Of a DNA stretch of 64,000 nt, positions 1-64,000 are shown piece by piece. The DNA lies in the NCBI GenBank assembly GCA_903916595.1, contig CAIWXI010000050.1:1-64000 (forward strand). The letters are read 5' to 3'. The position numbers and the translations under genes are program-made. Position 1 is the stretch's first letter; every line of letters starts with the position of its first letter. This DNA comes from an uncultured Bacteroidales bacterium. Lineage in GTDB: Bacteria; Bacteroidota; Bacteroidia; Bacteroidales; FEN-979. Below the pieces are notes generated by a model. That model was not told where the DNA came from. It saw only the letters and a program-made list of their open reading frames with translations, and searched no databases.

Positions 1-672
1 CTGCGAAACTCAGGCGTCAAACCATCTATTACTGCCGGCTACAGCATGGGACTCTATGCAGCGCTCTTTACTTCAGGATCTGTTTCTTTCGAAACCGGAC
101 TTTTGTTTATTCGGAAAGCATACGAAGCCAATCGGAAGCACCTGCCCGGCAAACAATACGGAATGGCCGGAGTTATCGGGCTCAGCGAAAAAGACATCAG
201 TGATATTGCCTCCCGGTTTAACCTGAACCTGGCTCTGGTGAACCGTAACAGCGATTATTCATTTATTGTGGCCGGCAGCAGTTTTCATATCAATGTCTTT
301 CTCCTTAAAGCCCGGGAAGAAGGCGCTCTGCACGCCAGATCGCTGGGTGTGACAATTCCCTATCACACAAACCTGTTGTCGGAAGCTGCAAAAGAATTGT
401 CTGAAACTGTTTACACTGCGGATGTGCATGCTCCCGGAATCCCGCTCATTTCGGTTCTGAACCAGGAGCTGATAAACGACCCGGCCCGGGCAAAAGATGA
501 AGTCGTGAAAAATATTTTCAACCCCTTTAACTGGCTTGCAACCCAGAGGCGTATATTCGACACGGGAATCGGTATATTCACTGAATGTGGCCCTTCATCA
601 GCCCTGCGCAAAAATTCGAAGTTCATCCCCGGCGCCGGGAAGTTCGTTCCCTGGAATGCCTTGCTGAAATAG
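1..672 (+). CDS. Malonyl/acyl-CoA:ACP transacylase-like protein (5' truncated by window edge)
   Basis: The frame is open from base 1, so the start codon lies outside the window; 223 residues remain. The fragment carries the acyltransferase nucleophile elbow GYSMG (Ser at fragment residue 15) near its start. It also has a His at fragment residue 122 in TIPYHTNLL, matching the active-site His of the FabD family, and ECGPSSAL near the end, matching the EVGPG segment. FabD-family enzymes load malonyl (or other acyl) units from CoA onto an acyl carrier protein. The Glu that usually follows the elbow (GHSxGE) is Leu here, so substrate choice may differ from housekeeping FabD. An ACP and an AMP ligase occur 18-20 kb downstream, which suggests a dedicated cluster role. 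It could also be a separated AT domain of a polyketide-type system. Confidence 0.75.
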   Translation: MRNSGVKPSITAGYSMGLYAALFTSGSVSFETGLLFIRKAYEANRKHLPGKQYGMAGVIGLSEKDISDIASRFNLNLALVNRNSDYSFIVAGSSFHINVFLLKAREEGALHARSLGVTIPYHTNLLSEAAKELSETVYTADVHAPGIPLISVLNQELINDPARAKDEVVKNIFNPFNWLATQRRIFDTGIGIFTECGPSSALRKNSKFIPGAGKFVPWNALLK

Positions 673-690
673 CCGCTCGCAGTTTCACAT

Positions 691-791
691 CGCCGCTACG
701 GTGTCACTTATCGGTCGCATCTTTGCGTCGCCGCTACGGTGTCACTTATCGGTCGCATCTTTGCGTCGCGGCTACGGTGTCGCTACGCTCC
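691..791. repeat. Tandem repeat, 38-bp unit, 2.6 copies
   Basis: The unit begins cgccgctacggtgtcactta. Copies lie at 691-728 and 729-766 (identical as read), and a diverged partial third at 767-791. It sits just after the stop codon of the transacylase, between two genes whose 3' ends converge. No open frame or protein signal is supported here. Its GTAGCG/CGCTACG core recurs near the window's right end. Confidence 0.8.
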
Positions 792-863
792 ACCTGAGGC
801 CGCTTACGCAAAATGCTCCCTTCGTTCCACCTGAGGCGGTTTATGTAAACTGCTTCGCTTTTT
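790..863. repeat. Second tandem repeat, diverged 37-bp unit, two copies
   Basis: Two copies begin with ccacctgagg at 790 and 827 and continue with related sequence (cgcttacgcaaaatgct against cggtttatgtaaactgct). They directly follow the 38-bp repeat, so 691-863 is a compact repeat array filling the gap between convergent genes. Confidence 0.6.
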
Positions 864-867
864 ACAC

Positions 868-932
868 TCAACATTGAATTTTGAATTTATTGTTCCGTTC
901 AACATTCTATATTCAATATTCGATATTCATTA
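868..932. repeat. AT-rich degenerate repeat of attcaatattc type
   Basis: The stretch is a run of near-copies of (t)attcaa/cat(a)ttc and related strings, ending at the stop codon of the minus-strand radical SAM gene. I see no open frame and no clear hairpin-plus-T-tract terminator. Taken with the tandem repeats, the whole of 673-929 is repeat sequence without a gene. Confidence 0.5.
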
Positions 933-2270
933 TATGACATCAACGCCTTTCTTAATAAGCCAAAGACTCCCAACTCGTTCGTGGAATTTTTCATACGAAA
1001 GCCGGGTCTTCATCACCGAGTTGAAAAAGTTATATTTACGGTAGTCGTGATCGGTGATCTGATGTTTCACCTGGCTGTAGAACACCGTGCCGGGCATCGG
1101 GGTGAGTATGGTATAACCCGCGTAAACCACGGGATTGCTTGCAGAATATTCTTCCAGCGCTTTAAAATCATCTTCTGAATAATCGTTGGGGATAACGTAA
1201 TTTCCGCGGATCATGATGTCATTGTCGTTAAACACCCTGATCGCTTCTGCAATATCGCTGGCCGGGGAATCTTTACGGTATTTCTTCAACTCCTCATCTC
1301 GGTACGATTCAAATCCGCAGATCACGATCTTCAGTCCGCCTTTCGCCATCTTACGGATGATTCCGGGATGTTTTGCCGCTACATCGGCCCGGATGTCCAT
1401 AACAAAGGTTTTGCTGATCCCTTCTTCAAGTATCCGGTCGAAAAGAGTATTCATAAAACCCAGGTCAACCACTGAATTGGCATCTGCAAAGCGTACTACC
1501 GGATAATCGGGAATTGACTGCAGCTCGGCGATCAGGCTTTCGACTGTTCGCTGGTAGTACTTTCCTTTGAACTGGGGCCAGATGGAGCAAAAGGTACATT
1601 TATACGGACAGCCCAGGGAGGTGAACACATAGGTGCTGGGAAAGGGATTTCCTCCTACTTTGTAGGTGTCTATCCATCGTTTCAGAGGTTCTCTGTCGGG
1701 CATGAGATAACCGGCATTGGCCGCATCGCAGGAAGGAGGCTTGCCGGCGGTACGTTTCAATTCCTTTCCGGTGTTCAGTAAAATACCCGGCACCGATGCC
1801 AGGGAGGCTTTATGTTCCAGCGCTTCCACTACATTCCTGAAAATATGCGCGCTTTGCCCCGGGCAGACCACATCCACCGAAGGGTGAAAACAATCGTAAG
1901 GAAGCAAGGTAGGATGCAGTCCGCCAAGTACAGTAACAATACGGGGATCAGTATTTTTTACTTCCTGAAAAATCTCCCAGGCAAAATACAACTCAGATGT
2001 AATAGCTGTAGTTCCTGCCACATCGGGCCTAAACTCGCTCACCAGCCTGTGTACAAGGCTTGAAAGCGAGGGATGATCAGGCTTCAGGTCAAACTCCCCT
2101 TTGGTGTCGAACAGCAGTACCTCATGATCTTTCAGAGCTGCTGCAACGGTCATCAGACCAAGCGGAGGACCGATAAGTCTCCTGTGAATAAAAGGCCTGG
2201 CTGCATCAGGGGCGAATTCAAGTATTCTGTTCTCTGGGGAGCGAGGGGTATTGATAAGAAGAATTTTCAC
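930..2270 (-). CDS. B12-binding-type radical SAM protein
   Basis: This 446-residue protein has an N-terminal Rossmann-like half (about 1-150) of the cobalamin-binding type, but no DxHxxG motif is visible. A radical SAM core follows, with the [4Fe-4S] ligands Cys221, Cys225 and Cys228 (CPYKCTFC). The layout matches the BchE/HpnP-like class, whose members methylate, cyclise or oxidise unactivated carbons using S-adenosylmethionine. The start is GTG at 2270, because an in-frame TGA lies two codons upstream. The gene is divergent from the GT2-DUF2062 gene, with the promoter region between them. Its location at the edge of the acyl-carrier-protein cluster suggests tailoring of that product; the exact reaction cannot be told from sequence. 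Confidence 0.85.
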   Translation of the reverse strand: MKILLINTPRSPENRILEFAPDAARPFIHRRLIGPPLGLMTVAAALKDHEVLLFDTKGEFDLKPDHPSLSSLVHRLVSEFRPDVAGTTAITSELYFAWEIFQEVKNTDPRIVTVLGGLHPTLLPYDCFHPSVDVVCPGQSAHIFRNVVEALEHKASLASVPGILLNTGKELKRTAGKPPSCDAANAGYLMPDREPLKRWIDTYKVGGNPFPSTYVFTSLGCPYKCTFCSIWPQFKGKYYQRTVESLIAELQSIPDYPVVRFADANSVVDLGFMNTLFDRILEEGISKTFVMDIRADVAAKHPGIIRKMAKGGLKIVICGFESYRDEELKKYRKDSPASDIAEAIRVFNDNDIMIRGNYVIPNDYSEDDFKALEEYSASNPVVYAGYTILTPMPGTVFYSQVKHQITDHDYRKYNFFNSVMKTRLSYEKFHERVGSLWLIKKGVDVI

Positions 2271-2293
2271 CTTTCAAAATTAATGTTTTTTGC

Positions 2294-2301
2294 TATTTTT
2301 G
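2294..2301 (+). promoter_or_regulatory. Bacteroidota -7 box (TATTTTTG) for the biosynthetic run
   Basis: The sequence matches TAnnTTTG exactly. No clear TTTG is seen at the expected upstream spacing, so this is a partial match. It would place the transcript start a few bases downstream, making the ATG at 2332 the first usable start and ruling out the upstream in-frame codon at 2290. A reverse-strand box (TAATTTTG) covers 2282-2275, but it lies only about 5 bp from the GTG of the divergent gene. Confidence 0.5.
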
Positions 2302-2331
2302 TCTAATATCCGGAAAACTATACCACAGCAT

Positions 2332-3522
2332 ATGCAAACCAGGGGGGAAATCCGCCAGAAAATAGCTTATCTCAGATGCTGTGTCATCATTCCGACATAC
2401 AATAACGGGAGTACAATCGCTGAGGTGATTCAGGATGTGATGTCACTCACGAACGACGTGATCGTGGTGAACGATGGTTCCACCGACAATACAGCTGAGA
2501 TCCTGAAGAATATTCCGGCCATCTGCACACTGACTATGCCGGTGAACCGGGGCAAGGGACGGGCGCTGCAGCAGGGATTTGTTCAGGCTATTGGGAAAGG
2601 CTACAACTACGCGATTACAATCGACAGCGACGGGCAACATCGGGCCGCCGACATCCCTTTGTTTCTTGACCTGATTGAGAAGGAGCCTGGCAGTCTGATC
2701 GTAGGTGCAAGAAACATGGACAGACCCGACATTCCCGGATCAAGCCGCTTTGGACATAAATTTTCTATTTTCTGGTTCAGGGTTGAAACGGGTCTGAAAA
2801 TTGCTGATGTTCAAACGGGTTTTCGTCTCTACCCTCTTGACAAGATAAAAGAAATCGGTAAGCTTCATACCGGTAAATATGAATTTGAGGTGGAGATCCT
2901 TGTACGACTTGCCTGGAAGGGAGTGAAAATTCTGTCGGTGCCTATCGATGTGTATTATGCACCCGCCGAAAGCAGGGTCTCGCATTTCAGGAAAGGACCT
3001 GATTTCTTCAGGACCAGCATACTGAATGCCATTCTCGTGTTTATGGCGCTGCTGGTAGTGAGACCTTTTCTTTTCGTGAAAGGACTGAAAAATAAATCGC
3101 TTAAGGGCTTTATCAGGGAATACGTGATCGATACCTCCGATTCGAATGAAAGGATCGCACTTTCGGTCATGCTGGGCGTGTTTCTCGGGGTCTTACCCGT
3201 TTGGGGATGGCAGATGGTGGCCGCTTTCGGCCTTGCGCATCTGCTCAGGTTGAACAAATTCATCACCGTGTCCTCCTCCAACATCAGTATTCCTCCTATG
3301 CTTCCACTGGTGTTGTATTTAAGTTATATTACCGGCGGATGGGTTCTCGGGTCAGAAACCTCCCCTCTGCACTATTCGTCGGGGTTTGATTATCAGTGGA
3401 TCAAAGCAAACCTAGTTCAGTATCTCGTGGGAAGCCTTGTTTTTGGCAGTATGCTGTCGGTCTCTCTCAGCAGCATCACCTACCTGCTGCTCAGGATCTT
3501 CAGAAAATCAAAACAGGCCTGA
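2332..3522 (+). CDS. Glycosyltransferase family 2 with C-terminal DUF2062 domain
   Basis: This 396-residue inner-membrane protein starts at ATG 2332, chosen because the candidate -7 box at 2294-2301 lies between the longer start (2290) and this one. Residues about 15-230 are a GT-A domain of the dolichol-phosphate-mannose-synthase type, with IPTYNN, VVNDGSTDNT, the metal-binding DSDGQH and the acceptor-region QTGFRLYP. The C-terminal third is hydrophobic and carries the DUF2062 signature (GVFLGVLPVWGWQ). GT2-DUF2062 fusions are often found in Bacteroidota clusters for aryl-polyene- or flexirubin-like lipids; I infer that it glycosylates a lipid intermediate at the inner membrane. It is followed after 1 bp by the MMPL fusion gene, so the two are probably cotranscribed. 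Confidence 0.85.
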   Translation: MQTRGEIRQKIAYLRCCVIIPTYNNGSTIAEVIQDVMSLTNDVIVVNDGSTDNTAEILKNIPAICTLTMPVNRGKGRALQQGFVQAIGKGYNYAITIDSDGQHRAADIPLFLDLIEKEPGSLIVGARNMDRPDIPGSSRFGHKFSIFWFRVETGLKIADVQTGFRLYPLDKIKEIGKLHTGKYEFEVEILVRLAWKGVKILSVPIDVYYAPAESRVSHFRKGPDFFRTSILNAILVFMALLVVRPFLFVKGLKNKSLKGFIREYVIDTSDSNERIALSVMLGVFLGVLPVWGWQMVAAFGLAHLLRLNKFITVSSSNISIPPMLPLVLYLSYITGGWVLGSETSPLHYSSGFDYQWIKANLVQYLVGSLVFGSMLSVSLSSITYLLLRIFRKSKQA

Positions 3523-3523
3523 G

Positions 3524-6500
3524 ATGTCCACACTTTTTATTTATATCTATACCTTATTTCAAAAGAGAAGATGGCTGTTCTATCTGATCCTTGCTGCATG
3601 CTTTCTTTTTATCATCCCTGGCCTAAAAAAGATACGGTTTGTTGAAGACATCACGGGAACTTCCTCCAAAAGAGCGAAAAAAAACCTGTTTGAACATGTG
3701 GTGAACAACTTCCGGTTTGCCGAACGACTGGTGATCACCATATCTTGTGAAGAAACTTCAGGGGCTTGCACTGAGGACTCTCTATGCCTTACTGCAGATT
3801 CGCTGGCAGAGGCCATTGAAACAGGATGCAAAGAGTATATAAGCAAGATGTTCTATAAACCGGATGACTCGCTTTTTCCACAGCTTATGAGCTGCACCGG
3901 TGAATACCTGCCGTTGTTTCTTGAAGAAGGTGATTATAGGCGTATCGATACCATCACATCCGCAGTTAATATTGAGAAGGCGATAAGGAAAGATTACCGT
4001 CAGCTTTTGACGCCCGCTTCCGCTGCGATCAGGAAACAGCTGCTTTCTGATCCTCTGGGGATTCAGGGACTTGCATTAAAGAAACTTCAGACCCTGCAGG
4101 GTAGTGAGCAGTATGAATCGTACAATGGCTATATACTGAGCAAAGACCACCGCCGGCTGCTAATGTTTATCACCCCTTCAAACCCGCCGGGAGAAACGCG
4201 GAAGAACGGGGAGTTCCTGAAAAAGCTGGATCAGATTCTGGATCAAAAGGTCAATTCACAGAAGGGCTTAAGGGCTGAGTATTTCGGGGCGGCTGCGGTG
4301 GCTGTAGGCAACGCGGAACGTCTGAAGAAAGATATCATGCTTACGGTTCTGATTGCCTTCCTTGCGATCTTTCTGCTGCTGGGCTTATATTTCAGATCGG
4401 CTCTGGTGCCTCTGTTTGGCTTGCTGCCGGCGGTTTTCGGTGGCGGACTGGCGATTGCCATACTGGCTATGGTGAAAGGTTCCGTATCGGCCATCGCGCT
4501 TGGGATAGGCTCGGTTATACTGGGGCTGATCATCGATTATTCCCTGTACCTGATAAACCAGTACAGGAAGTGCGGCGATGTAAAACAGACCCTCAGGGAA
4601 ATGTCGCAAAGCATTGTGGTTTGTGCCATTACATCGGCCGGGGCCTTTCTTTGCCTTGTTTTTCTTGAATCCAGCGTACTTCATGACCTGGGATGGTTTG
4701 CCTCTTTAAGTGTTGCCGGTGCTTCACTCTTTGCCCTGGTCTTTCTTCCCCAGATGTTTTCGGAACGTTTCCGTGAAAAACGGCCTTCAAAGTTCTCGGT
4801 TTTTATAGACCGTATCGGGAGCATACAGTTCGAAAAAAATATTCCGCTCCTGATTGCTTTAACCTTGCTTTGCCTGGCAAGTCTGTTCTTTTTCAGGAAG
4901 GCCGGTTTTGAAACGGACATGAATACCCTGAATTATATGCAGCCGGGTTTACGTGAAGCAGGAAAAAACCTCGACAGTTTATCAAGCGGAAACCTGAAAA
5001 ACATATATGTTGTGGCGACCGGTGAAAACCGCGAAGAAGCTCTCAGGCTGAACGAGCACATACAGTCACGGCTTGACCTTCTGTATAAAAGTGGAACCGT
5101 CGCGGGCGTTTCGGGGATCCGTACCCTGCTACTATCCGATTCGCTTACCATGAGACGGCTTGATACATGGAAAACATATTTTTTGCCTCAAAAACAACAA
5201 GACCTGAGCCGGGAAGTCGACCAGGCCGCATCAGCCACAGGGTTTACAGCCGGGGCCTTCAGCGGATTTGGAAAAATGATGGCAAAACCATACGGCCCTA
5301 TGCCTGACAGTCTCAAATCAAAGCTCGGACAAGCCTTGTTTTCGGAATGGCTGAATGAACAAACCTCAATGGTTATGATCACCTGCATAGCAAAAGTTAA
5401 ACCTGTAAATATTGCTAAGGTATATCATGAATTCAGTATGATGCCCGGTGTTGTAGTCTTTGACCGCCAGAAACTCACCGACCTCTTTGTTCAGAGCGTA
5501 AGGCGGGATTTCGACAGACTGGTTTTACTTTCTATGCTGTTTGTAAGCCTCCTCTTATGGTTTGCTTTCGGGCGCATAGAACTCGCCCTGTTCACGGCCG
5601 TTCCGATGTACCTCTCCTGGCTCATAACCCTTGGATTTATGGGAGCCACCGGGATACGTTTCAATATTTTTAATATCATTATTTCATCATTTATCTTCGG
5701 CCTGGGTGTCGATTACAGCATCCTGATGATGCGGGGTTTCATGCAGGACTATAAATACGGTACTCAGAACATCTCATCATACAGGGTGTCGATACTCTTA
5801 TCGTCGGCCACGACCCTGTTCGGAGTCGCCGCCCTCTTCACAGCAAAGCATCCGGCGCTGAGCTCAATCGCCCTGATCTCAGTGTTCGGAATACTGGTTC
5901 TTGTCCTGATCACCCTCAGCATTCAGCCCATGATCGCGGGCTGGTTCATGGGCGACAGGCTACGTAAAAGAACTTTCCCGATCACAGCGAGAATATTCGT
6001 AAAAACCATGATCACCTGGTTCAACATCGTGTTTATTGCCATGATCCTTACCGTAATGGGCACCTTGATTTATTACTTGCTTCCGGTAAGGCGTAAATGG
6101 AAGGAAAATGCTTTTCACCGGATGTTTTGCGGGCTTTCACGATTTTATATATTCCTCTCGCTGCCCGATCGCTCACTCTGTAATCGGTATGGAGAGGACT
6201 TTAAAAAACCCGCCGTGATTATCAGCAACCATCAGTCGCTGATCGAAACGCCGGCTTTGCTCAGACTGTATCCGAAAATCATCATCCTTACCCGGACCTG
6301 GGTTCATGATTCGATTGTATTCGGACCTATTGCCAGGCTCGCAAGTTTTTATAACGTAGATCAAGGACTCGATGCCATCATGGATAAGCTAAGAGAGAAA
6401 GTCAGTCAGGGCTACTCAATCCTGGTCTTTCCGGAGGCTCACCGTTCAAAAGATCAGTCGATACAGAGATTCCACAGAGGGGCTTTTTATCTCGCACAGC

Positions 6501-7393
6501 ATTTAGACCTCGACATACTGCCCTTGATGATGTTCGGAACCGGTGAATTTCTTGAACGCGGAGATTTCTGGGGAAGGCCTAACGGCTTCAGGCAAAAGAT
6601 CTTTAAAAGGATCACTGCGGATGACATTTCGTTTGGTACAACCTATCAGGAGAGGTCAAAAGCCATCCGCAGATACTATATACTTGAATATGAACGTTTC
6701 CGTGCCGAAGAAGGCAATGCTTCCCATTACCGGCGGCTGCTCAGCCTGAATTATATTTATAAAGGCCCTCTGCTGGAATGGTATATGAGGATCAAACTGA
6801 GGCTTGAACAGAATTATCAGCTTTTGAATGAGCATGTCCCCCGGCAGGGCGATATACTGGATCTGGGCTGTGGATATGGCATTGTAAGCTATATGCTGGC
6901 TCTCACATCCATCCACAGAAACATTACCGGCATTGATTTTGACAATGAAAAAATCAGGGTTGCTGATGGCGGATTCCTGAAATCGCCACGGATAAATTTT
7001 ATTACTGCCGATATCATGACCTTTGACTTTTTGCCGAAAGACTGTATTATTCTGAGCGATGTACTTCATTATATTCAGCCTGCTGACCAGGAACAGCTGT
7101 TAGTGAAATGTATGTCAAACCTGAGACCGGGAGGAATGATATTAATCCGCGATGCCGATGAAAGCCGGGCTGGACATCATTCCCGTGCAAGGCTTACCGA
7201 ATGGTTCTCTACCGGCATGAAGTTTAACAAGACCAGTGAGGAGACAGCCAGACTGCATTTTCTTTCAACGGCCGGTTTAGAACGGATTGCTTTGGCAGCA
7301 GGGTTCAGCCTGGAAATCATCGGTTCCAAAACCTATAGTTCAAACACGTATTATCTTCTGAAAAGAAAATCCCCGACAGCTCTGAAAGCATGA
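3524..7393 (+). CDS. MMPL/RND-type lipid exporter fused to acyltransferase and SAM methyltransferase
   Basis: This 1289-residue protein starts at ATG 3524, 1 bp after the previous stop; an earlier in-frame start would overlap the upstream gene by 86 bp. Residues about 1-840 form a two-fold MMPL/RND permease: each half has a large periplasmic loop and several membrane segments, including GIGSVILGLIIDYSLYLIN and IFGLGVDYSILMM, with the conserved GxxxDY motifs. Residues about 890-1060 are a PlsC/LPLAT acyltransferase with NHQSLIE (His903, Glu908) and FPEAHRS from residue 969. The canonical HX4D is HX4E here. Residues about 1095-1240 are a class I methyltransferase with DLGCGYG (1113-1119). MMPL proteins export lipids, so the fusion couples acyl transfer and methylation to export. 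It overlaps the next gene by ATGA. Confidence 0.9.
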   Translation: MSTLFIYIYTLFQKRRWLFYLILAACFLFIIPGLKKIRFVEDITGTSSKRAKKNLFEHVVNNFRFAERLVITISCEETSGACTEDSLCLTADSLAEAIETGCKEYISKMFYKPDDSLFPQLMSCTGEYLPLFLEEGDYRRIDTITSAVNIEKAIRKDYRQLLTPASAAIRKQLLSDPLGIQGLALKKLQTLQGSEQYESYNGYILSKDHRRLLMFITPSNPPGETRKNGEFLKKLDQILDQKVNSQKGLRAEYFGAAAVAVGNAERLKKDIMLTVLIAFLAIFLLLGLYFRSALVPLFGLLPAVFGGGLAIAILAMVKGSVSAIALGIGSVILGLIIDYSLYLINQYRKCGDVKQTLREMSQSIVVCAITSAGAFLCLVFLESSVLHDLGWFASLSVAGASLFALVFLPQMFSERFREKRPSKFSVFIDRIGSIQFEKNIPLLIALTLLCLASLFFFRKAGFETDMNTLNYMQPGLREAGKNLDSLSSGNLKNIYVVATGENREEALRLNEHIQSRLDLLYKSGTVAGVSGIRTLLLSDSLTMRRLDTWKTYFLPQKQQDLSREVDQAASATGFTAGAFSGFGKMMAKPYGPMPDSLKSKLGQALFSEWLNEQTSMVMITCIAKVKPVNIAKVYHEFSMMPGVVVFDRQKLTDLFVQSVRRDFDRLVLLSMLFVSLLLWFAFGRIELALFTAVPMYLSWLITLGFMGATGIRFNIFNIIISSFIFGLGVDYSILMMRGFMQDYKYGTQNISSYRVSILLSSATTLFGVAALFTAKHPALSSIALISVFGILVLVLITLSIQPMIAGWFMGDRLRKRTFPITARIFVKTMITWFNIVFIAMILTVMGTLIYYLLPVRRKWKENAFHRMFCGLSRFYIFLSLPDRSLCNRYGEDFKKPAVIISNHQSLIETPALLRLYPKIIILTRTWVHDSIVFGPIARLASFYNVDQGLDAIMDKLREKVSQGYSILVFPEAHRSKDQSIQRFHRGAFYLAQHLDLDILPLMMFGTGEFLERGDFWGRPNGFRQKIFKRITADDISFGTTYQERSKAIRRYYILEYERFRAEEGNASHYRRLLSLNYIYKGPLLEWYMRIKLRLEQNYQLLNEHVPRQGDILDLGCGYGIVSYMLALTSIHRNITGIDFDNEKIRVADGGFLKSPRINFITADIMTFDFLPKDCIILSDVLHYIQPADQEQLLVKCMSNLRPGGMILIRDADESRAGHHSRARLTEWFSTGMKFNKTSEETARLHFLSTAGLERIALAAGFSLEIIGSKTYSSNTYYLLKRKSPTALKA

Positions 7394-8889
7394 ACCGTTA
7401 TGACGTAATAATTATCGGATCGGGGCTTGGCAGCCTGCTATGTGGTTACATCCTGAGCAAGGAAGGCTTCAGCGTTTGTATTCTCGAGAAGCACTCTGTT
7501 ACAGGCGGTTGTTTGCAGAGTTTCAGAAGAGGGGACAACACCTTCGACACCGGCATTCATTATATCGGTAGTATGTTGCCGGACCAGACACTTCACTCCT
7601 ACTGGAAATATTTCGGTCTGTCACAAACACTGGATCTGGAACGTATGAATGGTGATGGCTTTGATGTGATCTCTATGGATGGCAGGGATTACAGGCTTGC
7701 CCAGGGTTTTGATAATTTCGTTGACCAGCTGGCCGTGGATTTTCCATCATCCGGCGATTTCCTGAAACTCTATGTCACAGCCATTAAAGATACCGTATCG
7801 GCCTTTCCTTTGTATAATTTTGAACTGACCGACAACCCGGCCAAAACTACCTGGATGGGAACCAATGCCTGGGATTTTATGAGTTCGCTGGCCGGTGACA
7901 GTGCAGAAAACCGAAGGTTGCTGGAAGTTCTTTCGGGAAATAATTTTTTATATGCCGGACGTAAATCATCTACCCCATGGCATCAGCTTGCCCTCATCAA
8001 CCATTCGTTTATAAGCAGTGCCTGGAGGCTGAAACAAGGCAGCATGCAAATTGCCGAACATCTCATTTCATCAATAACGGCCCATGGAGGCAGAGTCTTA
8101 ACCAGGACCGAAGTAAAAAAGATATCCCCTTTAAAAGACAAGTTCCAGGTCAGTGCCACGGGAGATGAGATGTTCGTTGCAAGCCGCATCATTGCAGGAA
8201 TTCATCCGCAATCAGCCATCAGCATACTTGAACCCTCCATAGTCAAACGGTCTTTCCACTCAAGGATCATGAGTATGGAAAATACGGTCTCATCGTTCGG
8301 ACTCTATCTCGGGCTGAAACCAGGCCGTTTTCCTTACCTTGATTATAACCTGTATTATCATGCCGGCAAGGATGCCTGGGCCGGCCCTAAATGCAAGGCA
8401 AATGAATGGCCCGGGATGTATTTCATGTATACTCCTGCCTCTGCAAAACAAGGGGATCATACAACGGCCCTTTGCATTTTATCATATATGCAATTCGATG
8501 AAGTAAAAAACTGGGAAAACACAGGCAAAGGAAAGCGTGGACTGGATTACACGGCGTTTAAAAATGAAAGGGCCGAAAAATTACTAACGCTTGTTGAACG
8601 AAAATTCCCGGAAATACGTTCTGTAATAAACTCCATGGAAATTTCAACTCCTCTCACCTGGTGCGATTATACCGGCACTCCCCAGGGTTCTATGTACGGG
8701 ATCAGGAAGGAATCGGGAAATTATCTGAAAACAATGATATTGCCACGTACCAAGATACCCGGTTTTTATTTTACAGGCCAGAACCTGAATTTGCATGGGG
8801 CTCCTGGCGTCACCATAAGCGCCATCATGACCTGCTCGGAAATACTGGGACTTGATTACTTGTTTAAAAAGATACGTGATGCACAATAG
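7390..8889 (+). CDS. CrtI/phytoene-desaturase-like FAD-dependent oxidoreductase
   Basis: This 499-residue protein begins with the dinucleotide-binding signature DVIIIGSGLGS, then an EKH segment and GGCLQSF. Its C-terminal FAD-contact region ends FYFTGQNLNLHGAPGV. This is the amine-oxidase/CrtI/retinol-saturase fold. Family members desaturate, isomerise or saturate polyene chains. No other carotenoid genes are present nearby, so a substrate from this cluster (an acyl or polyene chain) is more likely than phytoene. It overlaps the preceding gene by 4 bp (ATGA) and the following one by 11 bp, indicating translational coupling. Confidence 0.85.
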   Translation: MNRYDVIIIGSGLGSLLCGYILSKEGFSVCILEKHSVTGGCLQSFRRGDNTFDTGIHYIGSMLPDQTLHSYWKYFGLSQTLDLERMNGDGFDVISMDGRDYRLAQGFDNFVDQLAVDFPSSGDFLKLYVTAIKDTVSAFPLYNFELTDNPAKTTWMGTNAWDFMSSLAGDSAENRRLLEVLSGNNFLYAGRKSSTPWHQLALINHSFISSAWRLKQGSMQIAEHLISSITAHGGRVLTRTEVKKISPLKDKFQVSATGDEMFVASRIIAGIHPQSAISILEPSIVKRSFHSRIMSMENTVSSFGLYLGLKPGRFPYLDYNLYYHAGKDAWAGPKCKANEWPGMYFMYTPASAKQGDHTTALCILSYMQFDEVKNWENTGKGKRGLDYTAFKNERAEKLLTLVERKFPEIRSVINSMEISTPLTWCDYTGTPQGSMYGIRKESGNYLKTMILPRTKIPGFYFTGQNLNLHGAPGVTISAIMTCSEILGLDYLFKKIRDAQ

Positions 8890-10585
8890 CCGTCAACGAA
8901 AAAAAAACAGAATATGGATGGCCGTGTTCATCCTTGCAGCTATCATACTTAGTTTATGGGCATGGTTCCGAATCTCAATTAACATAAATCCACCCCGTAT
9001 TAAAGACCGTTCGGCCGACACCCTGCAGGTTTCCAGGCTTACATCCAGCTTCAGCCGCTGCGGACAATCATGGCTCAGTAAAGATACTTCAGGCCTCTGG
9101 CTGATGTACCTCAGGGGAAGCCCTTATGAACTTGGTGTTACTAACGGGAAGCTCGCCAGGTCTTTGATTTATGAGCAGGAGAAAGCCTTCGTGGGACAGA
9201 TCAGGAAAATGATCCCGTCTGAGTTCTATCTTCATTTTCTAAAGTACTTTATCTACTGGTTCAACCGTGATCTCGATAAATATGTTCCTTTGGAATATAA
9301 ACAGGAGATTTATGGAGTAAGCCGTTCGGCAAGTAAAGATTTCGCATTTATCGGCAGTAGTTACCAGCGGATGCTGAATTACCATTCGGCCCATGATATA
9401 GGCCACGCCATGGAGCAACTCAGCCTTGTAGGATGTACTTCCTTCGGGGCCTGGGGTAGATCAACCGAAGATTCGGGGCTTATCATAGGAAGAAACTTTG
9501 ATTTTTACATGGGTGATGAATTCGCCCGAAACAAGCTCATTTGCTTTGTACAGCCCGACAGTGGTCACGCCTTTATGATGGTGACCTGGGGCGGGATGAC
9601 AGGTGCCGTATCGGGGATGAATGATGAAGGACTTACCATTACTATCAATGCGGCCCGATCGGGAATACCCTGGTCGGCGCGAACTCCCGTCTCTATTCTG
9701 GCAAAGGAAATATTACAGTATGCTACAACGATTTACGAAGCCTATGCCATCGCCCAGAAACGTCACACCTTTGTTTCCGAATCCCTTCTGATTGGTTCGG
9801 CAAACGATGCCCATGCTGCTATAATAGAGAAATCTCCATACAAAATAGCGCTTCTGCAACCCAGGGGAACATTTGTTTTATGTGCCAACCATTTTCAGTC
9901 TGCAGAGTTTGCCAGAGATCCGCTGAACCGGGAAAACATCAGGGATAATGCCTCTTTGTACCGATTGACAAGGTTGCAGGAGGACATTGCCGGTAAGGTC
10001 CCTCTCACTGTCGGGAAAGCTGCGTGGATACTTAGAGACCAGGCCGGGCTTAAAGGCCGGGATATCGGTATGGGAAATGAAAAAGCAATGAACCAGCTTA
10101 TCGCCCACCATTCAATTATCTTCAAGCCCTCTGAACGTCTTGTCTGGGTATCGACAGGCCCCTGGCAACTAGGAGAATACAAATGCTTCGACCTGAAAAA
10201 AATTTTTCATACTTTTGCAGTCTCTGGTCAGGGGGTGGAGATTGTAGAAAAAACAAAAGCAATACCTCCCGACATCTTCCTGGAATCAGCCGGATACAAG
10301 GCTTTTCTTGAATTCAGGGGGATGAGAAGGATCGTTCAGGCTTGTATTAACGATGGCAGGAAACTGCCCGGTGAAAGTTCTTTTATTCTTTCATTTATTC
10401 ATTCGAACCCGAAGTTCTATGAAACCTGGTTTCTTACAGCAGAATATTATTATATGCTCGGAAAACATAGCATGGCCAGCTCATATTATTACCGGGCTCT
10501 CAAATGTGAAGTGCCCAGAAGGCAGGAAAAACAGAGAATTATCAGGCGTATTGCCGAATGTAAAGCCAGATTACAACAACATTAA
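8879..10585 (+). CDS. C45-family autoproteolytic acyltransferase/hydrolase, membrane anchored
   Basis: The 568-residue protein starts at ATG 8879, overlapping the previous stop; longer starts use ATT and are not credible. A hydrophobic segment at about residues 13-31 acts as signal anchor. The Ntn-hydrolase nucleophile is Cys186 in LVGCTSFGAWG, followed by GRNFDFYMGDE. This is the pattern of the acyl-CoA:6-aminopenicillanate acyltransferase / linear amide C-N hydrolase family, which self-cleaves before Cys and then makes or breaks amide bonds. The last roughly 100 residues, after the hydrolase domain, look helical and TPR-like (YYYMLGKHSMASSYYYRAL). The anchor suggests that it acts in the periplasm, perhaps trimming an acyl group from the exported product. 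Confidence 0.85.
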   Translation: MHNSRQRKKNRIWMAVFILAAIILSLWAWFRISININPPRIKDRSADTLQVSRLTSSFSRCGQSWLSKDTSGLWLMYLRGSPYELGVTNGKLARSLIYEQEKAFVGQIRKMIPSEFYLHFLKYFIYWFNRDLDKYVPLEYKQEIYGVSRSASKDFAFIGSSYQRMLNYHSAHDIGHAMEQLSLVGCTSFGAWGRSTEDSGLIIGRNFDFYMGDEFARNKLICFVQPDSGHAFMMVTWGGMTGAVSGMNDEGLTITINAARSGIPWSARTPVSILAKEILQYATTIYEAYAIAQKRHTFVSESLLIGSANDAHAAIIEKSPYKIALLQPRGTFVLCANHFQSAEFARDPLNRENIRDNASLYRLTRLQEDIAGKVPLTVGKAAWILRDQAGLKGRDIGMGNEKAMNQLIAHHSIIFKPSERLVWVSTGPWQLGEYKCFDLKKIFHTFAVSGQGVEIVEKTKAIPPDIFLESAGYKAFLEFRGMRRIVQACINDGRKLPGESSFILSFIHSNPKFYETWFLTAEYYYMLGKHSMASSYYYRALKCEVPRRQEKQRIIRRIAECKARLQQH

Positions 10586-10613
10586 CTGTCTTGCTAAGAC
10601 AAAACAATGACCA

Positions 10614-11885
10614 ATGAAATTCAAACTTATATATCCCCGTTGGCAGAAGCTCGAAGGACAAACTATTTTCAACCTTCCTCCCCATGGCCCTGTGGTCATG
10701 GCAGCAGCTCTGCCCGAACATGTTGAGATCGATTTTACCGACGAGAACGTAGAAGATCTTATTATTGACGATTCCGCCGATCTTGTCGGCATTTCCATGA
10801 TGCTCACTACTCAGGTGAAACGCGGATGGGAAATTGCCGACCAGTACCGTGCCCTGGGTAAAAAAGTCATCTTTGGTGGTATTTCCACTATGCTGCATGC
10901 AGAAGAAACCATGCTGCATGCCGATTCGGTCTTTTTAGGCGAAGTGGAAGGCCGGATGGAACAGGTGTTTGCGGACTTTCATAAGAATGACATGAAAAAA
11001 GTCTACAACTTCCTCTCCAAGCCTCCCGATCTGAACCTGGTGGGGCCTGCAAACAGAAGCATCCTGAAGAAAGACCTGTATTACCATAAAGGCTTCAGAA
11101 TGGTCGACCTGTTCCATGCTTCCCGCGGCTGTATCTACGACTGCTATCCCTGTGCGGTGAGGTATCTCGGGGGCCGTGGTTTCCGTCCCCGCCCCATCGA
11201 CCGGGTTGTTGAGGAACTCTCAGGGATGGATAACAACCGGCTGTTCATCGTCGACAATTCGCTGGCACTTGATACACAGTGGGAGAAAGATCTTTTCAAG
11301 GCTATGATCCCGCTTAAAAAGAAGTGGGTAAGTCATACCATAGAAGATAAAAATGAAGTGCTTGACCTTGCAGCCCAGGCCGGTGCGTGGTATGTATACC
11401 AGGCTGTGTTCGATACCTCAGATTATATCCGCAACCGCGTGAAGCAATACCACGATTACGGGATTGCCGTGGAAGGAACTATACTGCTCGGCCTCGACAA
11501 TCAGACCGAAGACGATATCAAGCGGCTGATCGACTTCCTGCTCGAAATCGACCTCGACCTTGCCGAGTTCACTGTACTTGCTCCCTTCCCTCATACCAAA
11601 GCATACAGCGACTTGCTCAAACAGAACAGGATCTTCGATAAGGACTGGAATCATTATAACGCCGGCAAGGTGGTATATTATCCCAAACATATGACCCCCG
11701 AACGACTTGGCGAACTCTTCCAGTATGCGTGGGATACTTTCTACAAAGATGAACCACAGACCATGAAGATGTTCAACCTCATCAACAAAGTCATGTCAAG
11801 AGAACTCGCCGACGGAACCTACACACCCCGCCGCCGCGACATCGCCAACCTCAGCTTTGGCAAAAAAATAACAGACAATGCATAA
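10614..11885 (+). CDS. Second B12-binding-type radical SAM protein
   Basis: This 423-residue protein has an N-terminal cobalamin-domain-like region (about 1-140, with PPHGPVVMAAALP and GGISTMLHAEE) and a radical SAM core with Cys173, Cys177 and Cys180 (CIYDCYPC). The downstream RPRPIDRVVEEL is typical of the BchE-like class. It is not a close duplicate of the radical SAM protein at 930-2270: the cluster-binding loops and N-termini differ. A 15-nt perfect inverted repeat, TGTCTT-GCT-AAGACA (10587-10601), lies between the previous stop and this ATG and might form a small hairpin. An 8-bp repeat array begins at its stop codon. The reaction is unknown; C-methylation, ring formation or oxidation of the acyl chain are options. 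Confidence 0.85.
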   Translation: MKFKLIYPRWQKLEGQTIFNLPPHGPVVMAAALPEHVEIDFTDENVEDLIIDDSADLVGISMMLTTQVKRGWEIADQYRALGKKVIFGGISTMLHAEETMLHADSVFLGEVEGRMEQVFADFHKNDMKKVYNFLSKPPDLNLVGPANRSILKKDLYYHKGFRMVDLFHASRGCIYDCYPCAVRYLGGRGFRPRPIDRVVEELSGMDNNRLFIVDNSLALDTQWEKDLFKAMIPLKKKWVSHTIEDKNEVLDLAAQAGAWYVYQAVFDTSDYIRNRVKQYHDYGIAVEGTILLGLDNQTEDDIKRLIDFLLEIDLDLAEFTVLAPFPHTKAYSDLLKQNRIFDKDWNHYNAGKVVYYPKHMTPERLGELFQYAWDTFYKDEPQTMKMFNLINKVMSRELADGTYTPRRRDIANLSFGKKITDNA

Positions 11886-11948
11886 TTTCGCCATTTCACC
11901 ATTTCGCCATTTCACTATTTCGCCATTTCACCATTTCACCATTTAATC
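11885..11948 (+). repeat. Eight perfect-length copies of an 8-bp repeat ending at a start codon
   Basis: Units are atttcgcc / atttcacc / atttcgcc / atttcact / atttcgcc / atttcacc / atttcacc / atttaatc, each exactly 8 bp. The first unit shares the last base of the upstream stop codon, and the last ends directly before ATG 11949. The array therefore occupies the whole intergenic gap and the ribosome-binding region of the downstream gene. Copy-number change by slippage would alter spacing or leader length without changing protein sequence. Confidence 0.9.
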
Positions 11949-12335
11949 ATGGATACCAACCCCGCCCTCAACAGATACATGGACCGTTACTTTGACTATC
12001 CCGGCCATTGGGACAGTCCTTCGAAATGCGGACTGAAGCTGGCAACGAGGAAAGACGGGAAAATACTGGCCATTGCGACAGAGATTTACCGTCAGAACCC
12101 CGGAACCCCGGTCACCGAAGTAGTCGCATCCCTGGCAACACGGGTCATGAAGGCAAGCGGGGCTGCCTACGTGAATTTTATTTTCATCGAACATACCCCC
12201 GACCTCGGCAGTAAACTTACTTTTTACGGTGAAACCTTCGACCAGGTTGATTTTGATCACCAGGACGGGATATTGTCAAACCCGGTATGGACACGTCTTA
12301 GCAGAGAACAGGTCGACCAGATGATGGAAGAGTAA
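11949..12335 (+). CDS. Conserved-looking small protein of unknown function
   Basis: I do not recognise this 128-residue soluble protein. It has no signal peptide or membrane segment. Visible features are an acidic, aromatic N-terminus (YMDRYFDYPGHWD), a central alpha/beta-like stretch (DGKILAIATEIYRQNP, VVASLATRVMKASGAAYVNFIFIEH) and a C-terminal helix. No metal-binding or nucleotide-binding motif stands out. It lies between the second radical SAM gene and the TonB receptor on the same strand, so it is most likely part of the same transcript. Its translation start is preceded only by the 8-bp repeat array. A role as accessory or partner to the radical SAM enzyme is conceivable, but nothing in the sequence proves it. 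Confidence 0.55.
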   Translation: MDTNPALNRYMDRYFDYPGHWDSPSKCGLKLATRKDGKILAIATEIYRQNPGTPVTEVVASLATRVMKASGAAYVNFIFIEHTPDLGSKLTFYGETFDQVDFDHQDGILSNPVWTRLSREQVDQMMEE

Positions 12336-12354
12336 AATCTCCTATCTTTACAGC

Positions 12355-14745
12355 ATGCCCGGCCCTCTACAACGTTTATTCCCTGTTGCCCTGCTTGTCT
12401 GTTTTTTTCTTTTACTCTCTGCGGATGAGGGAGCGGCTCAGCCCATCCTCAGGTCTTCTGTAAAAGGTATCGTGCTTGATGCAGCTTCTCTGGAACCACT
12501 TGTAGGAGCCAGCGTTCAGTTGATTGGTGCCGATCCCCCCCTGGCCTGCTCATCGGATGAAGCAGGCCGGTTCCGGCTCAAAGGCGTACCCATCGGAAGT
12601 GCCCGGCTGCAAGTGAGCTTTATCGGGTATGCTACCGTTATCTCAGAACCTCTGGTTATAAGTAGTGCGAAAGAAGCCGACCTGACCATATATCTGAAAC
12701 AAACCGGCATCACAGGAAAAGAAGTAGAGGTGAAAGGTGATTACCAAAAGGGAGAGACCCTCAACCGTATGGCCTCAGTGAGTGTCAGGCCATTCAGTGT
12801 GGATGAAACCTTCAGGTACCCGGGCACATACAACGACCCGGCCCGGATGGCCCAGAACTTTGCCGGCGTGACCTCAGGCACCGATAACCGCAACGATATT
12901 ATCGTAAGGGGAAACTCCCCTTCCGGACTTCAATGGAGGCTGGACGATATGGAAATCCCTAATCCCAACCATTTTGCAGCTATGGGGACTACCGGAGGAC
13001 CGGTAACTATCCTCAACGACAACCTGATGACCAATTCAGACTTTCTTACAGGTTCCTTTCCTGCTCAGTATGGCAACACCACTGCCGGCGTATTTGACCT
13101 GAGGATGAAGACAGGCAACAGCGACCATCATGAGTTCTGGTTCGGGATGGGCTGGAACGGACTGGAGTTCGGCTCTGAAGGACCGTTTTCAAAAAAAAGC
13201 GCTGCCTCTTACATGTTCTCATACAGAATATCAATCATGCAGCTGCTGAACTATGCCGGGGTAAAAATGGACGTGGTGCCTCAGTACCAGGACTTCAGTA
13301 TGAAAATAAGCCTGCCAGCAAAGAAGGCCGGGATCTTCACCATCACCGGGATGGGGGGAATGAGCTATATCCAGCTTTTCCAGAGCCGCCGGCCAGCTTC
13401 CGACTGGATGTTCCCCGACTATGGAGAAGACCTTGCCAACGGCTCTAACCTGGGAGTTCTGGGACTCACTCATCAGGCCGCCTTAAAACCCGGATTGAGA
13501 ATCAAAACCATGCTCTATGCCGTGGGTTCGCTGGTTTATACCAGGGCCGACACCTTTTCAAATGTGGCTACAACACCTGCCTTATGGGCCGGTGAACGCA
13601 GCTCCGAAATAAAACTCTCTTTCTCATCGAGAATATTTAAAAAATTCTCCGAAAAAACCTCCCTCGAGGCAGGGATCAGCTACGACCATTTTTTTATGCA
13701 CTTTGCCGACAGCATGATGTATAAAAGTACATTCCAGGTGCATACCGGAACAAAAGAGCAGATGGATTTCCTGAGGGCATACACCCAGGTGCTGCAAAGC
13801 CTTTCGCCTTCGTTTGACCTGAAAGCGGGCATCTGCGGATCATGGCTTCCGATGAACGCTTCATGGGCTCTGGAACCCAGAATAGGCCTTGACTGGCGGA
13901 TTTCGGAACATCATGCCCTGGCATTCGGAGCCGGGATGTACAGCCAGATGCCGCCTCATGTAATGTATTTCATTATTAACCGTTTGCCGGGGGGCGTTAT
14001 TTTTGAACCCAACCGCGACATGGATTTCATCCGCTCGGCCCAAAGCGCCCTTTCCTACGATTTCAAACCAACAGAAAAACTTCATTTCAAAACAGAGATC
14101 TATTACCAGTTCCTGTACAATCTCCCGGTCAAAGCTTCGATCCCCCAGTATTCGCTGATCAATGAAGGGCATGACTTCTTTCTGAACAGGCAATACTCCG
14201 ACAGCCTGGTCAGTACCGGCACCGGCTCCAATTACGGCGTGGAACTCACTTTCGAACGGTATTACAGCAAGCAGTATTATTTCCTGTTCACAGCAACGGT
14301 GTTCAATTCAAACTATTCCGCATACGATAGAATTACAAGGAATTCGGCATTTAGTGTGAATTATGTATTGAACGCCGTAGGCGGATATGATTTCACTATA
14401 GGGAAACGCAAGTGGGGCATCCTCTCGCTTGGGTTGAGGGCTACCTATGCAGGCGGCAATCCATACGTGCCATATGATGTTAACGCCACAGTGGCAAACG
14501 GGGAGAGCATGATGGACTGGCCTGCCTCCTTCGATGTGAGATACCCTGATTATAAACGTGCATCGCTTAGGTTTGGATTAAAACGAAACCTGCCCGGATA
14601 TAACATCGAGTTCATCCTTGACCTGCAGTACAGGACAAACTATACTAACGTCTACCTTCAACGGATCGATCCGAAAACCGGCGAGATCCGGACTTTTTTC
14701 AATATGGGCTTTTTTCCCATGGCGACATGGAGAATACAGTTTTAA
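12355..14745 (+). CDS. TonB-dependent receptor with carboxypeptidase-like regulatory domain
   Basis: This 796-residue outer-membrane protein has a signal peptide (about 1-29, ending GAAQ). A CarboxypepD_reg-like domain follows at about 36-115 (VKGIVLDAASLEPLVGASV, AGRFRLKGVPIG). A plug domain follows (IIVRGNSPSGLQWRLDDMEIPNPNHF, PAQYGNTTAGVFDLRMKTG), then a long beta-barrel ending in the aromatic ATWRIQF. Such proteins move large or hydrophobic substrates across the outer membrane using TonB energy. The gene sits inside the biosynthetic run, 19 bp after the preceding stop, so it probably handles the cluster product or a precursor. A TATCTTTA near-match to the -7 consensus at 12343-12350 could give extra, nearly leaderless transcription. 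Confidence 0.9.
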   Translation: MPGPLQRLFPVALLVCFFLLLSADEGAAQPILRSSVKGIVLDAASLEPLVGASVQLIGADPPLACSSDEAGRFRLKGVPIGSARLQVSFIGYATVISEPLVISSAKEADLTIYLKQTGITGKEVEVKGDYQKGETLNRMASVSVRPFSVDETFRYPGTYNDPARMAQNFAGVTSGTDNRNDIIVRGNSPSGLQWRLDDMEIPNPNHFAAMGTTGGPVTILNDNLMTNSDFLTGSFPAQYGNTTAGVFDLRMKTGNSDHHEFWFGMGWNGLEFGSEGPFSKKSAASYMFSYRISIMQLLNYAGVKMDVVPQYQDFSMKISLPAKKAGIFTITGMGGMSYIQLFQSRRPASDWMFPDYGEDLANGSNLGVLGLTHQAALKPGLRIKTMLYAVGSLVYTRADTFSNVATTPALWAGERSSEIKLSFSSRIFKKFSEKTSLEAGISYDHFFMHFADSMMYKSTFQVHTGTKEQMDFLRAYTQVLQSLSPSFDLKAGICGSWLPMNASWALEPRIGLDWRISEHHALAFGAGMYSQMPPHVMYFIINRLPGGVIFEPNRDMDFIRSAQSALSYDFKPTEKLHFKTEIYYQFLYNLPVKASIPQYSLINEGHDFFLNRQYSDSLVSTGTGSNYGVELTFERYYSKQYYFLFTATVFNSNYSAYDRITRNSAFSVNYVLNAVGGYDFTIGKRKWGILSLGLRATYAGGNPYVPYDVNATVANGESMMDWPASFDVRYPDYKRASLRFGLKRNLPGYNIEFILDLQYRTNYTNVYLQRIDPKTGEIRTFFNMGFFPMATWRIQF

Positions 14746-14756
14746 AAAGAATACCT

Positions 14757-15848
14757 ATGAACCCGAATCAAAAATTTCCACCCTATACTGTAGTGCATAC
14801 ACTTGGCGGCATCAGAGGTTTGCTTCTGAAACTTCACAGGAAGCTGTTCCCGGGTTCCGTGGTTTTGTACGAGCAGTTTCAGTCGTTCTGGCTGATGCAG
14901 CCCCTTTATATTGCCGCTGAGCTTGACATTGCCGGGTTATTGAAGGACAAACCACTGAGCGTTGAAGCGCTGGCCGCAAAATCCGATTCACAGCCGGAAC
15001 CTCTGTACCGGGTGCTCAGGGCGCTTTCATCGGAAGGCATTTTCAGGGAAACGGAAGGAAGACGGTTTAAGCTGAACTCCAGGTCCAGGGCTCTTCTTGA
15101 AGGCGATGGGAGTATGAGACACATGATCATTCACCATCTGGGAAAGATAAACTGGGAAGCCTTTGGCAATTTGATGCATACCGTGAGGACAGGCCAAAAT
15201 GCTTTCACCGGACTGCATGGCACAGACGTCTATCCATTTCTTAAGCAAAATCCTGAAGAACTGGGGCGTTTCGAGAAGTCCATGACAGAACTCTCAGCTC
15301 TTTCGTCAGGCCCCATTCTTGCACGCTACGACTTCTCAAAGCACAAAACCGTGGCAGATATAGGAGGAGGCGAAGGATTGTTATTGAAAGAAATCCTGCA
15401 GAAACACCCGGGACTTAAGGGAATACTGTTCGACCTTCCGGGAACATCAGCTAAAGCTGCAGAACAGATCAGAGTTTCGTGCCTTGACCGGCGTATAAGC
15501 TTTTTATCCGGTAGCTTTCTTGAACCTTTCAGGCTTGAAGCCGATCTCTATCTGATGAAAAATGTGCTACATAACTGGGATGATGCGCATTGCTCCTCCA
15601 TTCTGACAAATCTCCGTACGACCATGCCAGAAGGCTCAACGGTTCTGATCCTCGAGATGGCCGTTCCTGGCCCCAACATGGCCTCCTGGTCCAAGCTGGT
15701 TGATATGCAGATGCTCGCTACCATGCCAGGTGGCAGGGAAAGAACCATAGAGGAATATGAGTCCCTTCTGAAAAAGTCAGGATTCAGTCTCAAGCGTACC
15801 ATCCCCACAATCTCACCCCTGTCTATCCTCGAAACAGTCGGAGAATAA
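14757..15848 (+). CDS. O-methyltransferase (COMT / hydroxyneurosporene methyltransferase family)
   Basis: This 363-residue protein starts at ATG 14757, 11 bp after the receptor stop; an alternative ATG at 14727 overlaps the receptor by 19 bp and adds 10 residues. The N-terminal part is a winged-helix dimerisation domain (LDIAGLLKDKPLSVEALA, LYRVLRALSSEGIF). The SAM-binding motif is DIGGGEG. The general-base region LMKNVLHNWDDAHC matches the K-x2-L-H-x-W-x-D signature of small-molecule O-methyltransferases, with the catalytic His present. It probably methylates a hydroxyl (phenol or enol) of the cluster product, which hints at an oxygenated, perhaps aromatic or polyketide, core. Confidence 0.85.
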   Translation: MNPNQKFPPYTVVHTLGGIRGLLLKLHRKLFPGSVVLYEQFQSFWLMQPLYIAAELDIAGLLKDKPLSVEALAAKSDSQPEPLYRVLRALSSEGIFRETEGRRFKLNSRSRALLEGDGSMRHMIIHHLGKINWEAFGNLMHTVRTGQNAFTGLHGTDVYPFLKQNPEELGRFEKSMTELSALSSGPILARYDFSKHKTVADIGGGEGLLLKEILQKHPGLKGILFDLPGTSAKAAEQIRVSCLDRRISFLSGSFLEPFRLEADLYLMKNVLHNWDDAHCSSILTNLRTTMPEGSTVLILEMAVPGPNMASWSKLVDMQMLATMPGGRERTIEEYESLLKKSGFSLKRTIPTISPLSILETVGE

Positions 15849-15850
15849 TT

Positions 15851-15858
15851 TACCTTTG
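15851..15858 (+). promoter_or_regulatory. -7 box TACCTTTG before the ABC permease gene
   Basis: The box is an exact TAnnTTTG match, ending 4 bp before ATG 15863. It could give a very short or leaderless transcript for the second half of the cluster. No TTTG partner is evident upstream, so this is a partial match. It disfavors the GTG at 15860 as start codon. Confidence 0.4.
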
Positions 15859-15862
15859 CGTG

Positions 15863-17053
15863 ATGAACAAGCTGTTGTTTTCGGCTAAAAAAGAGATCCT
15901 TATTATCGTTCGGGATATTCCCGGACTTATGATCCTTTTCATCATGCCTGTACTGCTGATGACGGTAGTCATTCTTGCCCAGGAATATACCCTTAAGAAC
16001 GAGTTGGGGAAAACCAGGCTTTTGTTCATCGACGACAGTCATTCAGGCTTTGCACGATCGCTGAAGCAGGATCTTACAGCCAGTGATTTTTTTGAGACCG
16101 ACAGCATGGCTGAAGGCGCCGTCATAACAAAAATAAAGGCCATTGAACTTATTAACAAAGGAAGATACCATCTGGGATTATATCTCGGCCCCCGTGATTC
16201 ATCGATAGAAATTATTTCAGACCCAGCTCTTTCAGGACCATACCGTTCAGGCCTGGTTGCTCCTCTCAAATACCTTGTCAAAGGAAGGCAAACCAGGAAC
16301 ATCATCGAAGAAATGCTCACCGTTTCTGCCGGTGACATGAAACCTATCATTGACAAAGCCATTGAGGAATCGGCCGGGAAATTGCCACAGATCAAGGAAT
16401 CCTTTGCAGGTTCAGAGAAGCAGGAGATCAGGCCTACTGCAATACAGAATATCGTGCCCGGGTTTATTCTGTTTGCCATGTTTTTTATTGTTATACCCCT
16501 TGCCGCAAGTATCATCAGCGAAAAAAATGAAGGCGCTTTTCAGCGGATCCGCACTCTTCCGGTGGGGTTCGGAATCATTCTCGGTTCTAAAGTGCTTGTT
16601 TATTTCGTGGTATGTCTCGTACAGTTTTTCCTGATGATGACGGTCGGTCTGTGGATTTTCCCTGTCTTTTTCGGGTTACCCCCTCTGGAGATCGGGAATA
16701 ATATTGCTGCCATTATGCTTGCAACATCTGCAGCCTCGCTTGCAGCAATAGGCTTTGGAGTGCTGGTCGGTTCTGCTTCAGCGACAATGGCACAGGCATC
16801 GCTGTTCGGATCGGTAATGGTAGTGCTTCTTGGAGTGATCAGCGGAACCTTTCTGCCGGTGCATGCGATGCCCGCGGCTTTACAGTATCTGAGCCTGATT
16901 TCTCCCATGCGGTGGGGCATTGAAAACTATCTTGATGTGTTTATCCGAGGGGGCGGGATAAAAGCTATTTTCCCAAGGAGTTTGTTGCTCATTGCCTTTT
17001 TCATTTTTGCAATGATCGTGAGTAGTTATATTTTTGCATTGAAAAAAAAATAA
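15863..17053 (+). CDS. ABC-2 type transporter permease
   Basis: This 396-residue integral membrane protein starts at ATG 15863, preferred over the adjacent GTG 15860. One N-terminal membrane helix (about 20-40) is followed by a large extracytoplasmic domain (about 45-185). Five further helices lie between about 195 and 395, with the ABC-2 signature region IISEKNEGAFQRIRTLPV. This is the layout of the YhgE/DrrB-like ABC2_membrane_3 class, whose members export drugs or lipids. No ATP-binding subunit occurs anywhere in the window, so the ATPase must be encoded to the left of the window or elsewhere. It is probably an export component for the cluster product. Confidence 0.85.
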   Translation: MNKLLFSAKKEILIIVRDIPGLMILFIMPVLLMTVVILAQEYTLKNELGKTRLLFIDDSHSGFARSLKQDLTASDFFETDSMAEGAVITKIKAIELINKGRYHLGLYLGPRDSSIEIISDPALSGPYRSGLVAPLKYLVKGRQTRNIIEEMLTVSAGDMKPIIDKAIEESAGKLPQIKESFAGSEKQEIRPTAIQNIVPGFILFAMFFIVIPLAASIISEKNEGAFQRIRTLPVGFGIILGSKVLVYFVVCLVQFFLMMTVGLWIFPVFFGLPPLEIGNNIAAIMLATSAASLAAIGFGVLVGSASATMAQASLFGSVMVVLLGVISGTFLPVHAMPAALQYLSLISPMRWGIENYLDVFIRGGGIKAIFPRSLLLIAFFIFAMIVSSYIFALKKK

Positions 17054-17071
17054 TCGTTATAAGGGGTTTCC

Positions 17072-17467
17072 ATGAAAGAAAAGGATGTATTAGCAGAATT
17101 CCCTGAGCAGCAGGTCATCGTGTATATCGAAAAAGAGGACGGGACGTATGATGCGATACAGACTGGTTCTTTTATTTCGGCCAATTATATCGACGATTTC
17201 TTCCTGAAGCGGAAAAACCTGGAAAAAGCATTGCAGGAAAAGATTGAAAAACGAGAGATCAACGCCATCGGATATTACATGATATATGAAGACCTTACTA
17301 TTTCGGAACTTGCTGCACGTATGGGCTTGATGAAATGGACTGTAAGAAAACATCTCAGACCAGACGGTTTCGGAAAGATCAGCGAGGCTGCACTGAAAAA
17401 ATATTCCATGGTTTTTAATGTCGCCTCTGAAGAAATTGTAAGCAGACAGTCAGGAAACAGAAAATAA
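17072..17467 (+). CDS. Small putative HTH protein next to the BtrH-like gene
   Basis: This 131-residue soluble protein has an N-terminal segment containing VIVYIEKEDGTYDAIQTGSF. A basic, charged helix lies in the middle, followed by a helix-turn-helix-like stretch, LTISELAARMGLMKWTVRKH (about residues 91-110). It may bind DNA or act as a small partner protein. It ends 4 bp before the BtrH-like gene, which implies cotranscription. If it is a regulator it would be the only dedicated one seen in the cluster. The family was not recognised. Confidence 0.55.
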   Translation: MKEKDVLAEFPEQQVIVYIEKEDGTYDAIQTGSFISANYIDDFFLKRKNLEKALQEKIEKREINAIGYYMIYEDLTISELAARMGLMKWTVRKHLRPDGFGKISEAALKKYSMVFNVASEEIVSRQSGNRK

Positions 17468-17471
17468 AGAA

Positions 17472-18479
17472 ATGATCATAGAGAACTATCAGCATAAAAT
17501 GGCCGCCCATTGTGAGTCGGGATCTATCACATCCTTACTTAACTACGCGGGGATGAAGATTACCGAACCTATGGTATTCGGAATCTCCAGCGGGATCTTT
17601 TTCGGCTATTTCCATGCCATGAAATCATTTGCATTCCCGACATTTATCGTCAGGAACAAACCGGGACAGATGAGGAAGAACATCGAGAAAAGGACCGGGG
17701 TAAAGTTTTACACTAAAGAATTCAAAAACCAGCTCAAAGGTCAGCAAGCCCTGGACCTTCTCATTTCAAAAGGGATTCCCTCAGCCGCTCAGGTCGACTT
17801 TTTTTACCTCGACTATGTGCCTTCATGGGAACGTGTTCATCTGAACGTGCATTTTATTGTTGTTATAGGCAAAGACGGAGATGTTTACAAGGTGAGTGAC
17901 AGCTATTTCCCGCACTTGGTCGATCTGCCTGCAGATTCGATGAACAAAGGCCGGTTTGCGCAGGGAAATATGTCACCTAAAGGGTTCATGTTTTATCCGG
18001 GTTTTGTCCCTGAGTCATTTAATTACGAAAAAGCCATCCGCAGAGGAATAAAAAAAGCATGTTTTAATATGCTTAGCATCCCAATTCCATTTCTCGGGAT
18101 CAAAGGCATCAGGCTGTTCGCAAAAAAAATCACAGATTGGCCTTCGATCGCAAGAGATACCGAACATCTCTCACATGAGGTAATGAAGATCAATATTTTG
18201 CTTGAAGACCAGGGAACCGGTGGGGCTGGATTCCGTTTTATGTATGCCACTTTCCTGCAGCAGGCTTCCGAGATCATCCATAAACCCGAACTTAAAGACC
18301 TGGCCAGGGAACTGATGGAAATCGGCGATGGCTGGAGGGAATTTTCTCTTTTCGCCGCCAAGCTCGGAAAAAACCGCGACCTTGGCCCGGAAAAATTTCA
18401 ACACCTGAGCAATCTGCTATATCAGAGAGCTGAGAAGGAAGAAGATTTTTTTAAACGCTTATCAAAAACTATCAAATAA
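17472..18479 (+). CDS. BtrH-like acyltransferase (BtrH N-terminal plus DUF4872-like domains)
   Basis: This 335-residue protein opens with the cysteine-protease-like BtrH_N pattern: Cys14 in HCESGS, His127 in VHFIVVIG and Asp143 in VSDSYFP make a plausible catalytic triad. The C-terminal half is helical, as in DUF4872 proteins. BtrH of butirosin biosynthesis moves an acyl group from an acyl carrier protein to an amine of the antibiotic. The ACP gene starts 9 bp downstream, so the same chemistry (ACP-bound acyl to an amine) is the natural inference. Together with the C45 hydrolase it provides both an amide-forming and a possible amide-cleaving activity. It is assigned by motif pattern and context. 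Confidence 0.75.
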   Translation: MIIENYQHKMAAHCESGSITSLLNYAGMKITEPMVFGISSGIFFGYFHAMKSFAFPTFIVRNKPGQMRKNIEKRTGVKFYTKEFKNQLKGQQALDLLISKGIPSAAQVDFFYLDYVPSWERVHLNVHFIVVIGKDGDVYKVSDSYFPHLVDLPADSMNKGRFAQGNMSPKGFMFYPGFVPESFNYEKAIRRGIKKACFNMLSIPIPFLGIKGIRLFAKKITDWPSIARDTEHLSHEVMKINILLEDQGTGGAGFRFMYATFLQQASEIIHKPELKDLARELMEIGDGWREFSLFAAKLGKNRDLGPEKFQHLSNLLYQRAEKEEDFFKRLSKTIK

Positions 18480-18488
18480 ACAGAATTA

Positions 18489-18773
18489 ATGAGCCAGATA
18501 GTAACGGAAGATTTGAGGACCGAGATCAAGAATCTCATCATGGAAACACTGGGAATAACAGGGATCAGGCCCGAAGAGATTGATAACGATAAACCATTAT
18601 TTGGAGGAGAGAACGCACTCACTCTCGATTCGGTGGATGCCCTGGAGATCATCATGGCCATACAGCGTAAATATGGTTTTAGGATAGCCGACCAGAACCT
18701 GGCCCGTACCGTGGTCCGTTCGATCAATTCGATAGCCGAATTTCTTGTTACTCAGCCCGGTAAACAGGCATAA
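18489..18773 (+). CDS. Acyl carrier protein
   Basis: This 94-residue acidic protein has the carrier-protein fold pattern. The phosphopantetheine attachment site is Ser48 in TLDSVDALEI, a close relative of the DSLD/E consensus. The following helix (IIMAIQRKYGFRI) and the IADQNLA...INSIAEFL segment match helices III and IV. It lies between the BtrH-like acyltransferase (9 bp) and the sulfotransferase. It should be primed by a phosphopantetheinyl transferase encoded elsewhere, charged by the AMP ligase or transacylase of the cluster, and unloaded by BtrH. It is clearly distinct from a housekeeping AcpP, which is normally shorter and has DSLD. Confidence 0.9.
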   Translation: MSQIVTEDLRTEIKNLIMETLGITGIRPEEIDNDKPLFGGENALTLDSVDALEIIMAIQRKYGFRIADQNLARTVVRSINSIAEFLVTQPGKQA

Positions 18774-18811
18774 ATCATTTTTCTTTGAGACATTCATATT
18801 TGACTGCCGGG

Positions 18812-19867
18812 ATGACCTTCGGCCGGCTAAGCAGACTCCTGGCCCGTAATAAGATCAGCTGGACTCCGGCAACTGCAGGGAGACTCCTTTTTCTGCTTCA
18901 AGGTTCTTTCTGGTCAAGCATTTTTGCTGCTGCTGAAGACCTTCGTTTTGGCCGTCGCCTTGAAACGATGCACTTTGGAGAAAACCCGGTCTTTATTATT
19001 GGCCACTGGCGCACCGGAACAACTCTTTTGTTCAAGCTGATGAGTCTGGATGAACAATTCACCGCCCCAACCATGTTCCAGGCAGCTGAACCCGACAGCA
19101 TGCTTACATCGCGTGAATATTATAAGCCTGTTATGAAAATATTTATGAAAGGAACCAGGCCCATGGACAATGTAAAAGTCGGTATGGATGAACCCCAGGA
19201 GGATGAATACGCTCTTTTTCGGCTTACAGGACGTTCCCCTCTGGAACGATTGGTTTTTCCTGTGAACGGAAGCTATTTCCTCGAGGAATGGGCTGCACAA
19301 AAGACGACATCGAAAGATCAGGAAAATGATATGGTCCAGCTGAAAAAATTCTTTACCAGGATTCAATACCTTAGGAATGGAACAATGCTTTCGAAAAACC
19401 CTTTCCATTCCTTCAGAATCAGGTCGCTCAGGCAAGCTTTCCCAGGCGCCAGGTTCATTCAGATACACCGTCACCCTTTTTCGGTGGTCCCTTCGACCAT
19501 GAATTTGTGGGATATTCTTTTGAAGGAGAATACTCTGAACAATACTATTCATAAACATTCTGTTCAGGAGATCTGCAGGGGAATGGACCTATTGAGAGAA
19601 AAGATAACTGAAGGCACTGCTGAATTGCCACCGGGTTCTTATGCCGAGATCAGGTTTGAGGAAATGGAGAAAGATGCTGTAAATTCAATACGGGGATTAT
19701 ATTCTGCCCTTGGGCTGAAATTTCCTGAGAACATGAAGGGAAAGATAGAAAAATATATGGCAGAAAACCGTAACTTTCAGAAAAACAGGTTTATGCTATC
19801 AGAAGAAGAAAAAACTGTTATACGGTCAGAACTAAATGACTACATGAGAAAGTACAAATATTCCTGA
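18812..19867 (+). CDS. Sulfotransferase family protein
   Basis: This protein is about 351 residues from ATG 18812; a TTG at 18785 would add nine residues. The P-loop-like PAPS 5'-phosphosulfate site is PVFIIGHWRTGTTLL. The 3'-phosphate site is FIQIHRHPFSVVPSTMNLW, with the conserved Arg/Ser. The family transfers sulfate from PAPS to hydroxyl or amino groups of small molecules, glycans or lipids. No PAPS-making genes are in the window, so housekeeping supply is assumed. Its position directly after the ACP supports sulfation of the cluster product, which would give a polar or amphiphilic lipid. A few families with this P-loop are inactive, but both binding motifs are kept here. Confidence 0.8.
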   Translation: MTFGRLSRLLARNKISWTPATAGRLLFLLQGSFWSSIFAAAEDLRFGRRLETMHFGENPVFIIGHWRTGTTLLFKLMSLDEQFTAPTMFQAAEPDSMLTSREYYKPVMKIFMKGTRPMDNVKVGMDEPQEDEYALFRLTGRSPLERLVFPVNGSYFLEEWAAQKTTSKDQENDMVQLKKFFTRIQYLRNGTMLSKNPFHSFRIRSLRQAFPGARFIQIHRHPFSVVPSTMNLWDILLKENTLNNTIHKHSVQEICRGMDLLREKITEGTAELPPGSYAEIRFEEMEKDAVNSIRGLYSALGLKFPENMKGKIEKYMAENRNFQKNRFMLSEEEKTVIRSELNDYMRKYKYS

Positions 19868-19875
19868 GAGGTTCG

Positions 19876-19883
19876 TATCTTTG
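19876..19883 (+). promoter_or_regulatory. -7 box TATCTTTG before the outer-membrane barrel gene
   Basis: Exact TAnnTTTG match, 39 bp upstream of ATG 19923. No TTG lies at the standard distance upstream. It may allow separate transcription of the barrel protein and AMP ligase. Confidence 0.45.
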
Positions 19884-19922
19884 TCCCCTCTTTTTATTAA
19901 TTAATAACAAGAATTAACAATT

Positions 19923-20633
19923 ATGAAACACATTTTTCTTTCGTTGATATTCCTGTTACAAGCTGTTGTGCTTGCTTTCTCGCAGGATCAGCCACCACAG
20001 CAGCAACAAGCTCAATCGCAGCAGCAGACACCTCAGCAGCAAGCCCCTAAAAACCATATCAGAGGCGGTTTTTATCTTAAATTGGGAGCGTCTATTCCTA
20101 TGGGTGAGTTCACGAACCGTCAGGTAGACCGCTATCTCTATCAGGGGATGATAGATACGATTACATTCAACTCGGCTAAACTCGGTGCAGCTTTTGAGCT
20201 GGGCTACCTGATTTACATCGGACCTGCTTTCGCGGGGAATCATATCAGAGCCGGTATAGATGCAACCTTCCTTGCCATTTCGTTCAACCCTACCGATCAG
20301 GCTTTACCCGCCAGCGCCAAATCTTCAAAGAAAATGGAATACTGGTATTATTTCGCCGGCCAGAAATTCGGACCTCTCATCACGATCAACCCTGTTGATT
20401 ACCTGATGATTGACCTCTCTTACAAGATCAATGCCGTTGCGGCATGGTACAATAGCAGATGGGGAAGAAATCTGGCTATGAATGAAGTAAGCCTGGGGAT
20501 CAGATACAAGGTGATATTGTTTGCGTTTCAGTATAACTGGGGTAAGATCAAATACACCTATAACCAGGATGACAACCCCAGATATATGATCGATAATTCT
20601 ACGATGAGGATTCTGATCGGGTTCAAGTTCTAG
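19923..20633 (+). CDS. Outer-membrane beta-barrel protein with Gln-rich linker
   Basis: This 236-residue protein has a signal peptide (about 1-20, cleavage after AFS or FSQ). A Gln/Pro-rich linker covers residues about 21-43 (QQQQAQSQQQTPQQQ). Alternating hydrophobic strands follow, beginning GGFYLKLGASIPMGEF and ending with MRILIGFKF, a typical outer-membrane C-terminal strand with a terminal Phe. Its size suggests an 8-10-stranded porin-like or OmpW/OprF-like barrel. It lies between the sulfotransferase and the AMP ligase on the same strand. A role in passage of the product through the outer membrane is possible; no specific family was recognised. Confidence 0.7.
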   Translation: MKHIFLSLIFLLQAVVLAFSQDQPPQQQQAQSQQQTPQQQAPKNHIRGGFYLKLGASIPMGEFTNRQVDRYLYQGMIDTITFNSAKLGAAFELGYLIYIGPAFAGNHIRAGIDATFLAISFNPTDQALPASAKSSKKMEYWYYFAGQKFGPLITINPVDYLMIDLSYKINAVAAWYNSRWGRNLAMNEVSLGIRYKVILFAFQYNWGKIKYTYNQDDNPRYMIDNSTMRILIGFKF

Positions 20634-20650
20634 CTAAAGCATAGACTGCG

Positions 20651-21961
20651 ATGAACAGTTCTTTCTTTCCAGGGATCGAAACCAGGCCAGCCGGCGTGAT
20701 AAAGGAATTCCAGGAAGAAGCGCTGAAAGATCTGTTATTGTACGTTTCAACACACTCTCCATATTATAGCAGGCTATTTAAAGAACACGCCATCGACATT
20801 GCCAGGATACGTACACTTGAAGACCTGGCTCAGATTCCGGTTACTGACAAAGGACAACTTCAGCAGTTTAACGATGATTTTATCTGTGTTCCAAGGAACA
20901 GGATCATAGATTATATTACAAGTTCAGGGACCATGGGGGACCCTGTAACGGTTGCTATGACCGATTCGGACCTTGACCGCCTTGCTTACAATGAAGCGAT
21001 TTCTTTTACCTGTGCCGGAGGTTCTGCCGATGATGTATATCAGCTCATGACAACGATAGACCGGAGGTTTATGGCCGGCCTGGCTTATTTTCTCGGGATC
21101 AGGATGCTAGGAGCTTCTATCGTGAGAGTGGGCAATGGCCTCCCGGAATTGCAGTGGGACACGATCAGCCGCATCCGGCCGAATGCTATTATAGTCGTCC
21201 CCTCTTTTATCCTCAAGCTCATTGAATATGCCGAACAGAAGGGTATCGATTACTGTTCTTCCAGTATCAGAAAAGCTATCTGTATAGGTGAGCCCCTGAG
21301 AAACCCCGACCTGAAACTGAATACCCTCGGCCGGAGGATACAGGAGAAATGGCCGATTCAGCTATTTTCTACATATGCGTCCACCGAAATGGCAACAACC
21401 TTTACTGAATGCAGTGAAGGAAAGGGAGGACATCATCATCCGGAACTTATCATCGTTGAATTTCTCGACGATCATGATGAACCCGTCGGTGAAGGACAGA
21501 CGGGAGAAGTTACCATTACAACTCTGGGAATAAAGGGCATGCCTCTTTTGCGTTTCAAAACGGGCGATATCTGCTCTCATACCACCGAGCCCTGTGCCTG
21601 TGGCAGAACGACCATGAGGCTCGGGCCGGTAATCGGTCGAAGGAAACAGATGATCAAGCTACGGGGCACGAGCCTGTATCCTCCGGCGCTGTATGATATA
21701 CTTGACAACATCCCCTATGTACAGAATTATTTTATTGAGGTATATACCAATGCGATCGGTACCGATGAAGTCATTGTCAATGCAGGTGTGTACCAGGCAG
21801 AACCCAGACTGGAAACAGACATAAAGGACCATTTCAGGGCCAGGCTCAGGGTAGTCCCGGAGGTCAGGTTCATGAAACCCGAAGAAATCCGGTCTGTCCA
21901 GTTCCCTGAAGGTGCACGCAAACCTGTAAAATTTATCGATAAGCGGAACTCTCCTACCTGA
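20651..21961 (+). CDS. PaaK-like AMP-dependent acyl ligase
   Basis: This 436-residue ANL-superfamily enzyme is of the phenylacetate-CoA ligase type. The phosphate-binding loop is ITSSGTMGDPVTV. An aromatic/His motif TYASTEMATTFTEC lies at the adenine site, then LLRFKTGDIC and a CACGRT motif. The C-terminal lid contains GRRKQMIKLRGTSLYPPAL. Such enzymes activate aryl or fatty carboxylates as adenylates and load them onto CoA or a carrier protein. It starts 17 bp after the barrel gene and ends the run; the last 8 bp overlap the end of the convergent amidohydrolase gene. It is the likely starter-unit or tail-loading enzyme for the ACP at 18489. Confidence 0.85.
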   Translation: MNSSFFPGIETRPAGVIKEFQEEALKDLLLYVSTHSPYYSRLFKEHAIDIARIRTLEDLAQIPVTDKGQLQQFNDDFICVPRNRIIDYITSSGTMGDPVTVAMTDSDLDRLAYNEAISFTCAGGSADDVYQLMTTIDRRFMAGLAYFLGIRMLGASIVRVGNGLPELQWDTISRIRPNAIIVVPSFILKLIEYAEQKGIDYCSSSIRKAICIGEPLRNPDLKLNTLGRRIQEKWPIQLFSTYASTEMATTFTECSEGKGGHHHPELIIVEFLDDHDEPVGEGQTGEVTITTLGIKGMPLLRFKTGDICSHTTEPCACGRTTMRLGPVIGRRKQMIKLRGTSLYPPALYDILDNIPYVQNYFIEVYTNAIGTDEVIVNAGVYQAEPRLETDIKDHFRARLRVVPEVRFMKPEEIRSVQFPEGARKPVKFIDKRNSPT

Positions 21962-23597
21962 CTTCAATACCTGAGAGGTAAGTTGAAACTACTTTAGTGA
22001 ATGGAATATCGTCCTCCGGAATCTCCATAATATCCTGGTCCAAAATCACAAAATCGGCATTCTTGCCTGGTTCAAGACTGCCTGTTTCGCTATCCCAGAA
22101 ATCGGCCATTGCCGCCCAGATCGTGATAGAACGCAGCGCCTCTTCCCTCGTCAGAGCATTTTCAGGCTGAAATCCGCCTTCGGGTACAGCCTTGATATCC
22201 TTACGTGCTACTGCTGCATAAAAGGTATATATCGGTGATATGTTTTCGATCGGAAAATCAGTCCCGTTGGCAAGCCATCCATTTTGTTTCATCAGATTCT
22301 TGTAAGCGTAAGCCCATTTTACACGTTCGGGCCCTAGCCTGTCCTCAGCCCAGCCCATATCAGACGTGGCATGCGTTGCCTGAACAGAGGGGATCACAGA
22401 ATATTCCCCGAACTTATGCATGTCGGCCGGATCTACAACCTGGCAGTGCTCAATTCTCCAGCGCAGGTCATTGGGGCCTTTCAGGAATTCCCCGTAGATA
22501 TCAAGAACCATTTTATTCGCTGAATCGCCGATAGCATGGGTGTTTAGCTGGTATCCGTTTTCAAGACAAAGTTTACATATCGTTCTTAAGGAATCGGCCG
22601 AAATAACCTGTATTCCATGCAGGCAGGACATATCCGAATAAGCCTTCTTCATCAGTGCCGTGCGGCTTCCGAGGCTGCCATCGGCATAGACCTTCACGGA
22701 ATTCACATGTAAGCGAGGTCGCAGATAAGCGCCATTTTTAATGTATCGTTCCACGTTGTCCTTCCCCGGCTCAAGCATTGCATAAATCCTGATCATAGCT
22801 GAGGAATCAGGCCCTGAGGATAATTCATCCAGCAGATCTACCGTTTCTGCATCCAGGCCGGCATCACTCACCGTGGTCAGACCAACAGCAAAACAGTTCT
22901 CCCTGGCACGGATCAGTAACTTAACCAAATCTTCAGTGTTTGGCTTTGGAATAGTATTTCTCATATGATCAGCTGCCCTCTCGCTCAATATTCCTGTAAG
23001 CCGGCCTTTTATTATTTCAACCTCATCAGGATTGAATAAATGCCTGGCATCAACACCTGCTTTCTGCAGGGCTTTATTGTTTGCAAGCACAACATGACCA
23101 TCAATCCTGGTCAATACCACCGGGTTGAGAGGATAAAGCTCATCAAGTTTTTTACGGTCAGGAAACACTTTTTCCTTCCAGCGATTTTGATCCCATCCCC
23201 TTCCCACAACCCAGTCACCCTGCTTATATTCCCCTGATTTTTTCAAACGATCCAGCACTTCATCAAAGGATTTGCAACCATTCAAATCGACATACCTGAA
23301 ATTCAGTGCATAGCCATAAAAATGGCAATGCGCATCAATAAAACCAGGAAAAACAGCCCTGCCGCCGGCATCCAGACGTATTACCGAACGATACTTTTCA
23401 AGAATTTCTTTAGAGGTCCCCAAGGCCAGCACCTTCCCTTTTTTTACAGCCATGGCTTCGGTAACTGCCAGAACGGAATCAACGGTATAGATCCTTGCAT
23501 TATACAAAATCAGATCGGCTTTGGTTTTCATCAGATTGCAGGAATGAAACAGAAAAAAAAGTGGCAGAATCAGGGTTAATAATTTTTTATTTATCAT
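21954..23597 (-). CDS. Lipoprotein amidohydrolase (YtcJ-like, TIM-barrel metal hydrolase)
   Basis: This 547-residue protein has a lipoprotein signal, with the lipid-carrying Cys20 in LFFLFHSC. It has the amidohydrolase start pattern (ADLILYNARIYTVD), the metal-binding FIDAHCHFYG and later His residues in NTHAIGDSA and WRIEHCQVV. The C-terminal GSLEPGKNADFVILD is the small beta-domain signature. The family hydrolyses C-N bonds in diverse small molecules; the substrate here is unknown. It would lie outside the cytoplasm, anchored to a membrane. It faces the biosynthetic run tail-to-tail with an 8-bp overlap, so a link to that cluster is not supported beyond adjacency. Confidence 0.85.
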   Translation of the reverse strand: MINKKLLTLILPLFFLFHSCNLMKTKADLILYNARIYTVDSVLAVTEAMAVKKGKVLALGTSKEILEKYRSVIRLDAGGRAVFPGFIDAHCHFYGYALNFRYVDLNGCKSFDEVLDRLKKSGEYKQGDWVVGRGWDQNRWKEKVFPDRKKLDELYPLNPVVLTRIDGHVVLANNKALQKAGVDARHLFNPDEVEIIKGRLTGILSERAADHMRNTIPKPNTEDLVKLLIRARENCFAVGLTTVSDAGLDAETVDLLDELSSGPDSSAMIRIYAMLEPGKDNVERYIKNGAYLRPRLHVNSVKVYADGSLGSRTALMKKAYSDMSCLHGIQVISADSLRTICKLCLENGYQLNTHAIGDSANKMVLDIYGEFLKGPNDLRWRIEHCQVVDPADMHKFGEYSVIPSVQATHATSDMGWAEDRLGPERVKWAYAYKNLMKQNGWLANGTDFPIENISPIYTFYAAVARKDIKAVPEGGFQPENALTREEALRSITIWAAMADFWDSETGSLEPGKNADFVILDQDIMEIPEDDIPFTKVVSTYLSGIEVR

Positions 23598-23625
23598 CTA
23601 ATAGTCTGAATTTGATATGGATTAT

Positions 23626-23633
23626 CAAAAATA
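23626..23633 (-). promoter_or_regulatory. -7 box TATTTTTG for the amidohydrolase gene
   Basis: The minus-strand box is an exact TAnnTTTG match, 28 bp upstream of the ATG at 23597. No clear -33 partner is seen at the usual spacing. It is arranged back-to-back with the promoter of the plus-strand gene at 23710. Confidence 0.45.
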
Positions 23634-23654
23634 GGAAACATTTTTTAAAAAAAC

Positions 23655-23685
23655 TTGAATTTATGCAAATGATTTTATATTTTTG
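23655..23685 (+). promoter_or_regulatory. Bacteroidota promoter (TTG, 20-bp spacer, TATTTTTG)
   Basis: TTG at 23655-23657 and the exact -7 box at 23678-23685 are separated by 20 bp, the expected spacing for the Bacteroidota sigma-70-like factor. It lies 24 bp upstream of ATG 23710. Confidence 0.65.
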
Positions 23686-23709
23686 TAACATTATAAACAT
23701 GATATATTA

Positions 23710-24270
23710 ATGCTATATAAATCTATCACACCTAGGTTTATCGTTGTTTTATCAGTAATTCTTTTTGCAGCCCTGTTAAGATTGCTGCCGCATTGGCCTA
23801 ACTTTACACCCATCGCGGCTATGGCGTTATTTGCAGGGACCTATTTTGACAGAAAGCAATTTGCTTTCGCCATTCCGGTCGCCGCGATGTTCATCAGCGA
23901 TCTCATTATAGGTCTTCATGCCAATATGCCTGCCGTGTATCTGAGTTTTGCCATTACGGTCGTTCTTGGAATGGCTATCCGTAAGAAAGTTACAGTGGGA
24001 TCAGTACTCATGGCTTCTATTGGTTCGGCCGTGATCTTTTTTCTCATCACGAACTTTTCTGCATGGCTTGCCATGAGCTTTTATCCTAAAAATTTCATGG
24101 GCCTCATGGAATGTTATGTGGCTGGCCTGGTATTTTTCAGGGATACAACAAACGGTTTTTCATTCTTTCTGAATGATGTGCTTGGAACAACCTTTTTCAG
24201 CGCCGCTTTTTACGGAGCCTTTTATCTTGTACAGATGAGGTTCCCGGTACTTGACAGGTCAAGGTTTTAG
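23710..24270 (+). CDS. DUF6580-type membrane protein (ECF S-component-like)
   Basis: This 186-residue protein has about five membrane helices (for example FIVVLSVILFAALLRLL, FAFAIPVAAMFISDLII, AVIFFLITNFSAWLA). The pattern NFTPIAAMALFAGTYF and FISDLIIG is what I associate with DUF6580 proteins of Bacteroidota. These look like substrate-binding components of energy-coupling-factor transporters and often sit near cobalamin genes. No cobalamin gene or riboswitch is visible beside it. The two cobalamin-type radical SAM enzymes of the neighbouring cluster would need cobalamin, but that link is only a guess. It has its own promoter and candidate terminators. Confidence 0.65.
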   Translation: MLYKSITPRFIVVLSVILFAALLRLLPHWPNFTPIAAMALFAGTYFDRKQFAFAIPVAAMFISDLIIGLHANMPAVYLSFAITVVLGMAIRKKVTVGSVLMASIGSAVIFFLITNFSAWLAMSFYPKNFMGLMECYVAGLVFFRDTTNGFSFFLNDVLGTTFFSAAFYGAFYLVQMRFPVLDRSRF

Positions 24271-24335
24271 CTACATTATTCCACGCTTATTCAGAGGAGC
24301 AAAAAGGATTTCTGAGACACAATAAGATACTTCCC

Positions 24336-24368
24336 GTCATTGAAAATTATCTCAATGGCTCTTTTTTG
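24336..24368 (+). terminator. Candidate intrinsic terminator after the DUF6580 gene
   Basis: The stem GTCATTGA / TCAATGGC (24336-24343 with 24352-24359, including one G-U pair) has an 8-nt loop and is followed by a run of six T (24362-24367). The stem is AT-rich and only moderately stable. Confidence 0.4.
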
Positions 24369-24388
24369 CAGCAAAAATGCCAGATCTC

Positions 24389-24430
24389 CTTCCTTCGCCT
24401 GAAGGAAGAAACAAGCCGGTTTTTGTTTTT
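24389..24430 (+). terminator. Second candidate hairpin upstream of mutL
   Basis: A perfect 8-bp stem CTTCCTTC/GAAGGAAG (24389-24396, 24401-24408) has the tetraloop GCCT. A T-rich tract begins about 11 nt later (24420-24430). The gap before the T-tract makes it less typical; a leader hairpin for mutL is an alternative. Confidence 0.35.
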
Positions 24431-24459
24431 ATTGATATCTGACCTGATACATTATACTT

Positions 24460-26319
24460 ATGCCGGATATTATCAGGATGTTGCCTGAATCAGTCTCAAA
24501 CCAGATTGCCGCCGGCGAAGTTGTGCAGCGACCTGCATCCGTAGCTAAAGAATTACTCGAAAACACCATCGATGCGGGAGCAACTGAAATCAAGCTGATC
24601 ATAAAAGATGCCGGCAGAACGCTGATCCAGGTTATCGATAACGGATGTGGCATGTCGGAAAGGGATGCCCGTATGTGTTTTGAACGGCATGCTACTTCAA
24701 AACTGCAAACGGCCAATGACCTTCTTTCAATCCGCACTCTTGGTTTCCGCGGTGAAGCACTTGCCTCCATTGCTTCAGTAGCCCAGGTTGACCTCCGCAC
24801 AAAAAAAACGGATGATGAGATCGGAACCCAGCTTATCATAGAAGGCACCGAGGTAAAAAGCCATAATCCTGTGAGCACTTCCACCGGGACCAGTGTTCAG
24901 GTAAAAAACCTGTTCTATAATGTACCTGCCAGAAGGAATTTCCTGAAGTCAAACACCTCTGAATTAAAATATATCCTGGATGAATTTTTCCGCATAGCCC
25001 TGGTTCATCCCGATATCGCCTTTACCGTGTATAACCAGGACAAGGTGATGTTTCAGCTTCCTTCAGCCAATTTGCGACAGCGTATCGTCGCCATTTTCGG
25101 AACAAATTATAACCAGAAGCTGATACCGGTTCAGCAACAAACCGGTATGGTGAATATCAGCGGGTTTATTGGAAAACCCGAGTTTGCCAGAAAAAAAAGA
25201 GGTGAACAGTATTTTTTTGCCAACGGCCGGTTTATACGCAACCCATACCTCCATCATGCCGTGGAGGCAGGTTTTATGGAACTTATCCCCAAGGATTCAT
25301 ATCCCACGTATTTCCTTTATCTCGAGCTGGATCCGTCGAATATCGACGTAAATATACATCCTACTAAAACCGAAATAAACTTCACCGACAGTAAAAGCAT
25401 ATATGCCATCCTTCAGGCTGCGGTGAGGCAGGCACTTGGTAAGTATAACCTGACCACGGTATTGGATTTCGAGCAGGAACAAAGTATGGACATCCCTCCC
25501 TTGAAACCTGGTCAAACAATACGTCAGCCCCAGATTACAGTCAACCCCGACTTTAATCCCTTCGAAAAAAAACAAGAATTTCAGCCCAGTTTAAGGTTTG
25601 AAAATCAGGATAAAAATTCCCGCTTGGCAAGCTGGAGCGGAGGCTCTCAGGCCCTGCCCGGGCAGGCCGGTACCATCCCATCCCTGCCTCTCGCAGAGCT
25701 TATCGAAAAACTCGGCGATGAGAAGAATCTGAGCCTTAATCTCGAATCAGAAAGTCCGCCTCTTCCACTTTTCCAGATCGCGAATTCATATATCGTCGCG
25801 GAAACCTCAAAAAGCCTTATGTTTATAGATCAGCAGTCGGCCCATGAAAGAATTCTTTATGAGGAAATGCTGGAGTATAGTAAAGAAGAGCATACTGTTA
25901 GCTCTGGCATCCTTCCGGTGAGCCTTTGGTTTTCAGCAGATGACGCTCTCCTGATGAACGATCTGCTGAGTGATTTCCTTGCCCTGGGCTTCGACATCTC
26001 GGAGTTTGGGAACAATGATTTTGTACTTCAATCCATTCCCGCCGATCTCGGGCATACCGACTTTCACGGGGCCGTGGAAAAGGTGCTGGAAGCGATTAAA
26101 AATGATCACCCCGGAAAAAGTGTAGCAAAACAGCAGATCATCGCGAAATCGATGGCCCGAAGCGCCGCAGTCAAACGGGGCAAACCGCTTAAAAAGGAAG
26201 AAATGGAAAGCATCTACCAAAAATTATTTGCTTGTAAAATGCCGGAAATCTCTCCCAATGGAAAACCTACTCTTTTTGTACTGTCCTTTGACGAACTTTT
26301 AAAAAAATTTAAACCTTAA
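24460..26319 (+). CDS. mutL: DNA mismatch repair protein MutL
   Basis: This 619-residue protein is full length. The GHKL ATPase is intact: ELLENTIDAGA (motif I), DNGCGM (II), TLGFRGEAL (III) and GTSVQVKNLFYNVPARR. A proline-rich linker (about 340-430) leads to the C-terminal dimerisation domain. MutL couples MutS mismatch recognition to strand removal. The endonuclease motif DQHA(X)2E(X)4E is present in a varied form, DQQSAHERILYE, and the later CPHGRP segment reads SPNGKP, so nicking activity is uncertain. It starts the group mutL-rhomboid-rhomboid-EEP, with gaps of 9, 6 and 4 bp. Confidence 0.97.
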   Translation: MPDIIRMLPESVSNQIAAGEVVQRPASVAKELLENTIDAGATEIKLIIKDAGRTLIQVIDNGCGMSERDARMCFERHATSKLQTANDLLSIRTLGFRGEALASIASVAQVDLRTKKTDDEIGTQLIIEGTEVKSHNPVSTSTGTSVQVKNLFYNVPARRNFLKSNTSELKYILDEFFRIALVHPDIAFTVYNQDKVMFQLPSANLRQRIVAIFGTNYNQKLIPVQQQTGMVNISGFIGKPEFARKKRGEQYFFANGRFIRNPYLHHAVEAGFMELIPKDSYPTYFLYLELDPSNIDVNIHPTKTEINFTDSKSIYAILQAAVRQALGKYNLTTVLDFEQEQSMDIPPLKPGQTIRQPQITVNPDFNPFEKKQEFQPSLRFENQDKNSRLASWSGGSQALPGQAGTIPSLPLAELIEKLGDEKNLSLNLESESPPLPLFQIANSYIVAETSKSLMFIDQQSAHERILYEEMLEYSKEEHTVSSGILPVSLWFSADDALLMNDLLSDFLALGFDISEFGNNDFVLQSIPADLGHTDFHGAVEKVLEAIKNDHPGKSVAKQQIIAKSMARSAAVKRGKPLKKEEMESIYQKLFACKMPEISPNGKPTLFVLSFDELLKKFKP

Positions 26320-26328
26320 CCTGCATTT

Positions 26329-27159
26329 ATGAGCAGCGAGCAATATAGCCCCTCCGGCTTTAAACTTCTTCCTCTGGTTGTCAAAAACCTGCTGATTATC
26401 AATCTGATCTGCTTTGTTGCTACGTTATCGCTGGAAAGCACATTCAGAATAGATCTTTCAAATCTTTTCGGACTTCATTATTTCAAATCAGATCTGTTCA
26501 GGACATACCAGTTCGTGACCTATATGTTTTTTCATGCCGACATTCAGCACATCGTTTATAATATGTTTGCCTTGTGGATGTTCGGCTACCTGCTTGAGAA
26601 CGTTTGGGGACCCAAGCGTTTTCTCACTTATTATATGGTTACGGGTATAGGTGCCGCGATAGTACAGACAGCGATCAATTACTGGCATTTCTCAGGATAT
26701 GAAGCCGCCGCTCTGGCCTATTCATCAGCGCCCTCGCCCGATGCGTTTGTAGCTTTCGTTAAAACCTGTCCTCCCAGAAGCCAGGAACTTCTCGACAGCA
26801 TGAACACACTCCTGTCGCAATGGCAGCAATCGTTGAATGATGCCCATTATCAGCAGCAATCGGTGGCGTTTGCTTACGATCTCATCAAGCAGCAAATGGA
26901 CATTGCAACTATAGGCGCATCCGGGGCTGTATACGGCATTCTGCTTGCTTTTGGCATGATGTTCCCAAATATGCTGGTATTTATCTACTTTTTATTCCCC
27001 ATTAAAGCCAAATGGCTGGTGATCGGATATGGCGCTTTTGAACTTTTTCTCGGAATCTCAAACAACCCCAGCGATAATGTCGCACATTTCGCACATCTTG
27101 GCGGAATGATTTTCGGATTTTTCCTGATCCTTTACTGGAAACGAAAAGAAAGATTCTGA
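26329..27159 (+). CDS. Rhomboid-family intramembrane serine protease
   Basis: This 276-residue protein has about six membrane helices. The catalytic dyad is visible as Ser198 in GASGAVYG and His256 in AHFAHLGG. The N-terminal rhomboid signature HADIQHIVYNMFALWMFG is also present. A long hydrophilic insert (about 125-190, rich in Gln) lies between helices ahead of the catalytic Ser. Rhomboids cut membrane proteins within the bilayer; the substrate is not predictable. It is followed after 6 bp by a second rhomboid, and the pair lies between mutL and an EEP-family gene. Confidence 0.92.
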   Translation: MSSEQYSPSGFKLLPLVVKNLLIINLICFVATLSLESTFRIDLSNLFGLHYFKSDLFRTYQFVTYMFFHADIQHIVYNMFALWMFGYLLENVWGPKRFLTYYMVTGIGAAIVQTAINYWHFSGYEAAALAYSSAPSPDAFVAFVKTCPPRSQELLDSMNTLLSQWQQSLNDAHYQQQSVAFAYDLIKQQMDIATIGASGAVYGILLAFGMMFPNMLVFIYFLFPIKAKWLVIGYGAFELFLGISNNPSDNVAHFAHLGGMIFGFFLILYWKRKERF

Positions 27160-27165
27160 ACCGAT

Positions 27166-28080
27166 ATGTATACAAATACAACAGGACCCAATCCGGCTGA
27201 ACCTCTGAAACGATTTTTCAGGGAAGGTTCCGTGTTGGCTAACCTTATCATTATCAATGTTGTGGTTTGGCTGTTGGTTCAGATTTTCAGCCTTATCTTC
27301 TTTTTATATAACCAACCCGATGCCGCACTTGCCACAACTTCTATTATCAGGATCTTCGGGGTTCCGGCGTTCCTGCCTGCCCTGTTCAATAAACCGTGGA
27401 CTATTGTTACTTATATGTTCCTGCATGTCGACGTCTGGCATATCCTGTTTAACATGTTATGGCTTTACTGGTTCGGAAAGATATTTCAGGAGTACCTTGG
27501 AAGCCGGAAATTACTCGTGGTTTATCTTCTGGGTGGTATCTCAGGCGCCCTGGTATATATCCTCGCCTTTAATGTTTTTCCCGTCTTTGCACCCTCCCTG
27601 CCAATATCCTGTGCTCTCGGGGCTTCTGCCTCGGTGATGGCAATAGTGACCGCTGTATCCTTCAAAGTCCCTGATTTTAATATAAGTCTGCTGTTCATTG
27701 GAAGGATCAGAATCATATACCTGGCGATAGCGCTCTTTGTCTTTGATTTTTTTATGATCCCTACGGGAAATGCCGGAGGGCATATCGCCCATATCGGAGG
27801 AGCTTTATTCGGCTTTCTTTACAGTCAGTTCTCTTCAGCCTCTTTTGGCAACAGGGCAAAGTGGACCAGGCCGGGAAGAGATTTTTTTCGCAAAAAACCT
27901 ATGCAAGCAACTCCATTCGAATCAACCAGCCGTCCTCTGAGCGATGAGGAATTCAATCTGCAGAAAGTAAAAAAACAGAGACGGATGGATGATATTCTGG
28001 AAAAAATATCAAAGGGAGGATACGACAGTCTGACCAGAGATGAAAAGGAGTTCCTGTTCAAATCTTCCGGCAAACGATGA
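27166..28080 (+). CDS. Second rhomboid-family protein with cytoplasmic tail
   Basis: This 304-residue paralogue of the preceding gene has about six helices and HVDVWHILFNMLWLYWFG. The serine motif is GASAS (Ser154), where the Gly after the catalytic Ser is replaced by Ala, with His in GGHIAHIGG. The substitution may weaken the oxyanion environment, but the dyad is kept. A basic, hydrophilic C-terminal tail of about 80 residues follows the last helix. It lacks the large insert of its neighbour, so the two probably have different substrates or form a heteromeric pair. Confidence 0.88.
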   Translation: MYTNTTGPNPAEPLKRFFREGSVLANLIIINVVVWLLVQIFSLIFFLYNQPDAALATTSIIRIFGVPAFLPALFNKPWTIVTYMFLHVDVWHILFNMLWLYWFGKIFQEYLGSRKLLVVYLLGGISGALVYILAFNVFPVFAPSLPISCALGASASVMAIVTAVSFKVPDFNISLLFIGRIRIIYLAIALFVFDFFMIPTGNAGGHIAHIGGALFGFLYSQFSSASFGNRAKWTRPGRDFFRKKPMQATPFESTSRPLSDEEFNLQKVKKQRRMDDILEKISKGGYDSLTRDEKEFLFKSSGKR

Positions 28081-28084
28081 GCGT

Positions 28085-29218
28085 ATGAGGAACAATATAG
28101 TAACCGGAAAGAAAAGACGATGGCCAAAGATTATCCTTCTGGTTTTGAATTGCCTGTTCGTTGCCGCCTTACTGAGTTCCTATGCAGCCGCATGGATTAG
28201 TCCGGTGGAATACTGGCCCTTTGCATTCTTAGGGATCGCTTATCCGGTCATCCTTATGATCAACCTGCTTTTTGTTTTCGTCTGGCTGATCCTCTGGAAC
28301 AAATTTATTTACCTGTCCCTGCTCGCGATTCTTGTGGGATCAGGCAATATGAAGGCCATGATGCCTCTCCGCTTTTCTTCTGCATCGCCCCATTCCCAAT
28401 GTTCCCTGAGGGTAGTAACATATAATGTTCATAGTCTCTATGGCAATCAACCGGAAAACGTAACACCTGATGCACGCAGCCAGGTTACCGATTTTCTTGC
28501 AGCGGAAAAAGCCGATCTTGTGTGTGTTCAGGAGTTTTATGCAATTGGTGAGGAATACATGAAAACATTGCATAAATTTTCCCGCTCCATGAACCTTGAT
28601 TACTTCTTTTTTAAGAATTACAGGGACTTCTGGCAAAAAACAAAAATAAACGCTATAGCCACGTTCTCAAAATATCCTATTGTTCACGAGGGCTTCTTCA
28701 GGCTTGAAAACAGGAGCACGTTTGCAATTTTTTCCGACATAGCCGTTCAGGGTGATACAATCCGGGTTTATAATGTTCACCTGGAATCAATCCGGCTGGG
28801 AAATGATGATTATTCCTTCTATTCTAAGCTTACTGATCCCGGCATGGATGAAAAAAACTTTACAAGAGGATTCCGGAAGATGCTCTGGAAATTAAAAAAA
28901 GCTTTCGTTTTGCGGGCCATGCAGGTTGAAATACTGAATTCACATATGAAACTCAGCTCCTACCCTGTGCTGATTTGCGGAGACTTTAACGATACCCCTT
29001 CTTCTTTTGCCTATCATTCTCTTTTGAAAGGCCGTAATGATGCATTTGTCAATGCCGGCAATGAATGGATAGGCAGCACCTATGCCGGCCGTTTTCCGGC
29101 CTTCAGGATAGATTATATGCTGTATGATGATTTTTTTACGGCCTTGTCATATCAAAAGAAGGAAGTAAATCTCTCTGATCATTACCCGCTTATTTCTGAG
29201 TTTGCATTCAAGCATTAA
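28085..29218 (+). CDS. Membrane-anchored endonuclease/exonuclease/phosphatase (EEP) family protein
   Basis: This 377-residue protein starts at ATG 28085, 4 bp after the rhomboid stop; a longer start at 28040 would overlap it. Two to three N-terminal membrane helices (about 15-90) precede an EEP domain. That domain contains LRVVTYNVHSLYG, CVQEFY (catalytic Glu), VYNVHLES, ICGDFNDTPSS and NLSDHYPLISEF (catalytic Asp-His). The fold is shared by DNase I, exonuclease III and inositol phosphatases. Placement of the catalytic domain outside the cytoplasm is likely, but depends on helix number. The substrate is unknown; this mutL-rhomboid-EEP order seems common in Bacteroidota. Confidence 0.88.
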   Translation: MRNNIVTGKKRRWPKIILLVLNCLFVAALLSSYAAAWISPVEYWPFAFLGIAYPVILMINLLFVFVWLILWNKFIYLSLLAILVGSGNMKAMMPLRFSSASPHSQCSLRVVTYNVHSLYGNQPENVTPDARSQVTDFLAAEKADLVCVQEFYAIGEEYMKTLHKFSRSMNLDYFFFKNYRDFWQKTKINAIATFSKYPIVHEGFFRLENRSTFAIFSDIAVQGDTIRVYNVHLESIRLGNDDYSFYSKLTDPGMDEKNFTRGFRKMLWKLKKAFVLRAMQVEILNSHMKLSSYPVLICGDFNDTPSSFAYHSLLKGRNDAFVNAGNEWIGSTYAGRFPAFRIDYMLYDDFFTALSYQKKEVNLSDHYPLISEFAFKH

Positions 29219-29220
29219 GT

Positions 29221-31251
29221 ATGGAATTCAGGCTTACAACAGAATTCGTTCCTACAGGTGATCAGCCTGAGGCAATCCGTGAGCTAGTAGAAGGGCTGGA
29301 CCGTGGCGACCAGGCACAGGTTCTGGCAGGGGTAACCGGAAGCGGAAAGACCTTTACCATTGCTAATGTTATACAAAGGGTGCAAAGGCCCACCCTTGTT
29401 TTAAGCCATAATAAAACTCTTGCTGCTCAGCTATACGGTGAGTTCCGGGAGTTTTTTCCCGAGAGTGCAGTGGAATTTTTTGTTTCCTATTATGATTATT
29501 ATCAGCCCGAAGCCTTCATCCCTGTCACCAATACTTATATTGAAAAAGACCTTTCGATCAATGAAGAAATAGAAAAGCTTCGCCTGAGCGCTTCTTCAGC
29601 ATTGCTTTCAGGCCGGCGCGACGTGATCGTAATTTCATCGGTGTCGTGTATTTACGGTATCGGTAATCCGGATGATTTCACAGGCAGTATTGTAAAACTT
29701 AAACTAGGTGAGCGGATCAGCCGGAACAGGCTGTTGCTACAGTTTGTAAACAGCCTGTATTCCAGGACAGAATTGGAATTCACCAGGGGAAAATTCCGTG
29801 TCAAGGGTGACCTTGTAGACATTTTTCCAGCTTATCTCGATATCGCTTACAGGATTATTTTCTGGGGAGATGAAGTAGAAAAACTGGAATCATTTGATCC
29901 GGTATCAGGCAGAACGATTGAGGGGCTTGAGTTTATACAGGTCTATCCGGCTAACATTTTTGTGACCTCTCCCGATAAAATGAAGGAAGCTTTAACTGAG
30001 ATACAGGATGACCTGTTCAGGCAGACTGATTATTTCAGGAGTGAAGGTAAAGCCCTGGAAGCAAAAAGGCTTGAAGACCGCGTGAATTACGACATTGAGA
30101 TGATGCGTGAGCTGGGTTACTGTTCAGGTATTGAAAACTACTCAAGGTATTTCGACGGCAGGGCTACCGGGTCAAGGCCTTTTTGTCTGCTCGATTATTT
30201 CCCTGATGATTTTCTTATGGTCATTGACGAAAGTCACGTTACTGTTCCTCAGATCAGAGCTATGTACGGAGGCGATCGCTCACGCAAACAGACTCTTGTT
30301 GAATATGGGTTCAGGCTGCCTTCCGCAATGGACAACCGCCCCTTGAAATTTGACGAATTTGAGGCGCTTGTCGGACAAACAATCTTCGTGAGTGCAACCC
30401 CCGCCGATTTTGAACTTCAGAAATCCGAGGGCGTTGTCGTTGAGCAGCTTATACGCCCTACAGGACTTCTGGACCCCCTTGTTGAGGTGAGACCAAGCCT
30501 TAACCAGATTGATGACCTTCTGGATGAGATTGATAAACGCGTTGCCGTACATGAAAGAGTTCTTGTAACGACACTTACAAAGAGAATGGCGGAAGAGCTG
30601 GCCAAATATTTTGTGAGACTGAATATCAAATCAAGGTATATCCATTCAGATGTAATAACCATGGACCGTGTGGATATTCTGCAGGATCTGAGGACAGGGA
30701 CTATCGATGTGCTTATTGGTGTAAATCTGCTCAGGGAAGGGCTTGACCTTCCTGAGGTTTCCCTCGTGGCCATACTTGATGCCGATAAGGAAGGTTTTCT
30801 CAGGTCAGAACGCAGTCTCACTCAGACAGCCGGAAGAGCGGCGCGAAACGTGAACAGTAAAGTGATACTGTATGCCGACAAAATCACTGATTCGATGAAG
30901 AGAATGATTTCAGAAGCAGGCCGAAGGAGAGAAAAACAGATTATCTACAACGAAAAACATAACATAACACCCGTCCAGATCACCAAAGATATGAGGAAAG
31001 TTTTTACCCGTGGAACCAGGGGAGATAATTCTACGGAAAAAGGCCGTCCTTACATTGAAAAAGAAAACCTTGACCATGCTGCAGACCCGGTGATCGCTTA
31101 TCTGCCGAAAGACAAGATTCAAAAACTTCTCAGAGAAACGGCCAAAGCAATGGAAGATGCTGTCAAACAGCTTGATTTTCTTGAGGCTGCAAGATTGCGT
31201 GATGAACTTGCCGCATTAAAGAAGGCACTTCCTGAGGCAGGGAACCAGTAA
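29221..31251 (+). CDS. uvrB: Excinuclease ABC subunit UvrB
   Basis: This 676-residue protein is full length for UvrB. Motifs seen are Walker A GVTGSGKTFT, the beta-hairpin YYDYYQPEAF that clamps DNA, the Walker B-type DESH, the helicase motif QTAGRAARN and a C-terminal UVR motif that contacts UvrC (about 635-670, QLDFLEAARLRDELAALK). UvrB verifies damage with UvrA and recruits UvrC during nucleotide excision repair. It starts 2 bp after the EEP gene stop, which suggests cotranscription with the mutL group. About 100 bp of non-coding sequence follows, containing the promoter of the exopolysaccharide locus. Confidence 0.98.
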   Translation: MEFRLTTEFVPTGDQPEAIRELVEGLDRGDQAQVLAGVTGSGKTFTIANVIQRVQRPTLVLSHNKTLAAQLYGEFREFFPESAVEFFVSYYDYYQPEAFIPVTNTYIEKDLSINEEIEKLRLSASSALLSGRRDVIVISSVSCIYGIGNPDDFTGSIVKLKLGERISRNRLLLQFVNSLYSRTELEFTRGKFRVKGDLVDIFPAYLDIAYRIIFWGDEVEKLESFDPVSGRTIEGLEFIQVYPANIFVTSPDKMKEALTEIQDDLFRQTDYFRSEGKALEAKRLEDRVNYDIEMMRELGYCSGIENYSRYFDGRATGSRPFCLLDYFPDDFLMVIDESHVTVPQIRAMYGGDRSRKQTLVEYGFRLPSAMDNRPLKFDEFEALVGQTIFVSATPADFELQKSEGVVVEQLIRPTGLLDPLVEVRPSLNQIDDLLDEIDKRVAVHERVLVTTLTKRMAEELAKYFVRLNIKSRYIHSDVITMDRVDILQDLRTGTIDVLIGVNLLREGLDLPEVSLVAILDADKEGFLRSERSLTQTAGRAARNVNSKVILYADKITDSMKRMISEAGRRREKQIIYNEKHNITPVQITKDMRKVFTRGTRGDNSTEKGRPYIEKENLDHAADPVIAYLPKDKIQKLLRETAKAMEDAVKQLDFLEAARLRDELAALKKALPEAGNQ

Positions 31252-31301
31252 ACAGCCACCATCACGCTTCTTAATAACTTTCAAGTAATGTTAATATCTA
31301 T

Positions 31302-31334
31302 TTTGACAGGTTGGAGCAAATTCGAATATATTTG
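31302..31334 (+). promoter_or_regulatory. Strong Bacteroidota promoter of the exopolysaccharide locus
   Basis: TTTG at 31302-31305, a 21-bp spacer, then TATATTTG at 31327-31334: both consensus elements match exactly. ATG of the receiver gene follows 20 bp after the -7 box. It is the first promoter seen before the run of same-strand genes that reaches 54514. Confidence 0.8.
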
Positions 31335-31354
31335 CTTACCAAAATTGTATCTGC

Positions 31355-31762
31355 ATGAAAAGAAAGATACTCGCAATAGACGATGAAAAGAGTATCCGGT
31401 TCATCATAGAAAATACGTTCAACAAGGAGTTTGAAGTTACCACTCTGAGTAACGGGATGGATGCTTTGTACTACATTCAGTCGGGGAACCTTCCTGATGT
31501 GATTATCTGTGACGTGGAAATGCCGGTAATGAACGGATTTGAATTTATTAAACGTATTCGTGAAAGCGGTTTTTTTGATGAAATACCACTGATCATGCTA
31601 TCGGGAAAAGAGGAAAGCGCTGACAAGATCAAATGTTTTGAGATGGGAGCTGATGATTATGTTGTTAAACCATTTAATCCCAGAGAACTTATCGTGAGAA
31701 TTAAACGCCGTATTGAAACATCCGTAGCCTTTTCAGGCAGCAGCAGTAGCAGCAGTCAGTGA
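31355..31762 (+). CDS. Stand-alone receiver (response regulator without output domain)
   Basis: This 135-residue receiver domain has the phospho-acceptor Asp53 in IICDVEMPV, the acidic pair IDDE near the N-terminus, the switch Ser in MLSGKE, and Lys in VVKPFNP. There is no output domain; a Ser-rich tail (GSSSSSSQ) ends the protein. Its stop codon lies 5 bp before the start of the pseudo-receiver/sugar transferase gene. It probably passes a phosphorylation signal to the polysaccharide machinery through protein contact. The hybrid kinases at 51781-54514 are candidate partners, though they are 20 kb away. Confidence 0.92.
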   Translation: MKRKILAIDDEKSIRFIIENTFNKEFEVTTLSNGMDALYYIQSGNLPDVIICDVEMPVMNGFEFIKRIRESGFFDEIPLIMLSGKEESADKIKCFEMGADDYVVKPFNPRELIVRIKRRIETSVAFSGSSSSSSQ

Positions 31763-31767
31763 CACCG

Positions 31768-33000
31768 ATGGAGAAAGAAAGCCAGACTATAAATATCCTG
31801 TATATCGGAAGTGATGAGGCCGTGATTGACCGGTTCCGGAGTTCTGGCTTTTATAATATTACAGTGATGAGTAACCCTCTTGCTGCAATTTATTGGCTCA
31901 CCGATAATCAGTTTAAGATTTTCGATCTGGATAAAGACACCAGGTTCGATATTACATACGAAGAGAAGCGAACGATAGATGCGATTATCTGCGAAATGCT
32001 GCTTCCCGGAATCAACGCGTTTACGTTCTTCAGACGTTTAAAACTGAATAAACTTTACCAAAAAATACCCTTTATCATTATTTCTTTTTTCAAGGATTAT
32101 AACGCAAAGAAGAATGCCTATAATCTGGGCATAGACGATTTTTATCACCTGGAGATTAATCCCGGGAACATTTACAGCAGGATAAAGCTGTTAAAAAAAT
32201 TCAAAGCAGAATTTGAGAATAAGACAATCGCGATAGATACAACCCTTAGTTTTAATGCCTACAAGCCTTCGATCGTTAAAAGAACCTTTGATATACTCCT
32301 CGCGGGAACGGCTCTTTTGATACTCTCCCCTTTGATGATTCTGACCATGATTGCGATCAGGCTTGAATCGAAAGGGAAAGTGTATTATTTCTCAAAGCGG
32401 GTTGGAGCCAATTATAAGATTTTTGATTTTTACAAATTCCGCTCAATGTATCCTGATGCAGATAAACGCCTCAAGGAAGTGGAGCATCTTAATCAGTATA
32501 TCAGCGGAATAGTAGAGGCAGTATGTTCAGAGTGTGCCAAATTACCCAAAGGTCAATACTGCTCACCCCTGGTGTATTATGACGGAGAGCAGGTATGCGA
32601 GCGCATTGCCAACAAACAAAAAAACGCAAGAAAAGCATTTCTTAAGATAAAAGATGACCCGAGAATCACTAAAGTTGGCAAGATCATCAGAATGACCAGC
32701 ATCGACGAACTGCCTCAGCTGATCAATGTGCTCAAAGGTGATATGTCGATCGTCGGGAACCGTCCCCTGCCCCTGAATGAAGCTGAAGCTCTGACGAAAA
32801 AGAAATGGAGCCGCCGGTTCAGGGCAGCAGCCGGACTGACAGGGTTGTGGCAGGTCGAGAAAAGAGGGAGAAGCGGCCCAATGTCGGAGGAAGAACGGTT
32901 TGCTCTTGATAACTATTATGCAGAGCATTGCTCTTTCTGGGGAGACATTGTAATAATATTCAGAACCTTCGGTGCTATATTTCAAAAGGAGAATATGTAA
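31768..33000 (+). CDS. Pseudo-receiver fused to undecaprenyl-phosphate sugar-phosphate transferase
   Basis: This 410-residue protein starts at ATG 31768; a GTG at 31759 overlapping the previous stop is the alternative. Residues about 1-140 look like a receiver domain, but the acceptor Asp is Glu76 (AIICEMLLPG) and the conserved Lys is missing (LEINPGN). Residues about 165-410 are a bacterial sugar transferase: a membrane hairpin (FDILLAGTALLILSPLMIL), KRVGANYKIFDFYKFRSM, TSIDELPQLINVLKGDMS and GLTGLWQVEKRGR. Such enzymes start polysaccharide synthesis by moving a sugar phosphate to the lipid carrier. An insert with four Cys (253, 256, 265, 277; spacing CX2CX8CX11C) interrupts the catalytic domain and may bind metal. 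Confidence 0.9.
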   Translation: MEKESQTINILYIGSDEAVIDRFRSSGFYNITVMSNPLAAIYWLTDNQFKIFDLDKDTRFDITYEEKRTIDAIICEMLLPGINAFTFFRRLKLNKLYQKIPFIIISFFKDYNAKKNAYNLGIDDFYHLEINPGNIYSRIKLLKKFKAEFENKTIAIDTTLSFNAYKPSIVKRTFDILLAGTALLILSPLMILTMIAIRLESKGKVYYFSKRVGANYKIFDFYKFRSMYPDADKRLKEVEHLNQYISGIVEAVCSECAKLPKGQYCSPLVYYDGEQVCERIANKQKNARKAFLKIKDDPRITKVGKIIRMTSIDELPQLINVLKGDMSIVGNRPLPLNEAEALTKKKWSRRFRAAAGLTGLWQVEKRGRSGPMSEEERFALDNYYAEHCSFWGDIVIIFRTFGAIFQKENM

Positions 33001-33791
33001 TGGGAATTTTGAATTCTGGAAAAACATACCTGAGTAATTTGTTACAGCATATTTTCGTTATGGCTTTATTCCTCTTTCCACTGCTAAGCCATGCTCAGAG
33101 CAGAGACACGGCCTATTTTAACCCATTGATCGATGACATCACCATGCGAATCCCTCCTCTCGAAGACCTGATCGACTCGGCTATTGTACATAATCCGCAG
33201 ATCAAATATTATGATGCGGAAATCGCCGCCTGGCGGTATAGGGTAATTTCAGTGGGCCGGGTTTGGATGAGAAACTTCTATCTCGACGGATACCTTCAGA
33301 ATGATTGGTGGAGCGCCACGACAAATAATGCTTACCTGAATCAGAATAATACCGACCAGATTTATTCCTTGCAGAACAGCTTAAGGGGTTTCGGTCAGAT
33401 CAGTTTCCGCCTGCCCATGCAGGACTTCTGGGACCGGAAGAACCAGATGAAAACCACCACAAAAGAAATCGAGAAATCGATGGCTTCAAGAGATAATGTA
33501 ATCCTTGAATTAAGGCAAAAAATTATTACCCAGTATAACCAGCTGATCGTAAATCAAAAAATTCTGAAAAATGCAAATGAAAGTGTTATCGCTGGCGCTA
33601 TGAATAAAGAAATGGGTGACAAAGAATTTCTTAATGGCCAGTCCACCCTTTATGAGCTTGCTTATATCATGGAAATGTACAGAGTTGCTGTTTTTAATTA
33701 CGAAACATCAAGAAATGCATTTTTTAATTCCTATATGATCTTACAGGAACTTTGTGGTTTTAAATTCAATGTTATTAACAAAATAGAATAA
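33000..33791 (+). CDS. Short TolC/OEP-like outer-membrane protein
   Basis: This 263-residue protein starts at ATG 33000, overlapping the previous stop (TAATG). A signal peptide covers about residues 1-35 (LLSHAQ). The rest resembles one repeat of an outer-membrane efflux protein: PPLEDLIDSAIVHNPQIKYYDAEI, a beta-region, a long helix (about 155-205) and a second helical stretch containing YELAYIMEMYRVAVFNYETSRNAF is implied by the same pattern. Usual TolC-family proteins have two such repeats and exceed 400 residues, so this is about half length. Next to the Wzc-like gene (1-bp overlap), it may replace or assist the outer-membrane channel of polysaccharide export; no Wza-like gene is in the locus. 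Confidence 0.7.
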   Translation: MGILNSGKTYLSNLLQHIFVMALFLFPLLSHAQSRDTAYFNPLIDDITMRIPPLEDLIDSAIVHNPQIKYYDAEIAAWRYRVISVGRVWMRNFYLDGYLQNDWWSATTNNAYLNQNNTDQIYSLQNSLRGFGQISFRLPMQDFWDRKNQMKTTTKEIEKSMASRDNVILELRQKIITQYNQLIVNQKILKNANESVIAGAMNKEMGDKEFLNGQSTLYELAYIMEMYRVAVFNYETSRNAFFNSYMILQELCGFKFNVINKIE

Positions 33792-36481
33792 TGAAAATTA
33801 TCTACTTTGTCAAAATTCTTCAACGACATGTATTACTGCTGATACTTGTCCCGCTGCTTCTCGCGGCAGTTGTCTTCTTTCTCACTCGAAAAGACCAGTG
33901 GAGTTATATTTCAGAAACAACCATATACACCGGCGTCACCTCCGGATATTCCGTACAACAACAGGCCTATACCGATGTGATGGTAAAAAATACCGTCTAC
34001 GACAATCTGATAAATCTGATCCGTTCGCGCCAGACCCTTGAAGAAGTCTCTGCATCCCTGCTTGCCCAGCATCTTTTACTGGATCATTTTGACGATCGTT
34101 ATATATCAAAGGAGCATTATGAGGAACTTCTTCTAAAGGTACCACCTGACATTATGGATATGGTTAGAAAAGCCAAACGTTCGAACCCGAAATTCTTCAA
34201 AACACCTTCCCTTAAAACCACTCAGTACGACAGTTCATATTCTTCACCTGAAGAAGCAAGAATTTCTGAAAAAACGGCTTATGAGCCTCCCCAGACCAGG
34301 GAATCATACCATGTTGTAAAACCTGGTGAGACGATGTTTTCCATAGCGCGAAATTATGGACTGAGTGTTAGAAAATTAATGAGTTTCAATAGGTTAAAAA
34401 ACAACGAAATCTCAACCGGACAAAGACTTAAAGTGGATTTGCCCGGAGAAATGCCTGAACCTGCTGCATATCCTACCGAAACCAATACTATTGAACCTTC
34501 CCCGGCAAATAACCATGGTTCAAACGCAACTCTGGATACAGCAAATCTCCCTGCTGAATTTTACACCCAATTTGAGTCGGGTGCAAGCTCGGTTACAGCC
34601 CATCATAATATTACAGATACAAACGCTTTCGACCGGCTGGTAAAACAGCTGGTCAACTACGGCCATCAGAATGATTACAATTTCATCTATCAGCTCTGGA
34701 GTTCACAGAATGATCCGTTTTATAGTCTGAGCACCCTCGCTACAGTAGAGACAGTAAGGATACAGAGCAGTGACCTGTTGAAGCTTTCCTATAAATCGAC
34801 CGATCCCGGCATTGCACAACAGACCCTGGTGTTTTTGACTAAAGGCTTTATACGTTCGTTTAAATTGCTAAAACAGAATCAGACCGATGCCGTCATCGCC
34901 TATTTCAAACGTCAGCTCGAAGACGCCATGCGCAGGCTGCAGAAAACTGAGTCGGACCTGCTGATGTTCAATTCAAAAAACAATATCATAAACTTTAATG
35001 AGCAAACAAAGGAGATAGCTATCACCAAAGAAGAACTTGATGTTACCTATCAGAATAAACAGATCGGGCTTGCTTCTTCCGATGCAGCCATACGGATCAT
35101 CGAAAAGAAACTTGAAACACATGCCAAACTTTCCCTCAACACAAGTGCCATTCTCAGGCTGCGTAATGAGTTAACCAATACTACTATGCAGATTGCCAAT
35201 ATTGAGATCGATCTGGGCAATGATTCTGCAACAATAAAACAGCTTACTACCCTCAAAAATAAAGTAGAATCGATAAAACTGGAATTGAAAGATAATATTG
35301 ACCAGCTTTACCTTGTTATCAACTCTGTTGAAGGCCTGCCACTAAAGGATCTTTTAAATTCCTGGCTCGCGAACGTCGTCGCTTATGAAGAAAGCAAAGC
35401 AGCCCTCAGAGTGCTTTCCGAAAGGAAACGATATTTCCAGAAAATTTATGAAATATTCGCCCCTCTTGGTGCCCAGCAAAAGAGGTTCGAACGGCTTATC
35501 GGGGTTACCGAAAGTGAATTCCTTGAACTTCTTCATGACCTGAACCTTGCCAAACTAAGACAGCAGGACGATGAATTGTCGACCAACCTCAAAGTTGTTG
35601 ATGCACCTTTCTATCCCCTGCATCCACTACGATCGAAGGCTATGCTGCTTGTTCTTGCATCGGCCCTGCTCGGACTTATTTTTGTTATCATTATACTGCT
35701 TGCACTTGAGTTCTTCGACACTACAATAAAAACAGGAGAACGGGCTGAACGCTTTATTAAACTTAAACTCGCCGGACTATACCCGAAAATTATCAAACAG
35801 ATATATACTGTAGATATCGGGTTTATCCTGCCAAGACTGGTTGAAATAATGGCCCAGAATATCAAGATAAGCCTGCACAAATTCCTTAGTAACCCAGATA
35901 AAAAGCCTGTTATCATCCTGCTTTTCAGCACCCGCGACTCGGAAGGCAAAACAACGATAGGCCGGGAACTCTGCCGAAAATTCAAGTCATTCGGAGAAAA
36001 TGCACTCTTCCTGAATTATATTAAAGAAAATCCAGGTAACGCCGAAGGTTTCGATAACATTGAACTGATCCCTCCTGCCGAGGATGAAATTCAGTATATC
36101 ATTCAGGATAATTTCTTTGAAACAAAAGACATCAAGGAACTCCTGAGAGGTTATGAACATCTTGATCTGGAGTCTTTTGATTACATCTTTATTGAAGTGC
36201 CATCTCTAATCAATAATGCCTATCCAATCGACCTGATTCAGAATTTTGATCTTGCTCTTATTGTAGTGCGGGCCAATCGTTCCTGGACTGATGCCGACAA
36301 GACTGCATTGAATGGATTCCTTTCCGTTACAAAACAGCCTACACAGATTGTTCTTAACGGGGTTGAATTGATGTTCCTGGATTCGGTTTTCGGTGAAATA
36401 CCAAAGCAAAGATCAAAATTTCGCAAAACGATTAAAAAGATTCTGACATTCAGGTTTCGTGAAGACAATGTCATTTCCTGA
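33791..36481 (+). CDS. Wzc-like polysaccharide co-polymerase with inserted LysM domain and degenerate kinase domain
   Basis: The protein has 896 residues. A membrane helix (about 13-31) is followed by a Wzz-type periplasmic region, interrupted by a LysM domain at about 172-217 (YHVVKPGETMFSIARNYGLS). Long coiled-coil helices (about 360-600), a second membrane helix (about 620-645) and a cytoplasmic P-loop domain follow. Walker A reads DSEGKTT (716-722). The Walker B Asp is Glu802 (YIFIEVP), the A' Asp pattern is not seen, and no Tyr-rich tail follows (the end is FRFREDNVIS). Wzc-type proteins set polymer length and drive export; here kinase activity is doubtful. LysM would bind peptidoglycan or a related glycan, fixing the complex to the cell wall. 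Confidence 0.88.
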   Translation: MKIIYFVKILQRHVLLLILVPLLLAAVVFFLTRKDQWSYISETTIYTGVTSGYSVQQQAYTDVMVKNTVYDNLINLIRSRQTLEEVSASLLAQHLLLDHFDDRYISKEHYEELLLKVPPDIMDMVRKAKRSNPKFFKTPSLKTTQYDSSYSSPEEARISEKTAYEPPQTRESYHVVKPGETMFSIARNYGLSVRKLMSFNRLKNNEISTGQRLKVDLPGEMPEPAAYPTETNTIEPSPANNHGSNATLDTANLPAEFYTQFESGASSVTAHHNITDTNAFDRLVKQLVNYGHQNDYNFIYQLWSSQNDPFYSLSTLATVETVRIQSSDLLKLSYKSTDPGIAQQTLVFLTKGFIRSFKLLKQNQTDAVIAYFKRQLEDAMRRLQKTESDLLMFNSKNNIINFNEQTKEIAITKEELDVTYQNKQIGLASSDAAIRIIEKKLETHAKLSLNTSAILRLRNELTNTTMQIANIEIDLGNDSATIKQLTTLKNKVESIKLELKDNIDQLYLVINSVEGLPLKDLLNSWLANVVAYEESKAALRVLSERKRYFQKIYEIFAPLGAQQKRFERLIGVTESEFLELLHDLNLAKLRQQDDELSTNLKVVDAPFYPLHPLRSKAMLLVLASALLGLIFVIIILLALEFFDTTIKTGERAERFIKLKLAGLYPKIIKQIYTVDIGFILPRLVEIMAQNIKISLHKFLSNPDKKPVIILLFSTRDSEGKTTIGRELCRKFKSFGENALFLNYIKENPGNAEGFDNIELIPPAEDEIQYIIQDNFFETKDIKELLRGYEHLDLESFDYIFIEVPSLINNAYPIDLIQNFDLALIVVRANRSWTDADKTALNGFLSVTKQPTQIVLNGVELMFLDSVFGEIPKQRSKFRKTIKKILTFRFREDNVIS

Positions 36482-36504
36482 CAATGACATTAATTTGAAC
36501 CATC

Positions 36505-37905
36505 ATGTGGGCATTCTTAAAACAGACATCGTTTAAGATAGTAAAGGACGCTAATTTCCTTTCTTTCGCAGGAAATCTGTCGACCGCGCTGGCCGGTCTG
36601 TTTTCCTATATGATACTTCTCAGAATGTTATCAATAAACGATTTTGGTATCTGGATCTTGTTTACAACCCCGGCATCCCTGATTGATATGCTCAGGTTCG
36701 GAGTTACCAGAGAAGCCCTGGTAAGATACCTCGCCGGAAGTAATGCCGAAGATAAAAAATATTATCTCGGCTCTGCATGGGTTGTTGGACTGCTTATTCT
36801 TGCTGGTATTACGGTCATCCTATGGACTGTTTACATCATCATACCTCAACCTTTAAAAGCCAGTGGCTATTCCTTGTTTTTTATCTGGTATCCGCTTCTC
36901 GGGCTCGTAACCCTCCCGTGGAATTATGCCTGGTCAATTTTTCAGGCCGATGTTGATTTTGGTAAAATCCTTTGGATAAGGTTCTTCAATCTCTGTTCAT
37001 TTCTTGTGATCATTTTCATTGCATATCTCTATGTTAAAATTGAGGTATCAACAGTAGTAATGATTTATATCGCTACCAACCTGGCTACTTCATTATTCTG
37101 TATCGCTAAAAAGTGGACCGGCCTGCAGTTCTTCCTGCACATCAATAAAGAGAAAGTCATGGACATCCTGAAATATGGCAGATATTCCATGGCAACGCGA
37201 ATCGGAAGCAGCCTGCTTAAAGGGGCCGACAGCTTTATTATCTCTTTCAGCGCTTTTATGGGACCTGCCAGCGTTGCCTTATATGCAATCCCACTGAAAT
37301 ATATTGAATTCATTGAAATCCCTCTTCTAAGCTTTGCTACTACTGCATTCCCCAAACTGTCGAAAATGAGTATGGAAAACAATAAGGAAGGCTTTAAACG
37401 GATCTATTATGGATATACAGGCCCTATTGTTTATATTTTTATTGTAATTGCAATGCTAAGCCTGGTTTTGAACAAATATTTCATTCTGATACTAGGAGGC
37501 GCAAAATACCTTACAACTTCCCCCAATATTACGTATGTTCTCATCGTATTTATTTTCTACGGAATGCTTATGCCCCTGGACCGGTTTACCGGTATCGCTC
37601 TTGACAGCCTGAACAGACCTGATAAAAATTTTCAGAAAGTCCTGGTCATGACCCTGTCTAATATTTTTGGCGATATTTTCGCTGTATTCGGCCTTCATTA
37701 CTTCTTCCCTTCCATGCCTCCTGTAACGATACTCTTTTTCGTTGCCATTGCCTCGATAATCTTTTCAGTTATAGGATTGTTTATTGGCTATTATTTCCTG
37801 AAAAAAGAAATAGATATCTCATTCTCAATGATCTTCTCGAAAGGCTTAAACTTTTATAAGGAACTTAATAAACGCCTTAGAAACAAAGAACCTTTATTTC
37901 AATAG
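36505..37905 (+). CDS. Wzx-type polysaccharide flippase
   Basis: This 466-residue integral membrane protein has about 12 hydrophobic segments. It has the MATE/MOP family start (SFAGNLSTALAGLFSYMILLRMLSINDFGIW) and a central TRIGSSLLKGADSFIISF segment that occurs at the start of the second half. Wzx proteins flip lipid-linked repeat units across the inner membrane. It lies between the Wzc-like gene and the Wzy/ligase-like gene, as expected in a Wzx/Wzy-dependent locus, 6 bp before the latter. Confidence 0.9.
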   Translation: MWAFLKQTSFKIVKDANFLSFAGNLSTALAGLFSYMILLRMLSINDFGIWILFTTPASLIDMLRFGVTREALVRYLAGSNAEDKKYYLGSAWVVGLLILAGITVILWTVYIIIPQPLKASGYSLFFIWYPLLGLVTLPWNYAWSIFQADVDFGKILWIRFFNLCSFLVIIFIAYLYVKIEVSTVVMIYIATNLATSLFCIAKKWTGLQFFLHINKEKVMDILKYGRYSMATRIGSSLLKGADSFIISFSAFMGPASVALYAIPLKYIEFIEIPLLSFATTAFPKLSKMSMENNKEGFKRIYYGYTGPIVYIFIVIAMLSLVLNKYFILILGGAKYLTTSPNITYVLIVFIFYGMLMPLDRFTGIALDSLNRPDKNFQKVLVMTLSNIFGDIFAVFGLHYFFPSMPPVTILFFVAIASIIFSVIGLFIGYYFLKKEIDISFSMIFSKGLNFYKELNKRLRNKEPLFQ

Positions 37906-37910
37906 AGCCC

Positions 37911-39383
37911 ATGAACCCATTCCAGATACCTACAGGAACTGAACTTCTCAGGAATCCAATTGTTGCTGGAATCGTAATGGTCGCTACAGTTGTTCTTGGC
38001 TATGCGATGGCCCTCGGAGGCTTTATGACTGCCGCTGTCGTTATTGCAATTCCTATTCTTTTCTACTCTTTTTACCGACTCATACTTAAACCTGAGATCG
38101 GATTGACATTCGCTCTGATCATTAACTTCTTTATCATCGGGATTTCACGATATATTCCTGTTAAACTGGGGTATCTGATGGACATCACCCTGATCTCGAC
38201 CTATATAGCCTTGTTTTTTCATTATTATGATAAAAAAATAGATCTCAAACCAGTCAACAATGACCTTACCTATCTCGCTATAATCTGGTTCAGCTATGTC
38301 ATCCTTGAGATGTTCAATCCCGAAGCTTTGAATAAAACAGCCTGGTTTGCGTCCATGCGTGGTATCGGATTGTATATGGTTCTTGTTATACCGCTGGTAC
38401 AGTTTTTGTATAATCAACCCAGGCATCTTGACCGGTTTCTGAAGATCTGGGGAATAATCTCAATTATTGCTTCTACCAAAGCATGGATGCAGCTCAATAT
38501 CGGCGTTGACCGATGGGAACAGAAATGGCTGGATGAGGTCGGGGGAATTACCCATCTGCTATGGGGTAACCTTCGTGCATTCTCGTTTTTCTCGGATGCA
38601 GGTCAGTTTGGAGCAGCTCAGGGTCAGATAGGTATTGTAGCCATGATCATGTTTTTCTATGAGAAACGTTTCAAGCAAAGGATGTTCTGGCTGGTAGTCT
38701 TCTTAACAGGGTATTATGGCATGTCAAGTTCGGGTACCAGGGGAGCTATCTTTGTCCCTTTCGCGGGTGGTGCGTTGTATCTGCTAATCAAGAAAAATGT
38801 GAGAGTCATTCTGATAGGCTCAATATTTCTTGTTATGATATATTCTTTTTTTCGGTATACGACCATTGGGAATAGCAGCTACCAGGTATACAGGATGCGC
38901 TCTGCCTTCACTCCCGATGATGATGCCTCCTTCCAGGTGAGGCTTAAAAATCAGGCGATCTTTGAATCATACCTTAAAACAAGACCATTCGGAGGAGGTA
39001 TCGGCCATGCCGGAAGCCGCGCTATCACTTATACAGGAGAAACTTTTCTTTCAAGTGTTGCTACCGACAGCTGGTTTGTGCTGATCTGGGCTGAATGCGG
39101 TATCGTAGGCCTTTATATCCATCTGTTCGTGCTGGGCTTTTTTACAGGCAAGGGCTTGTACATTGCTATGTTTCAGATAAAAAACAAAGATCTGGAGATT
39201 AAGATCACGGCACTCTTATGTGGGGTCTTCGGAATCCTGGTGGCAAGTTACGGGAATGCGGTTCTTGGACAGTTCCCCACCGGCTTGCTTGTATATATGA
39301 GCATGGCCTATGTTTTTATGGCTCCAACGCTTGACAAACAACTTTCGCAGGAATCATTGGCTGCTCAAACTCTAAATGAATAA
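37911..39383 (+). CDS. O-antigen ligase / Wzy-like polymerase
   Basis: This 490-residue membrane protein has about 11 to 12 helices and a large extracytoplasmic loop (about 315-380) before the last helices. Features of the Wzy/WaaL family are SSSGTRGAIFVPFAGG and, after the loop, GGGIGHAG with ATDSWFVLIWAECGIVGL. Given Wzx and a Wzc-like protein beside it, it is more likely the repeat-unit polymerase than a ligase, but sequence alone does not separate the two. A tiny membrane peptide gene follows after 11 bp. Confidence 0.85.
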   Translation: MNPFQIPTGTELLRNPIVAGIVMVATVVLGYAMALGGFMTAAVVIAIPILFYSFYRLILKPEIGLTFALIINFFIIGISRYIPVKLGYLMDITLISTYIALFFHYYDKKIDLKPVNNDLTYLAIIWFSYVILEMFNPEALNKTAWFASMRGIGLYMVLVIPLVQFLYNQPRHLDRFLKIWGIISIIASTKAWMQLNIGVDRWEQKWLDEVGGITHLLWGNLRAFSFFSDAGQFGAAQGQIGIVAMIMFFYEKRFKQRMFWLVVFLTGYYGMSSSGTRGAIFVPFAGGALYLLIKKNVRVILIGSIFLVMIYSFFRYTTIGNSSYQVYRMRSAFTPDDDASFQVRLKNQAIFESYLKTRPFGGGIGHAGSRAITYTGETFLSSVATDSWFVLIWAECGIVGLYIHLFVLGFFTGKGLYIAMFQIKNKDLEIKITALLCGVFGILVASYGNAVLGQFPTGLLVYMSMAYVFMAPTLDKQLSQESLAAQTLNE

Positions 39384-39394
39384 ACGTAAATTCT

Positions 39395-39523
39395 ATGACC
39401 GGTGTAGTAATACATATGCTGATAGGACTTGTACTTTTTACTCCGCTTGGATTTATCGTTGCCTTTTTACAGCATAAACGGGAACAGGAGCGCGAAAATG
39501 AAGACAGCAAACCGCCTTATTGA
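39395..39523 (+). CDS. 42-residue single-helix membrane peptide
   Basis: This short open frame runs from ATG 39395 to TGA 39521-39523. The first part is one hydrophobic helix (VVIHMLIGLVLFTPLGFIVAF) and the tail is charged (QHKREQERENEDSKPPY), so an N-out/C-in topology is likely. The start is 11 bp after the stop of the Wzy-like gene and the next gene begins 37 bp later. The clean helix-plus-charged-tail pattern and tight fit between genes support a real gene. It may be a small subunit or modulator of the polymerase; no family was recognised. Confidence 0.6.
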   Translation: MTGVVIHMLIGLVLFTPLGFIVAFLQHKREQERENEDSKPPY

Positions 39524-39560
39524 GCATTTAATGGATATCTTCTCCTAAACCAATCATTGT

Positions 39561-40484
39561 ATGTCTGAAACGTTTCCCCTGGTATCCATTATTACGGTAA
39601 ATTATAACCAGCCAGAAGTAACACTTGCATTTCTTGACTCAATTAAAAAGATCACCTACCCTTTTTATGAGATTATTGTCGTTGACAATGCATCCCCTGC
39701 AAAGAAACCTGCCATACTTAAAGAAAAACATCCCGATATAATACTTTTAGAGAGTGATAAAAATCTGGGATTTGCCGGAGGAAATAACCTGGGTATCCGG
39801 ATTGCAAAAGGCAGCTTCCATCTGCTGATCAACAATGATACGGAGGTTGATCCTGGTTTTCTGGAACCATTGGTGAGCAAGCTTCAGCAAGATCCGTCCC
39901 TTGGTGTTGTAAGTCCTAAGATCAGGTATTTTTACCAGCCTATGCTTATCCAATATGCCGGTTTTACTCCCATAAACCCCATCACTGTCAGAAACAGGGG
40001 AATCGGTTTCCAGGAAGTTGACACGGGGCAGTACGATAAGGATTCCTATACCGAATATGCTTATGGAGCGGCCATGATGATCCCTGTTGATGTAATGAAA
40101 AAAGTAGGTTTGATGGCGGATATCTTTTTCCTGTATTATGAAGAGATGGACTGGATACACAGGATCAAAGATTCCGGTTACAAGATAGGATATGTACATA
40201 ATTCCCTTATTTTTCATAAGGACTCTGTCACAACGGGATCAATGAGTCCGCTTAAGATATACTATCTTAACCGCAACCGCATTCTATTCCTTCGCCGGAA
40301 TGTTCACGGGCTTCTTTTTGTAATGGCGTTGCTGTACCAGTTTCTTATCGCCGTCCCAAAAAACATGCTCGTTTTCCTTTTTACAGGACAGTTTACCCTT
40401 TTCAGAGCATATAAAAATGCCATTGGCTGGCAGTTCAGCAACGCATTTAATCCTGAGCTCCACATGAGCCCTAAATTTGACTGA
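39561..40484 (+). CDS. Glycosyltransferase family 2 (rhamnosyltransferase-like), copy 1
   Basis: This 307-residue protein has a GT-A fold: VSIITVNYNQ, IIVVDNAS, NLGFAGGNNLGI, the metal-binding LLINNDTEV, and FFLYYEEMDW in the acceptor region. The C-terminal part is amphipathic and hydrophobic (LLFVMALLYQFLIAVPKNML), suggesting attachment to the inner-membrane face. It should add one sugar to the lipid-linked repeat unit. It is closely similar to the next gene throughout its length, a tandem duplicate. Confidence 0.92.
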   Translation: MSETFPLVSIITVNYNQPEVTLAFLDSIKKITYPFYEIIVVDNASPAKKPAILKEKHPDIILLESDKNLGFAGGNNLGIRIAKGSFHLLINNDTEVDPGFLEPLVSKLQQDPSLGVVSPKIRYFYQPMLIQYAGFTPINPITVRNRGIGFQEVDTGQYDKDSYTEYAYGAAMMIPVDVMKKVGLMADIFFLYYEEMDWIHRIKDSGYKIGYVHNSLIFHKDSVTTGSMSPLKIYYLNRNRILFLRRNVHGLLFVMALLYQFLIAVPKNMLVFLFTGQFTLFRAYKNAIGWQFSNAFNPELHMSPKFD

Positions 40485-40485
40485 G

Positions 40486-41409
40486 ATGCTCTCTTCGCAA
40501 TATCCTCTTGTTTCAATCATCACGGTCAATTTCAACGGTTCGGAAGACACCCTTGAAATGATCGAATCGCTCAGCAAAATCACGTATCCCAACATAGAGA
40601 TCATCGTGGTCGATAATTATTCCGAGAACGATAATCCCCGGATCATCAAAGAAAAATATCCGTCGGTAGTCCTTTATGAAAGCAATGTTAACATGGGCTT
40701 CGCAGGAGGAAATAACCTCGGGATCATGCGGGCCCGTGGGGAATATGTTCTGCTGCTGAATAACGACACTATTGTAGATAAGGGTTTTCTTGAACCCCTG
40801 GTCAGGAAAATGCAGTCCGACCCAAAGATAGGCTGTGTGAGTTCCAAGTTACGGTTTTATTATGACCGTTCCGTTATCCAGTTCGCAGGCTATACTCCTT
40901 TCGATCACCGCACCATGCGGAGCTTTGCCATAGGCTATCGCGAGAAGGACAAGGGGCAGCACGATGTTGACAGGGAAACGCCTTATGCCCATGGAGCTGC
41001 CATGATGGTTTCTATGAAAGTGATCAGGGAGATCGGTATCATGTCGTATATCTTCTTCCTTTATTACGAAGAAGCCGACTGGAGCTACCGGATAAAGAAC
41101 GCCGGTTATACTATATGGTATGTACACAATTCTCTGGTATATCACAAGGAGTCAGTATCTGTTGGCAAACTCAGCGCTTCAAAAATATATTACCAGAACC
41201 GGAACAGAATCGTGTTCCTGAGGCGTAATGTAGTGGGTAAGGATTTTTACCTCGGCATTTTATACCAGCTCGGCGTCGCAATACCTAAGAATGCCTTCAG
41301 ATTTCTGCTCAAAGGTAAACCTGCAACTTTCTATGCTTATGTCAGGGCTATTGGATGGCATCTGAAAAACATGGTCAATCCGGGCATTCACGACAATCCA
41401 TATTTATAA
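40486..41409 (+). CDS. Glycosyltransferase family 2 (rhamnosyltransferase-like), copy 2
   Basis: This 307-residue protein starts at ATG 40486, 1 bp after the stop of copy 1; a TTG at 40477 is less likely. All motifs of copy 1 recur: VSIITVNFNG, IIVVDNYS, NMGFAGGNNLGI, LLNNDTIVD, FFLYYEEADW and KIYYQNRNRIVFLRRN. The length is the same. The pair probably adds consecutive or alternative residues of similar type. The next gene has its own promoter. Confidence 0.92.
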   Translation: MLSSQYPLVSIITVNFNGSEDTLEMIESLSKITYPNIEIIVVDNYSENDNPRIIKEKYPSVVLYESNVNMGFAGGNNLGIMRARGEYVLLLNNDTIVDKGFLEPLVRKMQSDPKIGCVSSKLRFYYDRSVIQFAGYTPFDHRTMRSFAIGYREKDKGQHDVDRETPYAHGAAMMVSMKVIREIGIMSYIFFLYYEEADWSYRIKNAGYTIWYVHNSLVYHKESVSVGKLSASKIYYQNRNRIVFLRRNVVGKDFYLGILYQLGVAIPKNAFRFLLKGKPATFYAYVRAIGWHLKNMVNPGIHDNPYL

Positions 41410-41415
41410 GAAACT

Positions 41416-41447
41416 TTTGGATTCCCATGCCGATTCGATTATATTTG
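41416..41447 (+). promoter_or_regulatory. Internal promoter (TTTG, 20-bp spacer, TATATTTG)
   Basis: TTTG at 41416-41419 and TATATTTG at 41440-41447 match both Bacteroidota elements exactly with a 20-bp spacer. The start codon at 41482 lies 34 bp downstream. It is the same -7 sequence as the locus promoter at 31302-31334, so the second half of the glycosyltransferase run may be coexpressed with the first. The leader is AT-rich. Confidence 0.8.
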
Positions 41448-41481
41448 CAATATAATTCGATATATTCAATACGGCATTGAT

Positions 41482-42672
41482 ATGGTAATAGAAGTAGCCA
41501 GGATCACTTTTCTTGTCATCCAGATTATACTGTTTGTTTATTTCTTCTTCACTGCGGTTTATTTTCTGATTTTCTCGGTCGCGGGGCTTTTTCCTGTCAA
41601 ACAAACCCGGGCCGATAACCCTAAGAAGAATCTTTTTGCGGTGCTCATTCCCGGTTACCGCGAAGATGCAGTAATAATTGATGTGGCAAGGCAGGCACTG
41701 AACCAGGATTATCCTTCAGGTTCTTATGATGTTATTATTATTGCCGACAGTTTTTCGGCAGACACTCTTACTGAACTCCGGAAGCTTCCTATTCAGGTGA
41801 TGGAGGTGGTATTCGAGAACAGTTCCAAGGCAAAAGCACTGAAGGAAGCGGTGAAAAGGCTTAATTCGAAGTATGATGTGGCCCTTATCCTTGATGCTGA
41901 TAATATCATGGAGAGGGATTGCCTCACAAAAATAAATGATGCAATCAACTTCGGTTATAAAGCAATCCAGGTGCACCGCACAGCAAAAAACCAGAATACA
42001 GCTTTTGCTGTACTCGATACCGTGAGCGAAGAAATTAATAACCAGATATTCAGAAAAGGACACTGGGTACTTGGCCTTTCTTCAGCCCTCATCGGATCAG
42101 GCATGGCGTTTGACTATAAACTCTTCAGAGAGTATATAACCAACATGGATTTCATTCTTGGCGAAGAGAAGGAGCTTGAGATGAGAATGATCAGAGACCA
42201 GATAAAAATAGCCTATTTGAACGACGCCATTGTATACGACGAGAAAGTACAGAAATCGACCGTGTTTATGGTGCAGAGAGCCCGCTGGCTTGCTACCCAG
42301 CTTATCTTTGCAAAACTGTATTTCTTTCCGGGAATAAAGGAGCTGTTCACCAGGGGGAATATTGATTTTCTGGACAAGGTCATCCAGCAATTGCTGCCTC
42401 CAAGGATATTTCTTCTTGGCTTTTTAATTATTATTTCAGCTGTCTCGGTCTTCCTTAATCCGCTTATATATACATGGGCCTGGGTTATTCTTACAGTAGT
42501 ATGCATACTAACCCTGATGTTATCAACCCCTCGCAGATTTTACAACATGAAAACCTTTAAAGCGATATTTCTCCTCCCTAAAGGGTTTTTCATGATGCTG
42601 CTGTCGTTAACCCGTGTGTATAAAGCCAAGAAAAAATGGGACCATACGGCACATGGCCTGGATAACAGTTAA
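41482..42672 (+). CDS. Membrane glycosyltransferase family 2, copy 1
   Basis: This 396-residue protein has an N-terminal helix (about 8-35), then a GT2 domain with AVLIPGYREDAV, VIIIADSF, LILDADNIME (metal site) and the acceptor-loop QRARW. Two to three C-terminal helices follow (about 300-380). The arrangement is of the processive or membrane-embedded GT2 type (CESA/NodC-like), with the QxxRW motif present. It starts after the internal promoter and is followed after 21 bp by a paralogue about half identical by eye (ALIGSGMAF against ASLIGSAMAF, both with SEE.NN.IFR.GH). Confidence 0.9.
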   Translation: MVIEVARITFLVIQIILFVYFFFTAVYFLIFSVAGLFPVKQTRADNPKKNLFAVLIPGYREDAVIIDVARQALNQDYPSGSYDVIIIADSFSADTLTELRKLPIQVMEVVFENSSKAKALKEAVKRLNSKYDVALILDADNIMERDCLTKINDAINFGYKAIQVHRTAKNQNTAFAVLDTVSEEINNQIFRKGHWVLGLSSALIGSGMAFDYKLFREYITNMDFILGEEKELEMRMIRDQIKIAYLNDAIVYDEKVQKSTVFMVQRARWLATQLIFAKLYFFPGIKELFTRGNIDFLDKVIQQLLPPRIFLLGFLIIISAVSVFLNPLIYTWAWVILTVVCILTLMLSTPRRFYNMKTFKAIFLLPKGFFMMLLSLTRVYKAKKKWDHTAHGLDNS

Positions 42673-42693
42673 ACCTGCATTATACAAAAACCA

Positions 42694-43878
42694 ATGCAAA
42701 GTTATCACCACATTGTGATTGTTTTCGAGAGCATCATCTTGCTGTATCTTGGTGGCAATGCATTGTATTTGTTGTTTTTCGCTATAGCGGGCTTCCTGCA
42801 TTCCGAAAGCCGGCAGAATCCATTTAACAAATTCCGGCATATTACTATCGTCATTACTGCATATAAAGAAGACCGTATCATGGATACCGTCATCCAATCG
42901 GCCTTGCAGCAGGATTATCCCGGAGAAATGATTGAGATCATCCTCATTGCCGACACTTTCGCTGAAGAATCCCTTCAACGGCTCAGGAATTACCCAATCA
43001 AGCTGGTGGAAGCCCGGTTTTCGCAAAGTACAAAGGTGGAATCTCTGAAGCTTTCCTTGAGCTATCTGAACCCAAAAACAGACATCGTTATTATTCTTGA
43101 CGCTGATAATCTGATGGAGCTTAGTTTCCTTAGGAAACTGAACCTGGCTCTTGATTCAGGCTTCAGGGTTGTGCAATGCCACCGCTCGGCAAAGAACACA
43201 AATACACCTTTTGCCCTGTTGGATGCTATCAGCGAAGAAGTAAACAATAATATTTTCCGCGCAGGCCATGTGGCCGTCGGGCTTTCTGCTTCACTGATCG
43301 GCTCGGCCATGGCATTTCGTACAGATGTCTATCAAAAATATATTCCCCTGCTCAATGCAGTCGGCGGTTTTGACAAAGAGCTCGAACTTAAATTACTCAG
43401 AGACAGAATCTTTATTGAATACCTGGGTAATGCTTTTGTTCTGGACGAGAAAGTTCAGTCTTCACAGGTGTTTTATAAACAGAGAAAACGCTGGATGAGC
43501 TCCCAGATAGTTTACCTCGGCAGAGATTTTTTACCCAGTGTTCTGGCGCTTATCCTCCATGGAAACATCAATTATTTTAACAAGACACTTCAGTTTTCTC
43601 TGCTTCCCCGTATTTTATTGCTTGGAATTCTTGGTCTTGCCAGTATTGTAAACCTGTTTATCGATAATCCCGTTTTCAGGTGGTTGTGGTTTGGAGCTTT
43701 TGCTGCTTGCGCACTATCAATACTTATTTCAACTCCTAATCAATATTACAGGAAGGAGACATTTAAAGCCTTGCTGTACCTGCCAATGGCATTTATACTG
43801 ATGTTTTCTCTTCTGTTCCGGTTTCGTAAAGTGAACAGGCAGTTCATACATACCGACCATGACATTCAGAAATTCTAG
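42694..43878 (+). CDS. Membrane glycosyltransferase family 2, copy 2
   Basis: This 394-residue paralogue of the previous gene has an N-terminal helix, HITIVITAYKED, IEIILIADTF, VIILDADNLME, SASLIGSAMAFR, QRKRW and C-terminal helices. Length and architecture are the same as its neighbour, so the two arose by tandem duplication. It probably elongates the repeat unit at the membrane with a different acceptor. Confidence 0.9.
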   Translation: MQSYHHIVIVFESIILLYLGGNALYLLFFAIAGFLHSESRQNPFNKFRHITIVITAYKEDRIMDTVIQSALQQDYPGEMIEIILIADTFAEESLQRLRNYPIKLVEARFSQSTKVESLKLSLSYLNPKTDIVIILDADNLMELSFLRKLNLALDSGFRVVQCHRSAKNTNTPFALLDAISEEVNNNIFRAGHVAVGLSASLIGSAMAFRTDVYQKYIPLLNAVGGFDKELELKLLRDRIFIEYLGNAFVLDEKVQSSQVFYKQRKRWMSSQIVYLGRDFLPSVLALILHGNINYFNKTLQFSLLPRILLLGILGLASIVNLFIDNPVFRWLWFGAFAACALSILISTPNQYYRKETFKALLYLPMAFILMFSLLFRFRKVNRQFIHTDHDIQKF

Positions 43879-43890
43879 AATAAACCGAAT

Positions 43891-45030
43891 ATGCGTATAG
43901 GGATCGAAGGTCAACGGCTTTTCAGGAAAAAGAAACACGGCATGGACATGGTTGCCCTCGAACTCGTGAGGTCGCTCCAGGCCATTGACAAGTCGAACGA
44001 ATACGTTGTTTTTGTGAAACAGGATGAAGACGTCTGCCTTCGTTCTGGCAATAACTTTGAAATTGTTGAACTGAAAAGCTCCCCCTACCCTCTCTGGGAG
44101 CAGTACATCCTGCCTGCAGCGGCAAAGAAAGCAAATTGCGAACTCCTTCATTGTACCAGTAATACCGCACCTCTGAGCACTTCCATTCCGCTGGTGGTTA
44201 CATTGCATGACATCATCTACATGGAAAAATTCAGCCTGCTGAGTAAAGGGTTCAGCAGCTACCAGAAGTTCGGGAATCTGTACCGCAGGCTGGTCGTGCC
44301 GGGAGTGGTAAAGAACTGCAGGAAGCTGATCACTGTTTCAGAATTTGAGAAGCAGCGTATCGTGGACTTCTTTGGGATTGATCGCAAAAAAGTAGTTGCT
44401 ATATATAATGGTGTAAGCGAACATTTCAGGCCGGTTACAAACCCGGAAACATTGGCGGCAGTAAGAAATAAGTACCATCTCCCGGAGCGGTTTTTCTTTT
44501 TCTTCGGAAATACCGATCCCAAGAAAAATACCAGGGGAGTTCTTAAAGCCCTTTCACTATTTCTGAAGCAGTCTGATGAAAAGATACCTCTGGTAATGCT
44601 TGATTTTGACCGTGAAGAACTTGCACGGCTGATTGCAGAAACAGGTGATCCTGAATTGAAGAACCATATTATTCTTACAGGCTATGTGCCGAACTCAGAA
44701 CTCCCAGGCATTTATTCGCTGAGCACGATATTTCTTTATCCTTCACTCAGGGAAAGTTTTGGAATTCCTATGCTTGAAGCTATGGCTTGCGGAACACCGG
44801 TAATTACTTCCAACACTTCTTCCATGCCCGAAGTGGCAGGAGATGCCGCCCTGTTCTGCGATCCTTTCCGGCCTGAAGAGCTCACCGAAGCCATGTTCAG
44901 ACTGCTTTCCGATCACAATCTGCGCAGCGGGCTGGTTGCTGCCGGACTGGAACAGGCAAGGAAGTTCACCTGGAAAAATATGGCCCAGGGTGTGCTTCAG
45001 ATTTATAATGAAATTTTATCAACCAAATAA
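43891..45030 (+). CDS. Glycosyltransferase family 4 (GT-B)
   Basis: This 379-residue protein has a GT-B fold. The N-terminus is [19 protein letters not shown]; then come [33 protein letters not shown], and the C-terminal nucleotide-sugar site with [21 protein letters not shown] (the E-X7-E region). Family members use retaining chemistry, typically with GDP- or UDP-sugars. It follows the membrane GT2 pair by 12 bp and precedes another GT-B gene by 10 bp. Confidence 0.92.
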
Positions 45031-45040
45031 TCTTATCAAT

Positions 45041-46246
45041 ATGCCAACAGGAAGAGATATTATTGTTCACAGCATTCAGCCATGGGATACATTTGTTGCC
45101 ACGGTGCTGAAATATATCACATTAGAACTGTGTAAAACGAACCGGGTTATCTTTCTGGATACTCCCTTGCAGAGAAGTTTCCAGCTTTTCAGACGGGATG
45201 CACCGGAAACCAGGAAATACCGTAAGGTTTTTAGCGGAGAAGATACTGACCTGCTGCAGATCAATGAAAATCTGTGGGTATTATACCCCAGGACGGTACT
45301 TGAATCCATCAACTGGATATCGAACCCGGGACTTTTCGACTGGCTTAATAAGATGAACGACAAGCGATTCGCAAAGCAGGTTAAAACCGCTATCGAAAGG
45401 CTTAACTTTCGTGATTATATTGTCCTGAACGACACCTCCATGATCAATGGCTTCAATTTCAAGGAGCTGCTTAATCCTTCAGCCCAGATATATTTTCTTA
45501 GAGACCATGTTACAAAGGTCGCCTATCATGCCCGGCACGGGATCAGGCTGGAGCCTTTGCTGATCAAAAAATCGGACCTGGTGGTGACTAATTCTCCATA
45601 CTTCTCTGATTATGCAGCCAAATATAATCCCAACTCCCATTTTATCGGACAGGGCTGTGATATTGATCTTTACAGAGATGATGATGGCAGCTTGAAAGTA
45701 CCTGAAGAACTCAGGTCAATACCCCATCCCAGGATAGGATATACCGGTAACCTTACCAGCATCCGCCTCGATATAGACCTGCTTGTATACGTCGCTGAGC
45801 AGCGGCCAGACTGGAGCATGGTTCTGGTAGGCCCCGAAGACCAGGCTTTTAAAGACAGTCGTCTGCATCAGCTTCAGAATGTTTATTTTCTTGGTGGAAA
45901 ACCCGGATCAGAACTCCCGGGATACGTGAAAGGCTTTGACGTCGCCATCAACCCTCAGATTATTAATGAAATTACCAACATCAATTATCCTCTGAAGCTT
46001 GATGAGTACCTGGCTATGGGAGTAGCTGTAGTTGCTACCAAGACCTGGTTCATGAATTTCTATTTTTCCAATGACTCATACCTGGCGCCAACCAAAGAAG
46101 ACTATATTATTCAGATCACTAAAGCACTTGCAGAAGACAATCAGGAAAAGCATAAGGAAAGGATTCGGGTTGCCCGGACCCACTCCTGGGCAAATTTCGT
46201 AGACAAGATTTACGAACAGATTGGGCTTCTGAAGAAAAAATCCTGA
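45041..46246 (+). CDS. GT-B glycosyltransferase, teichuronic/mannosyl type, copy 1
   Basis: This 401-residue protein starts at ATG 45041, 10 bp after the previous stop; upstream in-frame starts lie inside the previous gene. Features are IIVHSIQPWD, RVIFLDTPLQR, IYFLRDHVTK, DLVVTNSPYFSDYAAKYNP, FIGQGCDIDLY, IGYTGNLTSIRLDI, NVYFLGGKPGSELPGY and the C-terminal INYPLKLDEYLAMG. It belongs to the GT1/GT4-like clan with a TuaH-like pattern. The next gene is a clear paralogue (shared FIGQGCD/YVGQGCD and KLDEYLAMG/KIDEYLAMG). Its stop overlaps the next start (TGATG). Confidence 0.88.
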   Translation: MPTGRDIIVHSIQPWDTFVATVLKYITLELCKTNRVIFLDTPLQRSFQLFRRDAPETRKYRKVFSGEDTDLLQINENLWVLYPRTVLESINWISNPGLFDWLNKMNDKRFAKQVKTAIERLNFRDYIVLNDTSMINGFNFKELLNPSAQIYFLRDHVTKVAYHARHGIRLEPLLIKKSDLVVTNSPYFSDYAAKYNPNSHFIGQGCDIDLYRDDDGSLKVPEELRSIPHPRIGYTGNLTSIRLDIDLLVYVAEQRPDWSMVLVGPEDQAFKDSRLHQLQNVYFLGGKPGSELPGYVKGFDVAINPQIINEITNINYPLKLDEYLAMGVAVVATKTWFMNFYFSNDSYLAPTKEDYIIQITKALAEDNQEKHKERIRVARTHSWANFVDKIYEQIGLLKKKS

Positions 46247-47439
46247 TGACGATGGAAGCCGGCACAAGATTTGATTTTGTAATTACCAGCCTTCAGGGAA
46301 TTAATTATTCCGCAGGTTCCAACCCTGTGAACCTGGCCCATGTGTTTGCAGCAAATCACAGGGTATTATACGTGAATTACCCTGCCGACCGCCTGTCGGT
46401 CATCCGCAACAGAAAAGACCCGAATATAAAAATGAGGCTTGATGTACTGAAAGGAAAAGAACCATCACTCATTAAAATCAAGGATAATTTATGGACTCTG
46501 TATCCGAAAACCATACTTGAATCGATAAGCCAGATCGGAAATAACCGGATTTTTGATTTCCTCAATAAAATCAACAACCGCAGGTTTGCCAGGGAGATTG
46601 AGAAAGCTGTAAAGGCCCTTGGATTTAATAATATCATTGTGTTCTGCGATAGCGATATGTTCAGAAGTTTTTACCTGAAGGATCTGCTGAAACCCTATAA
46701 GTTCATCTATTACTCCCGCGATAATATGGTTGCCGTTGACTGGTGGAAAAAACAGGGGATAAGGATAGAGGCAGCTCTTATTAAAAAAGCTGATCTCGCG
46801 GTGGCCAATTCAGTTTACCTTTCAAATTATTGCAGGCAGTTCAACCCCAATTCTTTTTATGTTGGCCAGGGATGCGATGTGAGTGCATTTAATACAGCAC
46901 TGATTCGTGGTTTGGCCCCTGCCGATATTATTGATATAAGGAAGCCTGTGATCGGTTATATCGGAGTCCTCTTTAAGCTGAGGCTCGATATTGAGGCGCT
47001 TTCTTTTGTTGCAAATCAGCGACCTGATTGGAACCTTGTCCTGATTGGCCCGGAGGATGAAGCATTTAAAAACTCAGAACTTCATACTCTTCCGAATGTT
47101 TATTTCCTGGGGAGCAAACCACCAGCTGAACTACCCTCCTATCTGAATTGTTTTGATGTTGCAATAAATCCACAGGTCCTCAATGAGGTAACTATTGGGA
47201 ATTACCCCCGAAAGATCGATGAGTACCTGGCCATGGGAAAACCTACCGTTGCAACACGTACCGAAGCGATGAGCATTTTTAAAGATCATGTTTACCTGGC
47301 CACTTCACGCGAGGAGTACGTTCATCTGATAGAGCTCGCACTCACTGAGAATTCCAGGGAGAAAATCCTGAAACGTGAGACTTTCGCCAGGGGGCATACC
47401 TGGGAGGCCAATGCCAATGAGATATATAATGTGATTTGA
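46246..47439 (+). CDS. GT-B glycosyltransferase, teichuronic/mannosyl type, copy 2
   Basis: This 397-residue protein starts at ATG 46246, overlapping the previous stop by 1 base. It repeats the motifs of copy 1: FDFVITSLQGINY, RVLYVNYP, FIYYSRDNMV, DLAVANSVYLSNYCRQFNP, YVGQGCDVSAF, IGYIGVLFKLRLDI, NVYFLGSKPPAELPSY and KIDEYLAMGKPTV. The pair is a tandem duplication; each probably adds a similar sugar to the growing unit. Confidence 0.88.
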   Translation: MTMEAGTRFDFVITSLQGINYSAGSNPVNLAHVFAANHRVLYVNYPADRLSVIRNRKDPNIKMRLDVLKGKEPSLIKIKDNLWTLYPKTILESISQIGNNRIFDFLNKINNRRFAREIEKAVKALGFNNIIVFCDSDMFRSFYLKDLLKPYKFIYYSRDNMVAVDWWKKQGIRIEAALIKKADLAVANSVYLSNYCRQFNPNSFYVGQGCDVSAFNTALIRGLAPADIIDIRKPVIGYIGVLFKLRLDIEALSFVANQRPDWNLVLIGPEDEAFKNSELHTLPNVYFLGSKPPAELPSYLNCFDVAINPQVLNEVTIGNYPRKIDEYLAMGKPTVATRTEAMSIFKDHVYLATSREEYVHLIELALTENSREKILKRETFARGHTWEANANEIYNVI

Positions 47440-48101
47440 TGATGGAAAACGAAAAAAAAACACCGCCCCCGAACATCGGCGCTTCATCTTTGATGAGCAG
47501 GATAAAGTCGAATCCCAGGCTAAAGCTGTTTGTAATCAATCTGCTTACCCCAAGAAACCAGGCCAGGCCGAGGTTATGGGTGAAATTATTTCTGAATCCT
47601 TTCAAGCATAAACGTGGCCGGCATTCCTGCATCCGCGGGAGAACCCGCATTGACGTGTTCCCCTGGAATGATTTCGTTTTGGGAAAAGATTCCACCATTG
47701 AAGACTTTGCAACCGTGAATAACGGGGCCGGCCCTGTTTACATAGGAGAACGCTCCAGAATCGGACTGAGCTGTACAGTGATAGGCCCCGTGACCATAGG
47801 CAACGATATTATGCTGGCCCAGAACATCGTCCTTTCGGGGCTTAACCATTCGTTTGAAGACCTGTCAAAACCCATCAGTCATCAGAAACAAACCACTTCA
47901 ATGATCACTGTTGAGGACGAAGTTTGGATTGGTGCGAATGTTGTAATTGTAGCAGGCGTGAGGGTAGGAAAACATTCTGTGATCGCGGCAGGCAGTATTG
48001 TAACCAAGGATGTTCCTCCTTTCTCTGTCGTTGGCGGTAATCCTGCGAAAATACTTAAAGCCTATAATCCTGAAACCAAACTTTGGGAACGAAAGATATA
48101 A
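47439..48101 (+). CDS. Left-handed beta-helix (hexapeptide) acyltransferase
   Basis: This 220-residue protein starts at ATG 47439, overlapping the previous stop by 1 base. It contains repeated hexapeptides (VYIGERSRIGLSCTVIG, VTIGNDIMLAQNIVLSG) and the catalytic His loop SGLNHSF. The C-terminal DEVWIGANVVIVAGVRVGKH and VVGGNPAK are typical of the maltose/nodulation O-acetyltransferase class. An N-terminal basic extension (about 1-60) precedes the helix. It probably O-acetylates the polysaccharide repeat unit with acetyl-CoA in the cytoplasm. Confidence 0.9.
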   Translation: MMENEKKTPPPNIGASSLMSRIKSNPRLKLFVINLLTPRNQARPRLWVKLFLNPFKHKRGRHSCIRGRTRIDVFPWNDFVLGKDSTIEDFATVNNGAGPVYIGERSRIGLSCTVIGPVTIGNDIMLAQNIVLSGLNHSFEDLSKPISHQKQTTSMITVEDEVWIGANVVIVAGVRVGKHSVIAAGSIVTKDVPPFSVVGGNPAKILKAYNPETKLWERKI

Positions 48102-48124
48102 TTTGAAACCATAATTCCTGATTT

Positions 48125-49303
48125 ATGCTGGTGCTGAAAATCATTATCTGGTTCTTTCTTTTTATCATAGTATACTCGTATCTGGGATATGGCATACTGT
48201 TGTATATCCTGGTCGGGCTGAAACGGATGATGACAAAGAAAAAATCATTGCCAACAGGGGAGTTCGAACCCGAAGTCACCTTATTTGTGACGGCCTATAA
48301 TGAAAAAGATTTTGTTGATGAGAAAATCAGGAATTCATTTTCGATGGATTATCCTAAAGAAAAAGTCAGGCATGTTTGGATCACCGATGGTTCTGATGAC
48401 GGCACTCCTGAGATGCTTAGAAAATATGAAGGTGTGGAGGTTTACCACCAGCCTCAGAGGGCAGGCAAGGTTGCAGCCATGAACCGGGGGATGCAATTTG
48501 TAAAAACCCCCATTGCTATTTTCTCTGATGGAAATACCATGCTCGGTAAAGAGTCAATCAGACGGATCGTCAATTTATTCAGGGATCCCGGTGTTGGTTG
48601 CGTTTCGGGTGAGAAACGGCTTTTCAGGAAAGATTCTGCCGCAGCTACCGAAGGGATCTATTGGAAATATGAGTCGACTCTGAAAAAGTGGGATGCGGAA
48701 CTGTATTCTGTCGTTGGGGCTGCAGGGGAGCTTTTTGCATTACGAACCGGCTTATTCAGTCCCGTTGAGCCGGATACGTTACTTGATGATTTTATTATTT
48801 CTTTAAGGATAGCCGCACAGGGATACACCGTTCAGTATGATCCTGAGGCTTATGCGATCGAGAATCCCTCTGCCAGTGTAAAGGAAGAGCTTAAACGGAA
48901 GATCCGGATTTCAGCCGGAGGCATACAATCGATTGTCAGACTTAAACAACTGCTGAACCCGTTTCGTTTCGGGTTGTTATCGTTCCAGTATATTTCACAC
49001 CGGGTACTCAGATGGACACTGGCGCCTTTGGGGCTTTTAATCATGCTGGTTTGTTCCTCTATTGTTGTCTCAAATGACGGATTATTCAATATCAGAAGTA
49101 TTTATGCCTGGCTGTTCTGGGGGCAGATAGTCTTTTACGCTGCTGCCTTGTTTGGCTGGATACTGGAAGAACGGAAGATAAAAATCAAAATATTATTTGT
49201 CCCATACTATTTCTTCATAATGAATCTGGCTGTTTACCTGGGATTCGTAAGGTATATAAGGAAGCTGCAGACGGTGAACTGGGAAAGAGCAAAACGGGGG
49301 TAA
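48125..49303 (+). CDS. Processive-type membrane glycosyltransferase family 2
   Basis: This 392-residue protein has an N-terminal helix (about 5-30) and a GT2 domain with VTLFVTAYNEK, VWITDGSDDG, IAIFSDGNTML and a KRKIRISAGG acceptor-side motif. Three C-terminal helices follow (about 290-380). The layout is of the hyaluronan-synthase/NodC-like class that both extends a glycan and passes it through the membrane, but the locus also has Wzx/Wzy, so it may act on a single unit. The QxxRW motif is not evident; KRKIR lies at that place. Confidence 0.88.
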   Translation: MLVLKIIIWFFLFIIVYSYLGYGILLYILVGLKRMMTKKKSLPTGEFEPEVTLFVTAYNEKDFVDEKIRNSFSMDYPKEKVRHVWITDGSDDGTPEMLRKYEGVEVYHQPQRAGKVAAMNRGMQFVKTPIAIFSDGNTMLGKESIRRIVNLFRDPGVGCVSGEKRLFRKDSAAATEGIYWKYESTLKKWDAELYSVVGAAGELFALRTGLFSPVEPDTLLDDFIISLRIAAQGYTVQYDPEAYAIENPSASVKEELKRKIRISAGGIQSIVRLKQLLNPFRFGLLSFQYISHRVLRWTLAPLGLLIMLVCSSIVVSNDGLFNIRSIYAWLFWGQIVFYAAALFGWILEERKIKIKILFVPYYFFIMNLAVYLGFVRYIRKLQTVNWERAKRG

Positions 49304-49323
49304 ACAATAACAATCTGAGAATC

Positions 49324-50949
49324 ATGAAGCGAACGTATTCCGGCCTGATAATATTTACTCTCCTATTCCTGCCCGGCGGGTCTATTCAGACTTTTGCCGC
49401 ACATTTTATTTTCGGACCGGACCAGACTGTCATCAACGGTCGTGGCAATGCATCGGCAGTGAAACCAGGCGACACTATTTATCTCACCTCATCGGCATGG
49501 CAGTTTGTTTTGCTTCGAAGCCTGCATGGCACAGCAACCCAGCCTATCCTGGTCCAGAATTTTGGAGGGCCGGTTTTGTTTTCCAATGGGAATTACGGTA
49601 TTAAGTTCGACACCTGTTCATATATCCGTTGCATCGGAACAGCAGCTGCAGGATCGTACGGATTTATAATCAGCGCCGTGAGTGCAGGAGTAGCTATTCA
49701 GGGACTGAGTACGTGTATCGAGATTGCCGGGATTGAGGTATATAATGCAACATGGTCAGGGATCGTAGCAAAAACAGATCCTGACTGCAGTTTTCTGTCA
49801 ACCAGGGGGCATTACGTGATGCGAAACATAAGCATTCATGACAACTACCTTCATGAGATCGCGAACGAAGGGATGTATCTGGGGCACTCTTATTTCAGTG
49901 GTTATACCATCCATTGCAATGGTAAGGACACTCTGGTGTATCCTCACCTTGTGCGGGGGTTGAATGTCTGCAACAACCGGGTGGAAAACACGGGATGGGA
50001 TGGCATTCAGGTGTCAAGCGCTGACTCGGCATGTTATGTGAATAACAACTCTGTTTTCCACGACAGCCAGGCTGAGGTCTTCGCGCAGATGAGCGGCTTT
50101 TTACTTGGTGGTGGCTCATCCTGCAATTGTTTCTCAAACCTTATCAAAGACGGTAAAGGAGACGGTATTGATGAACTTGGCCAGGGAGGAAACTATATTT
50201 ACAATAACCTCATTGTGAACCCGGGAAAAAATTTCCCGGGCCCGGGACAGAAACATGGTATTTACGTGGGCACTCAAACCCCTGCCCCGGGAAGGGGCTA
50301 TAACCTGGTATTTAACACGATTGTTTCACCTCTTGCAAACGGCATAGATTTCAGGAATACAGGGGCTGTAAACAGCATGGCATCCGATAATATAATTACC
50401 AATCCCGGGGGAGAATATATAAAAACTGCCAGCGGGACCACCTTGTCGCAGCAGGATAATCTGCTTCTGCCTGATATCAGTGAAATAAAATTTATCAACC
50501 CATCCATCGGTAATTATGATCTGCAGCCCACCTCCCCTGCAGTAAATAAAGGCTCACCATTGACTGGATTTCCTCTGAACACTGATTTTGCCGGCAGGTC
50601 CAGGCCATGGCCCGTCAAATATGATATCGGGGCATTTGAATGTCACGATTCTTCTCTTCTGGCGGTTGAAGAAAAAACGATTGCGCCAGATTTCACAATC
50701 ATCCATTGTTATTATAAATCAGGGTATCTGTACATCTCACTGAGCCTTACCGAGAAAAAAATTCTCTCAGCCGAACTTTATACTATGCAGGGGAAACAAA
50801 TCCTTACTATTTGTAATTCTCCTGAAGGCCCGGGAACCATTGAATTTGATAAATTTGTTGGTGAGCTTGAGAATGCCTGCTATATTTGCATTTTTCATTT
50901 TTCAGACAGCTCGGTTTCAAGAAAAATGTATATTATTTCATTAAAATAA
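49324..50949 (+). CDS. Secreted parallel beta-helix protein with T9SS-like C-terminal domain
   Basis: This 541-residue protein has a signal peptide (about 1-25, FAAH). A right-handed parallel beta-helix follows (about 100-400), with repeated strands such as VEIAGIEVYNATWSGIV, ISIHDNYLHEIANEGMYLG, LNVCNNRVENTGWDGIQVS and YIYNNLIVNPG. The C-terminal 80 residues resemble a T9SS type A sorting domain (ILSAELYTMQGKQIL, ending SRKMYIISLK). Beta-helix proteins in polysaccharide loci are often lyases, hydrolases or epimerases acting on the polymer. Catalytic residues could not be assigned, so enzyme function is an inference from context. Confidence 0.82.
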   Translation: MKRTYSGLIIFTLLFLPGGSIQTFAAHFIFGPDQTVINGRGNASAVKPGDTIYLTSSAWQFVLLRSLHGTATQPILVQNFGGPVLFSNGNYGIKFDTCSYIRCIGTAAAGSYGFIISAVSAGVAIQGLSTCIEIAGIEVYNATWSGIVAKTDPDCSFLSTRGHYVMRNISIHDNYLHEIANEGMYLGHSYFSGYTIHCNGKDTLVYPHLVRGLNVCNNRVENTGWDGIQVSSADSACYVNNNSVFHDSQAEVFAQMSGFLLGGGSSCNCFSNLIKDGKGDGIDELGQGGNYIYNNLIVNPGKNFPGPGQKHGIYVGTQTPAPGRGYNLVFNTIVSPLANGIDFRNTGAVNSMASDNIITNPGGEYIKTASGTTLSQQDNLLLPDISEIKFINPSIGNYDLQPTSPAVNKGSPLTGFPLNTDFAGRSRPWPVKYDIGAFECHDSSLLAVEEKTIAPDFTIIHCYYKSGYLYISLSLTEKKILSAELYTMQGKQILTICNSPEGPGTIEFDKFVGELENACYICIFHFSDSSVSRKMYIISLK

Positions 50950-50967
50950 ATTTTATTTTTCACAAGT

Positions 50968-51774
50968 ATGAATTCATCCCTTAAGAAGTTAGTCCCGTTC
51001 TGGCTGGCAAAGAAGCTGAGAGGAATGTATCAGAAGACTTCGGCATTTATTCTGCATGGGGATACATATTACTGCCCATATTGCAGAAATTTCTTCCGCA
51101 AATTTCGTTCCGGAGGTATTGATCTACCCGTAATCTACCAGAAGCAGATTATTGGAGCAGGATATCGTCTGAACAACGTTTGTCCCCGTTGTTATTCTCT
51201 CGACAGAGACCGTCTGGTGTATCTTTTTATGAGCGAGAAAACGAATATGTTCACAGCCCCTCTGAAAGTATTCCATGTTGCTCCTGAAGCTTGTATTCGC
51301 TCTGTTTTGAGCAGCCTGCCTAACATTACCTACGAGGCAGGAATGAAATATCAGGAAGGTTTTTATTACGAACAGAGTACTAATATCCTTGACATCACCA
51401 GGCTTGCTTTTGAAGATGACTCCTTCGATGTGATCATTTGTAATCATGTGCTGGAGCATATTCCCGACGATCGGAAAGCCATGGGGGAACTTCACCGCGT
51501 TTTAAAACCGGGAGGCTGGGCTGTTCTTCAGGTCCCTGTTTCAAAGATTCTGGAGAAAACTTTTGAGGATCCTTCTGTGACAACACCGGAACAGCGAGAG
51601 AAAATATTCGGACAATATGACCATGTACGCATTTACGGGCAGGATTATTCGAGCCGGCTTGAGAGCAAAGGTTTTACAGTTAAACGCCACAACCCCTACC
51701 GGGATAAATGGCCTGTTGAACTTGACAAATATTCGATCAATCCGGAAGAAGATTTATTTATAGCCTACAAATAA
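50968..51774 (+). CDS. SAM-dependent methyltransferase with N-terminal zinc-ribbon-like motif
   Basis: This 268-residue protein has an N-terminal CPYC (about residue 36) and CPRC (about residue 73) pair, the pattern of a zinc ribbon. A class I methyltransferase domain follows: VFHVAPEACIR (motif I region; the usual Gly-rich loop is weak), DDSFDVIICNHVLEHIPD and LHRVLKPGGWAVLQVP. It ends 6 bp before the hybrid kinase gene. The context suggests methylation of a sugar of the polysaccharide or of a precursor; the target is unknown. Confidence 0.82.
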   Translation: MNSSLKKLVPFWLAKKLRGMYQKTSAFILHGDTYYCPYCRNFFRKFRSGGIDLPVIYQKQIIGAGYRLNNVCPRCYSLDRDRLVYLFMSEKTNMFTAPLKVFHVAPEACIRSVLSSLPNITYEAGMKYQEGFYYEQSTNILDITRLAFEDDSFDVIICNHVLEHIPDDRKAMGELHRVLKPGGWAVLQVPVSKILEKTFEDPSVTTPEQREKIFGQYDHVRIYGQDYSSRLESKGFTVKRHNPYRDKWPVELDKYSINPEEDLFIAYK

Positions 51775-51780
51775 ACCAAG

Positions 51781-53196
51781 ATGAACACCTTTACAATAAT
51801 ACTGATCTTTTTTCTAATAGCGTTGATCGCGGGTTTAACTCTGCAATTCTTTTCTCTCAGAAAGAAATCATTCATGCTTAACCTGAAACTAAAGGAAAAA
51901 GAAGAAGAGCTTAATAAAGCCCTGGCAAAAGTCAGAGACTATGATCTGGAGATTGAGAAGACCGTAAATTCGAGAACCCTTATCATTAAAGAGGAATACG
52001 ACGAGAAAAGGGAAAAGGATATGGTTTTGAAAAAAGCCCTGAAGAAAGCAGAAGACGCCAATTTTCTTTTGAATTCTTTTCTTTCTAATGTAAGTTCAGA
52101 GATCCGGACTCCATTAAATAACATTATAGGTTTTGCAAGCCTTCTTGAGGCAGAACTGTCGATGCTGGAGAACAAGGAGTTGTTCGACTATGCGCACGCG
52201 GTGCTGGAAAGCGGTGACCGCCTGCTGCATTTATTAAACAACATTATTGATATCAGCAGGGTTGAATCCAATGACTTTAGCCTGAAGCCGGTACCTTGCT
52301 CTCTGAACGGTATTGTCGCGAACACCATTCAGGTATATCTCTTTCAAGCCAATAAGAAAAAACTGAAACTGAATTTCAAACCGGGAAATATTCCTGAAGC
52401 TTTTGCCGACGAGACCGGCTTGTCAAAAGCGCTCAGTGTTATTTTGGATAATGCGATTAAATTTACAGAGCAGGGCTTTATCAATATTTCAACCGAATAT
52501 CACAAGAACGATAACCGGATCTCGGTAAGAATTAAAGATACCGGAGCCGGTATAGACACTGCGTTTTTGCCCGAGCTCATGGCCCCGTACAGAAGCGATA
52601 CTACCGGCTTCTCAAAACAAGGCAAAGGGACAGGCCTGGGACTACCTCTGGCTAAAAGCCTGCTTGAGATGATGCAGGGAGCGCTGGAGATTCAGTCGGA
52701 AAGAGGCATTGGGACAACAGTGACTCTTTACTTGCGGGCCACAACAGTACAAGCGCAAGAAACCACGCATCCCGACAATGATCTGAAGAAAAAAGCAAAA
52801 GGTTTGCATAACCTTGACATCTTTATTGTTGAAGACGATTTGATGAACAAGCTTGTGCTCACCGAGATGACCAAAGCGCTGGGCCGTGTTGTTGCAGCCG
52901 TGAATGGTGACGAAACCCTGAAGATCATCAGGAGCCGGGCCGATGAAAACAAGTTTTTTGATATCATGCTGTTCGACATCAACCTGCCTCCTCCCTGGGA
53001 CGGGGTAAAGCTGATGCAGGAAATCAGAAAAACATGGAAGCAATACAGAGATATTCCGTTCATTGCCCAAACAGCTTATGCGATGGCCGGAGACCGGGAG
53101 AAACTGCTCGAGTCTGGGTTTGACGATTATATTTCCAAACCCATCAACCAGCAGCAATTATATTCGATAATGAAAAACCAATTGAATAAGTTTTGA
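51781..53196 (+). CDS. Hybrid histidine kinase lacking the phospho-acceptor His (pseudokinase)
   Basis: This 471-residue protein has one membrane helix (about 3-25), a coiled coil (about 30-100), a HisKA-like domain, a HATPase domain and a C-terminal receiver. In the HisKA H-box the usual SHEIRTPLN reads SSEIRTPLN: the acceptor His is Ser106 (codon TCA at 52096-52098). The ATPase keeps its N-box (ILDNAIKFTEQG), DTGAGID and GKGTGLGLPLAKSL. The receiver keeps acceptor Asp399 (LFDINLPPP) and Lys (YISKPINQQQ). It could still bind ATP, form dimers and receive phosphate from another kinase. The intact hybrid kinase begins 4 bp downstream. Confidence 0.92.
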   Translation: MNTFTIILIFFLIALIAGLTLQFFSLRKKSFMLNLKLKEKEEELNKALAKVRDYDLEIEKTVNSRTLIIKEEYDEKREKDMVLKKALKKAEDANFLLNSFLSNVSSEIRTPLNNIIGFASLLEAELSMLENKELFDYAHAVLESGDRLLHLLNNIIDISRVESNDFSLKPVPCSLNGIVANTIQVYLFQANKKKLKLNFKPGNIPEAFADETGLSKALSVILDNAIKFTEQGFINISTEYHKNDNRISVRIKDTGAGIDTAFLPELMAPYRSDTTGFSKQGKGTGLGLPLAKSLLEMMQGALEIQSERGIGTTVTLYLRATTVQAQETTHPDNDLKKKAKGLHNLDIFIVEDDLMNKLVLTEMTKALGRVVAAVNGDETLKIIRSRADENKFFDIMLFDINLPPPWDGVKLMQEIRKTWKQYRDIPFIAQTAYAMAGDREKLLESGFDDYISKPINQQQLYSIMKNQLNKF

Positions 53197-53200
53197 TTTT

Positions 53201-54514
53201 ATGGATGGATTAAAGTTAAACGAGCTGGAGTCCCGAATCCTGGAACTCGAAAGCAAAAATGCTCAGGTGCTCAAAGAACTTGAGATAGCAAGAATGAAAG
53301 CTTATGATGCCGACCATACCAAAACTATCTTTCTGGCCAATATGAGCCACGAGATCAGGACCCCGATGAACAGCATTATTGGAATTTATAATATCCTTGA
53401 CCAGACTAACCTTAGTCCGGAACAACGTGAACTGCTGGAAGTTATCAATATATCCAGCCATAATCTCCTGGCTATCATTAACGATATTCTTGATTTCTCA
53501 AAAATAAAAGCCGGTCAGCTGAAACTTGAAAACAAGCCCTTCATGCTCCATGAGGAAATTCACCAGGTGATCAAGATGTTGTTTCTCAGGGCAAAAGGCA
53601 AAGGTATAGAGCTATCATACAGGATACAGTCGGCCGTACCGGCATGTATTATAGGGGATGCCATTCGTTTGCATCAGATCCTGGTGAACCTTACTAATAA
53701 TGCATTAAAATTCACTCCCGAGGGGTCTGTTGTAGTTTCAGTAGAGCTTATTGATCCGGGCCGGCTTGACGATATGAGGCTTACCGATTATTTACCCGAC
53801 TCCATTTGTGCCATGGATCGCCTTCCAGCGGGGCATATCCTGTTGAAATTTGAAGTAAGTGATACCGGTGTGGGAATCCCGGAAGAAGAACAGCCAAACC
53901 TCTTTAAGGAATATGCACAGGTGGATAGCCCCCTGCTAAAACAATTTGAAGGTACCGGTCTCGGGTTATCAATCTCGAAAAACCTGATTGATCTGATGAA
54001 AGGAAAAATCGGGGTGATCAGCAAAAAGGATAGTGGTTCTACTTTCTGGTTTACCTTACTATATGAAGTCGGCGATGCGGAAGCCTTCATGAACAACATC
54101 AAGCGGGAACAACTTCAGATTAAAAAGAGCAGGACCTTAAACATACTACTGGTAGAAGATAACATCCTGAACCAGAAATTTTGTGCCACTACTCTGAGCA
54201 GAGCCGGCCATCACGTTGAGGTCGCAGAAAACGGGAAAATTGCATTTGAGAAATTTCGTGAAACACATTACGACTTGATCATCATGGATATAGCTATGCC
54301 GATAATGGATGGTATTGAAGCAACCCGGATAATCAGGAACTATGAGACAGAGAGAAAATCAGCAATACCACCCGTTAAGATCATTGCAGTAACGGCCCAT
54401 GTAATCATGACCGACCGTGAAAAATGCCTTCTCGCCGGGATGAATGAATATCTTGCAAAACCATACAGGCCGAAAGAACTCACCGATGCAATCGATTCCC
54501 TCGATATCAGGTAG
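53201..54514 (+). CDS. Soluble hybrid histidine kinase
   Basis: The protein has 437 residues with no membrane helix. A short coiled coil (about 5-35) leads into HisKA, with acceptor His50 in NMSHEIRTPMNS. The HATPase domain (about 140-290) has LVNLTNNALKFTPEG, DTGVGIPE and GTGLGLSISKNL. The C-terminal receiver has acceptor Asp363 (LIIMDIAMPIMDG), the EDN acidic set and YLAKPYRPKE. It has no sensory domain of its own. It follows the His-less kinase by 4 bp, so it may take its signal through pairing with that membrane-bound partner. Its stop abuts the stop of the convergent T9SS gene. Confidence 0.93.
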   Translation: MDGLKLNELESRILELESKNAQVLKELEIARMKAYDADHTKTIFLANMSHEIRTPMNSIIGIYNILDQTNLSPEQRELLEVINISSHNLLAIINDILDFSKIKAGQLKLENKPFMLHEEIHQVIKMLFLRAKGKGIELSYRIQSAVPACIIGDAIRLHQILVNLTNNALKFTPEGSVVVSVELIDPGRLDDMRLTDYLPDSICAMDRLPAGHILLKFEVSDTGVGIPEEEQPNLFKEYAQVDSPLLKQFEGTGLGLSISKNLIDLMKGKIGVISKKDSGSTFWFTLLYEVGDAEAFMNNIKREQLQIKKSRTLNILLVEDNILNQKFCATTLSRAGHHVEVAENGKIAFEKFRETHYDLIIMDIAMPIMDGIEATRIIRNYETERKSAIPPVKIIAVTAHVIMTDREKCLLAGMNEYLAKPYRPKELTDAIDSLDIR

Positions 54515-57500
54515 TTATCGTTTTACAACCTTTACAAAGTACTCCCTGTCGCCGTGCCTCAGCAGGAGTATATATGTGCCTGATGCGGTATTTGGTAACG
54601 GTATAGTTGTGGTCTGACTGATTATGGAACATGAAGTGATCAGTTCTCCCCTAAGGTCAAACAGTCTGAACTGATCTCCCTTACCGGGATTCTCTTTCAT
54701 GACGATGCTGATACTTTCATTGAAAGGATTAGGATAGACCGATACCATATCCTCAGAAGTTAGCTCATTGATCGCGGTAGGATTTTTTATAAAAGTGATT
54801 CGGGCAGTATCTCTTGCAACACAAGCTTCCCTGGTCACATAGACCCATATTTTCAGCAGTCCCAATCCATGATTTACAGAATCGGCAATGGTTATCTGGG
54901 TTGTATCACCATTGGACCACAGATAGTTATCGGCGCCCGGACCTGCGTTTAGGATGAGTCTTTTATTAGCATAAAGAGTTGTGTCGGGTAAGCCCGGAAT
55001 AACCGGAATCGGGTTGACGGTAACATAAACCGTATCGGCAGTATAACATCCGTGTTCAGTCGTTAATCCGTACCATACAGTGTCTATCCCTGCATTAGCC
55101 AGTTTTGGACAGAATAAACTGCCAAGTACCCCGGATGTTCCTCCGAAATGTCCGTTCCAGGGAGTACCCTGCATAAGCACACAATTCTCATCAGCACAAT
55201 ACTGCTTAAAGAGCCCTGAGAGTTTTACCACCGGAACCGTCTCAACATGAATCACACAGGTATCTTCAGCGGAGCAATCCCACTGGTTCGTTACATGGAC
55301 TGTATATACAGTAAGCGTATCGGGCATAACTGTAATGGAAGCAGTGGTATCGCCTGTACTCCATAAGAACTGCGTGCCTCCCTCTGCTGTAAGCACTACT
55401 GAAGTGCCGGCACATATCGTTGAATCAGGAAAAAGTGCGGGCACAGGGAAAGGATGACGCGTGATATAAATACTGTCGCGATTAATATTTCCCATAAGGT
55501 TATAAACCATTACACGATACATTGTACTGATCACTGGAGAGACCGTTGGGTTATAAATTGTGGAGTCGGTCATTGTAGAATCATAGGGAGAGGACGTCCA
55601 TACAATATAATCTGAACTAGTAATCGTGTCGAGAATAGAGATTGTTATACTTTGGCCAGAGCATCCCGTGGGGACAGAATCGGACCTGAACCTGAAAAAA
55701 CAGCTGTCGGTCATCCCGTCTGGGCTCTGAGCAACCGCGTACATGCTGTCTCTTCCGATCCAGAATGAATACGGTTTATTGACTTTCATTAATCCTGCAG
55801 CATTAACTGAAAATCTCAGAGAATGATTTCCCCTGAAAGTCCAGGAAATCTCAGAGGGCTGATAAATTGAATCAATCACCAGAGAGCTGAGGTCAATTGA
55901 AGGAAACTGGAGGTTTGCTGTTTCAGTCTGTAAAGGATATTTCGATTTATTAAGGAAGCCTGACGAGCGGAATTGAATACCGCTTACTTTCACCGTGTCG
56001 TGATAGGCCGAATCATGGGTTATTGTAAAATTCGCGACAGTAGCTGAATCAGGTACATAAACAATATTTTGATATTGCATCCAGGCCGTGGAATCTGAAT
56101 TTACTTCAAAAGAAACCGTTTGGTTAAATTCCGGAAAATTCACTGTAATAAGCACCTTGCTGGTGTCGTTACCTGAAGATCTGGTAGATATCTGAAATAC
56201 ATTGGCCCTCTTTTCGAGCCCGGCCAGTCTGTTTACCTGGCAAACCGTTCCTCCCCCATTGATCTTAAAACATTTTCCACCGCTGTATGGAACTCCGTCG
56301 GTCTGATCAAACCGGCCAGCGATAACAGTTGTATCTTTGTCGAATCCATCCGGCCAGCCATCATTATCCATGTCGACGTCAAGCCTGGGAAAGATATTTG
56401 TCACCTTTTGTGCTATACTGTCGTAAATCAATGATTTCCACTGCGAATAAGTCCTGATCGGAATGTTGTTCGCTGAACACCACACAAGCAGGCTGTCCAT
56501 CCTTTGAAGGTAAGCATTCCAGCCTCCGTAGGAGTTTGTGAGCCTGGCTAAATCAAAAAGGACAAAATGTTTGGCAACTGCATCAGCAATGAGATGCGAG
56601 TTAAACCTGAAGGTTGAGCTCTCCATTGATAAGGCTTCACTTCCAATTCCAAATTGTTTGATTTTCTGCGGATTGTATTCGTTATAACACAGGCTTGTTG
56701 GGGTAATAAACGAACTAGCCTGCTTAAAACCAAGCCTGTTTCCGAGTATGGCCTTTATCTTTGCAGGACTGATCCAGGGATATTGGCCATAAGGCTGAAT
56801 CCAGGTATAGGGTCTGCCAAGATTGATCGAGTCGAATATATCAAGCGATCGTCTGCCAAGGAGATTAACTGCCGAATCATGCATTACCACATCATTGTTC
56901 TTTAATTTGTGATAACGGAAGAACCACTGATCGGCAAAGGTAATGGTCTCGTCCCAGAACGATTTCAGGTACAGCGTGTCGGGATCGGAGATATTCACAG
57001 ACTGAACGTTATAGAATAAGCAAAGACGGTTAACCGGTCCTTTAAGATATACTGCAAAGTAGGCAGAAGGTGGCAGAAGGTCATGGAATTCACCGGGGTT
57101 ATAGCTGATCACCATATTCCCGAGTAAATTAATATAGCCTTCGCCATGAGGATGAGTAGTGTCATCCGAAGTATATTTAAGGCATATTTTCTGGCCATTA
57201 ATGTGATCCACGCCAGGCTTATTCCTGTATAAATTTGTATCCTGATAAGTTAACACGTTGAAAAATTGTGTGGCATGCGTCGGAGTGTTATCCATAAGCT
57301 CTATTCCGCGTTGCGAAAAAGCTCTTAAGGTATCGGTATATTGGGGGACCAGTGGAAGTATATATGACGTGACTGAGATGGAATATTTCTGACCATGAGC
57401 TGATAGCAGGGAATCAAAGGAATGTAACTTGTTTACCGGAGGATTTTCATCGAGTCTGAAGCCTATTCCGCTCCGCTTTGTAGCATTCTGGCTCTTTGCT

Positions 57501-57568
57501 GCTGCAGGTATAAGAACCCCCAGGGCGCAAATCAGCAGCAGACCGTTTGTTATTCCCTTGAGTATCAT
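54515..57568 (-). CDS. Large secreted protein with T9SS type A sorting domain
   Basis: This 1017-residue protein has a signal peptide (about 1-25). The N-terminal region (about 30-430) is a globular domain with ISVTSYILPLVPQYTDTLRAF and RGIELMDNTPTH, reminiscent of a NodB-like or glycoside-deacetylase-like barrel but without safe catalytic motifs. A DMDNDGWPDGFDKD thrombospondin type 3-like calcium loop is at about 405-420. Ig/PKD-like beta-domains (about 650-910) and a type A sorting domain (VYPNPFNESISI ... YILLLRHGDREYFVKVVKR) end it. It is exported through T9SS and anchored or released at the surface. It starts 2 bp after the PorP/SprF gene. Confidence 0.8.
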   Translation of the reverse strand: MILKGITNGLLLICALGVLIPAAAKSQNATKRSGIGFRLDENPPVNKLHSFDSLLSAHGQKYSISVTSYILPLVPQYTDTLRAFSQRGIELMDNTPTHATQFFNVLTYQDTNLYRNKPGVDHINGQKICLKYTSDDTTHPHGEGYINLLGNMVISYNPGEFHDLLPPSAYFAVYLKGPVNRLCLFYNVQSVNISDPDTLYLKSFWDETITFADQWFFRYHKLKNNDVVMHDSAVNLLGRRSLDIFDSINLGRPYTWIQPYGQYPWISPAKIKAILGNRLGFKQASSFITPTSLCYNEYNPQKIKQFGIGSEALSMESSTFRFNSHLIADAVAKHFVLFDLARLTNSYGGWNAYLQRMDSLLVWCSANNIPIRTYSQWKSLIYDSIAQKVTNIFPRLDVDMDNDGWPDGFDKDTTVIAGRFDQTDGVPYSGGKCFKINGGGTVCQVNRLAGLEKRANVFQISTRSSGNDTSKVLITVNFPEFNQTVSFEVNSDSTAWMQYQNIVYVPDSATVANFTITHDSAYHDTVKVSGIQFRSSGFLNKSKYPLQTETANLQFPSIDLSSLVIDSIYQPSEISWTFRGNHSLRFSVNAAGLMKVNKPYSFWIGRDSMYAVAQSPDGMTDSCFFRFRSDSVPTGCSGQSITISILDTITSSDYIVWTSSPYDSTMTDSTIYNPTVSPVISTMYRVMVYNLMGNINRDSIYITRHPFPVPALFPDSTICAGTSVVLTAEGGTQFLWSTGDTTASITVMPDTLTVYTVHVTNQWDCSAEDTCVIHVETVPVVKLSGLFKQYCADENCVLMQGTPWNGHFGGTSGVLGSLFCPKLANAGIDTVWYGLTTEHGCYTADTVYVTVNPIPVIPGLPDTTLYANKRLILNAGPGADNYLWSNGDTTQITIADSVNHGLGLLKIWVYVTREACVARDTARITFIKNPTAINELTSEDMVSVYPNPFNESISIVMKENPGKGDQFRLFDLRGELITSCSIISQTTTIPLPNTASGTYILLLRHGDREYFVKVVKR

Positions 57569-57570
57569 TT

Positions 57571-58506
57571 TCAGTAGTCTTTAATCTTTAGAGGAGTCAC
57601 TTTCTTACTGTCTTTCGACCGAAGGGTATATCCCAGTGTGATTTCATGAGTTCCACCGCTTTTACCCATCATTGCACTGCCTGAAAATTCATAGTTGTAA
57701 GCCAGCACGAAAGAGTTTGCAATAGAGAGCCCTGCATTCACAACAATCACATTTCCTTTACGGTATAACAAACCCAGCCAGTAACTATCCATATATTTCA
57801 CCATTACACCGGCATCGATAAGCCATGGAGTATATTGCATATTACGGTAAAGCACGTCAAACTGCATTCCCCAGTCATTCGAAAAAGCAAGTGTGTAATT
57901 CAGATAAAGCAGGAAATTAGTACCCATGGTAAGGTAGTTGGAATACTGGGTATCGCGATATAAGGACCGGTTATTAAACAGATAAGGGAAGGCAACGCAA
58001 ACATTCAGTGTTTTGAATGAATACATAAGACTTGCTCCAAAGTTGATAAACGTTTCAGTAGTTTTACCCGATCCGTTAAGTAATGGATCATTTTGATTAG
58101 CAACGATAAGATTTGAAAGATCGATTGAATTCTGGTACAAATTCGGGGATACCCCGAAATGAAGAAAGTGATTTTTTGCTATCTGAAGGTGATAGGCATA
58201 ATTAAGGCTTACCGAGAAATACCGGACTATTCCGGCCTTATTGATAAGAATATTTGTTCCAAGGCCCATGTTCTTCAAAGGGATTCCTTCTATATTCACT
58301 GCACCTGTTACCGGGGCTCCCGGTATGCCTGTCCATTCATTTCGCTGAGTAAGATAGACCTGGAAAAGTGAAGCAGTCCCGGTGAACGATGGCGCAAGGA
58401 TACCCGGGTTAATGCGGTATTCATCCAATATCGGATATTGCTGGGCTTTAATCATCGCCGGGATAATTAACAGAAAAAGAAACAGCATCCGGTACCTGGT
58501 CATCAT
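57571..58506 (-). CDS. PorP/SprF-family type IX secretion outer-membrane protein
   Basis: This 311-residue protein has a signal peptide (about 1-22, MIKAQQ) and the family start QYPILDEYRINPGILAPSFTG. Beta-barrel strands follow (FLHFGVSPNLYQN, YWLGLLYRKGN, FVLAYNYEFSG, HEITLGYTLRS). In gliding bacteria SprF is needed for secretion of the type B adhesin SprB and pairs with its cognate substrate. Here the upstream gene encodes a type B CTD protein, so a cognate pair is plausible. The stop is 2 bp from the start of the large T9SS protein gene. Confidence 0.92.
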   Translation of the reverse strand: MMTRYRMLFLFLLIIPAMIKAQQYPILDEYRINPGILAPSFTGTASLFQVYLTQRNEWTGIPGAPVTGAVNIEGIPLKNMGLGTNILINKAGIVRYFSVSLNYAYHLQIAKNHFLHFGVSPNLYQNSIDLSNLIVANQNDPLLNGSGKTTETFINFGASLMYSFKTLNVCVAFPYLFNNRSLYRDTQYSNYLTMGTNFLLYLNYTLAFSNDWGMQFDVLYRNMQYTPWLIDAGVMVKYMDSYWLGLLYRKGNVIVVNAGLSIANSFVLAYNYEFSGSAMMGKSGGTHEITLGYTLRSKDSKKVTPLKIKDY

Positions 58507-58522
58507 TAAGACGTTCCCCTGG

Positions 58523-59584
58523 TTATTTTAAAATATTTACGTTTCCCTGGTAAAGGACCTGGTTAATACAGCGCACAAAATAATAATACGTATCATTTGC
58601 CAGCTGTTTTCCGTTAAAGGTTCCATCCCAGGTATTTTTATAGTCACTGCTTGAAAAAACTTCTATGCCATAGCGGTTAAAAACATTCACCTGGCAGGGT
58701 TTAAAAAAATCAAGGTTGAGAATTTGCCAGTAGTCATTATACCCATCCCCATTTGGAGTAAAAATATTGCAAATCACAGGATCGGCGGCACGCTCCTTCA
58801 CAATAACATGGAAGCCAGCCTGAGCGAAGCATCCAGATGAGTAGACTGTGGCCGAATAGTACCCTGCAGAGGTTATCATTATGGAAAAGGATTTAGCTTT
58901 GGTGGACCATGTAACACTGTCATAGGTTCCCTGAACACTTGCAAAGAGACTGTCTCCAGCAATCATAATAGTGTCTCTCGAGAATTCAAAAACAACAGTC
59001 GGAGGACCTGCCACAAATACAGAGTTTTTTATAGAATCCAGACAGCCTGAAGGGAAACTGGCAATAAGGTCCACGTTGTAAATTCCAGAATCTGCGTAGA
59101 AATGCACCGGATTCTTCACCCCTGCAAGCGTTGTTCCGTCACCAAATCTCCAAAAATAGGAGACTGCCGTATCACCTTCAACAATAGTGTGGTTTGAAAA
59201 GCTTACAGGTTCCTGTGTGCAGCTTGAAGATGATGTAAACAGGGGCTTGAGATAATTTACCGGTACCAGCTTATATAAAGCTTTTGCCAGTCCGTTTTCG
59301 GAGATCGCTTTTAATCCAACGTTATGCAGGCCGGCCGTTGCGAAGCTTATCTCGTTGACGGTGTCGTTCCCATCGTCGAATTTTCCATCACCATTAAGAT
59401 CCCAGGCCAGGGAAATAATACTGTCGCGGGGCTGGGCTGAAGTATCAGCAATTTTGCAAAGACTTTGAAAATGAGTGATTTTCGTAAGGCAGACCGTGTC
59501 GAATGTAAAATTGACAACAAGTTCCTGCCCCCGGGAGGGCAGGAACCAGGTCAATACTATTATCGCCAACAGGATTCTCCTCAT
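58523..59584 (-). CDS. PKD protein with gliding-motility C-terminal (T9SS type B) domain
   Basis: This 353-residue secreted protein has a signal peptide (about 1-19, LPSRGQ). Ig-like repeats include a PKD domain with YFWRFGDGTTLAGVKNPVHF. The C-terminal type B sorting domain has CNIFTPNGDGYNDYW, FNRYGIEVFSSS, WDGTFNGKQL and YYYFVRCINQ. Type B substrates are usually handled by a PorP/SprF partner, found 16 bp downstream in the same transcript. At 353 residues it is small for an adhesin; it may form a surface structure or be a minor subunit. Confidence 0.9.
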   Translation of the reverse strand: MRRILLAIIVLTWFLPSRGQELVVNFTFDTVCLTKITHFQSLCKIADTSAQPRDSIISLAWDLNGDGKFDDGNDTVNEISFATAGLHNVGLKAISENGLAKALYKLVPVNYLKPLFTSSSSCTQEPVSFSNHTIVEGDTAVSYFWRFGDGTTLAGVKNPVHFYADSGIYNVDLIASFPSGCLDSIKNSVFVAGPPTVVFEFSRDTIMIAGDSLFASVQGTYDSVTWSTKAKSFSIMITSAGYYSATVYSSGCFAQAGFHVIVKERAADPVICNIFTPNGDGYNDYWQILNLDFFKPCQVNVFNRYGIEVFSSSDYKNTWDGTFNGKQLANDTYYYFVRCINQVLYQGNVNILK

Positions 59585-59593
59585 CGCAGAACC

Positions 59594-60922
59594 TTATTTT
59601 GCAGGAGCTGCAGGTTTAGCGTCTTTCACATCCATTAGTTCAACTTCAAAAACCAAGGTCGAATAAGGAGGAATAGTACCCTTATCGCGTTCGCCATAAG
59701 CCATATTGGAAGGGATGATCAAGGTAGCTTTTCCACCCACGTTCATGAGTTCAATGCCTTCGTCCCATCCTTTTATCACCTGGCCCTGGCCAAGTGTGAA
59801 TTCATAGGGCTGGTTTTTGTCGCGGCTGGAGTCAAATTTTGTTCCATTCAGCAGTGTTCCGGTATAATGAACTTTTACTAGTTTACCTGCCGCTGCCTTC
59901 GTTCCGGTTCCTTTTACTCTCTCGATATAGTAAATTCCGCTAGCCGTGGGTTTGGCTGTTATATTCTTTTCTTTCAGGTATTTACCGAGAGAAGCTGCTT
60001 CTTCAATTTTGTTTTTCATCAGCTTTTCCTGGGCCTTCTTCTTCTCTTCTGCAGCCGCTTTATCATGCTCGGCCCTGGTCTGCACGTTTACAATTTCCAG
60101 TTCATAAATCATGGTTGCGAAAGGCGGAACCACACTCCCTCTTCCGGTTTCACCGAAAGCTATTTTGGAAGGAACGATAGCCATTGCCTTACCTCCTTTT
60201 TTCATCATCCCGATGGCTTGTTCAACGCCAGGAGTATCAAACCGCTTCCCATATTCAAAAGTAATAGGTTCTCCCCTGTCATAGGAAGAAAAGAGTTGCT
60301 TCCCATCGATAAGAAGGACTTTAAAATGAACTGAAACCCACATTCCGGTATCAATCGCGAGTCCCTTGCCGGCGACAGTTTCAATAAAATATAGTCCTGA
60401 TTCGGCAGGCTGTACAGTAATTTTTTTGTCTGTAAGATATTTCACGAGTTCATCCTGCTCTTTTTTTATCAGAGACTGCGGATTATCGATTGAAATCAGT
60501 TTGACGTGAAACGTAACTACTGAGTTAGTGTCAACAAATTTCGGACGGCTGGGTTGTCTGAAGGTTTTCCTGAAGAGTGAATCAGAATTAATGAGGAATA
60601 CTGCGCTATCGCCGGCCGACATGAGTTTAATACCTTCGTAAAGATCACCTTTAAAATCCGAAGCGGGAACCTGGAACCTTATTGGCATGCCACCCTGGGC
60701 TTTCCGGCTGTCGAACATCACCGAATCTTTGTACTGCCAGCTCATGTTCAGAGAAACCCAGTCCCCTAATTTTGGTTTCAGAGTATCTTTCGATTCTTTG
60801 ATAATTTTATAATACAGGCCATTTGCCGTTTTATCAAATCCTGCATACTTGGATGAACAGGCAAAAGTCGTCAGAGCAAGCAACAATAAAATCCCCAACG
60901 GTTTAAGAAAATTGTTTTTCAT
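59594..60922 (-). CDS. Lipoprotein with three FKBP-type peptidyl-prolyl isomerase domains
   Basis: This 442-residue protein has a lipobox with Cys22 (LTTFACSS). Three FKBP-like units follow. The first (about 40-145) is divergent, with an unusual FRQPSRPKFV segment. The second (about 185-280) has VHFKVLLIDGKQLF, GVEQAIGMMKKGGKAMAIVP and IYELEIVNV. The third (about 345-435) has the standard VHYTGTLLNGTKFDSS, WDEGIELMNVGGKATLIIP and AYGERDKGTIPPYSTLVFEVELM. It likely helps fold proteins in the periplasm or at the outer membrane. It heads the run toward the T9SS genes (9 bp gap), suggesting a chaperone role for them. Confidence 0.9.
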   Translation of the reverse strand: MKNNFLKPLGILLLLALTTFACSSKYAGFDKTANGLYYKIIKESKDTLKPKLGDWVSLNMSWQYKDSVMFDSRKAQGGMPIRFQVPASDFKGDLYEGIKLMSAGDSAVFLINSDSLFRKTFRQPSRPKFVDTNSVVTFHVKLISIDNPQSLIKKEQDELVKYLTDKKITVQPAESGLYFIETVAGKGLAIDTGMWVSVHFKVLLIDGKQLFSSYDRGEPITFEYGKRFDTPGVEQAIGMMKKGGKAMAIVPSKIAFGETGRGSVVPPFATMIYELEIVNVQTRAEHDKAAAEEKKKAQEKLMKNKIEEAASLGKYLKEKNITAKPTASGIYYIERVKGTGTKAAAGKLVKVHYTGTLLNGTKFDSSRDKNQPYEFTLGQGQVIKGWDEGIELMNVGGKATLIIPSNMAYGERDKGTIPPYSTLVFEVELMDVKDAKPAAPAK

Positions 60923-61129
60923 GTGTTTGTTTTTAATTGTTTTTAATGTTTATACTGAGAAAATTTATTTAATTCAATTTACTAATAAACTCTTATTCAA
61001 TAATTTAACATGCATCTTATATTGATTAGCAAGTCATTAAAAGCCTCAACAAGATAGTGAAGTCCGCTGCAGCCGGATCAATAAAACGAAGCCTACTTAT
61101 TAACACTTTTACACAGGTTATTAACGGTT
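60923..61129. other. AT-rich non-coding gap between two FKBP genes
   Basis: No open frame or clear consensus promoter was found in these 207 bp. It contains runs such as ttttaattgtttttaatg and holds the leader of the three-domain FKBP gene and the tail of the GldI-like gene. I see no strong hairpin followed by a T-tract on the minus strand. Confidence 0.5.
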
Positions 61130-61699
61130 TCAAGGAGTCGGATCAAGGCTTTCAATATCATAAACCAGGGTTGCCGAAGCCGGGATTCTTTTAAGATCGC
61201 CAAGCAAGCCAAATGCCAGGTGCGAAGGAACGATGAGTTTTGCACAGTCACCCTGCCGCATCAGCAGAAGCGCTTCCTGCAGACCGGTTTCCCCTTCGGA
61301 AGCTCCCGGGTAAATAATTCTGATGCCGTCTGTTTCTGAATTATACAGTTCTCCTCCATTCATAAGGAACAGCTTATACCTGAGGCGTACTTCAGCTCCC
61401 TTTATGATTTTCTTACCGTTTCCTGCTTTATAAATATTGTACCGTAGACCGGTGGAGGTTTTCAGCATCTTCCACCGATGCCTCGCGATATAATCCTCAA
61501 TCTCATTAGATTCTGACTGTACAGCCTGCCGGTTATAGCTGATCAGTTTTTCATCCATCATACGAATATGGTCAGTGGAGCGTGCATGACGTGTCTCCGG
61601 TTCACAGGAAAGGAGTAAAAAAGAGAAAGCAATAGCACATAATGCTCCGGTATGAAGCTTGAAAGCCGCTGAAATTACAGGATGATTAAAACCAGACAT
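61130..61699 (-). CDS. GldI-like FKBP lipoprotein
   Basis: This 189-residue protein has a lipobox with Cys32 (FSFLLLSCEPE) and one FKBP domain (about 85-185: GAEVRLRYKLFLMNGGELY, GLQEALLLMRQGDCAKLIVP, PASATLVYDIESL). GldI is a lipoprotein isomerase required for gliding in flavobacteria; the order ndk | DHH phosphoesterase - gldI is one I associate with Bacteroidota. The N-terminal extension before the domain is helical and charged. It starts 2 bp after the DHH gene, so both share a transcript. Confidence 0.8.
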   Translation of the reverse strand: MSGFNHPVISAAFKLHTGALCAIAFSFLLLSCEPETRHARSTDHIRMMDEKLISYNRQAVQSESNEIEDYIARHRWKMLKTSTGLRYNIYKAGNGKKIIKGAEVRLRYKLFLMNGGELYNSETDGIRIIYPGASEGETGLQEALLLMRQGDCAKLIVPSHLAFGLLGDLKRIPASATLVYDIESLDPTP

Positions 61700-61701
61700 C
61701 C

Positions 61702-62739
61702 TCAGTCATTATATACATGAATAAGGTCTTCCCCGAATGAGGGAAGTAAGTCAAGAAACCTGCTGATCGTTACATCGAGGCTCTCGTTACAGTTTGCACC
61801 TGAGGCATTGCGATGTCCCCCACCCCCGAAATGCTCACGGGCAAGGCGGTCAACAGAGAAACTGCCTTTTGACCGGAATGAGACCTTTACCTGACCATCC
61901 CTCTCCATAAACAGGGCGGCAAGGTTAATGTCTCTGATAGACAGTGCATAGTTTACAACTCCCTCAGTATCGCCTACCTGGTAGTTAAATCGTTCAAGAT
62001 CCTCTTTGGTAAGCACGATGTATGCCGCATGGTATCCGGGAAGAACCCTGAGCCCGCCACTTACAGCATATCCGAGCAGCCTTAAACGGCTTTCTGAATA
62101 CGTATCGTAAATAAGCCTGTGGATATGCTCACCGTCAATGCCCAGACGGAATAACTCAGCCGTGATAAGGTAGGTCTTGACGTAGTTGCAGGAGTAGCTG
62201 AAAGAACCGGTATCAGTGGCAATTCCGGTATACAAGCACTCGGCAATATGTTTGTCGATCAGGCTTTTATAACCCGATTCACAAATAAAATCATAGATCA
62301 GCTCTGAAGTTGAAGAGATCTTGTTGAATGATATTTTCAAACTGAATTCATCAGACGGGTTCAAATGATGATCGATCAGTATCTTAGCTGCATCCGAACG
62401 CCGGAACTCATCTCCCAGCTCATTCAGTCTTTTCAGATTATTAAAATCAACGCAAATAATAAGATCTGCTTCTTTCACCAATTGTTTGCATTCGAGGGGA
62501 TGCTGTTCAAAGATCATGATTTCTTTAGCGCCAGGCATCCAGGCAAGAAACTCAGGATAGAGATCAGGAATGACAACATGGACCATGAACCCGCGCTTCG
62601 ACAGATAAAGGAACATGGCCAGGCTGGCTCCAATTGCATCCCCGTCGGGATTCGTATGAGTCGTTATAATGATGCTGCCGGATTTGTCCAGGGTCTCCTG
62701 GATCTTAATGAAATCCGTATCTAATAAATAGTTTTCCAT
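61702..62739 (-). CDS. DHH-family phosphoesterase (NrnA-like oligoribonuclease / pAp phosphatase)
   Basis: This 345-residue protein starts at ATG 62739; a GTG at 62751 was rejected because it lies on the -7 box itself. The DHH motifs are HTNPDGDAIGASL (I), VDFNNL (II), IDHHLNP (III) and GIATDTGSFSY (IV), and the DHHA1 signature FGGGGHRNASGA is at the C-terminus. NrnA-type enzymes degrade short RNA oligomers and 3',5'-phosphoadenosine (pAp). pAp is left over from PAPS-dependent sulfotransfer, so this enzyme would also clear the by-product of the sulfotransferase at 18812-19867. It is divergent from ndk. Confidence 0.93.
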   Translation of the reverse strand: MENYLLDTDFIKIQETLDKSGSIIITTHTNPDGDAIGASLAMFLYLSKRGFMVHVVIPDLYPEFLAWMPGAKEIMIFEQHPLECKQLVKEADLIICVDFNNLKRLNELGDEFRRSDAAKILIDHHLNPSDEFSLKISFNKISSTSELIYDFICESGYKSLIDKHIAECLYTGIATDTGSFSYSCNYVKTYLITAELFRLGIDGEHIHRLIYDTYSESRLRLLGYAVSGGLRVLPGYHAAYIVLTKEDLERFNYQVGDTEGVVNYALSIRDINLAALFMERDGQVKVSFRSKGSFSVDRLAREHFGGGGHRNASGANCNESLDVTISRFLDLLPSFGEDLIHVYND

Positions 62740-62750
62740 GAATGAGGGCA

Positions 62751-62758
62751 CAAAAGTA
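62751..62758 (-). promoter_or_regulatory. -7 box TACTTTTG for the DHH/gldI transcript
   Basis: Exact TAnnTTTG match on the minus strand, ending 11 bp before the ATG at 62739. No clear -33 element was found. It faces away from the ndk box 20 bp to the right. Confidence 0.55.
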
Positions 62759-62778
62759 CATATTTTTAAAAATAGTCT

Positions 62779-62786
62779 TACTTTTG
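62779..62786 (+). promoter_or_regulatory. -7 box TACTTTTG for ndk
   Basis: Exact match to TAnnTTTG, 27 bp before ATG 62814. It has the same sequence as the divergent box at 62751-62758, so the two transcripts are organised around a short shared control region. Confidence 0.55.
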
Positions 62787-62813
62787 CCGCCGTCTAATTA
62801 ATACAAAATTATT

Positions 62814-63233
62814 ATGGCCGGGAAGCGCACATTTACTATGATCAAGCCTTCGGCAGTAGCCGCCGGGCATGCAGGAGATATCCTCTCAATGATTGAAAAG
62901 GCCGGATTCAGGCTTGTTGCCATGAAACTAGTACACCTGAGCAAGCATCAGGCCGGATTGTTTTATGCAGAACATGATGGTAAAAGCTTTTACGAAGACC
63001 TTACACGCTTTATGTCGTCGGGTCCCATTATCGCCGCAATCCTCGAAAAAGAGGAAGCTGTTGCCGAATTCCGTAAACTTATCGGCGCTACTGATCCTTC
63101 AAAGGCAGATGCAGGAACTGTAAGAAAATTGTATGGAATAAGTATGACCGAAAATGCAGTGCATGGCTCAGACGCCGATGCCACCGCCGAAAGGGAAGGA
63201 AGTTTCTACTTTTCGCAATTAGACAGGGTCTGA
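62814..63233 (+). CDS. ndk: Nucleoside diphosphate kinase
   Basis: This 139-residue protein has the full NDK fold: TFTMIKPSAV (Lys11 at the phosphate site), the Kpn-loop region, and the active-site His117 in ENAVHGSDA, with SDADATAEREGSFYF at the end. NDK balances nucleoside triphosphates through a phospho-His intermediate. The usual IKPDA is IKPSA here, a mild variation next to the conserved Lys. It is monocistronic as far as can be seen, divergent from the DHH gene. Confidence 0.96.
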   Translation: MAGKRTFTMIKPSAVAAGHAGDILSMIEKAGFRLVAMKLVHLSKHQAGLFYAEHDGKSFYEDLTRFMSSGPIIAAILEKEEAVAEFRKLIGATDPSKADAGTVRKLYGISMTENAVHGSDADATAEREGSFYFSQLDRV

Positions 63234-63287
63234 TTTCTTAGACGTGCCGTTAATTAATCGGGGAAATACTCAACGAAAGTCTCCTGG

Positions 63288-63746
63288 TTATTCGGAAAAA
63301 TACTCCCTGAACGTTCTGTCATTATAGAAAACAACATATTTTTCAGGGGATTTTTTTTCTTTATTTTCTGTATCCTTACTTTTATTTTCAGATTCCCTGC
63401 CGGGGACGAATACCGGTGCAGGGCTCTCTCCGAGTATTAATACCGCTTTTTTTTCTGTTTTCTTTTCTGGCTTCTCTGACTGTTTTACAGACTCACTGAA
63501 CAAATCAGCTGAAAAAATCGGCTTGACGGCCAAATCATTTCTGAAAACAGGTTCATTTCCAAAAAGCATCCAGTCGGGATTAACATCCGGAAACTCCTTA
63601 AGAATTTTTAAAATAAACTCAAGACTGGGTTTATTCCGGCCTGATACAAAATGAGAAATACCAGAGCGCTGTACTCCAATCGTATCTGCCAACTGCGAAG
63701 ATGTCATGTTCTTTATCCGCATTAATTCTAAAAGTCTTCCGATCAT
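63288..63746 (-). CDS. XRE-family DNA-binding regulator
   Basis: This 152-residue protein has an N-terminal Cro/CI-type helix-turn-helix (about 5-60: TSSQLADTIGVQRSGISHFVSGRNKPSLEFILKIL is implied by its segments TSSQLADTIGVQ and SGISHFVSGRNKPS). The remainder is hydrophilic, Lys/Glu/Pro-rich and probably disordered (EKPEKKTEKKA, ENKSKDTENKEKKSPEKYV). The PDVNPDWMLFGNEP segment after the HTH is common in Bacteroidota XRE proteins. The target is unknown. It is convergent with ndk, 54 bp apart. Confidence 0.85.
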   Translation of the reverse strand: MIGRLLELMRIKNMTSSQLADTIGVQRSGISHFVSGRNKPSLEFILKILKEFPDVNPDWMLFGNEPVFRNDLAVKPIFSADLFSESVKQSEKPEKKTEKKAVLILGESPAPVFVPGRESENKSKDTENKEKKSPEKYVVFYNDRTFREYFSE

Positions 63747-64000
63747 GGCCTTGCTAATCTATAAGTTTAACTATTTATACGTATCTATCTGATTTTGCGC
63801 ACTATTTAAAAAAATATTACAGATTGTTTCGAATTGTTTACAAATATAACCATATGGATTTGGTGCGATTTACCTTTGTAACCTTAACCAAGAATGATGT
63901 AAATGTACGAATATTACGAATGTAACCTGGAGAAAAGGTAGCAGATAACAGATAGCAGATATCTGGTGGAGCGAGCGTAGCGATTCACACAAGCCGCCTC
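63747..64000. other. Intergenic end region with divergent -7 boxes and short repeats
   Basis: A minus-strand TATATTTG box (63848-63841) could serve the XRE gene with a leader of about 95 nt. A plus-strand TACCTTTG box lies at 63871-63878 and points out of the window. A 12-codon frame (ATG 63902, MYEYYECNLEKR) follows but is too short to call as a gene. Near-repeats of agcagata/cagata lie at about 63939-63961. A ggtggagcg / gcgtagcg segment at about 63964-63982 resembles the repeat array at 691-800 in reverse orientation. No gene is supported. Confidence 0.5.

Follow-up and report, generated by a model that had tools for sequence, protein, structure and literature searches.

The octamer array before a 128-residue gene of an uncultured Bacteroidales bacterium belongs to a genome-wide family of intergenic repeats

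Introduction

The systems closest to the one described here are heptamer arrays. Rehm et al. (2015) described GGGAATC and GGGGA(C/T)T heptamers in Xanthomonas and Nostoc and related them to quadruplexes; in the accessible parts of that paper the arrays are genome-wide, intergenic and present in many copies, overlap stop codons, form inverted pairs and vary in length among related species, with the G-rich strand in sense orientation after stops and in antisense before starts, nearer the 5' neighbouring ORF (PMC4692102). MacGregor (2015) described TAACTGA direct repeats in Beggiatoaceae, Cyanobacteria and some Bacteroidetes, for which translational control was proposed. As far as the openly available portion of that paper goes, these are short tandem heptamers in spacers with a patchy phylogeny, mostly upstream of starts (often directly before them) and with a single orientation within the main genome, and mixed with other heptamers in some Bacteroidetes (PMC4679880). 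A survey of long simple sequence repeats in prokaryotes found a heptamer-sized excess and proposed slippage (Mrazek et al. 2007, as related in parts of PMC4692102 and PMC4679880). Finally, the part of the DRT10 report considered here describes short tandem repeats in which an alignment segment matches the repeat's own end, the product being the cDNA of a defence system (PMC12632851). Within the literature searched, which was mostly without subscription papers, we found no octanucleotide or 8-bp tandem arrays of such a kind.

Here we analyse an octamer array of an uncultured Bacteroidales bacterium (the host), located in a stretch of 64,000 nucleotides (the window; positions 1 to 64,000 of contig CAIWXI010000050.1, assembly GCA_903916595.1). 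The arrays of this genome resemble the accessible description of the Xanthomonas and Nostoc heptamers (PMC4692102) in all the respects listed above, including the strand polarity, but are built of 8-mers and other 7-mers, most without GGG; read from its sequence, the unit GGTGAAAT has no GGG tract. They resemble the TAACTGA repeats, as described in the available text (PMC4679880), in being short tandem repeats in spacers with a patchy phylogeny and mixed units, but they lie mostly at stops, in both orientations and with other units, rather than mainly upstream of starts in one orientation. Beyond the excess reported and the slippage proposed in the survey as it is cited, border phase, polarity and unit replacement are addressed here. 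In contrast to the DRT10 product as reported, the arrays are chromosomal, in a genome without an RVT_1 match.

Results

The stretch between the two genes, positions 11885-11948, reads ATTTCGCC ATTTCACC ATTTCGCC ATTTCACT ATTTCGCC ATTTCACC ATTTCACC ATTTAATC and is followed by the ATG at 11949 (Table 1). A preliminary description counted eight 8-bp repeats here. The octamer array is real, but it has only seven units: the eighth, ATTTAATC, shares 6 of its 8 bases with ATTTCACC and conforms to the border that host-genome arrays usually have, after A[TC]TT, so we treat it as a border, and the full units stop 8 bp short of the ATG. At this border the array reads CACCATTTAATCATG. Units with GCC and ACC alternate in part, resulting in a 16-bp period; for 11885-11944, Tandem Repeats Finder (TRF) gives scores of 106 at period 16 and 92 at period 8. 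The same description stated that nothing else lies between the upstream stop and the ATG, which is borne out to the base: the upstream TAA (11883-11885) and the array overlap by a single base, the A that ends the one and opens the other, and therefore no other sequence separates the two genes.

The strand preceding the ATG is poor in G (3 per 64 bases), and its predicted folding is at most as stable as that of all 200 shuffled versions (z +2.4), consistent with an unstructured leader. Being G-poor and folding no better than shuffles, it should not hinder initiation. Neither a stable fold of the octamer array nor a partner arm for it was found, and a search for terminators in 11600-12500 returned none around the array. 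The same interval contains one sigma-70-like match per strand, two in total against 0.9 expected; were the match at 11857-11886 (10 of 12) genuine, the array would be part of a transcribed leader. Between 10500 and 12500 no known RNA family matched convincingly, the one microRNA model that scored (23.6 bits, with a gathering score of 100) being regarded as chance, and none matched in L032, L042 or L055.

Table 1. Features around the octamer array and elsewhere in the window.
Feature	Position	Strand	Description
Upstream gene, 423 aa	10614..11885	+	B12-binding domain over the Pfam cut-off
Octamer array	11885..11940	+	Seven units ATTTC[A/G]C[C/T], unit 4 being ATTTCACT; from sequence and TRF
Array border ATTTAATC	11941..11948	+	Last ATTT followed by A, no full unit; abuts ATG
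Downstream gene, 128 aa	11949..12335	+	Adjoins the same upstream gene in relatives
Next gene, 796 aa	12355..14745	+	N-terminal carboxypeptidase-regulatory-like domain
Degenerate heptamer array	898..933	.	TTCAATA/TTCGATA, between convergent genes; same general class

The 423-aa protein contains, in addition, a radical SAM-like part under the Pfam cut-off. Searches of Pfam and NCBIfam assigned no family to the 128-aa protein, which is present in 18 of the 31 genomes searched, the host included. The 796-aa protein appears to be receptor-like, and the 19-bp gap that separates its gene from the 128-aa gene carries no array. The surrounding region (7390-18773) may be a flexirubin/dialkylresorcinol-type gene cluster: it encodes a DarG-like protein (17072-17467; 64.5 bits, under the curated cut-off of 70) and also holds O-methyltransferase, acyltransferase-like and ABC transporter genes. 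Elsewhere in the window, positions 690-781 consist of a 38-bp unit in 2.4 tandem copies that, by eye, resembles a palindromic dispersed element of the ACACCGTAGCGGCGGTGT type found at other places in the host genome (C24:207-279 and the flank of C10:55919).

Taken genome-wide, the octamer is abundant. The double unit ATTTCRCCATTTCRCC has 805 exact matches in the host genome (3.79 Mb, 166 contigs), the reversed control has 0, and the triple unit ATTTCRCY has 694. The family unit can be written A[TC]TTC[AG]C[CT] and is accompanied by sister heptamer families; the GTACATC heptamer family is likewise expanded, with 524 triple units. Positional counts come from 689,897 non-N bases of the 3.79 Mb, taken from the one genome of the species in the analysis with simple ORF-based gene calls, and comprise contigs picked because the first listed matches lay there, the window and smaller contigs. 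Four contigs (C2, C8, C9 and C16; 7,483 bases) read N and are excluded from the polarity, border and array-estimate counts; elsewhere they count in the base totals and contribute no arrays. In this 690-kb sample 32 clusters carry 95 of the 694 triple-unit matches, which leads to an estimate of about 234 arrays of at least three units in the genome. Units of 7 or 8 nt predominate: TRF rows in 434 kb of host sequence number 35 at period 7 and 36 at period 8, compared with 1, 0 and 2 at periods 6, 9 and 10; longer periods are also present, for example 6 rows at period 12 and 10 at period 15. The host arrays are tandem repeats with units in the 5-11-nt range far above chance, and many different repeat units coexist in the genome.

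The octamer arrays are mostly intergenic and occupy many loci, with 41 of 44 in called spacers of the 690 kb. They have 2-18 copies, nine of them three units and nine four, the Rehm-type heptamers being characterised by a preference for four. A stop codon lies within 8 bp of 29 of the 41 spacer arrays and a start within 12 bp of 9, the array studied here being in both counts. Arrays occur in 7 of 38 convergent, 26 of 196 co-directional and 4 of 69 divergent spacers.

Arrays seem to break the assembly. Nine whole, unmasked contigs have two of their 18 ends inside arrays, and in at least six others an array match begins no more than 25 bases from the start of the contig; these edge arrays consist of GTACATC or ATTTCACC (ends of C13 and C31; starts of C67, C97, C100, C119, C143 and C157). 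Since contigs begin and end inside arrays, the longest ones are probably missing from the assembly. As a separate observation, a dispersed element of about 75 bp (L055 1141-1216; C31:136141-136216 in the host) is flanked by octamer stretches; it has many host copies, and further copies are among the matches listed in six of seven congeners.

Across the family, octamer triple units occur in 33 of 43 genomes, host counted. The host leads with its 694, followed by genomes with 176 and 159, and the seven congeners have 0-46 each. In a phylum sample of 395 genomes, which shows no family member besides the host, they occur in 3, host counted, with 1 and 4 matches in the other two. GTACATC triple units outside the host total 9, in 3 of the other 42 family genomes. 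The octamer expansion is lineage-specific. Two candidate causes were set aside. Loss of mutS1 does not apply, since all 8 genomes of the genus have the gene. SbcD has no match over the family cut-off in these 8 genomes (weak matches in 6), a lack that is possibly linked to a tolerance of inverted arrays; the pattern is common to the genus and does not set the host genome apart.

The ends of the arrays have a preferred phase. In the reading direction of ATTTCACC, a stop after A[TC]TT is seen for 36 of 46 host runs, for 32 of 42 in the congener G004 and for 12 of 25 in G009 (the stretches of the latter two having been picked around matches), against an expected fraction of about 0.15. Of the 36 host runs that end in this way, 27 are followed by A, and at stop codons the border often reads TAA-AT-GGTGAAAT. 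The end of uvrA (UvrA by NCBIfam) has the same border although TTA is there a leucine codon, which indicates that stop codons alone do not produce it. In the host the uvrA frame enters the array and stops at a codon that the array supplies (L032 9986-10050), and by eye the stop is array-supplied in G004 and G007 too (L208, L211).

The arrays are also oriented. Excluding 9 arrays within genes or far from them, ATTTCACC is directed to the nearer gene at a ratio of 30:10 in the host, and of 18:6 in G004 and 13:9 in G009, again from stretches picked around matches. For 7- and 8-mer arrays in general (stretches of ten genomes, nine of which gave arrays), the purine-rich strand starts on the side of the nearer gene and leads into the spacer at 98:27, a count that excludes 41 arrays placed in coding sequence by ORF-based calls; outside the host genome the ratio is 38:5. 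Array-less spacer edges are closer to balance (303:254), though they lean the same way between convergent (28:16) and divergent genes (105:75). The polarity holds in units without GGG or CCC (85:24), which argues that quadruplexes are not needed as a general cause, and in units without GG or CC (45:12).

The preliminary description proposed that such arrays gain and lose units and suggested comparing the same gap in relatives. Between species the plasticity stands. Using the 128-aa protein we found 36 loci, 35 with the upstream gene on the contig (two from one MAG), and at these 35 the spacer ranges from 0 to 246 bp. It is near-absent in some relatives (3 and 0 bp), and many have no array or one with other units. 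By a shuffle test over periods 5-12, with a minimum score of 8 and p no greater than 0.01, 15 of the 35 spacers have a period of 7 or 8, of which a few may have passed by chance; period 9 is present in three, one of which also has period 8, and periods 5, 6 and 10-12 in none. The units include ATTTCGCT, CTCATCAG, GTTCACCC, CTGGATAA, TTTGAAC, CGTAAAT and others. In three relatives (L020, L023 and L119) this spacer is occupied by palindromes of the GGGGCGGGTTCCAAACCCGCCCCT type.

Further orthologous spacers were retrieved from congeners with three host stretches as queries and were chosen because the host carries arrays there. For seven length-variable array spacers of this set the relatives provide 36 versions, of which 26 show significant periodicity at 7 (17) or 8 (12), and periods 5, 12 and 13 appear once each. 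The repeat unit commonly changes from species to species at orthologous spacers within the genus. Short states, all of them in other species whose spacers have diverged, include C31:71445, where the 84 bp of the host correspond to 12 bp in G001, and the uvrA end, with 6 bp between anchors in G001.

Many of the relatives' spacers contain an inverted pair with matching arms and spacer-specific units, such as GGATAACT/AGTTATCC in G006 and AAGTAGCG/CGCTACTT in G004. A general test of complementarity between left and right halves showed that array-less spacers likewise pair better than swapped ones, so only orthologous and same-genome comparisons were used. Over all 79 orthologous comparisons, pairing is -21.5 kcal/mol within and -17.0 between species (52 stronger). 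Split, after this result had been seen, into variable and other spacers, the seven array spacers give -22.9 within against -15.4 kcal/mol between species (28 of 37, p 6.5e-5) and the nine others -18.7 against -18.8, no difference. In relatives, a left half pairs better with its own right half than with right halves from other spacers in that genome (-25.0 against -16.9, 19 of 27, p 3e-4); in the host genome within-spacer pairing is not stronger (-15.6 against -23.0, 1 of 6). Flipping the right arm in relatives did not weaken pairing significantly (p 0.24; 0.09 with an eighth spacer). That eighth spacer, C31:136126, was excluded as its host version is mainly the dispersed element of about 75 bp; dropping it lowers the counts and leaves the relatives' result unchanged. 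The inverted-pair result belongs to the relatives, and the host is dominated by the dispersal of a few units.

These data bear most directly on an alternative in which the arrays are arms of intergenic hairpins, acting as terminators or transcript protectors, with selection holding the pairing of purine and pyrimidine strands but leaving the unit itself free to vary; the array studied here would be a lone arm or a decayed pair. The stronger pairing within species, confined to the array spacers, and within spacers in relatives would follow, as would the somewhat higher frequency of arrays between convergent genes. Against it stand the host result, the non-significant effect of the flipped arm, the complementarity of array-less spacers, the post hoc split and, at this locus, the missing partner arm and the lack of a terminator-like site nearby. 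We consider this alternative unlikely, if the foremost among the rivals.

Discussion

Our main reading, to which we assign a probability of roughly 0.6, is that the array belongs to a genome-wide set of fast-turnover intergenic repeats seeded by microhomology and affecting translation passively, and is not a dedicated regulator of the 128-aa gene. It builds on dispersal, border phase, polarity and unit replacement, all of which are shown by the data.

Mechanistically, an array would be born at a few bases rich in A and T (AAAT when the G-rich strand is read, for instance within the TAAAT at a stop codon), where a stalled nascent strand may re-anneal or switch template into a repeat. Slippage would then lengthen or shorten the array, and the same microhomology would copy arrays between loci. 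Coding sequence would restrict where arrays can end, and selection would remove orientations that place ATG or GTG before a start or that stay open past a stop. At 11885-11940 the array would act on the 128-aa gene only as a G-poor, unstructured spacer, with copy-number change mostly neutral. Both the copying mechanism and the neutrality we infer, and microhomology priming in particular we infer from a single line of evidence, the border phase. To this, selection on the borders could contribute, and only 12 of 25 borders in G009 fit. Plain slippage does not predict the relatives' inverted pairs with spacer-specific units. A point against the main reading itself is that the host expanded unrelated families simultaneously, for which no cause was found.

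A variant that we hold to be unlikely is that gene borders in this family bear array hairpins that renew themselves: arrays of 7-8 nt would arise from AAAT-like seeds and be copied in inverted form, through fork or single-strand DNA repair with template switching and possibly by fold-back copying across the spacer. Both arms would then be replaced together between species, with polarity and pairing retained.

Translational control is less probable still. Here a protein such as S1, Csp or CsrA would bind the repeated motif in the leader, or the number of units would serve as a rheostat, much as the preliminary description envisaged for the 128-residue gene. The units end 8 bp before the ATG in a G-poor, unstructured leader, the sigma-70-like match would, if real, have it transcribed (bearing in mind that two matches were found for 0.9 expected), and control of translation is what the available text proposes for TAACTGA repeats upstream of starts (PMC4679880). 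Gene-specific tuning, however, sits poorly with a family present at some 234 places, whose arrays adjoin stops (29 of 41) more often than starts (9 of 41) and of whose 37 array-bearing spacers 7 are convergent, with no start to tune. Relatives, moreover, retain the gene pair where the spacer measures 0 or 3 bp, lacks an array or carries other motifs, and the unit sequence is unconserved even within the genus. A dedicated rheostat is therefore unsupported.

Dispersal, polarity and inverted pairs might also be the footprint of a REP/REPIN-like system in which a RAYT single-strand transposase spreads the arrays. REP units are palindromes of about 20-40 nt, unlike the tandem 7-8-mers and the non-palindromic 8-nt unit seen here. 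A crude scan for the Y1 motif [ML]P[NDE]H.H gave one match in 697 kb of host sequence (18% of the genome), in a 100-aa frame that does not resemble a transposase; the stretches from nine relatives had no match. We regard this explanation as very improbable. Least plausible of all is RNA-templated synthesis, in which octamers would be added to AAAT 3' ends by a telomerase-like or DRT10-like reverse transcriptase that carries a short template: primer alignment would give a border flanked by the AAAT of the unit itself, as is preferred here, but many different units coexist in one genome and PF00078 (RVT_1) has no match in the host genome (97.8% complete; control matches in 3 of 14 genomes), which disfavours it.

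What looked like a gene switch thus moves into a class of bacterial intergenic repeats. The polarity and inverted pairing of quadruplex-type heptamers are seen here also with units that lack the usual G-tracts, and if self-renewing hairpins were to prove true, that process would also account for the polarity of the heptamers in Xanthomonas and Nostoc, with no need to invoke quadruplexes. The genus is well suited to comparison, its orthologous spacers having no array, one arm or two arms and units that differ between species, which makes the birth of arrays, the direction of their growth and any function directly testable.
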